Below are positions 1 to 41,226 of a stretch of DNA of 41,226 nt, piece by piece (within the stretch, counting starts at the first letter, position 1; each line of letters opens with the position of its first letter). Source of the DNA: an uncultured Synergistales bacterium (lineage in GTDB: Bacteria > Synergistota > Synergistia > Synergistales > Aminobacteriaceae); NCBI GenBank assembly GCA_905233725.1, contig CAJOEM010000024.1, positions 1 to 41,226 on the forward strand, read 5' to 3'. A program made the translations under genes and the position numbers. The notes beneath the pieces were generated by a model. The model was not told the origin of the DNA, did no database searches, and saw nothing but the letters and a program-made list of their open reading frames with translations.

Positions 1-38
1 TCAGTAATTCATAATCGTTCACGAAGTTTTTCGCACAC

Positions 39-86
39 AAAAAGAATCCTGATCGCAAATTTCACTTCACGATCAGGATTCTTTTT
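39..86. terminator. Bidirectional intrinsic terminator
   Basis: A 17-bp perfect inverted repeat (39-55 with 70-86) with a 14-nt loop is flanked by A and T runs, so it can end transcription from either side. On the minus strand it lies just after the stop of the degraded lipoprotein gene. Confidence 0.8.
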
Positions 87-119
87 TATGTCAAGATTTT
101 TGCGCTGAAAAATTATTTG

Positions 120-1197
120 CTAGTTCACGCGCTCAAACGATATTACTTCAGTACGTTTGACGGCTTTTCCCGGGAAATCTTGATATTCCACCAATTCCTC
201 GTCCTCTTCGTCGTACAATAATTCAGCCACAAAAGTAACGTGATTATTGTCAACGTACTCGAATGAACGCAATCGGTACAAATGATCGTGAGATTCTGAG
301 TAATGTACAGCCTTCCCCCCAGAAATTTTGAACAGTAAACCGTTTCCATCATTGCCTATAACGTGTTCAGTACCGTGCGTTCTAGAATTATTTCCCTCAA
401 AGTAAAGAGTTCCCTCGTCGCTATCTAGATAGTAGGAACTACCCGATTTAGTGACCGTAACTTCAAAACTATCTGACGCATCTTTAAGCAAATTATGTCG
501 TGCAACTTCATTACCCAACACGTCATCATAAGTCAAAGTTCCGCTCGTTGGTTTCCAAGTTCCAGTCAATGAAGTCCAGTCTGAAGGAGTGTTCTCAGCA
601 TTAATCACGCGCTGCACAAGAACGAATTCAATTTTTCTCGCGGCAACGCTGCCGAAGGTGAAAACAAACGTATCTTTGTCGATATTCTCCTCAATCTCAA
701 TCGAAACTGATGAATTTGAAAGTTTGTCGCCTGAGACCGTCATATCTGAAGTTGAGCCGTCATGTGTGACAAAAAACTTTGCTAAATCAAGCTCTTCTTC
801 ATTTTCCGAATACATCGCTCTCTCCCTGTAACAGAAAGTGATTTTGCCTTGTTCGACGGTGTAAGGACTGCCAGAACCGGTGACGTTGACAGTGAAATTC
901 TCTGTACTCGGTATAATCATTTACTGATGCGTCGTAAGAAATCATAATTCCGCTTGCTGGTTGCCAGGTTCCAGTTAAATCCGTCCAGTTATCAGGAACA
1001 TTTCCGTGACCTTCGTAGCGTTTAAATTCATCAACGTCGTAGCTGCCATCATAGCCTGTTGGAGCATCGCCATCATCGTGTTGTTCTTCAGTAATGGGAT
1101 ACTCATTGTCCGACTAACCCAAGTCGCAGCCTCCTGACACAAAGACGCTGAATAACAGCGCTGTAACCAAAAGCCAAACATAATTACGTTTGCTCAT
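120..1197 (-). pseudogene. Degraded lipoprotein gene with repeated domain (amber stop plus frameshift)
   Basis: The reading begins at ATG 1197, 9 nt after an AAGAAGG-type ribosome binding site. It encodes a short basic start, a hydrophobic segment and a lipobox ending in SGGC, so the intact product would be an exported lipoprotein. Three codons after the lipobox Cys there is an in-frame TAG (1116-1114). The same frame then continues openly through an acidic stretch and a DLTGTWQPASG motif until about position 925. Homology then jumps by one base into the frame of the long ORF 120-920, which carries a second copy of the motif (SLTGTWKPTSG). Each copy is followed by a beta-rich segment with similar spacing (ENFTVNVTGSGSPYTV and SFEVTVTKSGSSYYL). 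Two lesions in one gene argue for a pseudogene. The 3' ORF alone (266 codons, ATG at 920) has no signal peptide of its own. I do not recognise the family; it looks like a surface beta-sandwich repeat protein. A sequencing error at either lesion is possible. Confidence 0.7.
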
Positions 1198-1361
1198 AAC
1201 AAAACGCCTTCTTCTAAAGGTTACAACAATAATTTCTGCACGACCTGATTCAACGCACAAATTTCCAAGCAGTAATGTAGTTTTTGCAGACCGTACTCTT
1301 GTAAATAAAAAATCATGAATAAATTTTAGCACAAGCATATTTTTATGTTTTTTCGGGCAGC

Positions 1362-1417
1362 AAAAACCCCTCGCTGATCGTGTCGATTTCGCTTTCGATT
1401 TCGATCATTGAGGGGTT
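1362..1417 (-). terminator. Intrinsic terminator, minus strand
   Basis: An imperfect 16-bp stem (1365-1380 with 1402-1417, core CCCCTC/GAGGGG and GATCG/CGATC) is followed on the minus strand by a T run. It sits just after a stop codon at 1425-1423 that ends a possible gene remnant. The stem has the same GATC-centred layout as the terminators at 39-86 and 1546-1589. Confidence 0.65.
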
Positions 1418-1422
1418 CGTTG

Positions 1423-1500
1423 TTAACACGCAATCGTAACGCCGTTCGCATTCGAAATACTGTCGCCGGAAATTCTGAACGTGTAATTTCGTTCAACATC
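1423..1500 (-). pseudogene. Possible 3' remnant of a lost gene
   Basis: Between two minus-strand terminators (1362-1417 and 1546-1589) lies about 130 bp with no intact gene. Read on the minus strand, one frame gives DVERNYTFRI and, after a one-base shift, SGDSISNANGVTIAC followed by TAA at 1425 and then the terminator. A C-terminal coding end placed directly before its own terminator suggests the tail of a deleted gene. The evidence is compositional and positional only, and no family is recognised. The rest of 1198-1617 shows no gene; 1198-1360 is the upstream region of the lipoprotein pseudogene. Confidence 0.25.
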
Positions 1501-1545
1501 GTTTTGGAAGCCTTACCCCAGCACAAGCTTCAGCACAATCAGACA

Positions 1546-1589
1546 CAAAAAAACCCCTCTCCGATCACACGTCATGATCTTTGAAGGGT
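1546..1589 (-). terminator. Intrinsic terminator of the hydroxyacid dehydrogenase operon
   Basis: An imperfect 15-bp stem (1553-1567 with 1575-1589, loop of 7) is followed on the minus strand by seven or more T residues. It lies about 30 bp after the stop of the dehydrogenase gene and should end the transcript that reads through aspS, pfkA and this gene. Confidence 0.75.
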
Positions 1590-1617
1590 CGATTTGTTTC
1601 GTGTATATTATTCTGGA

Positions 1618-2607
1618 TTAAGCTATGCTCTCAAAGCCGGAAATTTTCCTGCCAGTCTCGAAATCATACAAGCTCCTGAAATTTCCCTCGACCATCGCGC
1701 CAACATCTTCTCGCGTGTAGAATGCCGTGTGCGGAGTTATTATCACGTTCGGAAATGAGCGCAAAATCGCCAATTTCGGATTCACCATAACTTCGCCCAT
1801 TCGATTGTAATAATATAATCCGTTCTCAAATTCCAGGACATCAAGAGCAGCTCCAGCGAGTTTCCCGGATTCTATGCCCTCGATTAGCGCCTCTGAATCT
1901 ACAAGCTTGCCTCGTGCTGTGTTAATGACGTACGCGCCATCTTTCATTTTTGAGATCGAATCGCGATTGATTATGTGATAATTCTCAGGATTAGCGTTCA
2001 TGTGAAGGCTAAGAATATCAGACCTCGCGAAAATTTCATCAAGTGACACGTACTGCGCAAATTTCTTGACCGAATCTTTCTCGTAAAGATCATACGCAAG
2101 AATCTCACAGCCAAATCCGGATAAATGCTTCACAACAGTCTCGCCAATTCGTCCTGTTCCCAAAATTCCAACCGTACAGAACGAAAAATCACGCCCGAGT
2201 TTATTCTTGAGCGAGTAATCCTGAATTTCCGCACGCTTGAGAATATGCGCAAGTCTCCGAACACTCGCCAGCATCAGCATAATCGCGTAATCAGCAACTC
2301 CCGTCGGAGTGTACGAAACCGTGTCGACTTTCATGCCAAGTTCGCGCGCACGCTTCAAGTCTACGTGGTCATAGCCAATCGAACGACACAGAATATATTT
2401 AACGCCAAGCTCATGAAAACTCTCGAGAACTTTCGCTGACATGTCACACGGCGTGCAACTGATAGCGTCGCAACCTTTAGAAAGATTCATATTATTTGCG
2501 TCTGGATATTCTGTCGAGTACACATAATCTATTCCGTATTTTTCACGAAACTCCTCGCAAAATTCCAGTTCGTCAAATTCACGTAGCGCGTAAAAACAAA
2601 TCTTCAT
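1618..2607 (-). CDS. D-2-hydroxyacid dehydrogenase (D-lactate dehydrogenase-like)
   Basis: The predicted 329-residue cytoplasmic enzyme should interconvert a 2-oxoacid and a D-2-hydroxyacid with NADH; pyruvate/D-lactate is the likeliest pair. The Rossmann dinucleotide motif GILGTGRIG is near residue 148. NTARGKLVD supplies the substrate-binding/catalytic Arg, and ITPHTAFYT near residue 292 supplies the catalytic His in the form typical of D-lactate dehydrogenases and VanH. The length is normal for the family. It starts 3 nt after the pfkA stop, so it is the last gene of an operon that also holds aspS and pfkA. A role in re-oxidising NADH downstream of glycolysis fits that position (inference). 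Glyoxylate/hydroxypyruvate reductase is an alternative, less favoured because of the HTAFYT motif. Confidence 0.85.
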   Translation of the reverse strand: MKICFYALREFDELEFCEEFREKYGIDYVYSTEYPDANNMNLSKGCDAISCTPCDMSAKVLESFHELGVKYILCRSIGYDHVDLKRARELGMKVDTVSYTPTGVADYAIMLMLASVRRLAHILKRAEIQDYSLKNKLGRDFSFCTVGILGTGRIGETVVKHLSGFGCEILAYDLYEKDSVKKFAQYVSLDEIFARSDILSLHMNANPENYHIINRDSISKMKDGAYVINTARGKLVDSEALIEGIESGKLAGAALDVLEFENGLYYYNRMGEVMVNPKLAILRSFPNVIITPHTAFYTREDVGAMVEGNFRSLYDFETGRKISGFESIA

Positions 2608-2610
2608 TCG

Positions 2611-3639
2611 CTAATGCCCGGATCCTGTCGCGGAAATCGCTTCGAGAATCTCGTACCTGTACATTTGCAAATGCTTCTTCATTGCGAGAGCCTCTTCAAT
2701 CGGAATTTCTTTTATGCTGCCTTCCTGAGTTCCGATTATGCAATTCGGGTGACCGTCAGCAAATGCTTTCACGGCGTAATAGCCCATGCGTGTAGCAGTC
2801 TCTCTGTCGCGTCCAGTCGGAGAGCCGCCGCGCTGAATATGTCCAAGCACCGTAACTCTTGGTCCAATGCCTAGCGCCTCGTGAATTTTTTCGCCAATCT
2901 CGATTGCACTGCCGGCACCTTCAGCCACAACTATCATGAAATGTGTCGCACCTGCAAGTCTGGCGTTCTGAATCGGCACAACTATGTCGCGTTCGAAATC
3001 AAGTTCGCGTTCCGGAATCAAAACAGCCGTCGCTCCAACAGCAAGTCCAACGTACAGAGCTAAATATCCAGCGTGACGACCCATGACTTCGACAACTGAG
3101 CAGCGTTCGTGTGATTGCATCGTGTCGCGCAATTTGTCAATGCAAGTTATAGCCGTGTTGCAAGCCGTGTCAAATCCGATCGTGTAATTCGTGCAGCCTA
3201 CGTCGTTATCAATCGTAGCTGGTACTCCAACCGTCGGAATGCCTAATCGCGAAAGTTCCAGCGCACCTTTGAAAGTTCCGTCGCCGCCAATCGCAACGAT
3301 GCCTTCAAGTCCGAGCATCTTACATGTAGCGACAGCTTTTTTGCGGCCTTCAACTGTCATAAATTCATCGCTTCGAGCCGTGTACAAAATCGTGCCGCCT
3401 CGCGCCAAAATATGCCTGACCGCGTCACCGTTCAAAATCATGAAATCGCTGTTGATTAAGCCATTCCAGCCACGCCTGATTCCTACGCATTCAATCCCGT
3501 AATAAATCGCAGTTCTCGCAACGGCTCTGACTGCAGCATTCATTCCGGGTGAATCTCCGCCACTGGTCAAAACTCCGATTCGCTTGATTTTCTTGGGTTT
3601 GCTTGCAACTTCAGCAACATTTTCGTTATTATTACTCAT
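2611..3639 (-). CDS. pfkA: 6-phosphofructokinase
   Basis: The 342-residue enzyme phosphorylates fructose 6-phosphate to fructose 1,6-bisphosphate, the committing step of glycolysis. Seen motifs are TSGGDSPGMNA near residue 25, IGGDGTFKG (phosphoryl-donor site), ATIDNDV with the catalytic Asp, the long helix motif around MGRHAGYLAL, and GHIQRGGSPTGRDR. The Gly in GGDGT (rather than GGDDT) points to ATP rather than pyrophosphate as donor. The residue before TIDND is Ala, where classical ATP enzymes have Gly and PPi enzymes Lys. I chose the ATG at 3639 because GAAAGGAG lies 13 nt upstream; the frame is open to a GTG at 3690, but that start has no ribosome site. The gene lies 57 bp after aspS. 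Confidence 0.92.
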   Translation of the reverse strand: MSNNNENVAEVASKPKKIKRIGVLTSGGDSPGMNAAVRAVARTAIYYGIECVGIRRGWNGLINSDFMILNGDAVRHILARGGTILYTARSDEFMTVEGRKKAVATCKMLGLEGIVAIGGDGTFKGALELSRLGIPTVGVPATIDNDVGCTNYTIGFDTACNTAITCIDKLRDTMQSHERCSVVEVMGRHAGYLALYVGLAVGATAVLIPERELDFERDIVVPIQNARLAGATHFMIVVAEGAGSAIEIGEKIHEALGIGPRVTVLGHIQRGGSPTGRDRETATRMGYYAVKAFADGHPNCIIGTQEGSIKEIPIEEALAMKKHLQMYRYEILEAISATGSGH

Positions 3640-3696
3640 GGAAGTATAGAGGCTCCTTTCTGAAATTATATTCCCTGAATTATGAATCACTTGAAC

Positions 3697-5505
3697 TTAA
3701 TCGTCAACGGGTAAATCTACTTTAATCTTCAGCTCGTCCAAGCGCGAATCCTCGACAATATCCGGCGCGCCTGATAACAAACACTGAGCTTTCTGAGTTT
3801 TCGGGAACGCCATGACATCACGAATCGAATTTCCGTGACATAACAGCATAATTAATCTATCAACGCCCAACGCTAAGCCGCCATGTGGAGGAGTTCCGTA
3901 AGATAACGCCTCAAGAAAGAATCCGAAGCGTTTTTTTGCCTCTTCCGGAGTAATTCCCAAACACTTGAAGACTTTCGCCTGAACTTCGGGGTCATGAATC
4001 CTTATTGAACCACCGCCGACTTCGTTGCCATTCAGGACGCAATCATACGCACGAGCAAGCGCATTTGCCGGATCATTTTCCATAACGGACGGGTCTTCAT
4101 CGAGAACAGGCGACGTGAACGGGTGGTGCATAGCTACCCAGCGTTTTTCCTCATCGCTCCACTCAAACATCGGGAAGCGCGTGACCCACAAAAATTTCCA
4201 GTTATTCGGCGAGTCATCGAATAATTCTTTAGATTTCTTGCCGAGTTCAAGCCTGAGTGTGCCGAGAATTTCGCAAGCTTTCGCTCTGGATTTATGAGCA
4301 GCCAGGAACAACGCATCACCGGGCTGTAAATTCGACAATTCGCGCACTTTGTCAACTTCTTCGGGTGTTAAGAATTTCACGAGAGGACCTTTCAACGCGC
4401 CATCTTTGTACAGGAAATTCGCAAGTCCTGATAATCCCAACTTAATCGCACGCGCCTCTAGCTCAAGAATTTCCTTTCGCGACAAATCAGCACCGCCGGG
4501 CAATCTTAACGCACGAACAACTCCGCCATCTTCGAGAATTTTTCTAAACGGCTCGAATCCTGAATTTCTGAACGCGTCAGCAACGTCGCATAATTCCAAT
4601 TTCACGCGCAAATCTGGTTTATCGCTGCCGTACTTGTCCATCGCGTCCCAGTAATTCATGCGCAAAAACGGTGTCTGAACGTCATAATCCAGAATTTCCT
4701 TGAACAAGCCTTTCATATAGCCCTCGATCAGCTCCATAATATCTTCTTCAGTTATATAGCTCATCTCGAGATCAATCTGTGTAAATTCCGGCTGGCGATC
4801 TGCGCGCAAATCCTCGTCCCTGAAACATCGCGCAATCTGGTAATATTTATCAAAGCCGCTGATCATCAAAATCTGCTTGAACAACTGCGGTGACTGCGGC
4901 AATGCGTAAAACGTTCCCGGATTAACTCGGCTGGGCACAAGATAATCTCTCGCACCTTCCGGCGTAGCTTTCGTCAACATAGGCGTTTCGAGTTCGACAA
5001 ATTCACGCTCGCCCAAATATTTTCGAGTGAATGCGTTAATCTTGCTGCGAGTTCTCATATTGAACTGCATTTTGTCACGGCGCAAATCCAAGTATCTGTA
5101 TTTCAGGCGCAAATTCTCGTCAACGCTGTCAGTCTCATCGCCAACTTCAAACGGCACCAGCTTGGCTTTCGACAGCACAAGAAAATCACTCGCGACGATC
5201 TCAATATTGCCCGTTATCAATTCCGGATTCTCAGTTCCCTCGGGTCTGATTCGCATTTTGCCTTTCACAGCGACGCAATACTCATTTCTCAGACTTGAAG
5301 CCAACTTGTGAATCTCACCGGCTTCCGGATTAAACACGATCTGAATCGGCCCTGTCCAATCCCAAATCTCGATAAAAATTATTCCGCCTAAATCTCTTCT
5401 CGCACGAACCCAACCGTTAGCGCGAACTTCTTTGCCAGCGTCTGCCTCAGTAAATCTGCCACAAAGCGACGTTCTCTGCCATGACTTGTCAAATATTCTG
5501 TTCAA
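3697..5505 (-). CDS. aspS: Aspartyl-tRNA synthetase
   Basis: The 602-residue class IIb synthetase charges tRNA-Asp. An N-terminal OB-fold anticodon-binding domain (about 15-110) carries [11 protein letters not shown]. The catalytic core contains [40 protein letters not shown] (class II motif 2) and [13 protein letters not shown] (motif 3). A bacterial GAD insertion lies between about 290 and 420. The Leu in RRDLG is the residue associated with discriminating AspRS, which would not charge tRNA-Asn. The second discriminating position looks like Gly (RPEG), so specificity is not certain. The start is TTG at 5505, preceded by GAAGGTG at 9-nt spacing. It lies 25 bp downstream of the AIR-synthase-like gene. 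Confidence 0.95.
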
Positions 5506-5530
5506 AATTATTACACCTTCATATTATTTT

Positions 5531-6481
5531 TTATTTTCGAGCTAATATGCTCCAAAGTTCTTCTCGTGTGTTCAGGAAAATTTTCTTCGTGCCTGAGAAT
5601 TTGCCAATGATTGCCGAATTTATGCCCTGAGCTTTCAAAGCGTTCTGAGCTTCGTGTATTTTCTCCGGCTTCACAACAGCGATCAGCATTCCGGACGAGA
5701 TCAAGTTCAACGGATCAAAATTCAGATTCTCCGCAGCAACTTTCGTCAAAGCATGAACGGGAATGTCATCGTGATAAATTTCTATTCCTCTGTTCGCAGC
5801 CTGTGAGATCTCGAATAGCGCGCCATATACTCCGCCTTCAGTCGGATCGTGCATGTAACACGCATATTCGCGCAGAATTTTCGCAGGCTTAAGAATCGAA
5901 AAATTTTCTCCCCAGGATTTCACAACTTGCAAATCTTCGTTGCTAAAAAATTCCGAAAGCAAATCCGAGCGATCATTCGCGATAATGCTCATACCCTCAA
6001 GACCTGCGTGACCAGTCGCAATTATCATGTCGCCGTCAGAAATATTTTTCACGCTGAGTTCATAACTCGTCATGCCAAACATCGTCGCTGAAATTACCGG
6101 CTGCTTATATCTATCCGTCAATTCCGTGTGACCGCCGGCAATCGCAACGCCAATTTCTGAGCAAGCCTCGTGAATTTCGCGCATGAATTTTTCGACAAGA
6201 ACAGTTCCGCCAGCTTCGGGCAAAATCAGCGTAACGATTATCCACGCAGGATCAGCTCCTTTGCACGCAACATCATTCGCGTTAATATGCACGAGCAATT
6301 TCCCGGCATTTTTCTCAGCTCCTACAACAGGATCAGACGACGCAACCAACACGCCGTCCGGAACTTTTATCAACGCAGCATCTTCTCCGAGTCCGCCGCC
6401 GACTAACAAATCTTCGCGTAATTTCCCTGTGTAGCCCAAGACGCTACGTCTGAGAATTTCAGGCTGTAATTTTCCAGGCAT
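5531..6481 (-). CDS. AIR synthase-related protein (PurM/HypE/ThiL fold)
   Basis: The 316-residue cytoplasmic protein belongs to the PurM-like ATP-binding superfamily. GGGLGEDAAL lies near residue 28, SSDPVVGAEKNAGKLLVHIN near 49, NDVACKGADP near 69, and AGGHTEL near 118. A glycine-rich C-terminal half contains HDPTEGG. These match the ATP-binding Asp and Gly positions of PurM and HypE. It lacks the C-terminal PRIC-type Cys motif of HypE, so it is not a HypE carbamoyl dehydratase. Its reaction is unknown. It is the first gene of the operon with aspS, pfkA and a hydroxyacid dehydrogenase. The ATG at 6481 has AGGGAG 12-13 nt upstream. Confidence 0.75.
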   Translation of the reverse strand: MPGKLQPEILRRSVLGYTGKLREDLLVGGGLGEDAALIKVPDGVLVASSDPVVGAEKNAGKLLVHINANDVACKGADPAWIIVTLILPEAGGTVLVEKFMREIHEACSEIGVAIAGGHTELTDRYKQPVISATMFGMTSYELSVKNISDGDMIIATGHAGLEGMSIIANDRSDLLSEFFSNEDLQVVKSWGENFSILKPAKILREYACYMHDPTEGGVYGALFEISQAANRGIEIYHDDIPVHALTKVAAENLNFDPLNLISSGMLIAVVKPEKIHEAQNALKAQGINSAIIGKFSGTKKIFLNTREELWSILARK

Positions 6482-6528
6482 CTTTCAAAAAATCTCTCCC
6501 TAAAACTTTTGCAAAAATTTCGCGTATG

Positions 6529-6537
6529 ATTCTAGCA
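6529..6537 (-). promoter_or_regulatory. Extended -10 promoter of the AIR-synthase-like/aspS/pfkA operon
   Basis: On the minus strand TGCTAGAAT forms an extended -10 element (TGn plus TAGAAT at 6534-6529), about 48 nt before ATG 6481. No good -35 hexamer is visible, which extended -10 promoters tolerate. Confidence 0.5.
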
Positions 6538-6567
6538 TAATTATCACTCCTAAAATCACTCACAAAA

Positions 6568-7440
6568 TCATTCCCAAAATATTTTCAGCAGCAAATTTCC
6601 GCCAATTTCCAAGCCCAACAGCGACGGTCTGCTCAGATATTTCTCAGGAACTTCCACAACGCGAACGCCAGAATTTTTCAGCGCAAGAGTCCAGGATCGC
6701 GCGTAAAATTCAGCCAGGTTCGTGTGATTCATTGCTCCTGTCTGGATAATATACACGTCAAGTCCGGAATTTAAACTCTCCAAGACACGCTCTATGCCGA
6801 ACGCAGCTATAGAACTTCCGGGTCTAATCGCACTCGCATTTTTCGCAACGTTATTAGCTCCGGAAAGTTCCAGCAATTTCGCAGCCCATGAATCTGGCGC
6901 ACACGTGTGAATTTCTCGACCAGTTGATTCGACGAATACGTTCAGAATTTTGCCATCGTGAAATTTCGCTTTCTGAGATTTCGCTTTCACGGCAATTTCG
7001 CGCTTGAGATTCGCAAGTTTCTCCAGAGCAGGCTTTGCGTCAAGTTGCAATTCATCGGCCAAATTCTGCAAATATTCCGGGAAATTCTCCCAAGTTGGCG
7101 GCTCAATCGACAAAATTTTCACGCCCGAGCTTCTCAGGACGCTATATAAATTCGGATTCAGCTTTTCTGCAAACGGTCGCGTCACGATTAAATCCGGCTT
7201 CATCGACAGCAATTTCTCCGCACCAACTCGCAGCGAAACTCTGGGAACTTCCGACAAAAAATCCGCGTCATCATTCTCCGACAAAGCCACAAGAATATCC
7301 CTGGATTTCTCGCCAGCCAATGCAGCAATATTATCCGAATGTCCCGGGTAAAGCGAGATCACACGCAGCTCAGCAAACGCAAATTTCGGCGCAAGCAACA
7401 GCAACATCACGAGCAAAATTCTCAGCACACGGCGTGCCAC
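6568..7440 (-). CDS. BtuF-like periplasmic substrate-binding protein
   Basis: The 290-residue exported protein has a Sec signal peptide in residues 1-23 (Arg-rich start, Leu-rich core, AFA/E cleavage site). A class III cobalamin/siderophore-binding fold follows: LRVISLYPGHSDNIAALAG near residue 25, an MKPDLIVTR segment, then a long backbone helix and a second lobe. The family captures vitamin B12, haem or iron chelates for an ABC importer. The other cobalamin genes in the window (cbiG, cobS, cobU-like) make a corrinoid the favoured substrate (inference). The start is GTG at 7440 with AAAGGAA 9 nt upstream. It overlaps the ATPase gene by 19 nt, so the two are translationally coupled. No permease gene accompanies them. 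Confidence 0.78.
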   Translation of the reverse strand: MARRVLRILLVMLLLLAPKFAFAELRVISLYPGHSDNIAALAGEKSRDILVALSENDDADFLSEVPRVSLRVGAEKLLSMKPDLIVTRPFAEKLNPNLYSVLRSSGVKILSIEPPTWENFPEYLQNLADELQLDAKPALEKLANLKREIAVKAKSQKAKFHDGKILNVFVESTGREIHTCAPDSWAAKLLELSGANNVAKNASAIRPGSSIAAFGIERVLESLNSGLDVYIIQTGAMNHTNLAEFYARSWTLALKNSGVRVVEVPEKYLSRPSLLGLEIGGNLLLKIFWE

Positions 7441-8192
7441 AAGACATCATTCCTTTCTGAATTCACATACTTAACAAAATTCGTGTCATAAATTTCGCGC
7501 AGAATTTCCGGACTAAGATTTTTCGCAGTGCCGTTCGAGATTAATTTGCCATTCTTCAGCGCAACGTAATAATCCGAGTAATTCAACGACGCGTTAATAT
7601 CATGAACAGCAGCAATTATACATTTCCCGTCATTTGCAAGTTCACGCAAGAGGGCAAAAATTCTAAGCGATTTATCCGGATCCAGCGAAGCAGTCGGTTC
7701 ATCAAGCAAGATTATCTGCGTGTCTTGAGCGAGCGCACACGCTAATAACGCCAACTGTCTCTCTCCGTCAGAAAGCGTCATGATATTGCGATCAAGAAAT
7801 TTCTCCAGATGCAATTCCTTGGCTGCATTCAGAATTATTTCCTGATCATGCTCAGTCAGTCTTGCGAATAATTTTCTGTGCGGCAAACGTCCAAGTGATA
7901 TTATCTCCCGAACTGTGAACGGATATGACGGCATGAAATTTTTCCCTGACAACATGACACTGACAGATTTCGCAAATTTTCCCCGTGATATTCTCGCGAT
8001 CTCATAATTTCCGAGTCCAGCATGACCCGAATATTTTTCCAGACCGGCGAGAGTTCTCAGGAGCGTAGATTTTCCGCTGCCATTCTGACCGATTATCGAT
8101 GTGAAAGATTTTCCCGGAATTTCCAGCGATATATCCTGCAAAAAGCATTTCCCGCCGTAATAACCCGAACACAAATTTTCAAGTACAAACAT
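7422..8192 (-). CDS. ABC transporter ATPase, FecE/BtuD family
   Basis: The 256-residue ATPase is expected to energise uptake of a cobalamin or iron chelate at the inner membrane. Visible motifs are Walker A GQNGSGKSTLLR near residue 36, a Q-loop region, signature LSDGERQLALL, Walker B IILLDEPTASLD, and the H-loop AAVHDIN. It lies directly upstream of the BtuF-like gene, but the BtuC/FecD permease normally found beside them is absent. The start is ATG 8192. Its GGGGAGG ribosome site is 16 nt away, which is rather far, and can be paired into a hairpin (8206-8243). Confidence 0.88.
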   Translation of the reverse strand: MFVLENLCSGYYGGKCFLQDISLEIPGKSFTSIIGQNGSGKSTLLRTLAGLEKYSGHAGLGNYEIARISRGKFAKSVSVMLSGKNFMPSYPFTVREIISLGRLPHRKLFARLTEHDQEIILNAAKELHLEKFLDRNIMTLSDGERQLALLACALAQDTQIILLDEPTASLDPDKSLRIFALLRELANDGKCIIAAVHDINASLNYSDYYVALKNGKLISNGTAKNLSPEILREIYDTNFVKYVNSERNDVLWHAVC

Positions 8193-8205
8193 GATTTCAC
8201 AATAA

Positions 8206-8243
8206 AATCCTCCCCGAAAACTTGCGATTCTTCAGGAAGGATT
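8206..8243 (-). promoter_or_regulatory. Hairpin that can mask the ribosome binding site of the ABC ATPase
   Basis: On the minus strand AATCCTTCC (8243-8235) can pair over 9 bp, including one G-U, with the segment holding GGGGAGGATT (8214-8206). The latter contains the Shine-Dalgarno of the gene starting at 8192. The loop is 20 nt. AT-rich TATATT/TATTAA sequences lie just upstream and could serve as the -10. The region is too short for a cobalamin riboswitch, and I see no B12-box. Confidence 0.4.
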
Positions 8244-8289
8244 GTTAGTTTTAGTTAATAAAATATATGATTTTTTATGCTATTTCATT

Positions 8290-10071
8290 CTATTTTGAGC
8301 GATACAAGCCGATTTTTGTAGCGAAAATTCTCAACGCAAACCTGAACAGACCAAGATTTCTACGCCAACGTTCAGGTTCTTGAATCTGTCGATACAGCCA
8401 CTCAAAGCCGATTTTCTGAACCCATGCCGGCGCACGCTTGAGTTTCCCTGCGAACACATCGAACGAGCCGCCAACTCCGACTGCCAGAATATTCCCGAGG
8501 ATTTCGCGATTCTTCATGACCCATTTCTCCTGACGAGGCTGCCCCATCGCGACCAGCAAAATCTTCGCACCGGATGCTGCAACTTCACGTGGGATTTTTC
8601 GTTCATGAATATTAAAATATCCGTTGTGAGTTCCGGCAATGATTAGTCCGGGGAATTTATTCTTCAAGACTTTTGCGGCGATTTCTGCTCTGTCACCGGC
8701 TGCTCCAAGAAAATACACGGGCAGTTTCTCAGCTGCTGCGATTCGGCACAACTGCTCAGCAAAATCTATTCCTGCGACGCGTTCGATAATCGGCATTCCG
8801 AGAATCTTCAAGCCCAAGAATAATCCTGCACCATCAGCGAGAACTATTGCCGAATCATTCACACATTCCATGAATTCGCTGTCTTTCAGCGCAGTCTCAA
8901 CACCCAGAGCATTCAACGTGAAGACTAATTGCGCCTTATTAGATTTCGGGTGCTGGATTAGTCCTCGTGCTTTTGAAATCGCGTAATTCATCGAGACGTT
9001 ATCAATGCGAACTCCCCATAATTTCAGGCTCGAAGATTGTGCTCTGGCTTTCAACGGTCTGAGCAAAAGCAAAATCACAACTGCGATTGCTGCGATGCTC
9101 CAGTGCCAAATCGTAGCCATACTCGTCAAAGCATACAAACCCGCAACGTACTGAACTGCTTCGGGGTGTTCGAGTCCGTCGTCAAGCATTCGCCGGTAGA
9201 ATTTGTCCGTGTGTTGTTTTTCTGAATCGTCTTTGAAAAGCCACATAACGAATCCGAAAAATATTTCCAGCATCGGTATGGCGAATAATCCCAGCGATAA
9301 AAATAACACCGTACTTAACACGATTCCCTTGCTGGTTCCGATTACTGACGTGCCTGCGATTATCACCGCCCACATCGAAGCCATCGCTCGTCCAGATTGC
9401 CTGTAAACGTTGCCATATCTGCTCCAGAACGCAATTATCAGGAACAAGCCTGCGAACGTCATGAAAAATTCTCCGGAGCCACTCACGAAGCACGCTGCCA
9501 GCATCAAAACGAACGTCACAGCGAGAATATGCCCGACCAATCCTGGAATCTCGTCGAGATAATTAAACACGAACGGGAAAAAACTGAACCAGATTGTCCC
9601 GGCTATGAACGAGAACAGCGGCGTTAGATAAATATATTCGCCATCGGGAAATCTTATGAAATGCACCGACGGACCAAAATACGCGCACAACGCACCGATT
9701 AACGGGAACAGCAATCGCCATCTTGAATCATTATAAATTTCCTCAGCCATTCCGACCAGCCACGCGAAAATTGCTCCGGCAATCACGATCTTCGAATTAA
9801 ACGAGCCAAACCACGTCGCCAAAACCAGCCAAGCTCCCATCAGCACCACGTCTCGCATGTACGTATACTGTCTGAACGGCAGCAATCGCTTGATAAACAA
9901 CTGCACAACCGCACACGCAATCGCTCCGGCAGCACAGCCAGCAATCAGGAAAATATTCCCAGCAAGTATCGAGTGCGAATATAATTCCGAAATCAGCGCG
10001 AATAATTTTGCAAATATCTCAGAGGTATTCGAGAAGTATTCAGACAGAGTTTCCGGTAAATAATTCGTCAT
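8290..10071 (-). CDS. Fusion: degenerate WecA/MraY-like membrane domain plus WecG/TagA glycosyltransferase
   Basis: The protein has 593 residues. Residues 1-340 are a polytopic membrane region with roughly ten hydrophobic segments, ordered like polyprenyl-phosphate sugar-1-phosphate transferases (WecA/MraY). The residues that would be catalytic are replaced: AEEIYNDSRW at 109-118 stands where LDDxxxL is expected, NYLDEIPGL at 170-178 where N-x3-DGxxGL is expected, and YRQSGR near 223 where GDxGS is expected. Residues 350-593 form an intact-looking WecG/TagA/CpsF (GT26) domain with NALGVETA, VLADGAGL, RVAGIDFAEQL, AMGQPRQEKWV, GVGGSFDVFAGK and a C-terminal ERWRRN. The expected role is adding a second sugar to a lipid-linked intermediate for surface polysaccharide at the cytoplasmic face. 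No Shine-Dalgarno precedes ATG 10071, which lies 22 bp after serS. Confidence 0.82.
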   Translation of the reverse strand: MTNYLPETLSEYFSNTSEIFAKLFALISELYSHSILAGNIFLIAGCAAGAIACAVVQLFIKRLLPFRQYTYMRDVVLMGAWLVLATWFGSFNSKIVIAGAIFAWLVGMAEEIYNDSRWRLLFPLIGALCAYFGPSVHFIRFPDGEYIYLTPLFSFIAGTIWFSFFPFVFNYLDEIPGLVGHILAVTFVLMLAACFVSGSGEFFMTFAGLFLIIAFWSRYGNVYRQSGRAMASMWAVIIAGTSVIGTSKGIVLSTVLFLSLGLFAIPMLEIFFGFVMWLFKDDSEKQHTDKFYRRMLDDGLEHPEAVQYVAGLYALTSMATIWHWSIAAIAVVILLLLRPLKARAQSSSLKLWGVRIDNVSMNYAISKARGLIQHPKSNKAQLVFTLNALGVETALKDSEFMECVNDSAIVLADGAGLFLGLKILGMPIIERVAGIDFAEQLCRIAAAEKLPVYFLGAAGDRAEIAAKVLKNKFPGLIIAGTHNGYFNIHERKIPREVAASGAKILLVAMGQPRQEKWVMKNREILGNILAVGVGGSFDVFAGKLKRAPAWVQKIGFEWLYRQIQEPERWRRNLGLFRFALRIFATKIGLYRSK

Positions 10072-10093
10072 GTTCAGTTCAGATTTATTTAGC

Positions 10094-11392
<1,299 letters not shown>

Positions 11393-11402
11393 TTACCCCT
11401 TA

Positions 11403-11909
11403 TTACGCAAATTTTTTCCCAGAATCTTCGCGATTCGAGTTACGAATATTTTTCAAAAGATTTGCCATTTCGATTGCAACGTTTGCACAATCCGCGCCTT
11501 TGTTACCTGCTTTGCTGCCCGCGCGAATCAGAGCCTGATCAAGATTATCGCACGTCAAAACTCCGAACGCTATCGGGATTCTATGTTCAAGTCCGACACT
11601 CGCAAGGCCTTTTGACATTTCAGCGGCAACGTAATCAAAATGCGGTGTGTCACCACGAATTACAGCTCCGAGTGCAATTATCGCGTCATATTTTCCTGTT
11701 AGAGCCAATTCCTTCGCGATTAACGGCAACTCCCAAGCTCCCGGAACCCACGCAATCTCGATATTATTCGCCGAAACATCATGGCGCATCAGAATATCTT
11801 TCGCACCTTCGATTAACTTGTTCGTGATTAACTCGTTGAATCTTGACGCTACTATCGCGACTGATAAACCAGTTCCGATTAATTTGCCCTCGTTGATTTT
11901 CATGCTCAT
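11403..11909 (-). CDS. ribH: 6,7-dimethyl-8-ribityllumazine synthase
   Basis: The 168-residue enzyme condenses 5-amino-6-ribitylamino-uracil with dihydroxybutanone phosphate, the penultimate step of riboflavin synthesis, normally as a 60-mer cage or pentamer. Motifs seen are ASRFNELIT (substrate loop), [26 protein letters not shown] (with the catalytic His) and [19 protein letters not shown] within the end of ribA serves ATG 11909. A second Met two codons later is possible. The gap to ribA is only 9 bp. Confidence 0.95.
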
Positions 11910-11918
11910 GTTGATTAA

Positions 11919-12614
11919 TTACTCCTTTTCAAATTCGTTTTCAAATTCGATATTATCCAGCATATGTCCCATCATGTGTCCCATGCGAGACTCTTTCGTG
12001 TACATGTATCGTTCGTTAAATTCGTTCGTCGGGATCAAAATCGGCACACGTTCGACAATTTCGATACCGTATTCTTCGAGACCAGAAATTTTCCCGGGAT
12101 TATTCGTCATTAGTCTGATCCGCTTCAATCCCAAGTCCTTCAGAATTTGCGCACCTGTTCCGTACTCGCGCATGTCAGGCGGAAAACCCAATGCAACGTT
12201 CGCATCAACTGTGTCGAGTCCGTCGTCCTGCAATTTATACGCACGCAATTTATTCAGCAAGCCAATCCCTCGGCCTTCCTGACGCATGTACAACAACACG
12301 CCGCGCTTTTCATGCGAGATCATTTTCATCGCAGTGTGAAGCTGTGGACCGCAATCACAACGCAACGAACCAAGAACGTCACCGGTGAAACACTCGCTGT
12401 GAACTCGAACAAGTACAGGTTGAGCTGAATCCGAAATATCACCCATCACGAGCGCAAGATGAGTGTGAGCGTCGTCGTCCTGAGAAATACTTCGCCACGC
12501 ACTCACGTTAAAAATGCCAAATTCAGTTGGGATTCTCACTTCCAATTTTTTCTCGACACGTTTGAACGGTGATTTGTTAATTATTATCTCGTAATCGTGT
12601 TTATGACAGTCCAA
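11919..12614 (-). CDS. ribA: GTP cyclohydrolase II (stand-alone)
   Basis: The enzyme opens GTP to 2,5-diamino-6-ribosylamino-pyrimidinone phosphate, the first step of riboflavin synthesis. [21 protein letters not shown] holds the zinc-binding Cys set and RQEGRGIGL the GTP-binding Arg. An Asp/Tyr/Thr-rich region follows, with [18 protein letters not shown] near the end. There is no N-terminal RibB domain, although many bacteria carry the ribBA fusion, so dihydroxybutanone phosphate must be made by a gene outside the window. The frame is open to a GTG at 12626, but AGGGAG directly abuts that codon. It sits 10 nt before TTG 12614, which I therefore chose (231 residues). The C-terminus is Met/Glu rich. 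Confidence 0.9.
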
Positions 12615-12819
12615 AAAACTATTCACTCCCTGTTCTCGTGTATCTCACAAAATTTCTCATCATGAATAAATATAGCACAATATGAAAAAATTCGGACAAT
12701 TTCGCCCGAACTTTCCGTGTTATTTTTTCGCGAAAATTTCGAGAGCGTTTTTTGTGAAAATCCTGCAAAATTTTCGCCGCATAAATTCTCCTGTCATAAT
12801 CATTCTCTTGAGCAAAATC

Positions 12820-12843
12820 TGTAGCTGTAAATGTAGCTGTAAA
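12820..12843. repeat. Two-copy 12-nt tandem repeat
   Basis: TGTAGCTGTAAA occurs twice back to back in the ribA leader. The function is unknown. Confidence 0.7.
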
Positions 12844-12966
12844 AATTTTCTCTCGTGTCGCAAAAAGTGTTACGATTTTTTCTTTTTTCTTCCCTGTCTC
12901 AAATAAAGCAACTCCCATAAATTATTTTCGGGAGCAGCGTTTTTCAAAATTGGTCTTTGTGCGGAA

Positions 12967-12975
12967 ATTATAGCA
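12967..12975 (-). promoter_or_regulatory. Extended -10 promoter for ribA-ribH
   Basis: On the minus strand TGC-TATAAT (TATAAT at 12972-12967) is a consensus extended -10 located right after the ribE stop. It would start a transcript near 12960 reading into ribA, ribH and probably serS. No recognisable -35 is visible. Confidence 0.55.
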
Positions 12976-12983
12976 TATTCACG

Positions 12984-13616
12984 TTAGGATTCCAGCAGTC
13001 CCATCAAGTATTCATCGCGTGATTTCGAGTGTGTCAGCAATCTCGCAACGTACTTTCCAAGAATATCCGTCTCAAGATTCACGCACGAACCCGTACGCAA
13101 ATTCCCCAGCGTGCAGAATCTCAGCGTCTCAGGGATCAATCCCACGGAGAAATTCTTGTCGTTCACGTCAATCACCGTCAAACTCACGCCATCAATCGCA
13201 ACCGAGCCTTTCGAGACAATGCCTGCGAGCAAATTATTATCCTGTGGTTCGAAAATTGCCTCACGAGTTTTGTCACCGTGAATTTCACGCAAAATCGCAA
13301 TGCCGTCAACGTGTCCCAGGACTAAGTGTCCGTCGAGCCTGTCCGTCAATTTCATCGCACGTTCGAGATTTACGCGCGTACCCGAACGCAAAAATTTTCC
13401 GAACCAGGTTCTCTTGAAAGTCTCGCGCATAACTTCGACCTGAAAAATATTATTCTGCAATTTCGTCACAGTCAGACACGCGCCGCTAACTGAGATAGAC
13501 TGGCCAATTTTTAAATCATCCATGGAATTTTCCGGCTGAATGCTTAACGTGAAAAATTCGCCCGATTGCATGAAATTCTTGACAATTCCTGTAGTCTCGA
13601 TTAATCCTGTGAACAT
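12984..13616 (-). CDS. ribE: Riboflavin synthase alpha chain
   Basis: The 210-residue enzyme dismutates two ribityllumazines into riboflavin and a pyrimidine. It shows the family's internal duplication. Repeat 1 starts MFTGLIETTG with GQSISVSGACLTV; repeat 2 starts at LDGHLVLGHVDG with KGSVAIDGVSLTV. The N-terminal MFTGLIE motif is diagnostic. It overlaps the end of ribD by 16 nt, implying coupled translation. Some authors call this gene ribC. Confidence 0.95.
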   Translation of the reverse strand: MFTGLIETTGIVKNFMQSGEFFTLSIQPENSMDDLKIGQSISVSGACLTVTKLQNNIFQVEVMRETFKRTWFGKFLRSGTRVNLERAMKLTDRLDGHLVLGHVDGIAILREIHGDKTREAIFEPQDNNLLAGIVSKGSVAIDGVSLTVIDVNDKNFSVGLIPETLRFCTLGNLRTGSCVNLETDILGKYVARLLTHSKSRDEYLMGLLES

Positions 13617-14770
13617 TCAAAACGCCCCTCTATTAATACATCCTGGTCAAACATTTCGGATTTTACGTCCCTGAGAATCTTCGCGCCAGACAAATCCCGC
13701 AAACTCAAGCCCGTTCCGAAACTCAATCCCTCGCCGATAATCTTCGGAGCAAAAAACACGTACATGTAATCCGCCAGATTCTCCCGAATGAATGAGTTCA
13801 GAATTTTCGCGCCGCCTTCGACCAGCAAATTCATAACGCCTTCTTCGCGAGCCAGGTGTTCCAGAATCGGAGCTAATATTAACTCGCCGATTTCGCCGTT
13901 TCTGAGCGGAGGTGTTGTATCAAGACAAGACTCGATCACTTTCACACCCAAATCACGAAACTTTTGAGCTTTCTCAGACTCATCTTTACTCATAAATTCG
14001 CCGCAGAATATCACGCACTTGCCATCGGAATTTATAATTTTCGCATCAAGCGGTGTTCGCAAAAATCTGTCGAGAATTACGCGCTTAGGATTATGAAATT
14101 CGTGATTATCCGCAAAAATTCTCACGGTCAATTCGGGATCGTCATTCAGAACTGTATTCACTCCGACGAGTACAGCGTCATTTTCCGCACGCAGCATGTG
14201 AGCTTTCACGCGAGATTTTTCGCCGCTGAGCCATTTGCTGATGCCGTTCTTGAGAGCTAATTTCCCGTCCAGACTTGACGCAGCTTTGAGATTAACCCAA
14301 GGTCTGCCGTGAGTGTGGAATTTCACAAAGCCGCGATTCAGCCATCGAGCCTCGGATTCAAGACATGATTCTACGACTTCGATATTGGCTTCACGCAAAA
14401 TATTCACGCCCTTGCCATTCACGAGTTCGTTCGGGTCACGCATAGCAATAACTACACGAGAAATTTTTTCCTGAACCAGGCGATTCGCGCACGGTGGAGT
14501 TTTCCCGAAATGTGAGCAAGGTTCAAGATTCACGTAAAGACATGAACCCGGAATTTTTGCAGCGTTTCCAGATTCATAAGCGTTATTAATCGCCTCGATT
14601 TCAGCGTGAGATTTTCCGGCTTCGTGATGATAGCCTTGCCCGATGATTTCGCCGTCCTTTACGATCACGCAGCCAACCAGCGGATTCGGACTTGTGAAGC
14701 CCGTTGCAATTTTCGCGAGTTCGATAGCCTTGCGCATAAAAAATTCGTCGTTAAAATTAGTTTTTTCCAT
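13601..14770 (-). CDS. ribD: Bifunctional riboflavin biosynthesis protein RibD (deaminase/reductase)
   Basis: The 389-residue protein has an N-terminal CDA-type deaminase (about 1-150) with the zinc site HAEIEAI and EPCSHFGKTPPC. The C-terminal DHFR-like reductase (about 155-385) has VNLKAASSLDGKLALKNG, LVGVNTVLNDDPELTVR and LLVEGGAKI. It performs the second and third steps of riboflavin synthesis. It is somewhat longer than the typical 360-370 residues. ATG 14770 lacks a Shine-Dalgarno (TGTCCTC precedes it) and sits 7 nt after a consensus TATAAT, so its mRNA is probably leaderless. Confidence 0.95.
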   Translation of the reverse strand: MEKTNFNDEFFMRKAIELAKIATGFTSPNPLVGCVIVKDGEIIGQGYHHEAGKSHAEIEAINNAYESGNAAKIPGSCLYVNLEPCSHFGKTPPCANRLVQEKISRVVIAMRDPNELVNGKGVNILREANIEVVESCLESEARWLNRGFVKFHTHGRPWVNLKAASSLDGKLALKNGISKWLSGEKSRVKAHMLRAENDAVLVGVNTVLNDDPELTVRIFADNHEFHNPKRVILDRFLRTPLDAKIINSDGKCVIFCGEFMSKDESEKAQKFRDLGVKVIESCLDTTPPLRNGEIGELILAPILEHLAREEGVMNLLVEGGAKILNSFIRENLADYMYVFFAPKIIGEGLSFGTGLSLRDLSGAKILRDVKSEMFDQDVLIEGRFECSQD

Positions 14771-14777
14771 GAGGACA

Positions 14778-14797
14778 ATTATAGCTAATAAACGCTA
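14778..14797 (-). promoter_or_regulatory. ribD promoter, leaderless arrangement, with dyad
   Basis: On the minus strand TATAAT (14783-14778) ends 7 nt before the A of the ribD start codon, so transcription should begin at or next to the ATG. A dyad (ATAGC at 14781-14785 with GCTAT at 14794-14798) overlaps the -10 and spacer, and lies between ribD and the divergent oxidoreductase gene. It could be an operator (inference). No clear -35 is visible. Confidence 0.55.
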
Positions 14798-14839
14798 TTA
14801 TTAAAAAATATTTTTGCAGATTTCAGGAGGCTGTAAATT

Positions 14840-17119
14840 TTGGGAGCAAGATTTTTTAGAACGAGATTGCGAATTGCGCTGTTAATTTTAAGTGTGGTGT
14901 TTATGATTTGCAATTCGAGTTTTGCGTTTGCTGCACGGCGTTATGCGCGGACTTTGCGAGATTCGTATGACGTGATTGTTGCTGGCGGTGGAATGGCAGG
15001 GATTGCTGCGACGATTCAGGCTGCGAGATTGGGTGTGAGTGTCTTGACGATTGAGGCGACTCCGTGGTTTGGCGGTCAGGCTATGGCTGCGGGTTGCACT
15101 ACGATGGACGATGCCAGCAGATTACGCAGCGGAATTTATCGCGAATTTATCGAACGCATGAGTTATTATTACGGAAATCGCGGAAAATCTATGGGGACGT
15201 GTTACTGGTCGAACACAAGCACAGCATTCGAGCCACATATCGGTCAGCAAACGATTCTGGCAATGCTCGACGAGACCAGGCGCAAAACTCAGATGGATTT
15301 CCTGATGAGTTCGGAAATTATCGCAGTTGAAAAAGATGGCAGGCAGATCACTGGCGTAACGGTGAAAAGTCCGTCGGGCAATCGCAAGTTCAAGTGCAAA
15401 GTCTTAATCGACGCGACAGAATACGGCGACGTAATGCCACTCGCACAAGTTCCGTATCGAGCTGGAAATTCAGTTTCGCGATTTATAAATAACGAAGCAA
15501 TGATTCAGGACATAACCTGGATCGTAGTTATGCGCAGATATTCCGGTGGAGTGCCGAGCCATTTGCGTCCGAAAAATCCGTTACCCGGCTATGATTTAGC
15601 ACGGCGAAATTACGCTGCGTTCGTTACGAGAGATGGCTATAATTTTCGCAACACGTTCCCGATTGAGACACCGTTGAATTTTGAATCGCATATTGCATAT
15701 CGTGGCTTGCCGGATTCGTCTACGCCCTGGGGTTATGATGCAGAGCGTTCGAACTGGAAATACATCTCGAAGAGCGCGATTAACTGGGCGAATGATTATC
15801 CCGGGACTTATGCCTGGACAAATGGCAAACGTGGCTTACCGGTTGCGTATCTCGAAGACAGGCGCGTGCGTTTACAAGTTGAGCGTGAAGCTTTGATCAA
15901 GGCGCTGCATTTTGTGTATTACGTTCAAAACGAACTTGGCGAAGACTGGTCAGTTGCGGATGACGAGTATGATAATCAAGTTTTGCCGGAAGCTGCGAAG
16001 GGCTTGCCGCGTGAATGGCAGGAAATTGTCAGACACATGCCGCCTATTCCGTACGTACGAGAATCACGCCGTGCGATTGGAAAATACACGTTGACTTCGA
16101 GAGCGCTGCTTGATAATTCTCTGAGTTATCGTGACGGACACACGAACAGAGAATTTCCGGATTCGATTGCGATTGGGCGATATATTCTTGATTTGCACGG
16201 TGCAGCGACTGATGGCGATATGGAATGGGAACTTGATGAGAAGGCGAGTTCAGCGATCTTGAATCGTCCGCGTGGTCGTTTTCAAGTTCCGATGAGAATC
16301 TTGATCCCGGATTCGAAACATATCGAGGGATTTCTAGTTGCCGAAAAAAATTTATCTATGTCGAGGCTTGCTGCTGGAGCGCTGCGAATGGGTCCGATCT
16401 CAATGATGTCGGGACAAGCTGCTGGAGCGTTGGCTGCATTGAGTGTTAAATACGCGAAGAATCCCAGCGAAATTCCAGCGGTCTTGGTTCAGTGGGAGTT
16501 ACTAAACGCTGGCGTAGTTCTGTCGCTTTGCAATTACTCTGACATTTTGCCGGAACACTCGTTGAACAAGACGATTCAGCTCTCGAATTTGTATGGGCTT
16601 GTGATTCCGAATGAATATCCGCATGCGTCGTCGCAGAATTATGTCTCGTCATGGAGCAATATTGACAACATAGCGTTCGAGATGGCGGCGATTCGTGAAG
16701 ATGACAAGGGAATATTCGGAGTTGAGAATTTTATCACGCGTCAGGAAGCGTTTGAGATTTTGTCACGAGCGGTTGATGCTTTCAAGATTGAGGATGCGAA
16801 TCTGAAACGTGAGGGCAAAGATTACGAGTACATTTCACGCGGAGATTTTGCGAAATTAGTCTGCAATGCGTTCCCGAAATTGCAAGAGGCGAATCAGGTT
16901 CAAAATGCGAATCATGATTCACGCAATTATTACTCGCGAACCAGATTGCCGTTCAAGATTGCTAAGAATCGCAATTCAGAGTACGTTGAGATTTTGGCGC
17001 GTGCTGGAGTTTTGGAGATTTACAGGATTGAGTCAGAATTTCGCTACGGTAAGCCCGTCACAAAAGGAGAAGCTGCTGACGTAGTTGTTCGTGCGGTTTT
17101 GGAAAATTCCCGGAGATAA
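14840..17119 (+). CDS. Exported FAD-dependent oxidoreductase with SLH-like C-terminus
   Basis: The protein has 759 residues. Residues 1-31 look like a Sec signal peptide (Arg-rich start, hydrophobic core, FAFA end). DVIVAGGGMAGIAATIQAA near residue 43 is the FAD Rossmann motif. WFGGQAMAAGCTT and the later segments LIPDSKHIEGFLVAEKNLSMS and RMGPISMMSGQAAGALA are typical of the PF12831-type FAD oxidoreductase family. The last 130 or so residues carry three short segments resembling S-layer homology motifs (FITRQEAFEILSRAV, YISRGDFAKLVCNAF, PVTKGEAADVVVRAV), which could tether the enzyme to the cell wall or outer envelope. The start is TTG 14840, with CAGGAGG 9 nt upstream. The substrate is unknown. 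It is divergent from ribD. Confidence 0.82.
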   Translation: MGARFFRTRLRIALLILSVVFMICNSSFAFAARRYARTLRDSYDVIVAGGGMAGIAATIQAARLGVSVLTIEATPWFGGQAMAAGCTTMDDASRLRSGIYREFIERMSYYYGNRGKSMGTCYWSNTSTAFEPHIGQQTILAMLDETRRKTQMDFLMSSEIIAVEKDGRQITGVTVKSPSGNRKFKCKVLIDATEYGDVMPLAQVPYRAGNSVSRFINNEAMIQDITWIVVMRRYSGGVPSHLRPKNPLPGYDLARRNYAAFVTRDGYNFRNTFPIETPLNFESHIAYRGLPDSSTPWGYDAERSNWKYISKSAINWANDYPGTYAWTNGKRGLPVAYLEDRRVRLQVEREALIKALHFVYYVQNELGEDWSVADDEYDNQVLPEAAKGLPREWQEIVRHMPPIPYVRESRRAIGKYTLTSRALLDNSLSYRDGHTNREFPDSIAIGRYILDLHGAATDGDMEWELDEKASSAILNRPRGRFQVPMRILIPDSKHIEGFLVAEKNLSMSRLAAGALRMGPISMMSGQAAGALAALSVKYAKNPSEIPAVLVQWELLNAGVVLSLCNYSDILPEHSLNKTIQLSNLYGLVIPNEYPHASSQNYVSSWSNIDNIAFEMAAIREDDKGIFGVENFITRQEAFEILSRAVDAFKIEDANLKREGKDYEYISRGDFAKLVCNAFPKLQEANQVQNANHDSRNYYSRTRLPFKIAKNRNSEYVEILARAGVLEIYRIESEFRYGKPVTKGEAADVVVRAVLENSRR

Positions 17120-17145
17120 TTTGCGAAAAAATTTTTGAATCGCGC

Positions 17146-17174
17146 TTGACAAATTTGGGAAGCGATATTAAAAT
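17146..17174 (+). promoter_or_regulatory. Strong sigma-70 promoter of the tRNA cluster
   Basis: TTGACA (17146-17151), a 17-bp spacer and TAAAAT (17169-17174) place the start near 17181, ten bases before tRNA-Val. Confidence 0.85.
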
Positions 17175-17190
17175 GCTCGTTGTGTTTGCA

Positions 17191-17262
17191 GGGCGGATAG
17201 TTCAGCGGAAGAATACCTGCTTTACACGCAGGGGGTCACAGGTTCGAACCCTGTTTCGCCCA
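17191..17262 (+). tRNA. tRNA-Val (UAC anticodon)
   Basis: A full cloverleaf is present: acceptor GGGCGGA with TTCGCCC, anticodon loop TTTACAC between CCTGC and GCAGG giving TAC, and T-arm with GGTTCGAACC. The discriminator is A and no CCA is encoded; the next bases belong directly to the truncated tRNA-Asp. Confidence 0.93.
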
Positions 17263-17322
17263 GGTTAGAGTGTCGGCCTGTCACGCCGAAGGTCGCGAGT
17301 TCAAGTCTCGTCGGCCCCGCCA
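17263..17322 (+). pseudogene. 5'-truncated tRNA-Asp (GUC) fused to tRNA-Val
   Basis: From GGTTAGAG through the anticodon arm (CCTGTCACG, anticodon GTC), variable loop, T arm (GAGTTCAAGTCTC) and the 3' acceptor with encoded CCA, this is an ordinary tRNA-Asp. The first 17 or so bases are absent: the whole 5' acceptor strand (expected GGGGCCG) and the 5' half of the D arm. tRNA-Val abuts the remainder without spacer. As written it cannot fold a cloverleaf. The simplest reading is one deletion that removed the Val CCA, the spacer and the Asp 5' end, in the genome or in the assembly. Confidence 0.85.
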
Positions 17323-17352
17323 GATTCAAAAAATCAGGGAAGTGTCAAGTAA

Positions 17353-17428
<76 letters not shown>

Positions 17429-17460
17429 GTGATCACAAATCGAATATGTAGCATTAACAA

Positions 17461-17535
17461 GCGGAAGTAGCTCAGGGGTAGAGCACAACCTTGCCAAGGT
17501 TGGGGTCGCGGGTTCAAATCCCGTCTTCCGCTCCA
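17461..17535 (+). tRNA. tRNA-Gly (GCC)
   Basis: The acceptor GCGGAAG pairs with CTTCCGC. The anticodon loop TTGCCAA gives GCC. The discriminator is T with encoded CCA, followed by a short T run. Confidence 0.96.
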
Positions 17536-17583
17536 TTTTTATATTTGGGGAAAATTTTGCGAGAAAATGCGCGCATGAAAATA

Positions 17584-17610
17584 GGAGTCCCGTTTCTGAA
17601 ACTCCCTTTT
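17584..17610. terminator. Possible terminator between the tRNA cluster and csp
   Basis: GGAGT (17584-17588) and ACTCC (17601-17605) form a short stem followed by CTTTT on the plus strand and TATTTT on the minus strand, so it could serve both the tRNA operon and the cold-shock gene. The remainder of 17536-17716 shows no gene. Confidence 0.4.
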
Positions 17611-17716
17611 CGTCTAAATCTGAACTCTGTGAAAATGATTGCTGTGTTTAATAACCTGTTACGATTTCGAAGTGTAGAAGTGGATCGGAAAGTCTGAACT
17701 CCCCGATAGGAGGCTA

Positions 17717-17917
17717 TTACAGCTTAGTTACGTTTGCAGCTTGCGGACCTTTCTCTCCGTTTACGATGTCGAATGCGACCTTCTGACCTTCGTTGAGAGT
17801 TTTGAAGCCCTCACCCTGAATTGCGCTATAGTGAACGAAGACATCTTTGCCCTCGTCCGCAGTAATAAATCCGTAGCCCTTGCTTTCGTTGAACCACTTT
17901 ACAGTTCCCTGAGCCAT
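17717..17917 (-). CDS. Cold-shock protein (CspA family)
   Basis: The 66-residue single OB-fold nucleic-acid chaperone binds single-stranded RNA. RNP1 is KGYGFIT and RNP2 is DVFVHYSAI; the start is [14 protein letters not shown]-like as in CspA/CspB. Length and composition are typical. The frame runs upstream to 17974, but ATG 17917 has AGGAGG 8 nt before it and yields the canonical N-terminus. The promoter at 17994-18022 would give a 5' leader of about 70 nt, usual for cold-regulated csp mRNAs. Confidence 0.95.
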
Positions 17918-17993
17918 AAAAAAAGCCTCCTGAAAAAAATAAGAATTATCGATAAGATTTTCGCCCCGCACCATTGCAGAGCAACTAGCATTA

Positions 17994-18022
17994 AGATTAC
18001 ATGTTAAAAGGCTTTATGTCAA
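17994..18022 (-). promoter_or_regulatory. csp promoter
   Basis: On the minus strand TTGACA (18022-18017), a 17-bp spacer and TAATCT (17999-17994). The -35 is perfect and the -10 weak. Confidence 0.55.
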
Positions 18023-18044
18023 GTTGTTCTCGAATAAACATGAC

Positions 18045-19001
18045 TCAGAAAAATCGCGACAGTGCCAAAGTTACGCCCTCAGAAAAAATTGCTTTGCTGC
18101 GTAATAATGCCGCGTTTTTACAAGCAAGATTCTTCGCACACAAAATCGCCGCACGTTCGCACACGTTGTCCGTTCCGGTTAATTCAAGAACTCGCGCCGA
18201 ACTCGCCAGGAAATATTCACGCCCGTCAAGCTGCATTAATTCCTGAGAACTGAACGTAAAAAATTCGAGATTACGTTTTTCTGCGAAATTCAGCAATGCA
18301 GGTTCGTGAGATTTAATATTAATCGTTGCGAGTGCTCTTAGCGACAATTCTGAGACACCAGCGGATTCGAGAAAATTTTTCGCGGCAATTTCGAATTCCT
18401 CGGGAGCAAGATTTTTTTTGCAGCCCGCACCCAAAACAAGATTCTTCGGACGCAAGACCAGAGTTTCCTGCCAGGGCGTGATTTGCAACTGTTCGGTTAT
18501 GGCGATGCCGATTGACTGAGATGACTGAGAATTTCCGCGCAATAATTCAGCGGAGATTCGCTTGATTAGCTCGGGATTTTCGATTTCGCAATTATTTTTC
18601 ACGGCCCATTCATCGATTGCAATAATATTATTCACGTCCGTAGCTGTTGTTATGACGGCTTGAGCGTGAATTAATCCGGAAATTTTTCGTGCCAGAGAAT
18701 TTGCCCCGCCGATATGTCCGGATAAAATCGGGATAACAAACTCGCCGGATTCGCCGATTACGAGAACTGCCGGGTCTGATAGCTTGGATTTCACGAACGG
18801 AGCGATCGCACGAACTGCAATTCCACACGCTGAGATAAAAATTATTGCACGAGCTTCAGGAAATATTTCGCGCACGAACTCGTGAAGATTCTCGGGCTTG
18901 TGAATTTCGCATTCCGGGAAAAATTTCGAGATTCTTTCGGCAAGATTTAGCGCTCTTGACGTGAACGCGATGAAAATTATTTTCTCGTTTGGATTTTTCA
19001 T
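18045..19001 (-). CDS. cbiG: Cobalt-precorrin 5A hydrolase
   Basis: The 318-residue enzyme opens the delta-lactone of cobalt-precorrin 5A in anaerobic cobalamin synthesis, releasing acetaldehyde. The N-terminal part has IIFISACGIAVRAIAPFVKSK-type and VIPILSGHIGGANSLARKI motifs of the CbiG N and middle domains, and an ITTATDVN motif. The C-terminal domain begins at LVLGAGCKKN. The frame extends upstream to 19160, but ATG 19001 lies 6 nt after a consensus TATAAT and begins a typical CbiG N-terminus, so the message is probably leaderless. No other ring-synthesis gene is adjacent; cobS and a cobU-like gene are 11 kb away. Confidence 0.9.
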   Translation of the reverse strand: MKNPNEKIIFIAFTSRALNLAERISKFFPECEIHKPENLHEFVREIFPEARAIIFISACGIAVRAIAPFVKSKLSDPAVLVIGESGEFVIPILSGHIGGANSLARKISGLIHAQAVITTATDVNNIIAIDEWAVKNNCEIENPELIKRISAELLRGNSQSSQSIGIAITEQLQITPWQETLVLRPKNLVLGAGCKKNLAPEEFEIAAKNFLESAGVSELSLRALATINIKSHEPALLNFAEKRNLEFFTFSSQELMQLDGREYFLASSARVLELTGTDNVCERAAILCAKNLACKNAALLRSKAIFSEGVTLALSRFF

Positions 19002-19007
19002 GGCATG

Positions 19008-19036
19008 ATTATATTGCATTGTGTTATACTTAACAA
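19008..19036 (-). promoter_or_regulatory. cbiG promoter, leaderless arrangement
   Basis: On the minus strand TTGTTA (19036-19031), a 17-bp spacer and TATAAT (19013-19008). Six bases separate the -10 from the ATG at 19001. It overlaps the rpsB promoter on the opposite strand. Confidence 0.65.
19022..19030 (+). promoter_or_regulatory. rpsB extended -10 promoter
   Basis: TGT-TATACT forms an extended -10 that would start transcription near 19037. This gives an rpsB leader of about 107 nt, long enough to hold an S2 autoregulatory structure, although I cannot fold one with confidence. Confidence 0.45.
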
Positions 19037-19143
19037 AAATTTTCACAAATTCGCACGCTTGTGTTTGCAAAGGTGTCGTGAGTTCTCGCGATTTTTGATA
19101 CACAGGCGGAGGATTAATAACCTTTGGGAGGTAGTTTTTAGCA

Positions 19144-19986
19144 ATGGCAGTAGCCAGCATGAAGCAGTTGTTGGAATGCGGAGTCCACTTTGGGCATCAG
19201 ACCCGACGCTGGAATCCTAAAATGAAGCCGTATATTTTCACCGAGCGTAACGGCGTGTATATTATCGACTTGCAGAAGACAGTTCGAGGTCTCGATCGTG
19301 CGTATGATTTTATCAGAACGACGGCGGCTGAAGGCGGTCATGTTTTGTTCGTAGGCACGAAACGTCAGGCTCAGGAAACAATCAGAGACGAAGCTACACG
19401 CTGTGGGCAGTATTATATTAACCAGCGATGGCTCGGCGGATTGATGACGAATTTCCCGACGATTAAGAAGCGAATCGCACGCATGCTCGAATTGCGGAAA
19501 TATGACGAGGAAGACGGCTGGGAGAATTTCACGAAGAAAGAAACCGCTGCATTGAAAAAAGAACAAATCAAGCTCGAAAAATATCTGGGCGGTATCGCGG
19601 CAATGTCAGCTGTACCCGATGCGATTTTCCTGATTGACCCAAGACGCGAAGAGAACGCAATCGCTGAAGCAAAGAAATTACACATTCCGGTAGTTTCGAT
19701 TGTTGACACGAATTGCGACCCCGAAATGATCGATTATCCGATTCCGGGCAATGACGACGCAATCAGAGCGATTAAATTAATCACGGGTCTTATGGCGAAC
19801 GCAGTTATCGAAGGCAGACAGGGCGAAGATGCAGTGATCCCTGTCGCAACACTCGCAGCTCCGGCTGACGGCGAAGAGGACAGCGAGGAAATGTATTTTG
19901 CTGAGAAAAGCGGAATTGCCGATCGTGAAAGACTGCACGAAAAATACGAGGGAAATATCGACGACGAAATGGAAAGGGACAGATAA
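19144..19986 (+). CDS. rpsB: 30S ribosomal protein S2
   Basis: The 280-residue protein is a structural part of the small subunit. The N-terminus [22 protein letters not shown] is characteristic, followed by [28 protein letters not shown] and the [12 protein letters not shown] motif. The acidic C-terminal tail after about 235 ([12 protein letters not shown]) is longer than in many bacteria. A GGGAGGT site lies 12 nt before ATG 19144. It is cotranscribed with tsf 3 bp later. Confidence 0.97.
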
Positions 19987-19989
19987 ATC

Positions 19990-20598
19990 ATGCCAGAAAT
20001 TACAGCAGCAGTTGTTAAAGAATTGCGTGAGAGAACCGGCTCAGGAATGATGGATTGCAAAAAGGCTCTTGCTGAGACCGGCGGTGACATGGAGAAAGCG
20101 ATAGACTATTTGCGCGAGAAAGGTCTTGCTAAAGCAGCCAAGAAAGCTGAACGAACTGCAAAAGACGGACGCATCTTCCATTATGTTCACAATAATTTCA
20201 AAGTCGGCGCGTTGTTGGAACTCGACACGGAAACGGACTTTGTTGCCAGAACCGACGAGTTCAATAATCTCGGTCACGAAATTTGCATGCAGATCGCAGC
20301 AGCTAACCCGTTGTATGTAACGCCAGCCGAAGTTCCAGCCGAAGTTCTCGACAAAGAGCGCGAAATTTATCGTCAGCAGCTCATGGAGGACGAGAAGAAC
20401 AAGAAAAAGCCAGCGAATATTATCGACAAGATCATCGAGGGCAAAATTGAGAAATATTATGAGATTAATTGTCTGCTCGAACAGGAATATATTCGTGATT
20501 CAGACAAGAAGATTAAAGATCTCGTAACGGAAATGATCGCGAAGTTGGGCGAGAATATCGTCGTGAAAAGATTCGCAAGATTCGCGATTGGTGAGTAA
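19990..20598 (+). CDS. tsf: Elongation factor Ts (short form)
   Basis: The nucleotide-exchange factor for EF-Tu. The UBA-like N-terminus (VKELRERTGSGMMDCKKALAETGGDMEKAIDYLREKG) and the TDFVAR core motif are clear. At 202 residues it is the short type known from Thermus, with one core subdomain instead of the duplicated one of E. coli. A terminator follows at 20618. Confidence 0.97.
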   Translation: MPEITAAVVKELRERTGSGMMDCKKALAETGGDMEKAIDYLREKGLAKAAKKAERTAKDGRIFHYVHNNFKVGALLELDTETDFVARTDEFNNLGHEICMQIAAANPLYVTPAEVPAEVLDKEREIYRQQLMEDEKNKKKPANIIDKIIEGKIEKYYEINCLLEQEYIRDSDKKIKDLVTEMIAKLGENIVVKRFARFAIGE

Positions 20599-20617
20599 TT
20601 TTTGAAATAGCAATCTG

Positions 20618-20652
20618 CCGGTGTAGAAAGCAATTTTTTGCACCGGTTTTTT
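20618..20652 (+). terminator. Terminator after rpsB-tsf
   Basis: CCGGTG (20618-20623) pairs with CACCGG (20641-20646), followed by six T residues. The loop is 17 nt. It would separate rpsB-tsf from pyrH. Confidence 0.8.
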
Positions 20653-20682
20653 GTGTTTTTGTGTTCGTAAATTTTTTAGAAT

Positions 20683-21390
20683 ATGCGATTCAAAAGAATA
20701 TTATTGAAATTATCCGGCGAAGTTCTGGCAGGCGCGAGTAAATTCGGCCATGATTTCTCAGCGGTAAATGATTTTGCGCGTGCGATTGCCGAGATCAGAA
20801 ATTCCGGCGTTGAACTTGCAATCGTTGTTGGTGGCGGAAATTTGATTCGCGGCCGTGATGTCAAAGCGTTCGGATTAGATCCGGTAAATGCGGATTCAAT
20901 GGGAATGCTCGGGACTGTCATGAATGCGATTGCCCTGAAAGATTCTATCGAGAAATTGGGAATCAGAACTGATGTATACTCGGCTGTGCGCATGGAACCG
21001 ATTGCGGATTTGTATAATCGCGCTCGCGTGAATGATTCGCTAAAGTCCGGACATGTTGTGATTTTCGGCGCGGGAACCGGTCACCCGTTTTTCTCGACGG
21101 ATTCGGCGGCTGCGTTGAGAGCTGCGGAAATTGGCGCGGATTGCGTAGTGAAAGCTACGAAAGTGAACGGAATTTATGACAAAGACCCCGAAAAATTCAA
21201 GGACGCGAAGTTTTTGCCCGAATTAAGTTTCAGTGACGCGTTGAGATTAAATATCGAAGTTATGGACGCGGCGGCGTTTGCGATTTGTCGGGATAATAAC
21301 ATACCGATTTGGGTTTTGAGTGTTCACGAGGAGAATTGGCAGAGGAAAATTTGCAGTGACTCAGAAAATTTTGGGTCGCTTGTGAGATAA
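20683..21390 (+). CDS. pyrH: UMP kinase
   Basis: The 235-residue enzyme phosphorylates UMP to UDP with ATP; it is of the amino-acid-kinase fold, normally hexameric and GTP-regulated. Motifs are RILLKLSGEVLAG, VVGGGNLIRGRD, DSMGMLGTVMNA, and GTGHPFFSTDSAAALRAAE. The start is fixed by the family's N-terminus, but ATG 20683 has no Shine-Dalgarno, only an AT-rich TTTTTTAGAAT. It lies 31 bp after the tsf terminator. Confidence 0.96.
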   Translation: MRFKRILLKLSGEVLAGASKFGHDFSAVNDFARAIAEIRNSGVELAIVVGGGNLIRGRDVKAFGLDPVNADSMGMLGTVMNAIALKDSIEKLGIRTDVYSAVRMEPIADLYNRARVNDSLKSGHVVIFGAGTGHPFFSTDSAAALRAAEIGADCVVKATKVNGIYDKDPEKFKDAKFLPELSFSDALRLNIEVMDAAAFAICRDNNIPIWVLSVHEENWQRKICSDSENFGSLVR

Positions 21391-21429
21391 ATATGTTTTG
21401 AGTATGTTTTGAAGGAGGCTTCATTCACA

Positions 21430-21984
21430 ATGGCGGACGAATTAGGAATTTTGAAAGGCAACATGGACAAAGCAGTCGCATTTTTGCAGAGCGAATTTAT
21501 GTCTATCAGGACAGGTCGCGCACACCCGGGTTTGGTCAGTGATATAAAAGTCGATTACTACGGAACCCCCACGCCGATTAAGCAACTCGCAAACGTTACG
21601 ATTCCGGAGAGCAGGTCGATTCAAATTGCGCCGTTTGACAAGAGCGTTTTGAAAGCAATGGAGAAAGCGATCCTGGCTGCGAACATCGGCATGACACCAC
21701 AGAGTGACGGTTCGGTTATTCGTCTCACACTTCCAGAATTAACGAAAGCCCGCCGCGTTGAATTGACGAAATTACTCGCGAAGAAAGCCGAGGAGTCAAA
21801 AGTCGTCATTCGCAATTACAGACGAGACACGATTGAAGCTCTCAAGAAACAAGAGAAAGCCTCGGAAATCACGGAAGACGATCTCAAGAAATTCACGAAA
21901 GATGTTCAGGATATTACGGACAGTTACGTGAAAAAAATCGATGAAGTTTATAAAGCAAAAGAGAAAGAAGTTCTCGAAGATTAA
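21430..21984 (+). CDS. frr: Ribosome recycling factor
   Basis: The 184-residue factor splits post-termination ribosomes with EF-G. It shows FMSIRTGRAHPGLV, VDYYGTPTPIKQLANV, RSIQIAPFDKS and LTKARRVELTKL, plus a helical Lys/Glu-rich end. The frame is open from a TTG at 21409, but GGAGG 11 nt before ATG 21430 sets the start. It follows pyrH as in most bacteria. Confidence 0.97.
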   Translation: MADELGILKGNMDKAVAFLQSEFMSIRTGRAHPGLVSDIKVDYYGTPTPIKQLANVTIPESRSIQIAPFDKSVLKAMEKAILAANIGMTPQSDGSVIRLTLPELTKARRVELTKLLAKKAEESKVVIRNYRRDTIEALKKQEKASEITEDDLKKFTKDVQDITDSYVKKIDEVYKAKEKEVLED

Positions 21985-22011
21985 AAATTTATCACTGGAG
22001 GATTTTTGAGA

Positions 22012-22818
22012 ATGGAAGATAAAAGCAGCTATAATTCGCCGGCATACACGACTTTCAAAGCGCAGTTGAAAAAACTGATCGGCATAGACCTGAACTCGTA
22101 CAAAGACCAGATTCACAGGCGCACGCACGAATTAATGTCTCGTTGGGGAGCGAAAACTTATGACGAGTACTTCACAATGATTAAAAGCAATGATAAAAAG
22201 TTGCGAGAATTTCTGGATCACTTGACGATTAACGTGTCCGAATTTTTCAGGAATGATTCTCAATGGTGGAAGATGCGCGATATATTAATCCCGGAATTGA
22301 TTCAGAAACGCGGAACTAAACGCCTGAAATTATGGAGCGCCGGTTGTGCAACTGGTGAGGAACCGTATTCGCTCGCGATTTTGTCGGCAGTGTGCGGGCT
22401 TGACACGATGAATCCTGTTCTGGCAGTTGACGTTGATCAGGGAGCAATTTCGATCGCACAGAAAGCTAATTACAGAAAAGCGCAATTATTAAACGTTCCG
22501 AAAGAATATCTGAACAAGTATTTCACAACGACTGACGGCGGCGATACGTATAACGTGATTCCGGATATTAAGCGTCGTGTGAGTTTCAAGCGCATGAACA
22601 TGATCGAAGACTCGTTCGGCTCGAATTTTGATATTATCCTGTGCCGCAACGTCGTAATATATTTCACGGCGGAAACAAAGGACAAGCTGTACAAGAAATT
22701 TTTTGAAGCACTGGCACCCGGTGGATATTTTCTGGTTGGCTCAACGGAGCAGATATTCGGCTATCAGAAAATCGGCTTCGAATCAGCAGGCCCGTTCCTG
22801 TACACGAAGAAAAAATAG
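22012..22818 (+). CDS. CheR-type protein-glutamate methyltransferase
   Basis: The 268-residue protein methylates glutamates on chemoreceptors using S-adenosylmethionine. The N-terminal CheR helical domain (LIGIDLNSYKDQIHRRTHELMSR, then NVSEFFRN) precedes the methyltransferase core with LKLWSAGCATGEEPYSLAI (SAM site), a DVDQGAISIA acidic motif and DIILCRNVVIYF. ATG 22012 lies 10 nt after CTGGAGG. TTG 22006 is too close. No chemoreceptor or CheB gene is in the window, so its partner is elsewhere. The pyrH-frr-cheR order is unusual. Confidence 0.9.
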   Translation: MEDKSSYNSPAYTTFKAQLKKLIGIDLNSYKDQIHRRTHELMSRWGAKTYDEYFTMIKSNDKKLREFLDHLTINVSEFFRNDSQWWKMRDILIPELIQKRGTKRLKLWSAGCATGEEPYSLAILSAVCGLDTMNPVLAVDVDQGAISIAQKANYRKAQLLNVPKEYLNKYFTTTDGGDTYNVIPDIKRRVSFKRMNMIEDSFGSNFDIILCRNVVIYFTAETKDKLYKKFFEALAPGGYFLVGSTEQIFGYQKIGFESAGPFLYTKKK

Positions 22819-22820
22819 TT

Positions 22821-23174
22821 ATGAACGAATTGGCTTTAGCGCGTTCGATGAGCGATACGATTCTTGGCTTGTGCGATAACATGGGCTTCACAAGAGTACG
22901 AAAAATCTTGCTGAAAGTCGGTGTCGTGAAGGACGTGAATCCGGAAGTTATGGTCTCGACGTTCGCAATGCTGTCAAAAGGCAAAGTTACAGAAGGAGCG
23001 TTGTTGGCAATAATGTTCGTGCCGTTGACGCTGAGTTGCTATGATTGCGGCAATCGCGGCTATCGTGATGATAACAAGCTGAAATGTCCAAAGTGCGGAA
23101 GTCAGAACGTGAAATTGATAACGGGACTTGAGTTTTCGATTGAGTCCATTGAGGTTGAGAAAAATCTTTCATGA
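22821..23174 (+). CDS. HypA-like zinc protein (Ni-site His missing)
   Basis: The 117-residue protein matches hydrogenase/urease nickel-insertion protein HypA in length and layout. N-terminal MNELALARSM is followed by VGVVKDVNPEVMVSTFAML and the zinc site CYDCG-x8-CPKCGS. HypA proteins normally begin MHE, with His2 binding nickel; here residue 2 is Asn. No hydrogenase, HypB or other hyp gene is nearby, although a PurM/HypE-fold gene is at 5531. It may therefore be a HypA paralogue with another role. The start is 2 bp after the cheR-like gene. Its end overlaps pcrA by 4 nt (ATGA), so it is translationally coupled. Confidence 0.75.
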   Translation: MNELALARSMSDTILGLCDNMGFTRVRKILLKVGVVKDVNPEVMVSTFAMLSKGKVTEGALLAIMFVPLTLSCYDCGNRGYRDDNKLKCPKCGSQNVKLITGLEFSIESIEVEKNLS

Positions 23175-25213
23175 GCGCGAATGATTTGTCAAGGAATAAT
23201 GCAGCGAGTAGGAAAATATTAGCTCAACTTTCGAACCGTCAGCGAGAAGCCGTTACTTACACTGACGGTCATTTGTTGGTTTTAGCCGGAGCCGGCAGCG
23301 GAAAAACCCGAGTATTAACATGCAAAGTCGCGTGGCTGATCTCGGAGGAAATCGCAAAAGCAAACGAGATTCTGGCTGTGACATTCACGAACAAAGCTGC
23401 CGGAGAAATGCGTTCGCGCATAAATAATCTTGTGCCGGAAAATTACGCCGAGAAAATTCAGGTCGGAACGTTTCACGGATTCGGCTTGAGATTCTTGTTC
23501 AGGCATCAGAAAGCTCTCAGGGAAATTGCGAAATTAAAAGAGAATTTTACGGTTTTTGACAGAGCTGACAGCAGGAAATTGATTCAGGATATTATGACAG
23601 AGATGAAGCTCTCAACGAAAGTTTCCGCTCCGGCTGGGATCTTGGAAGCGATTGCGCGTGATTACATGGACTGGTCAATCACAAAAACTGACAGCAATCT
23701 TGAGGGCAGTTATTTAGTTATTGGCAATGAATATCGCAAAAGGCTGCGTGAATTGAACGCCGTGGATTTCGATGACCTGATGATTCTGCCGCTGGAAATT
23801 CTTAGCCAAGATTCTGAGATCAGGCATTATGAGCAAGAGAGACTGAACTGGATTCTTGTTGACGAATATCAAGACGTGAATCGTCCGCAATATTTGCTGC
23901 TGAAATATATTGCCGGTGAAAATTGCATCGTGAATGTCGTTGGCGATCCTGATCAGGCGATTTACGGCTGGCGCGGTGCAGACGTGAATATGATCCTGAA
24001 TTTTGAGAAAGATTTCCGTGACGCGACGCGAATCGTTCTTGATGAGAATTACAGGTCAACAGGCTGTATTCTGCGTGCGGCGAACTCGCTGATCCTGAAT
24101 AATACACACAGGTTCGAGAAAAATTTGCGCACGGCTCGTGAGTCTGGCGAGAAAATTTATAATCTGATTGCGACAACAGATTATCAGGAAGCGGATTTCA
24201 TCGTGCGTGAGATTGAAAGACTGCACTCGAGATATGGCTATGCGTATAAAGACATCGCGCTATTATATCGCCAGAATGCCATGAGCAGATTGTACGAACA
24301 GAAATTTTTGCAGGCTGGCGTGCCGTATAGAATCGTTCGCGGCCTGGGATTCTATGACAGAATGGAAGTCAAGGACGTGTTGTCGATTTTAAGATTTGCG
24401 CTGAACCCGTTTGATTTCGCTGCGTTGGAACGAGTTGCAGATTTTGCGATTGACGGCATGGGTAAGAAACGCTGCAATGATTTCGAGGAATGGCTGAGTG
24501 ATTTGCGCGAAAAATCCGGGGATAATCCGAGTGAAATCTGGAGCTTGATAGCCGGTGGAGCTTGGAAAGTTTCAGGCAAAATTGACGTGAGCATTCGTAA
24601 TTTCGCAAGTCACATGTGCGCGCTGAACGAGATCGCTGAGAAGGGAATTATTCGTGCTGTAGATTATGTTCTGGAGGATTTGGCGTACGAAGAATATTTG
24701 CATGATAAAGATCCGGAATCTTTCGAGGACAGACTGGATAATGTTCAGGAATTGAAGTCTGTGCTTCCCAGGGGGAATTTGGCGCAATCGTTGGCTGAGG
24801 CCGCGCTATACACGGACGCAGATACGCAGGATTCTGGATTGGATTCGGTTTGTCTGTCAACGCTTCATGCTGCGAAAGGTCTGGAATATCCTGTTGTTTT
24901 TATCGTAGGACTCGAGGAGAATATTTTCCCGCATTCAAGATCAAAAGAAGACCCGGCTGAACTCGAAGAAGAACGCAGATTATTTTACGTAGGCATAACT
25001 CGTGCGGAAGAGCGATTGTACTTGACTTCGGCGCATACCCGGCATTTGTACGGAAAGCCAGCTGAGCATGATGTGTCGGTGTTTTTGCTCGAGATACCGG
25101 ATAATTTGAAGCGAGTCGATGACAGGAATTTTGACACGAGAGGCTTTGTTTTTCGTAGTTCCAGGAAAAATTATGATAGCAATAGCGATAACTGGGGAAG
25201 TTGGCGCAGGTAA
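23171..25213 (+). CDS. UvrD/PcrA-type DNA helicase
   Basis: The 680-residue superfamily 1A helicase unwinds DNA 3'-5' in repair and replication. All motifs are present: Q motif around NRQREAVTY, I AGAGSGKT, Ia VTFTNKAAGEM, Ib VGTFHGFGLR, II LVDEYQDVN, III GDPDQAIYGWRGAD, IV LDENYRST, V STLHAAKGLEYPVVF, and VI RRLFYVGITRAEERL. It is slightly shorter than typical PcrA (about 730), with a reduced C-terminal tail. The N-terminus overlaps the HypA-like gene by 4 nt and the C-terminus overlaps coaE by 41 nt. Confidence 0.93.
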   Translation: MSANDLSRNNAASRKILAQLSNRQREAVTYTDGHLLVLAGAGSGKTRVLTCKVAWLISEEIAKANEILAVTFTNKAAGEMRSRINNLVPENYAEKIQVGTFHGFGLRFLFRHQKALREIAKLKENFTVFDRADSRKLIQDIMTEMKLSTKVSAPAGILEAIARDYMDWSITKTDSNLEGSYLVIGNEYRKRLRELNAVDFDDLMILPLEILSQDSEIRHYEQERLNWILVDEYQDVNRPQYLLLKYIAGENCIVNVVGDPDQAIYGWRGADVNMILNFEKDFRDATRIVLDENYRSTGCILRAANSLILNNTHRFEKNLRTARESGEKIYNLIATTDYQEADFIVREIERLHSRYGYAYKDIALLYRQNAMSRLYEQKFLQAGVPYRIVRGLGFYDRMEVKDVLSILRFALNPFDFAALERVADFAIDGMGKKRCNDFEEWLSDLREKSGDNPSEIWSLIAGGAWKVSGKIDVSIRNFASHMCALNEIAEKGIIRAVDYVLEDLAYEEYLHDKDPESFEDRLDNVQELKSVLPRGNLAQSLAEAALYTDADTQDSGLDSVCLSTLHAAKGLEYPVVFIVGLEENIFPHSRSKEDPAELEEERRLFYVGITRAEERLYLTSAHTRHLYGKPAEHDVSVFLLEIPDNLKRVDDRNFDTRGFVFRSSRKNYDSNSDNWGSWRR

Positions 25214-25781
25214 ATCAACGCTCACGAAATTATTGCGCGAGAAATTTTGCTGTAAGAGCGTGAGTGCCGATGAAATTGCGAAATCGCTCTGGGATACGGA
25301 ACAGGTGAGAGAAGCTGCTGTCTCAAGATGGGGCAGCAGTATTGTTGACGAAGCCGGAAATGTTATCAAGTCCGAAATTGCAAGAATAATTTTCGCGAAT
25401 GAATCCGAGAATATCTGGTGCAATAATTTGCTGCATCCGCTGGTATTTTCGAAATTGCGCGAGATTGTGAATCATGAGAGATTGCTTGGTTCGGGATTTT
25501 TGCTTCTGGAGATACCGCTGTTGTTCGAGGCGAATGTTGCGAAATTCTGGGATTATGTGATATTCGTTACGGCGAAACTCGAGACTAGATTGCAGCGCTG
25601 TGAAATTAATCGGAACTGGTCGCGTGAGGAATTTTTCCGGCGTGAGGGCTTTTTTATGGATTCGCGTTTGAAAATCTCGTGCAGCGATTTCGTGATTGAA
25701 AATGATTCCGGACTTGGCGATTTAGAGACTGCGATTGAGAGAATAATTGGGAAAATCTGTCGTGAAATTACTCTGCGGTGA
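25173..25781 (+). CDS. coaE: Dephospho-CoA kinase
   Basis: The 202-residue enzyme performs the last step of coenzyme A synthesis. P-loop GEVGAGKSTLTK is near residue 8, SADEIAKSLW gives the substrate Asp, HPLVFSKLREIV and LLEIPLLFEA are present, and the lid has an Arg-rich RCEINRNWS segment. The frame is open from 25119, but AGGA 6 nt before ATG 25173 and the family's N-terminus set the start. It overlaps pcrA by 41 nt and the following methyltransferase by 20 nt, so these genes form one tightly packed operon. Confidence 0.93.
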   Translation: MIAIAITGEVGAGKSTLTKLLREKFCCKSVSADEIAKSLWDTEQVREAAVSRWGSSIVDEAGNVIKSEIARIIFANESENIWCNNLLHPLVFSKLREIVNHERLLGSGFLLLEIPLLFEANVAKFWDYVIFVTAKLETRLQRCEINRNWSREEFFRREGFFMDSRLKISCSDFVIENDSGLGDLETAIERIIGKICREITLR

Positions 25782-26463
25782 TTGCTTCGAGTTAATGCGA
25801 GAGATCCCGGATAAGAGCATTGACTTGATATTGACAGATCCGCCGTATAATATTGCGGATTACAGCACGGGTAACATGAAATTCGATTGGCGCAATGAGA
25901 TTAATAACGACTTGGCTGACTGGGACAGGAAAATTTTGCGTCCGGAGTTTTTGCTGAGGGATTTCAAGCGGATTTTGCGTCCGAGTGGGAATGTTTTCGT
26001 GTTTTGCTCGTATAATTTGCTGGGTGAATATCACAGAGTTTTTGACCCGGAATTTGACACGTTCCAGTTCATGGTCTGGCATAAGACGAATCCGACACCG
26101 AATATCAGGCGCAGTTCGTTTTTGAATAGCTGCGAATTGATAATCTGCTGCTGGAATAAAGGTCATACGTGGAATTTCTCGCGGCAAAATCAGATGCATA
26201 ATTTTATCGAGTCGCCGATTTGCATGGGGCGTGAGCGCGTGAAAAATCCCAAACACCCAACACAAAAACCCGTTAAGATTCTCGAACATATAATCAAGAT
26301 CGCGTCGAATAAGGGCGACACGGTTTGCGACATGTTCAGCGGAGTTGGTTCGACAGGAGTTGCAGCGGTGAATCTTGGGCGGAATTTCGTTGGCATAGAG
26401 TGCGATCCGGAATATTTCGCTGCAGGTCAGAGCAGGATTTTTTCAGCGTTGAATAATAATTAG
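25762..26463 (+). CDS. Orphan beta-class DNA methyltransferase (N4-cytosine or N6-adenine)
   Basis: The protein has about 233 residues. LLCGDCFELMREIPDKSIDLILTDPPYN places catalytic motif IV (DPPYN) at the N-terminus. HPTQKP and DTVCDMFSGVGSTGVAAV (SAM-binding motif I) and VGIECDPEYF are near the C-terminus, the order of beta-class enzymes. No restriction endonuclease or specificity gene is adjacent, so it is likely a solitary epigenetic methyltransferase or a domesticated one. It is wedged between coaE and a helicase gene in a housekeeping operon. Start options are GTG 25762 (GGGA 10 nt upstream, chosen) or TTG 25747. The recognition site cannot be told from sequence. Confidence 0.88.
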   Translation: MKLLCGDCFELMREIPDKSIDLILTDPPYNIADYSTGNMKFDWRNEINNDLADWDRKILRPEFLLRDFKRILRPSGNVFVFCSYNLLGEYHRVFDPEFDTFQFMVWHKTNPTPNIRRSSFLNSCELIICCWNKGHTWNFSRQNQMHNFIESPICMGRERVKNPKHPTQKPVKILEHIIKIASNKGDTVCDMFSGVGSTGVAAVNLGRNFVGIECDPEYFAAGQSRIFSALNNN

Positions 26464-26488
26464 TAGATTACGAGGGAAATATTTTTTT

Positions 26489-28153
26489 ATGAGTGATTTT
26501 GAGAAATATAATTTGCGTGTGGAATTGTTGCGCGCAATTTCTGAGCATGGATTTGACAGTCCGATGCCGGTTCAAGATAGCGTTTTGTCTGGCGATTGGC
26601 ATCGGGATTTGATAGTCAGAGCGAGAACTGGTTCGGGGAAAACTCTGGCTTTTTTGTTGCCGCTTTTGAACGAGATGAAGATTGGCGAACGAAAGCCGCA
26701 GATTCTTGTTTTAGCTCCGACACGCGAACTTGCGATGCAGACAGCTGAAGAATCAGAATTTCTCGGGAAATTTTTGCGCATTAACACGGCTTCGTTGGTT
26801 GGCGGCATGGATATTGTTGCGCAGTTGAGAGCGTTAAAGCACGGTGCAGCAGTTGTTGTCGGAACACCCGGGCGAGTTCGTGATCATGTTGAGCGCGGAA
26901 GTTTTGACACGAGTGAAATTCACAGCGTAGTTCTTGACGAGGGCGACTTGATGCTGGACATGGGATTTCGCGAGGAGCTTGAGGCGATTCTGGATTCGAT
27001 CCCGGATTTTGATAAGCGCCGGCGCTGGTTATTTTCTGCTACGATGCCCGATGATGTGAAGGAACTTGCAAGTAATTATCTGCGCGATCCCGTGACGATT
27101 TCCCTGACCGAGGAAGGCGAGCAACATGAAGATATTTTGCACAGAGTTTACAAGATCCCGTCGAATAAGCGTTTTGAAGGTCTGGTAGATATTTTGCTCT
27201 GGGAACACCCGTCGAGAAGCCTGGTTTTTTGTCACACGAAAATGGAGTCGATTGAGATTGCGCAAAAATTACAGGATCACGGATTCAGTGCTGCAGCTCT
27301 TCAGGGAGACATGACTCAGGGCGAAAGAAACGCTGTCTTGGCGTCGTTCAAGTCTGGTTCTGTGCCGTGTTTGGTAGCGACTAATGTTGCAGCGCGCGGT
27401 CTTGATATTGAGGGCGTAAGTCACGTGATTCAGCTTGGACTTCCTGACGATCGCGAGACGTTTATACACAGAAGCGGCAGAACTGGCAGAGCTGGTCACG
27501 AGGGTGTGAATATAATTTTGCTTTCGCCGCCTGAACTTGGAAGATTTCGCGAGATGCTGAGAAATACGCAAATTCAGCTTGAATGGCGTGACGTGCCGAA
27601 TATCGAGATGATTCGCGGCGCATGGCGTGAGTCAGCAGAACAGGATTTATTCGCAGCGCCGATTGATGAGAATTTTGGCGAATGTGTCGAGTGGGCGAAA
27701 GATTTGTTGACGCGTGCAGAGCCTAGAATCCTGGTTGCGAAGTTGCTGTCGATTTTGGGATCGCGGACTCGTGGCTATAGTCTGGATCGTGAGCTTGAGC
27801 GTGAAATGGCGCGAAGGAATCGCCCGAAAATTTCCGGTCAAATTAGAAATCAGAAGAATGTTGTTAAACTGGAAGCTGCGAGAAAACGTCCCAAAGGCTT
27901 GTTCAAGAAATTTACGCTGAATAACAAGACGCAGAATGTCGGGAAAATTTTGAATGCGCTTTGTACAGCTCTGAAGGTCGAACGCGATGAAGTTGGCGCG
28001 ATAAAGCTGCGTGATAATTCGGTTTTGGTTGAGCTGATGCCGATTGCTGTGTCTAGGCTCGAGCAGGGCAGAGCAGGCTTGTCGAAATTCGGCTTATATC
28101 CGGACGAAGACGAGAACAGGAAACATGCTCACAAGAAATTTCACGGGAAATAA
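26489..28153 (+). CDS. DEAD-box-type RNA helicase with DbpA-like C-terminal domain
   Basis: The 554-residue protein carries the Q motif (FDSPMPVQDSVL), I ARTGSGKT, Ia PTRELAMQ, GG, TPGR, II VVLDEGD, III SATMP, and the C-lobe motifs RSLVFCHTK, TNVAARGLDIEGV and HRSGRTGRAG. Motif II reads DEGD, not DEAD, while the catalytic Asp-Glu and the last Asp are kept. After about 380, a helical linker leads into a basic tail. A region near 475-540 (NVGKILNALCTAL, VGAIKLRDNSVLVEL) resembles the DbpA/CsdA RNA-binding RRM, suggesting a role in ribosome assembly or mRNA turnover. The ATG at 26489 has GAGGGA 11-12 nt upstream. Confidence 0.88.
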   Translation: MSDFEKYNLRVELLRAISEHGFDSPMPVQDSVLSGDWHRDLIVRARTGSGKTLAFLLPLLNEMKIGERKPQILVLAPTRELAMQTAEESEFLGKFLRINTASLVGGMDIVAQLRALKHGAAVVVGTPGRVRDHVERGSFDTSEIHSVVLDEGDLMLDMGFREELEAILDSIPDFDKRRRWLFSATMPDDVKELASNYLRDPVTISLTEEGEQHEDILHRVYKIPSNKRFEGLVDILLWEHPSRSLVFCHTKMESIEIAQKLQDHGFSAAALQGDMTQGERNAVLASFKSGSVPCLVATNVAARGLDIEGVSHVIQLGLPDDRETFIHRSGRTGRAGHEGVNIILLSPPELGRFREMLRNTQIQLEWRDVPNIEMIRGAWRESAEQDLFAAPIDENFGECVEWAKDLLTRAEPRILVAKLLSILGSRTRGYSLDRELEREMARRNRPKISGQIRNQKNVVKLEAARKRPKGLFKKFTLNNKTQNVGKILNALCTALKVERDEVGAIKLRDNSVLVELMPIAVSRLEQGRAGLSKFGLYPDEDENRKHAHKKFHGK

Positions 28154-28200
28154 TATGTTATGATAAATTAAGATAAATTTGCATGAGGGGAGTAATGATC

Positions 28201-29331
28201 ATGTCATATTTAGGCGAAGATATTAAGAAATTGGGCTTCGGCTTGATGCGCTTGCCGAAAGTCGAGGGGGACGATTCGAAAATCGATGTCGAACACGTGA
28301 AGAAAATGGTTGATGCGTTTTTGTCTGCGGGCTTCACGTATTTCGACACGGCCTGGGCATATCAGGGCAGCGAGAACGCTATGAGGCAGGCTTTGATCGA
28401 GCGTTATCCCAGAGAGAAATTTCAGGTTGCGACGAAGAATGCTGCGTGGATAAATTGCAAAACTCGCGAAGATGCCATAGCTCAATACGAGACTTCACTG
28501 AAGCAATCCGGCGCGGGATATTTTGATTTTTATTTGCTGCATAATCTCGGCGAACACAGGACGAAGTTTTTCGATGATTTTGACCTGTGGAATTATTTTC
28601 TCGATGAGAAACGCAAAGGCAAGATCAAGCATTTAGGCTTCTCGTTTCATTCAACGCCTGAAGAACTTGAGGATATTTTGCAGGCTCATCCTGAAGCGGA
28701 ATTTGTACAGTTGCAGATTAATTACGCAGATTGGGAGAATCCAGCGATTCAGTCCAGAGCATGTTACGAGATCGCGCGCAAGTATAACAAGCCTGTGATT
28801 ATCATGGAGCCTGTGAAAGGTGGAAATTTGGCTAATCCGCCGGAGACTGTAGCGAAAATTTTCAAGGCAGCAGATCCTAATGCGTCGTGCGCGTCGTGGG
28901 CGATAAAATTTGCCGCGAGTCTTGATGGAGTCATAACGGTTTTGTCCGGAATGTCAAATCTTGAGCAAATGCAGGATAATTTGTCGTTCATGAAGGATTT
29001 CAAGAAGCTTAGTGATTCAGAAATGCAAGTTATCGAGAATGCGCGTGCAGAACTTGCAAAGATTCCTGTTATTCCGTGTACGACTTGTGATTATTGCGCG
29101 AAAGTCTGTCCGATGGAGATTGGAATTTCTGGATCATTTACGGCGCTGAACATGTACACGCTTTATAAAAATCTTGAGGGTGCGAAATTTCAGGAGGGCT
29201 GGCTGGTCGCAGGACACGGACGCAAACACGCGAATGAATGTGTGAAGTGTGGAGCATGTGAGGAAGCTTGTCCGCAGCATATTCACATTCGCGATGAGTT
29301 GGACAGAGTAGTTGAGACGTTTGGCTTTTGA
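28201..29331 (+). CDS. Aldo/keto reductase with C-terminal 4Fe-4S ferredoxin domain
   Basis: The protein has 376 residues. A TIM-barrel aldo/keto reductase occupies 1-270: LGFGLMRLP, FDTAWAYQGSENAMRQAL (catalytic Asp/Tyr), ATKNAAW (Lys), YLLHNLGEH and the cofactor segment VLSGMSNLEQMQDN. The C-terminus carries Cys clusters CTTCDYCAKVCP and CVKCGACEEACP, which would bind one or two 4Fe-4S clusters, as in a family common in anaerobes. Electrons could pass between NAD(P)H or substrate and ferredoxin (inference). GAGGGGAG 8 nt before ATG 28201 fixes the start; earlier in-frame ATGs at 28183 and 28195 overlap or crowd that site. Confidence 0.92.
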   Translation: MSYLGEDIKKLGFGLMRLPKVEGDDSKIDVEHVKKMVDAFLSAGFTYFDTAWAYQGSENAMRQALIERYPREKFQVATKNAAWINCKTREDAIAQYETSLKQSGAGYFDFYLLHNLGEHRTKFFDDFDLWNYFLDEKRKGKIKHLGFSFHSTPEELEDILQAHPEAEFVQLQINYADWENPAIQSRACYEIARKYNKPVIIMEPVKGGNLANPPETVAKIFKAADPNASCASWAIKFAASLDGVITVLSGMSNLEQMQDNLSFMKDFKKLSDSEMQVIENARAELAKIPVIPCTTCDYCAKVCPMEIGISGSFTALNMYTLYKNLEGAKFQEGWLVAGHGRKHANECVKCGACEEACPQHIHIRDELDRVVETFGF

Positions 29332-29384
29332 TGCTAGAATAATATTCCTGTGAAAATTTAGCAAAAGATTTGGAGGCGCAGATT

Positions 29385-29810
29385 ATGATTTTCAATGCAA
29401 CGAATATTATTGCAAAGGCGTTTGAGGAAGCTAATCTAAAGTGCGAGATACGTGAGCTTGGCGATTATTCATTTGTTGAGACCGGATTTTCGGGAGATAA
29501 TTGTACGTTTAAGCTGCGTTTTTTTTCGACTGATAACGACAATGATGTTAAAGTACTAACGGAAGAATTTGCGAAGTATCCTGAGGATAAGCTTGAAGAA
29601 GGCTATGTTGTTATGAATGAACTTTCGCGTAAGTATAGGTATCTCAAGTTTACGCTGGATAAGGATGACGGAGCAGTGAGTGCGCAGTATGATTTTCCGG
29701 TTGCTTTGCCAGAAGAAGCGCTCGGTAAAGTTGCCATAGAGTTTGCAATTCGCTTTTCAAAAATTATTGATGACGCGTACCCGCAGATTATGAGATCTAT
29801 TTGGCAATAA
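29385..29810 (+). CDS. YbjN-like protein
   Basis: The 141-residue acidic, soluble protein has the alternating beta/alpha pattern of YbjN/type III secretion chaperone-like folds (VETGFSGDNCTFKLRFFSTDND, then YVVMNELSRKYRYLKFTLDKDDGAVSAQYDFPV). These are thought to be small regulatory or chaperone-like proteins; no enzymatic motif is seen. GGAGG 8 nt before ATG 29385 sets the start. It lies between the aldo/keto reductase and cobS, with short gaps. Confidence 0.6.
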   Translation: MIFNATNIIAKAFEEANLKCEIRELGDYSFVETGFSGDNCTFKLRFFSTDNDNDVKVLTEEFAKYPEDKLEEGYVVMNELSRKYRYLKFTLDKDDGAVSAQYDFPVALPEEALGKVAIEFAIRFSKIIDDAYPQIMRSIWQ

Positions 29811-29833
29811 TTAATAGCGAGATGTTTTAAGCG

Positions 29834-30616
29834 TTGAGAAAATTGAGATATATGATTTTACGGGTTAGTTCGAGAATGATTCGGGCTGCCCGTTTTTTTT
29901 TGAGAGCGTTTGTGATAGGCATTGAGTTTTTAAGCATAATTCCGCTTTGGAAATTTCCGGATTGGGATTGCGATAATTTGCGATATTTCTGCGCAGTGAT
30001 CCCAGTTGTTGGCATTGTGATTGGGATTTTCTGGGGAATTGCGTTTTTCACGCTGAGTTATTTCGCGAGCTATTCGGGTATTTTTCGCGGAATATTAATG
30101 ACGATTTTCACGCTGGGATTTACTGGCGGAGTTCACATGGATGGCTTGATTGACACGAGTGACGCAATATTTTCGCATCGGGATTTGTCGCGGCGTTTGG
30201 AAATTCTGAGTGATTCGCACGTTGGAGCGTTCGGCGTAATTTCTTGTGTAGTGATTTTGATTTTGAAGGCTGGAATATTCGGCGAGATATTTTCGCGTAA
30301 TTCTGGAATTTTTCGAGTAATTATGATTCCGGTTTTTTCGAGATTGGGAGCTGCGTATTTGCTGAATAATCTTGAATTTGCAAAGAGTGACGGATTAGCG
30401 AAAATTTTGGGGAGTGCGCGAGTTCGCAGTGATAATATTTTCTTGGGAATATTCGCGCTTGTTTTGGGAATTTGCGATTGTAGAATTTTTTTCGTGTTTG
30501 TGCTAGCGTTAATATTTTGGCGGCGAGTTTGCGTTAGAAAATTTTGCGGCATAACTGGAGATTTAATCGGAGCGTTTATCGAGATTTCAGAGGTCGTGAT
30601 GTTGTTTTGCATTTGA
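29834..30616 (+). CDS. cobS: Adenosylcobinamide-GDP ribazoletransferase
   Basis: The integral membrane enzyme (260 residues from TTG 29834) joins adenosylcobinamide-GDP and alpha-ribazole, the final assembly step of cobalamin. Motifs are GFTGGVHMDGLIDTSDA (metal/phosphate-binding Asp), RRLEILSDSHVGAFGV, and the C-terminal GITGDLIGAFIEISEVVML. About six hydrophobic segments are visible. The start is uncertain: no good ribosome site is seen, and ATG 29852 or ATG 29876 (giving MIRAARFFLRAF) would fit the family's N-terminus as well. It overlaps the cobU-like gene by 10 nt. Confidence 0.88.
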   Translation: MRKLRYMILRVSSRMIRAARFFLRAFVIGIEFLSIIPLWKFPDWDCDNLRYFCAVIPVVGIVIGIFWGIAFFTLSYFASYSGIFRGILMTIFTLGFTGGVHMDGLIDTSDAIFSHRDLSRRLEILSDSHVGAFGVISCVVILILKAGIFGEIFSRNSGIFRVIMIPVFSRLGAAYLLNNLEFAKSDGLAKILGSARVRSDNIFLGIFALVLGICDCRIFFVFVLALIFWRRVCVRKFCGITGDLIGAFIEISEVVMLFCI

Positions 30617-30987
30617 TAATTGGCGGGCGATACATGGGGAAGCGAAATTACGCTGAGAGACTTTACGGGGAATTTTCGCGTGATGAGATTTGCGATTGTG
30701 ATTCTGGCATTGACTTTTTCGGGAAAAAGCTGCTTTTGAATTTGCACTTGGGGATCAGGAATTTGATGCTGAACGGGATAAATGCTCATGAGTTTTTCGC
30801 GGATAATATTTCCAGTTTGCGAGATTGCGTGATAATTGGCGATGAGATTTCGTCTGGCGTGATTCCGATTGAGAAGTTTGAGCGTGATTGGCGTGACGAG
30901 ACGGGCAAAATTTACCAGTTTTTGTCGAGTGAAGCTGATATAGTAGACAGAGTTTGGGCAGGATTGGCGATCAGGCTGAAAGGTTGA
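30607..30987 (+). CDS. Degenerate CobU-like protein (adenosylcobinamide kinase family)
   Basis: The product is about 126 residues, against 170-190 for CobU. The N-terminus LHLIIGGRYMGKRNYAERLYG stands where CobU has GGARSGKSxxAE; the phosphate-binding Ser/Thr of the P-loop is Arg. The C-terminus IGDEISSGVIPIEKFERDWRDETGKIYQFLSSEADIVDRVWAGLAIRLK aligns well with the CobU end (NEVGxGIVP, RDxxGxxNQxxA, GxPxxLK). The middle region that carries the guanylylated His and the RHxxxRPxxWxTxE segment is missing. It overlaps cobS. It is probably inactive as a kinase/guanylyltransferase, or re-purposed. TTG 30607 is my start, with AGAGGT 13 nt upstream; alternatives are possible. Confidence 0.7.
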   Translation: MHLIIGGRYMGKRNYAERLYGEFSRDEICDCDSGIDFFGKKLLLNLHLGIRNLMLNGINAHEFFADNISSLRDCVIIGDEISSGVIPIEKFERDWRDETGKIYQFLSSEADIVDRVWAGLAIRLKG

Positions 30988-31000
30988 GAGGTGAGATTTT

Positions 31001-31786
31001 TTGAAGTACGTGTTTTTCGACATAGACAGCACGTTAGTTAGTCATGTGAACGGCGCGCATATTCCGCACGCAACACGCGAGGCGCTTAGACTGCTGAAGT
31101 TGAACGGACATGTTCCGGCGATTGCGACAGGTCGAGGAGGATTTTTGTCGCAGATTACGGCGCGGGAATTTGGCATAGATATGCTGGTGTGTTCTGGAGG
31201 CGCAGAAATTTTTCACAATGGCGAGAGAATTTTCACGCGATATTTGTGCGACGATGTTTTGAATGAATTTGTTATGATTGCGCGGAAATTTCCGGAAGTT
31301 TCTGCTGCACTTGATGAGAAATATTTGTACACGGATATAAAGTTCGAGGATTTTCGGGAATATTTTAACAGTCAGGCTGGCTATGATTGTTTTCGCCCGT
31401 TGAGTGACCTGCGACGCGCGATAATTTGCTATATCATGTTGCCGCCGGAGAAAATAGATTCTGCCTACGGATTTTTTTTCGCGGGAAATTCTGATTCGAG
31501 GATAACGCTGGAATTGATGCGAAATTTTGTCGAGGCCCGTGCGCTGAACATGACGAAATGGCACGGAATTGAATTTGCTGTTGAACGCGCTGGTGGAAAA
31601 GTCTCGGACGTGATCGCTTTTGGCGACGGTGCAAACGATGTTGATATGTTGCGTAATGCGCCGATTGGAGTTGCTGTGAAAAGATCGCATGAACTTGCGC
31701 GGGAGGCTGCGGATTTTGTTTCGGAAGATATTGACGACGGAGGAATTTTGAAAGCTTGCCGGGACTTGGGGCTTGTGAAAATCTGA
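31001..31786 (+). CDS. HAD-superfamily phosphatase (Cof/IIB type)
   Basis: The 261-residue hydrolase has motif I FFDIDSTLV (nucleophile Asp near residue 7), motif II in AIATGRGG, a IIB cap domain in the middle, and motif IV AFGDGANDVDMLRNAPIGVAVKRS. Such enzymes dephosphorylate sugar phosphates, nucleotides or cofactor intermediates; the substrate cannot be told. The second catalytic residue position is Ser (DxDST). The start is TTG 31001 with GAGGTGAG upstream. It lies 13 bp after the cobU-like gene. Confidence 0.88.
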   Translation: MKYVFFDIDSTLVSHVNGAHIPHATREALRLLKLNGHVPAIATGRGGFLSQITAREFGIDMLVCSGGAEIFHNGERIFTRYLCDDVLNEFVMIARKFPEVSAALDEKYLYTDIKFEDFREYFNSQAGYDCFRPLSDLRRAIICYIMLPPEKIDSAYGFFFAGNSDSRITLELMRNFVEARALNMTKWHGIEFAVERAGGKVSDVIAFGDGANDVDMLRNAPIGVAVKRSHELAREAADFVSEDIDDGGILKACRDLGLVKI

Positions 31787-31792
31787 GCGTGC

Positions 31793-31818
31793 TGTGATAT
31801 ATTGTGATAAATGTGATA
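31793..31818. repeat. Three direct repeats TGTGATA
   Basis: TGTGATA occurs at 31793-31799, 31803-31809 and 31812-31818, about one helical turn apart. They overlap the extended -10 of the putative plus-strand RNA and could be an operator (inference). Confidence 0.45.
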
Positions 31819-31822
31819 AAAT
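31814..31822 (+). promoter_or_regulatory. Extended -10 promoter for a plus-strand RNA
   Basis: TGA-TAAAAT gives an extended -10 pointing toward the small peptide gene on the other strand, with a start near 31829. No -35 is recognisable. Confidence 0.4.
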
Positions 31823-31828
31823 GGGAGC

Positions 31829-31976
31829 CACGAAGGGGAATGGTTCCCTTTGATTGGTATATTCACCCGTCTATCGGGATAACAAGTCCAGTATTAACTG
31901 AAACAAGCTAAACAAATAGTAGAGAGCAGTGATGAGGAGATTAACCTTTGCCAGGATATCCCACCACTGCTCTTTT
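31829..31976 (+). ncRNA. Putative antisense RNA to the small peptide mRNA
   Basis: A plus-strand transcript from the promoter at 31814 would run through the 3' half of the minus-strand small gene. It would reach a 9-bp perfect stem (31923-31931 with 31965-31973) ended by TTTT, giving about 148 nt. There is no plausible ORF in it with a ribosome site. The arrangement mimics type I antitoxin RNAs that overlap the toxin 3' end. The 33-nt loop and short T run make the terminator uncertain. Confidence 0.35.
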
Positions 31977-32014
31977 CGAGTGCGTTTACGGTTAGATTTC
32001 TTCTTCTTCGCCAT
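31871..32014 (-). CDS. 47-residue basic/hydrophobic peptide, possible type I toxin
   Basis: ATG 32014 to TAG 31873 encodes 47 residues. The first 14 are very basic (MAKKKKSNRKRTRK). Then comes EQWWDIL, a hydrophobic helix of about 22 residues rich in Leu, Ile, Tyr and Phe (about 24-45), and a final Arg. AAGGTGA at 32025-32019 is a good ribosome site 4 nt before the ATG. It is preceded by its own extended -10 promoter and a 24-codon leaderless ORF. The composition fits small membrane-acting type I toxins or a small membrane anchor. I know no homologue with certainty. The gene is too short to be found by ordinary length cut-offs. Confidence 0.6.
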   Translation of the reverse strand: MAKKKKSNRKRTRKEQWWDILAKVNLLITALYYLFSLFQLILDLLSR

Positions 32015-32018
32015 AACT

Positions 32019-32093
32019 TCACCTTATTTCTGCAGGGTAAGGACTAACCCGTTCAAGGCGAGCCCCCGTCAAACTCACCGGGCACCCCTTCAT
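32019..32093 (-). CDS. 24-codon leaderless upstream ORF / leader of the small peptide
   Basis: ATG 32093 lies 7 nt after TATAAT, at the expected transcription start, and opens a 24-codon frame (MKGCPVSLTG... ending PAEIR). Its TGA is the last three bases of the AAGGTGA ribosome site of the 47-residue peptide. Translation of the leader would thus end on top of the downstream initiation site, suggesting coupling. The segment is also unusually GC-rich and structured: GGTGAG (32079-32074) can pair with CTCGCC (32062-32057). Alternatively TCGCCTT (32061-32055) can pair with AAGGTGA. It may be a regulatory RNA leader rather than a translated gene. Confidence 0.4.
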   Translation of the reverse strand: MKGCPVSLTGARLERVSPYPAEIR

Positions 32094-32100
32094 GGAAAGT

Positions 32101-32109
32101 ATTATAGCA
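32101..32109 (-). promoter_or_regulatory. Extended -10 promoter of the small peptide locus
   Basis: On the minus strand TGC-TATAAT (TATAAT at 32106-32101) is a consensus extended -10, 7 nt before ATG 32093. It is divergent from, and about 40 bp away from, the hrcA promoter. Confidence 0.65.
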
Positions 32110-32148
32110 GAATGATTTTGTGTGCGGAAAAATTTTTTCGAATCACTA

Positions 32149-32177
32149 TTGACAATTTCGGGAGTGTCTGCTAACCT
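32149..32177 (+). promoter_or_regulatory. Promoter of hrcA-grpE-dnaK
   Basis: TTGACA (32149-32154), a 17-bp spacer and TAACCT preceded by TGC (extended -10) put the start near 32184, just before the CIRCE element. Confidence 0.75.
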
Positions 32178-32199
32178 TGTCAACGTTTGAAATAAAGTA

Positions 32200-32226
32200 C
32201 TATCACTCGTTAATAGAGAGTGCTAA
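32200..32226 (+). promoter_or_regulatory. CIRCE operator (HrcA binding site)
   Basis: The left arm CTATCACTC (32200-32208), a 9-bp spacer and the right arm GAGTGCTAA (32218-32226) match the CIRCE consensus; the right arm is perfect and the left arm has three mismatches. Its position in the 5' leader of hrcA indicates autoregulated heat-shock control. Confidence 0.88.
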
Positions 32227-32270
32227 AACAAGATTACAATCAATAGGATCAGGAGGTGAGTTTTGATATT

Positions 32271-33275
32271 ATGACAGACAGACAGTTGAGCATAATTCTC
32301 GCGGTTGTTTACGAGTACATAAAGACCGGTGAGCCAGCAGGTTCAAGAACAATCACGAAGAAATATATTCGAGGGCTGAGTCCGGCAACGATTCGCAACG
32401 AGATGGCAGATTTAGAAGAAATGGGTTATTTCTACCAGCCGCACGCGTCGTCAGGAAGATTGCCTACAGCCAGGGCGTATCGTGTTTATGTTGACTCGGT
32501 CACGACAAGAGCACGCAATCATTCACGCGAGGTCGATGATATTAAGAAAGAGCTAATCGGCCGCAGAAGTGGGATCGAAGATTTGTTGAACAACGTCACT
32601 CACCTTCTTGCAAGATTGACGAGTTGTGTCGCAGTTGCTGCCGTCTCAAGTTTAGATGACACGGAAATCAGAAATATAGATTTGCTCTTGATGGGCGGAA
32701 ATAATATTCTGGCTCTAATAGTTCTGAAGGGCGGACTTGTTCATCATTCGCAGTTCACGCTGCCGTATGAAGTTGATCCGCAAGCTCTTGAGGAACTAGT
32801 TCGAAGAATTAACACGATTGCGGCGGGGCATTCATGGAGCGAAGTTCGTGAGGTTCTGTACCAGTATGTTTCGGTCGGTCTCGAGGAAGCTGAGGCATCA
32901 TGCAAAGCAGCGTTGAGGGAAGTCGATAATTTCCTGACACAGCAGAATTACAGGTTCTTCAGTTCGGGAGCAAGACAGATTTTGACACTGCCGCATTTTC
33001 AGGCGTTGTCGCGATTGCAGGCCGTGCTGAGTTTGCTGGAGCAGGAGAAGCCGCTAGCTCGAATGGTCGAGAAATGCAAACAGAGTTCGAACTTGAAAAT
33101 TTCTCTCGGCGATGAAAACGAAACTGAGGGAATGCAGGATAACGCGATGATTTTGATCCCGGCACGCGCGCATCAACAGAAAGCAGTCTTGGGATTGATT
33201 GGCCCGTTGAGAATGGATTACGAGAAATCGATTAACGTTCTTGAAGCAGTTGTCGAAGCATTGGACGAGGATTGA
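32271..33275 (+). CDS. hrcA: Heat-inducible transcription repressor HrcA
   Basis: The 334-residue repressor binds CIRCE and blocks the chaperone operon until misfolded protein titrates GroEL away. The N-terminal winged helix (MTDRQLSIILAVVYEYIKTGEPAGSRTI, SPATIRNEMADLEEMGYFYQPHASSGRLPTARAYR) is diagnostic. The C-terminal GAF-like domain contains IGPLRMDYEKSINVLEAV. The frame is open from GTG 32256, but that codon overlaps the AGGAGGT site, which serves ATG 32271. Confidence 0.95.
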   Translation: MTDRQLSIILAVVYEYIKTGEPAGSRTITKKYIRGLSPATIRNEMADLEEMGYFYQPHASSGRLPTARAYRVYVDSVTTRARNHSREVDDIKKELIGRRSGIEDLLNNVTHLLARLTSCVAVAAVSSLDDTEIRNIDLLLMGGNNILALIVLKGGLVHHSQFTLPYEVDPQALEELVRRINTIAAGHSWSEVREVLYQYVSVGLEEAEASCKAALREVDNFLTQQNYRFFSSGARQILTLPHFQALSRLQAVLSLLEQEKPLARMVEKCKQSSNLKISLGDENETEGMQDNAMILIPARAHQQKAVLGLIGPLRMDYEKSINVLEAVVEALDED

Positions 33276-33309
33276 TTGATTAGCAAAAATTTTTCAGGAG
33301 GTGAAGATT

Positions 33310-33870
33310 TTGGAGGAAAACGAAAATTTATTAAACGAAGAATCTGTAGAAGCTGTTTCGGGAAATGAAAATGAGAATGAATCTGAGGAACTGGAAAATT
33401 CACAACAAGCTTCAGGTTCGGAACTTGAGTCGAAAATCAAGCAGCTTGAGAATGAATTGGCGTTGTCGCGAGCAGATTTTTATAATTACAGGCAGCGAAT
33501 GTCCAAAGAACGCCTCGAATTACGCAAACATGCTCAGGAGGATTTGATCGTTTCGATATTGCCGGTTCTTGATAATCTTGATCGCGCGCTGAGTGCAGCA
33601 AATTCCGAGGACACTAAGAGCATCGTTACGGGTGTTGACATGGTGAGAAGGCAATTTCTAAGCATTCTCGAAAATTTCGGAGTGAGCATAATCCAGACTG
33701 AGGGCGAAATTTTCAAGCCGGAATTACACGACGCAGCCGCTACTCAGGAAGTTGACGATCCAGAACAAGACGGCAAAATCCTGAACGAGCTTTTGAAAGG
33801 CTACAGGACGAAAGACAAGATTTTAAGACCAGCGCAAGTTATCGTTGGCAAATTATCAAGCGAAAATTAA
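33310..33870 (+). CDS. grpE: Nucleotide exchange factor GrpE
   Basis: The 186-residue co-chaperone releases ADP from DnaK. An acidic Asn/Glu-rich N-terminus precedes the coiled coil (ADFYNYRQRMSKERLELRKHAQEDL). The beta domain has IVTGVDMVRRQFLSILENFGV, FKPELHDAAAT and GYRTKDKILRPAQVIV. AGGAGGTGA directly precedes an in-frame GTG (33301), which is part of that site. TTG 33310, 8 nt after GGAGG, is the better start. Confidence 0.95.
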   Translation: MEENENLLNEESVEAVSGNENENESEELENSQQASGSELESKIKQLENELALSRADFYNYRQRMSKERLELRKHAQEDLIVSILPVLDNLDRALSAANSEDTKSIVTGVDMVRRQFLSILENFGVSIIQTEGEIFKPELHDAAATQEVDDPEQDGKILNELLKGYRTKDKILRPAQVIVGKLSSEN

Positions 33871-33926
33871 TAACACATCACACCACATCAATAATATAAA
33901 TATAAATATATCGGAGGAAAATTATC

Positions 33927-35765
33927 ATGGCAAAAGTTGTAGGAATTGATTTAGGAACCACTAACAGTTGTATCGCAGTTCAGGAAGGCGACCAGACTAC
34001 TATTATCCCAAATAACGAAGGGGCAAGAACTACGCCGTCAGTCGTTGCTTTCACAAAAGAGGGCGAACGTCTCGTAGGGCAGCTCGCAAAACGTCAGGCA
34101 ATCGTAAATTCGGACAGAACGATAATGTCGATTAAGCGCGAAATGGGCACGGATTACAGAGTCGAAATTGACGGCAAGAAATACACGCCACAGGAAATCT
34201 CAGCAATGATTCTGCAAAAACTTAAACGCGACGCAGAAGATTATCTGGGCGAAACTGTTACTCAGGCAGTAATCACAGTCCCGGCATATTTCACGGACGC
34301 TCAGAGACAGGCTACGAAAGATGCTGGAACGATTGCAGGTCTCGAAGTACTGAGAATTATAAATGAACCGACAGCTGCATGTCTGGCATATGGCGAAAAT
34401 CGCAAGGAAGAGCACAAGATTCTCGTGTTTGACTTGGGCGGCGGAACGTTTGACGTGTCGATTCTTGACGTTGGCGAGGGAGTTTTCGAAGTCCTGGCGA
34501 CTGCTGGCGATAACAGGCTTGGCGGCGATGACTGGGATAATCGCATCGTGGAATGGATTGTCAGCGAGTTCAAGAAATCTGACGGAATTGACTTGAAAGC
34601 TGACAGCATGGCCATGCAGAGATTACGTGAAGCTGCGGAGAAAGCGAAAATCGAGTTGTCGAACATGACTGAGACGACGATTTCATTGCCATTTATTACG
34701 GCGAATCAGTCAGGTCCGAAGCACTTGGAAATGAAACTGACCCGCGCAAAATTCGAGGAAATGACCGCGGATTTGCTTGATCGTACGGTTGTGCCGACGA
34801 AACGCGCACTTTCGGATTCCGGTCTGAGTGCTAGTGAAGTTGACAAAGTCTTGCTCGTTGGCGGTTCAACAAGAATGCCGATGGTTCAGAAAAAGATCGT
34901 TAGCTTACTCGGCAAAGAACCTACGAAAGGAATCAATCCGGACGAATGTGTAGCTGCAGGTGCCGCAATTCAGGGCGCAATTCTCAAAGGCGATCACAAA
35001 GACATAGTTCTCGTTGACGTAACGCCGCTGTCACTCGGTCTGGAAACTTTGGGCGGAGTTTTCACGAAGATTATTGAGCGCAACACAGCAATTCCTGCTC
35101 AGCAAAGTCAGATTTTCACAACGGCAGCGAATAATCAGCCTCAGGTCGAGATCATGATTTATCAGGGCGAGCGTCCAATGGCTGCGGATAATGTCAAGTT
35201 GGGACAGTTTGTTCTTGACGGAATCGCTCCAGCTCCACGAGGCGTGCCTCAAATCGAAGTTACGTTTAATATCGACACGAACGGCATCCTGAACGTATCG
35301 GCGAAAGACAAGGGCACAGGCAAAGAACAGAAAATTACGATTCAGTCGTCGAATTTGTCAAAAGATGATATTGAGCGCATGAAACGCGACGCAGAAGCCA
35401 ATGCCGACGAGGACGAGAAGAAACGCTCAGCAGCAGAAGTTCGCAATGAAGCAGACGCAGCAGTCTTCGCAGCGGAAAAGCTTATGACGGATTTAGGCGA
35501 GAAAATGACTCCGGACGAAAAAGGCCGTGTAAATTCGAAACTCGATGTCTTGAAAAAGGCGATGGAGAATAATGACGTGAACGCTATGAAGGCAGCCAAG
35601 TCAGATCTTGATAAGACGATTCAGGAATTTGGCACGAGATTGTACCAGAACACCGGTGCAGGAAATCCTGGCGCGAATCCTGGAGCAGGTGCAAATTCAG
35701 GTTCAGGTTCAAGCTCAAGTTCAGATGGCGAAACTGTTGACGCAGAATTTACGGACAAGAATTAG
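33927..35765 (+). CDS. dnaK: Chaperone DnaK (Hsp70)
   Basis: The 612-residue chaperone binds and releases unfolded segments under ATP control. [15 protein letters not shown] (phosphate 1), [35 protein letters not shown] (phosphate 2), [14 protein letters not shown] (adenosine) and the linker [17 protein letters not shown] are present. The tail is a Gly/Asn/Ser-rich stretch ending [20 protein letters not shown] lies 8 nt before the ATG. No dnaJ follows; a tRNA unit does. Confidence 0.98.
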
Positions 35766-35807
35766 GCAAGAATTAATCGCTCGAACGAGAAATTTTTTCG
35801 AAATCAT

Positions 35808-35835
35808 TTGACAAGTTTTCTTTGACGGGTATAAT
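35808..35835 (+). promoter_or_regulatory. Promoter of the tRNA-Ser/tRNA-Arg unit
   Basis: TTGACA (35808-35813), a 16-bp spacer and TATAAT (35830-35835), both perfect hexamers, place the start near 35842. Confidence 0.88.
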
Positions 35836-35859
35836 ATTCATGTTTTGAGTTGCGAAACT

Positions 35860-35953
35860 GGTGGGTTGGCCGAGAGGCTGAAGGCGCTCGCCTGCTAAGT
35901 GAGTATAGGGTCTAATAACTCTATCGTGAGTTCGAATCTCACACCCACCGCCA
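35860..35953 (+). tRNA. tRNA-Ser (GCU)
   Basis: This is a class II tRNA with a long variable arm. Acceptor GGTGGGT pairs with ACCCACC, anticodon loop CTGCTAA gives GCT, and CCA is encoded. It reads AGC/AGU. Confidence 0.95.
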
Positions 35954-35973
35954 GTTTCAAGACACAAGCGATT

Positions 35974-36050
35974 GCGGCAGTAGCTCAGCTGGATAGAGCG
36001 AAGGCCTACGGAGCCTTAGGTCGTGGGTTCGAATCCTGTCTGCCGCGCCA
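35974..36050 (+). tRNA. tRNA-Arg (ACG)
   Basis: Acceptor GCGGCAG pairs with CTGCCGC. The anticodon loop CTACGGA lies between AAGGC and GCCTT and gives ACG, expected to be deaminated to ICG. CCA is encoded. Confidence 0.95.
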
Positions 36051-36122
36051 ATTTTGCGAATGACGTTTCCAGAATAAATAGCGCAAAAACTTTCTGTGAA
36101 ATTAGTGAATAATAAATAGATC

Positions 36123-36172
36123 AAAGCAGCGAATCTTCCGGGAAATATTTTGGGAGTGAAGCTGCTTTTTTC
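36123..36172 (+). terminator. Terminator after the tRNA unit
   Basis: AAAGCAGC (36123-36130) pairs with GCTGCTTT (36161-36168) and is followed by further T residues. The loop is long but partly self-complementary. The rest of 36051-36315 holds the livK promoter and leader and no gene. Confidence 0.65.
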
Positions 36173-36217
36173 GTGCGAGAATCTTGCTGTAATTGTGTAT
36201 CTTGAGTTATTATTATG

Positions 36218-36223
36218 TATAAT
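36218..36223 (+). promoter_or_regulatory. Candidate -10 of the liv operon promoter
   Basis: TATAAT at 36218-36223 has only a weak -35 (TTGTGT, 19-bp spacer). The transcript would start near 36230, giving a leader of about 86 nt. Confidence 0.45.
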
Positions 36224-36228
36224 TGTCT

Positions 36229-36267
36229 GAATATTTATTTTCCGTCCGGTCGCGGAAGTGAATATTC
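36229..36267 (+). promoter_or_regulatory. Hairpin in the livK 5' leader
   Basis: The outer arms GAATATT (36229-36235) and AATATTC (36261-36267) and the inner arms TTCCG (36240-36244) and CGGAA (36253-36257) stack into one long hairpin at the very start of the predicted transcript. It could stabilise the mRNA or act as an operator (inference). Confidence 0.45.
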
Positions 36268-36315
36268 TGGAACAAGATAATTTTTATTTTTATTACGAAG
36301 GAGTTTTTTATTCAC

Positions 36316-37437
36316 ATGAAAAAGATTTTTGTATGCACAGCGTTAGTTTTGGCACTTGCTGGTTCAGCGTTCGGTGCTCCGTTCAAGCTTGGCGGAACTG
36401 CTCCGTTGACTGGCGGCGCGGCGATTTACGGCATGGCTGCGAGAAATGGCGCGCAGATTGCTGTCGATGAGATTAACGCGGCTGGCGGCGATATTACGTT
36501 TGAATTGCGCTACGAGGACGACACGCATGATGCAGAAAAAGCAGTGAATGCTTACAACGCTCTGAAAGACTGGGGAATGCAGGTTTCACTCGGTTCAGTT
36601 ACGTCAAAGCCCTGTGAGGCAACGGCTGCAGAGAATTTCGCGGACAGAATTTTCGCGTTGACACCGTCGGCTTCGTCTGCGGCAGTAACTGAAGGCAAAG
36701 ATAACGTGTTCCAGATGTGCTTTGTTGACCCGAATCAGGGCTCAGCTTCTGCGCAATATATCGCTGAGAAAAAACTCGCCACGAAAGTTGCGGTTATCTG
36801 GAAAAATGACGACGTTTACTCGAAAGGCATTCGCGACACGTTCATCGAGAAAGCTCCGACACTGGGACTCGAAATCGTTAGTGACATGACTTTCGCTGAT
36901 GGCAATGACACGGATTTCTCGGTGCAATTAACTGATGCGCAGACCAAGGGTGCAGAACTTGTATTTTTGCCGATGTATTATCAGCCAGCAAGTTTGATTC
37001 TCGCACAGGCTCAGGGAATGGGCTATGCTCCGAAATGGTTCGGTGTTGACGGCATGGACGGGATATTAACTATGGAAGGCTTTGACAAGTCGCTTGCAGA
37101 GGGCGTAATGTTGCTCACGCCGTTTAACGCTGACTCGACTGATCCTAAGACCGTAGCGTTCGTTGCTGAGTACAAGAAGCGTTTTAACGAAGTGCCGAAT
37201 CAGTTTGCTGCAGACGGCTATGATTGCGTTTATGCTTTCAAGCAGGCCCTCGAAAATGCAAAGGCGAATCCGGATCAGGACGCTGATGAAATTTGCCCGT
37301 TATTAATCGAGCAATTCACGACGATGGTGTTTAACGGCGTTACCGGCGAGAACGTTCGTTGGAGCGCAAACGGTGAAGTCACGAAAGATCCTAAAGGCAT
37401 GGTCATTCAGAACGGTGCCTATGTCGGACTTGACTAG
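36316..37437 (+). CDS. livK: Branched-chain amino acid ABC transporter substrate-binding protein
   Basis: The 373-residue protein has a Sec signal peptide (MKKIFVCTALVLALAGSAFG, residues 1-20). The type I periplasmic-binding fold starts FKLGGTAPLTGGAAIYGMAARNGAQIAVDEIN, with LGSVTSKPCEATAAEN and an EYKKRFNEVPNQFAADGYDCVYAF hinge region. It should capture Leu/Ile/Val or related amino acids for LivHMGF. A hairpin terminator separates it from livH, so it can be made in excess of the membrane parts. AAGGAG lies upstream of the ATG. Confidence 0.92.
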   Translation: MKKIFVCTALVLALAGSAFGAPFKLGGTAPLTGGAAIYGMAARNGAQIAVDEINAAGGDITFELRYEDDTHDAEKAVNAYNALKDWGMQVSLGSVTSKPCEATAAENFADRIFALTPSASSAAVTEGKDNVFQMCFVDPNQGSASAQYIAEKKLATKVAVIWKNDDVYSKGIRDTFIEKAPTLGLEIVSDMTFADGNDTDFSVQLTDAQTKGAELVFLPMYYQPASLILAQAQGMGYAPKWFGVDGMDGILTMEGFDKSLAEGVMLLTPFNADSTDPKTVAFVAEYKKRFNEVPNQFAADGYDCVYAFKQALENAKANPDQDADEICPLLIEQFTTMVFNGVTGENVRWSANGEVTKDPKGMVIQNGAYVGLD

Positions 37438-37458
37438 TAATATTTGTTTTGAGAATTT

Positions 37459-37484
37459 GCAGGTGACCGGACCTGCGCTTTTTT
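37459..37484 (+). terminator. Intra-operon terminator between livK and livH
   Basis: GCAGGT (37459-37464) and ACCTGC (37471-37476) with a 6-nt loop, then GC and six T residues. It probably terminates part of the transcripts and lowers expression of the downstream transporter genes. Confidence 0.75.
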
Positions 37485-37521
37485 GTGAGAAATTGCGAAA
37501 ATTTGAGGTGTGTAATTCTAG

Positions 37522-38403
37522 ATGGTATTTCTGAATTTTTTCATAAGCGGCATAAGTTTGGGGAGCATTTACGCGATCATTGCGCTTGGTTACACGATGG
37601 TTTACGGAATTGCCAAGATGCTGAATTTTGCGCACGGTGATGTAATAATGGTAGGTGCGTATGTGTGTTTTTATGCGGTTGCGAGGTATGAATTGCCGCC
37701 GGTTTTGGGAGTTTTGATAGCGATGCTGCTGTGCACGTTCCTGGGAATAATTGTCGAGAGATTAGCGTACAAGCCACTGAGACAAGCCCCGTCACTTGCA
37801 GTGTTAATTACGGCGATTGGTGTGAGTTATTTTTTGCAGAATGCTGCGTTATTGCTATGGTCATCGAATCCGAAAGTCTTCCCGTCGATTATTGGTCGTG
37901 GTGCGTATAAATTATTTGACGGAGCGTTATCTGTCTCGCATGTTACGGTTTTGACGATTGTTACGTGTTTGTTGATCATGATTGTGTTGAGCCTGTTTAT
38001 TAACAAGACGCGTTTGGGAAAAGCGATGCGTGCATGTTCGGAGGACAAGAGCGCGGCGCAATTAATGGGAATTAACGTGAATGCGACGATTTCGCTGACA
38101 TTTGCGATTGGCTCGGGCTTGGCTGCGGTGGCAGGAGCGTTGTTATGTTCGGCGTACCCGACATTGATGCCTACGACTGGATCTTTGCCTGGAATTAAGG
38201 CGTTTACGGCTGCGGTTTTTGGTGGCATTGGCTCGATTCCTGGAGCGTTTTTGGGCGGCTTGATGTTGGGAGTAATCGAGATTTTTGCGAAGGCGTATAT
38301 TTCGAGTCAATTATCGGACGCGGTTGTTTTTGCTGTGTTGATAATTGTGTTGTTGGTGAAGCCTGCTGGTTTACTGGGAAAACAAGTTACTGAGAAAGTG
38401 TAA
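37522..38403 (+). CDS. livH: Branched-chain amino acid ABC transporter permease LivH
   Basis: The 293-residue inner-membrane permease has eight or so hydrophobic segments. The start FLNFFISGISLGSIYAIIALGYTMVYG and NFAHGDVIMVGAY are typical of LivH. The EAA-like loop is near GKAMRACSEDKSAAQLMGINV. It pairs with LivM. GAGGTG lies 11 nt before ATG 37522. Confidence 0.93.
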   Translation: MVFLNFFISGISLGSIYAIIALGYTMVYGIAKMLNFAHGDVIMVGAYVCFYAVARYELPPVLGVLIAMLLCTFLGIIVERLAYKPLRQAPSLAVLITAIGVSYFLQNAALLLWSSNPKVFPSIIGRGAYKLFDGALSVSHVTVLTIVTCLLIMIVLSLFINKTRLGKAMRACSEDKSAAQLMGINVNATISLTFAIGSGLAAVAGALLCSAYPTLMPTTGSLPGIKAFTAAVFGGIGSIPGAFLGGLMLGVIEIFAKAYISSQLSDAVVFAVLIIVLLVKPAGLLGKQVTEKV

Positions 38404-38413
38404 ATATATAGAG

Positions 38414-39490
38414 ATGACGATGAGAAGATTAATAAATCTTAAGCGTGTTGAGGCTCGCAGAATATATTTGACGTATTTTGTCGTGATAGCTGCGTACGTA
38501 ATTTGCCAGACGATGAGTTCGACGAAAATGATGAGTTCTTCGATGCGCGGAATGTTGGTGCCGATTTGTGCGTACATGGTCATGGCTGTGTCGCTGAATT
38601 TGGTCGTTGGAATTTCGGGCGAATTGTCGCTTGGACACGCTGGCTTCATGTCAGTTGGGGCGTTCTCGGGAGTTGCGACGGCGATTTTGTTGCAGAATTT
38701 GCTGCCGTTTGCTCCGGTGAGACTTGCGATTGCGATGATTTCGGGAGCTGTGTTTGCTGCGTTGGCTGGATTTTTGATTGGCATTCCGGTTTTGCGCCTG
38801 AAGGGAGATTACTTAGCGATTGTCACGTTGGCGTTCGGTGAGATTATCAAGAGCATATTAAATAATTTTTACCTGGGCGTTGACTCGGCAGGATTGCACT
38901 TCAGCATGTTATCGGACACGACGAGATTATTACCCGGCGGACAATTAATAATTCGCGGACCGATGGGTATCAGCAGGATCATGAAAATAGCTACGTTTCC
39001 TGCAGGATTTATTCTGGTTATGATTGCGCTTGCTATCGTGTTTAATCTTGTCAATAGCAGATTCGGTCGCGGCTTCATGGCGATTCGTGATGACAGAATT
39101 GCTGCTGAGAGCATAGGTCTTGACGTTACGAAATTTAAATTAACGGCGTTCGTTATGTCTGCTGCGTTGGCAGGAGCTGCTGGATGTTTGTTCTCGCTGA
39201 ATTACTCGACGATTGTTGCGAATAAATTTGATTTCAACACTTCGATTTTGATTCTGGTTTTCGTAGTTTTGGGCGGTCAGGGAAATATGCTCGGCTCGAT
39301 AATAGCTGCCGCTGCGTTGACGATTTTGCCCGAGAAGCTGCGAGAATTTTCGGATTACAGAATGCTGCTTTACGCTGTGATATTAATCATGACGATGCTG
39401 ATTACGAATAATGATAATATCAAGGCGTTTTTCCAGAATATTTTGCCCGGCTCGAAAGCTAAATTTCAGAAAGAAGAGAGTGATGCCTAA
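38414..39490 (+). CDS. livM: Branched-chain amino acid ABC transporter permease LivM
   Basis: The 358-residue polytopic permease contains LVVGISGELSLGHAGFMSVGAFSGV, VLRLKGDYLAIVTLAFGEI and the coupling loop GRGFMAIRDDRIAAESIGLDV, which contacts the ATPases. The N-terminus has about 15 extra basic residues. ATG 38414 has a weak ribosome site; ATG 38420 is an alternative. Its stop overlaps the start of livG (TAATG). Confidence 0.92.
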   Translation: MTMRRLINLKRVEARRIYLTYFVVIAAYVICQTMSSTKMMSSSMRGMLVPICAYMVMAVSLNLVVGISGELSLGHAGFMSVGAFSGVATAILLQNLLPFAPVRLAIAMISGAVFAALAGFLIGIPVLRLKGDYLAIVTLAFGEIIKSILNNFYLGVDSAGLHFSMLSDTTRLLPGGQLIIRGPMGISRIMKIATFPAGFILVMIALAIVFNLVNSRFGRGFMAIRDDRIAAESIGLDVTKFKLTAFVMSAALAGAAGCLFSLNYSTIVANKFDFNTSILILVFVVLGGQGNMLGSIIAAAALTILPEKLREFSDYRMLLYAVILIMTMLITNNDNIKAFFQNILPGSKAKFQKEESDA

Positions 39491-40344
39491 TGGAAAAAGA
39501 AAAGAGATCGCGAACTAGACTTGTACCGTTGCCATCGAGAGCGTTAGTTCCGGATAGAGATGCAGCGCGTGATCCTGTTCTTGAGTGCATAAATCTTGGG
39601 ATCACTCTCGGGGGAATTAAAGCAGTCGAGGATTTTAATTTTACAGTTGGCAGGACGGAAATTGCCGGATTAATCGGTCCGAACGGCGCTGGAAAAACTA
39701 CGGTGTTTAACTTGCTCACGAAAGTCTATCAGCCGACAACAGGAACGATATTATTAAACGGTCGCGACACTCACGGAATGAACACGATGCAGGTGAACAA
39801 AGCCGGAATTGCTCGAACGTTCCAGAATATAAGGCTATTCAAGAATTTGAGCGTTGCAGATAATGTGAAAGCAGCGATGAATAACGACATGCGCTATAAC
39901 ATGTTGAATGCGATTTTGCGCACACCGGCTTACAGGCGCGAGGAAATTGCAGCACACAGGCGCGCTTTGAAACTGCTTTCGATATTTGACATGCAGGACA
40001 TAGCGGACGTAAGGGCAGGCTCGTTGCCATACGGTGCTCAGAGAAGGCTGGAAATTGTCAGAGCGCTGGCTACGAATCCGTCGTTGTTATTGCTCGATGA
40101 ACCCGCAGCAGGCATGAACCCTTCCGAAACTGCTGAATTGATGGACAGCATTCGTAAAGTTCACGAGATGTTCCAGATTGCGATTGTTTTAATCGAACAT
40201 GATATGAGCCTTGTCATGAATATTTGCGAGGGAATTTGCGTTTTGAATTTCGGGCATATTATCGCGAAAGGCACGCCTGATGATATTCAGTCGAATCCTG
40301 CTGTAATCGAGGCGTATTTGGGTCGCAACAGGGAGGCGAAATAA
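39490..40344 (+). CDS. livG: Branched-chain amino acid ABC transporter ATPase LivG
   Basis: The 284-residue protein has Walker A GPNGAGKTTVFN, the LivG-specific GIARTFQNIRLF Q-loop region, signature LPYGAQRRLEI, Walker B LLLLDEPAAGMN and H-loop LIEHDMSLV. About 28 extra N-terminal residues, rich in Arg, precede the normal start of the domain. The start overlaps the livM stop by one base. Confidence 0.94.
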   Translation: MEKEKRSRTRLVPLPSRALVPDRDAARDPVLECINLGITLGGIKAVEDFNFTVGRTEIAGLIGPNGAGKTTVFNLLTKVYQPTTGTILLNGRDTHGMNTMQVNKAGIARTFQNIRLFKNLSVADNVKAAMNNDMRYNMLNAILRTPAYRREEIAAHRRALKLLSIFDMQDIADVRAGSLPYGAQRRLEIVRALATNPSLLLLDEPAAGMNPSETAELMDSIRKVHEMFQIAIVLIEHDMSLVMNICEGICVLNFGHIIAKGTPDDIQSNPAVIEAYLGRNREAK

Positions 40345-41070
40345 ATGAGTGATAATAATCAGCCAATCTTGAAAGTCGAAAATATTCACGTTCATTACGG
40401 CAGCATTCACGCTATCAAAGGCATATCGTTCGAAGTTCACGAGGGCGAAATTGTCACGTTAATCGGCGCGAACGGTGCTGGAAAATCTACGACGCTGAAC
40501 ACGATTTCATGCTTATTACACCCGACATCCGGGAGCATTTCGTTCTTGGGAGAGACTTTGGCGAAAATTCAGCCGCACAAAGTTGTCGAGAAAGGTCTTG
40601 CACAAGTTCCAGAAGGCCGCAGAGTTTTCGCACAAATGACAGTGCAGGAGAATCTCGAAATGGGAGCTTACACGCAGACTAATGCTCAGGATAATGCCGA
40701 GGAGCTTGAGAAAGTTTTCGCGTTATTCCCGAGATTGCAGGAGCGTCGCAAACAGATTGCCGGGACTTTATCAGGCGGAGAACAGCAGATGCTAGCGATG
40801 GGACGCGCGTTGATGAGCCGACCGAAATTGTTGATGCTTGATGAGCCGTCGATGGGACTTGCGCCGATTCTTGTTGAGCAGATTTTTGATATTATTGCGG
40901 ATTTGCACAAAACTGGCGCGACGATTTTGCTCGTTGAACAGAATGCTCAGATGGCATTGTCTATTGCGAGCCGCGGCTATGTTCTTGAGACCGGACGAAT
41001 TGTTACGACAGGAACAGGCCAGGAATTGTTGTCCTCTCCGGCGATTAAGAAAGCGTATTTAGGCGGCTAG
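40345..41070 (+). CDS. livF: Branched-chain amino acid ABC transporter ATPase LivF
   Basis: The 241-residue protein has Walker A GANGAGKSTTLN, LAQVPEGRRVFAQMTVQENLEMGAY typical of LivF, signature LSGGEQQMLAMGRAL, Walker B LLMLDEPSMGLAP and H-loop LVEQNAQMAL. It completes the LivKHMGF importer. GGGAGG lies 9 nt before ATG 40345, which directly follows the livG stop. Confidence 0.95.
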   Translation: MSDNNQPILKVENIHVHYGSIHAIKGISFEVHEGEIVTLIGANGAGKSTTLNTISCLLHPTSGSISFLGETLAKIQPHKVVEKGLAQVPEGRRVFAQMTVQENLEMGAYTQTNAQDNAEELEKVFALFPRLQERRKQIAGTLSGGEQQMLAMGRALMSRPKLLMLDEPSMGLAPILVEQIFDIIADLHKTGATILLVEQNAQMALSIASRGYVLETGRIVTTGTGQELLSSPAIKKAYLGG

Positions 41071-41101
41071 AAAAATTTTTTGACAGGAGAGTGTTATTAA
41101 C

Positions 41102-41226
41102 ATGGAACAAGTTCAAGTTTTGGAAGCTAATGCAGCTAATGCGGCTAATGCAACTGAAGTCGAGGATCCGATTGAGAAGAAATACGGTGTCAAACGTAAT
41201 TTAAGACCGGAAGATATTCACGTGTA
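41102..41226 (+). CDS. Start of an unidentified protein, cut by the window edge
   Basis: ATG 41102 follows AGGAGAG by about 10 nt, 31 bp after livF. The visible 41 codons begin MEQVQVLEANAANAANATEV, built on three 9-nt GCTAATGCN units, followed by a charged stretch (DPIEKKYGVKRNLRPEDIHV). No signal peptide is seen. The family is not recognisable from this fragment. Confidence 0.7.
   Translation, partial: MEQVQVLEANAANAANATEVEDPIEKKYGVKRNLRPEDIHV

What the first reader, a model, noticed from the sequence alone, without database searches (positions are those of the whole stretch)
31829..32109. Compact small-peptide locus with converging antisense RNA: candidate new type I toxin-antitoxin-like system
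Between a HAD gene and the heat-shock operon lies a self-contained minus-strand unit: consensus extended -10, leaderless short ORF, strong ribosome site, and a 47-residue peptide with a K4/R-rich head and a hydrophobic helix. A plus-strand extended -10 at 31814 points into its 3' end and a perfect 9-bp stem with a T run at 31923-31976 could end that RNA. Toxin mRNA plus convergent 3'-overlapping antisense RNA is the known plan of txpA/ratA and bsrG/SR4, but I do not recognise this peptide or leader. A small membrane protein without toxicity is the main alternative.
Basis: partly seen in the sequence, partly recalled or inferred. Interest (0 to 1): 0.8.

Follow-up and report, generated by a model that had tools for sequence, protein, structure and literature searches.

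The report
New RNA-controlled toxin-like peptide family
A stretch of 280 bases in a rumen Synergistales bacterium is one copy of a large, undescribed family of small basic membrane-type peptides, each held in check (by sequence evidence, not yet by experiment) by a structured leader, a 5'-3' lock in its own mRNA and an antisense RNA; [quoted passage not shown]

Summary
The 47-residue ORF at 31874-32014(-) is one member of a multicopy family: 39 of 43 genomes of the genus match, 1-8 copies each, often in tandem arrays. Comparison adds three things. (1) A covarying pseudoknotted leader ends at the ribosome site (16/16 pairs with double changes, 0/500 shuffles). (2) The mRNA 5' end is complementary to the loop of the 3' hairpin, changing in step between subtypes (89/97 cognate versus 15% non-cognate; 11 bp here). 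(3) The peptide C-terminus is under purifying selection (dN/dS 0.16). In another family of the order the same RNA design carries a dissimilar peptide. No Pfam, NCBIfam, PHROG, PADLOC or Rfam family matches. Best reading: a new type I toxin-antitoxin family, working like aapA/IsoA and timP/tisB but unrelated in sequence. Toxicity and transcription of both RNAs are untested. The 'leaderless ORF' is not real; that ATG is not conserved.

The parts
32101..32109 (-). Extended -10 (TGCTATAAT) of the toxin mRNA promoter; +1 predicted near 32093-32095
   Evidence: Sequence; exact TATAAT in 101/108 family modules
32019..32094 (-). Structured leader of the toxin mRNA: helix P1 enclosing hairpin P2 (GGTGAG/CTCGCC here), with pseudoknot P3 between the P2 loop (CGGGG here) and CCCTG, just 5' of the ribosome site
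   Evidence: Covariance model R1 hit, 46 bits, E 1.1e-8; covariation in 16/16 pairs over 120 leaders, 0/500 shuffles; pseudoknot pair is the top unbiased covariation signal
32085..32095 (-). 5' lock element CCATGAAGGGG, complementary to the 3' hairpin loop (11 bp incl. one G-U)
32019..32025 (-). Shine-Dalgarno AAGGTGA, 4 nt before the ATG
   Evidence: Sequence; conserved GAGGTGA/CTGGTGA in the family
31871..32014 (-). Toxin-candidate ORF, 47 aa: basic head (net +7 in the first 20 residues), hydrophobic helix in the C-terminal half
   Evidence: Profile hit E 2.0e-16; family C-terminal dN/dS 0.16; hydropathy 2.08 over 17 residues
31823..31848 (-). 3' UTR hairpin (GGGAACCATTCCCCTTCGTGGCTCCC) before ATTTTAT: likely terminator of the toxin mRNA; its loop holds the 3' lock element CCCCTTCGTGG (31828-31838)
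   Evidence: stems of at least 5 bp in 83/102 modules, 59 different stems of at least 4 bp
31814..31822 (+). Extended -10 (TGATAAAAT) of the antisense RNA promoter
   Evidence: Sequence; 107/112 modules versus 8.4 expected
31829..31976 (+). Predicted antisense RNA (about 150 nt here; family 150-189 nt), covering the 3' UTR and two thirds of the ORF
   Evidence: Promoter and terminator positions; inference, no RNA data
31923..31976 (+). Intrinsic terminator of the antisense RNA (AGAGCAGTG...CACTGCTCTTTT), embedded in the toxin codons K-E-Q-W ... I-T-A-L
   Evidence: Sequence; synonymous recoding mean stem 6.2 versus 9.0 observed; codon bias, aa covariation and pS 0.25

Best explanation
This is one copy of a new type I toxin-antitoxin family. 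Shown by sequence comparison: a short mRNA carries a pseudoknotted leader, a ribosome site and a peptide with a lysine/arginine-rich head and one hydrophobic helix. The first nucleotides of the mRNA can pair with the loop of the terminator hairpin at its 3' end. An antisense RNA of about 150-190 nt starts from a promoter that overlaps that hairpin, runs back through the 3' UTR and most of the ORF, and ends at a terminator written into the toxin codons. Inferred: the full-length mRNA is held silent by the 5'-3' lock, which hides the 5' end next to the pseudoknot (a likely ribosome standby site, as in tisB and timP). Once the lock opens or the 3' end is trimmed, translation is possible, and the antisense RNA then pairs with the 3' half and silences or destroys the mRNA. 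If the antisense RNA is lost, the peptide is made and damages the membrane.
For: Family and copies: 39/43 genus genomes by peptide profile, 37/43 by leader model; related genera of the same family and one other family of the order. Leader: 92.6% paired, all 16 pairs with double changes, 0/500 shuffles, slid controls flat (independent alignment). 5'-3' lock: GAGGGAG/CTCCCTC, GAGGAAG/CTTCCTC, GAGGGG/CCCCTC, GAAGGGG/CCCCTTC, GAAGAGG/CCTCTTC, GAGAGAG/CTCTCTC, GGAGAGG/CCTCTCC; cognate 89/97 versus non-cognate 972/6364; module permutation 6.68 versus maximum 5.97; repeated in another family as GGAGAGGC/GCCTCTCC and GAAGAGGC/GCCTCTTC. Antisense promoter 107/112 versus 8.4. Antisense terminator: recoding 9.0 versus 6.2, Gln CAG 90:5 versus 29:45 elsewhere, Trp with Thr 5 versus Arg with Thr 1, pS halved. 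Peptide translated and selected: dN/dS 0.16 in the C-terminus, which lies outside the stem. 68/104 modules pass all four strict tests at once. Type I mRNAs with a 5'-3' lock (PMC6733600) and with leader pseudoknots (PMC11228461, PMC7708055) are established.
Against: No transcript, toxicity or antitoxin experiment exists. Thermodynamic folding does not by itself favour the lock: pairing probability 0.62 versus 0.66 with a shuffled 3' end, so the lock rests on covariation alone. A few copies carry stops or frameshifts. The genome of the window has a single copy. Modules within a genome are related, so shuffle tests overstate significance; the argument rests on the number of different paired variants.
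Confidence: 0.8

Rival explanations
1. A non-toxic small membrane protein, or a regulator of a membrane complex, whose dose is set by an antisense RNA with the same anatomy.
For: Toxicity has not been tested; the peptide is under purifying selection; basic head plus one helix fits many small membrane proteins.
Against: Multicopy arrays, sporadic location (0/29 other hrcA loci), decayed copies with intact leaders, the 5'-3' lock and the apparent exchange of the peptide on the same RNA frame fit a toxin module better than a housekeeping protein.
Confidence: 0.13
2. The leader is a riboswitch-like sensor of a ligand and the peptide is its regulated product; the antisense RNA is secondary.
For: The leader is a conserved, covarying pseudoknot next to the ribosome site, a fold seen in riboswitches.
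Against: No Rfam family matches. Conserved leader positions are mostly paired stems or the ribosome site, and helix sequences change freely between subtypes. The 5'-3' complementarity and the antisense promoter and terminator are as conserved as the leader.
Confidence: 0.04
3. A repetitive or mobile short element (MITE- or REP-like) whose ORF and structures are incidental.
For: Many copies, arrays and changing genomic places.
Against: Codon-level purifying selection, compensatory changes in three separate RNA structures, no shared terminal repeats noticed in the printed flanks (not tested formally), divergence well beyond that of recent mobile repeats.
Confidence: 0.03

Closest known systems
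aapA/IsoA type I system (Helicobacter pylori and other Epsilonproteobacteria; PMC6733600)
   Same: Small toxic peptide, several chromosomal copies, cis-overlapping antisense RNA, full-length mRNA locked by a 5'-3' long-distance interaction
   Different: No curated-model match. Here the lock pairs the extreme 5' end with the loop of the 3' terminator hairpin, not the ribosome site with a 3' anti-SD; there is a leader pseudoknot; the antisense starts in the 3' UTR and ends at a terminator inside the toxin codons
timP/TimR and tisB/IstR1 (enterobacteria; PMC11228461, PMC7708055)
   Same: Toxin mRNA leader with a pseudoknot, there shown to be essential for translation
   Different: There the antitoxin acts through the leader (TimR disrupts the pseudoknot); here the antisense covers the ORF and 3' end; no sequence relation found
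txpA/RatA and bsrG/SR4 (Bacillus; from my own knowledge, not retrieved)
   Same: Convergent antisense RNA overlapping the 3' end of a short membrane-toxin mRNA
   Different: Toxin sequence differs, larger overlap (most of the ORF), covarying pseudoknotted leader and 5'-end lock
hok/Sok (Proteobacteria)
   Same: mRNA folded into a translationally inert form (described in PMC6733600); 5'-3' pairing released by 3' trimming is from my own knowledge
   Different: No Hok model match and no second reading frame found; antisense acts at the opposite end
msoT1/msoA1 (Microcystis; PMC12390103)
   Same: Type I candidate outside the classical phyla
   Different: A cyanobacterial locus; different phylum; sequences not compared here

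Membership tests
Type I toxin-antitoxin system (general) | Small peptide (under about 60 aa) with a hydrophobic helix, genuinely coded | tested here: met
   47 aa; hydropathy 2.08; C-terminal dN/dS 0.16 in the family
Type I toxin-antitoxin system (general) | Antisense RNA gene overlapping the toxin gene, with its own promoter and terminator | tested here: met
   Promoter in 107/112 modules versus 8.4 expected; terminator selected inside the codons. Sequence evidence only
Type I toxin-antitoxin system (general) | Peptide is toxic when expressed | not testable with these tools
   Needs induced expression
Type I toxin-antitoxin system (general) | Antisense RNA prevents peptide synthesis | not testable with these tools
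   Needs antisense-promoter mutants or in vitro translation
aapA/IsoA | Homologous toxin sequence and RNA | tested here: inconclusive
   No Pfam, NCBIfam, PHROG, PADLOC or Rfam match, but no direct aapA comparison was made
aapA/IsoA | 5'-3' long-distance interaction in the mRNA | tested here: met
   Covarying complementarity in 89/97 modules; the element differs (5' end, not the SD) and formation of the interaction is inferred
Fst/Ldr, TxpA/BsrG, Hok, Ibs toxin families | Match to the family's curated protein model | tested here: not met
   No Pfam or NCBIfam match above noise for 25 members
Known RNA families (Rfam 15) | Match at the curated threshold | tested here: not met
   Only tRNAs in the window at gathering score; the relaxed search gives chance hits only
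txpA/RatA, bsrG/SR4 plan | Convergent antisense overlapping the 3' end | tested here: met
   Geometry from promoter and terminator positions; likeness of plan, not homology

The most novel reading that the evidence does not exclude
A conserved RNA frame (pseudoknotted leader, 5'-end lock in the terminator loop, convergent antisense RNA ending inside the toxin codons) spans two families of the order Synergistales and carries unrelated toxic peptides in them: the control RNA is the inherited unit and the toxin is exchangeable. [quoted passage not shown]
Probability: 0.45. Interest if true: 0.85.

Novelty: new variant of a known kind. Interest (0 to 1): 0.78.

Why it matters
Type I systems had been found only in Proteobacteria, Firmicutes and Tenericutes, plus one cyanobacterial case in 2025, and the authors of that report say the narrow range is thought to be due to search bias (PMC12390103). 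A family with more than 100 copies in Synergistales supports that view. It supplies a covariance model that can be used to search on, and natural compensatory variants with which the 5'-3' lock and the leader pseudoknot can be tested directly. It also shows an antitoxin terminator constraining the codons, and some amino acids, of the toxin.

Tried and rejected
Chance pattern: rejected by comparison. Leaderless ORF at the 5' end: rejected, the ATG is not conserved. Link to the heat-shock operon: rejected, 0/29 other hrcA loci. Known RNA or protein family: no match; the weak HSP15 hit in solved structures covers only the basic stretch. Phage or plasmid carriage: no leader match in viral contigs and no peptide match in plasmids. 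Thermodynamic proof of the lock: not discriminating. Common origin of the two peptide types: no detectable similarity (hhalign probability 0.5%), although short peptides leave this open. Profile search of named genomes failed for lack of a conserved stretch and was replaced by a leader DNA pattern.

Full report
Observation. The elements described are present at the stated places: a minus-strand extended -10 (32101-32109), a ribosome site (32019-32025), a 47-codon ORF (31871-32014), a plus-strand extended -10 (31814-31822) and a 9-bp stem with a T run (31923-31976). A simple scan of the same region finds promoter- and terminator-like sites at background frequency, so the question could only be settled by comparison.

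A multicopy family. The peptide has no curated family. The first search of 60 relatives found it only in the same genus. A profile of 25 members then hit 39 of 43 genomes of the genus (29 of 30 high-quality ones), 1-8 copies each, often in tandem about 320-350 bp apart, with a few decayed copies. The window's genome has one copy. A leader DNA pattern in named genomes hit nine contigs, all uncultured Synergistaceae/Synergistales MAGs; eight carry goat, sheep, red deer or rumen in their titles and one is labelled Fretibacterium. With the leader model or the peptide profile the family extends to other genera of the same family and to one further family of the order.

Leader. The segment 32019-32094 is not a leaderless ORF; its ATG is not conserved. 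It folds as P1 enclosing P2, with the P2 loop pairing to the strand just 5' of the ribosome site (pseudoknot P3). In an unbiased scan of 103 leaders the strongest covarying column pair is in P3, and pairs of P1 and P2 also rank high. On 120 distinct leaders 92.6% of cells pair, all 16 pairs have double changes, and 0 of 500 shuffles reach any measure; sliding the partner by 1-3 columns drops pairing to 32-54%. The alignment was fitted to P1 and P2 but not to P3, which has 95.2% paired and six of six pairs with double changes. An alignment not fitted to any structure gives the same answer. The window scores 46 bits.

5'-3' lock. The first nucleotides of the mRNA are complementary to the loop of the 3' UTR hairpin, and both sides change together between subtypes. 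A contiguous match of at least six Watson-Crick pairs is found in 89/97 cognate but 972/6364 non-cognate combinations; the permutation maximum is 5.97 against 6.68 observed. In the window the match is 11 bp (CCATGAAGGGG with CCCCTTCGTGG, one G-U). The same relation holds in another family of the order: GGAGAGGC/GCCTCTCC and GAAGAGGC/GCCTCTTC. Folding energies do not discriminate (0.62 against 0.66 for a shuffled 3' end), so this claim rests on covariation. Because the antisense RNA starts inside the same hairpin, its 5' part repeats the sequence of the mRNA 5' end; the data do not separate 'mRNA lock' from 'antisense mimics the 5' end', although both imply pairing with the same 3' loop.

Antisense RNA. 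An extended -10 on the opposite strand lies 40-120 nt after the stop codon in 107 of 112 modules (8.4 expected). The predicted RNA is 150-189 nt by this measure. Its terminator lies in the toxin codons K-K-Q-R-R ... A-A-A. Stems are longer than after synonymous recoding (9.0 against 6.2 bp). Glutamine in the stem is CAG 90:5 but 29:45 elsewhere, the middle alanine is GCT in 77 of 88, and the Trp-Thr combination occurs five times against one Arg-Thr. Synonymous divergence in the arms is half that of the rest of the ORF (0.25 against about 0.5). 68 of 104 modules pass four strict tests (TATAAT, lock of at least 6 Watson-Crick pairs, antisense promoter, stem of at least 6) at once.

Peptide. Outside the stem the C-terminal helix has dN/dS 0.16, so it is translated and selected. 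It has a strongly basic head and a hydrophobic helix. In the other family of the order (loci L229-L231, L240, L242) the same leader, lock and 3' hairpin plan carry a different peptide (KKS..ALLGA..RLLEAL), with no detectable similarity by profile comparison. In one of these, L242, the lock is only 5 bp by the strict count. Short length leaves common ancestry of the peptides open.

Context. None of 29 other hrcA regions of the genus has a module, so the heat-shock neighbour is incidental. No leader match in viral contigs and no peptide match in plasmids.

Mechanism. Shown by sequence: the RNA frame and the coding selection. Inferred from aapA/IsoA (PMC6733600), timP (PMC11228461) and tisB (PMC7708055): the full-length mRNA is silent through the lock, the pseudoknot promotes translation once the 5' end is free, and the antisense RNA removes free mRNA. 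Toxicity is inferred from the peptide type and the architecture. The literature held here reports type I systems only in Proteobacteria, Firmicutes, Tenericutes and, since 2025, Cyanobacteria (PMC12390103); a search for type I systems with Synergistetes returned nothing. The library covers open-licence papers only, so absence is not proof.

Verdict. A new variant of a known kind, with good evidence for the architecture and none yet for toxicity.

Noticed in passing
G034:C147:5600-7830 (L072), G063:C119 (L083), G062:C126 (L095), G026:C58 (L093): Tandem arrays of three to five or more modules, in places of different subtypes, at about 320-350 bp spacing; several modules lie at contig ends, which suggests the repeats break assemblies.
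   Followed up: partly
L153 341-; L116; L126; L103; L101: Copies with a frameshift or stop in the peptide, several with an intact leader, as expected if the peptide is harmful once control fails.
   Followed up: no
L192/L240, L194/L229, L195/L230, L196/L231, L242 (other family of the order): Same leader, lock and antisense plan with a second, dissimilar peptide type and a larger 3' region that has an additional hairpin (CCCGGCTGAGTT..CTCAGTCGGG).
   Followed up: partly
L187 and L198: A similar block (CTAAGCGATTCGCACAGCTC..CTCTCTGCTTATG) interrupts the ORF of one module and the leader of another, in different genera: a possible small insertion element.
   Followed up: no
L085 631-842: Two leader copies about 70 nt apart before one ORF, probably a fossil duplication.
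   Followed up: no
window 31790-31822: Three copies of TGTGATA in a row upstream of the antisense start; only the last is at the family position.
   Followed up: no
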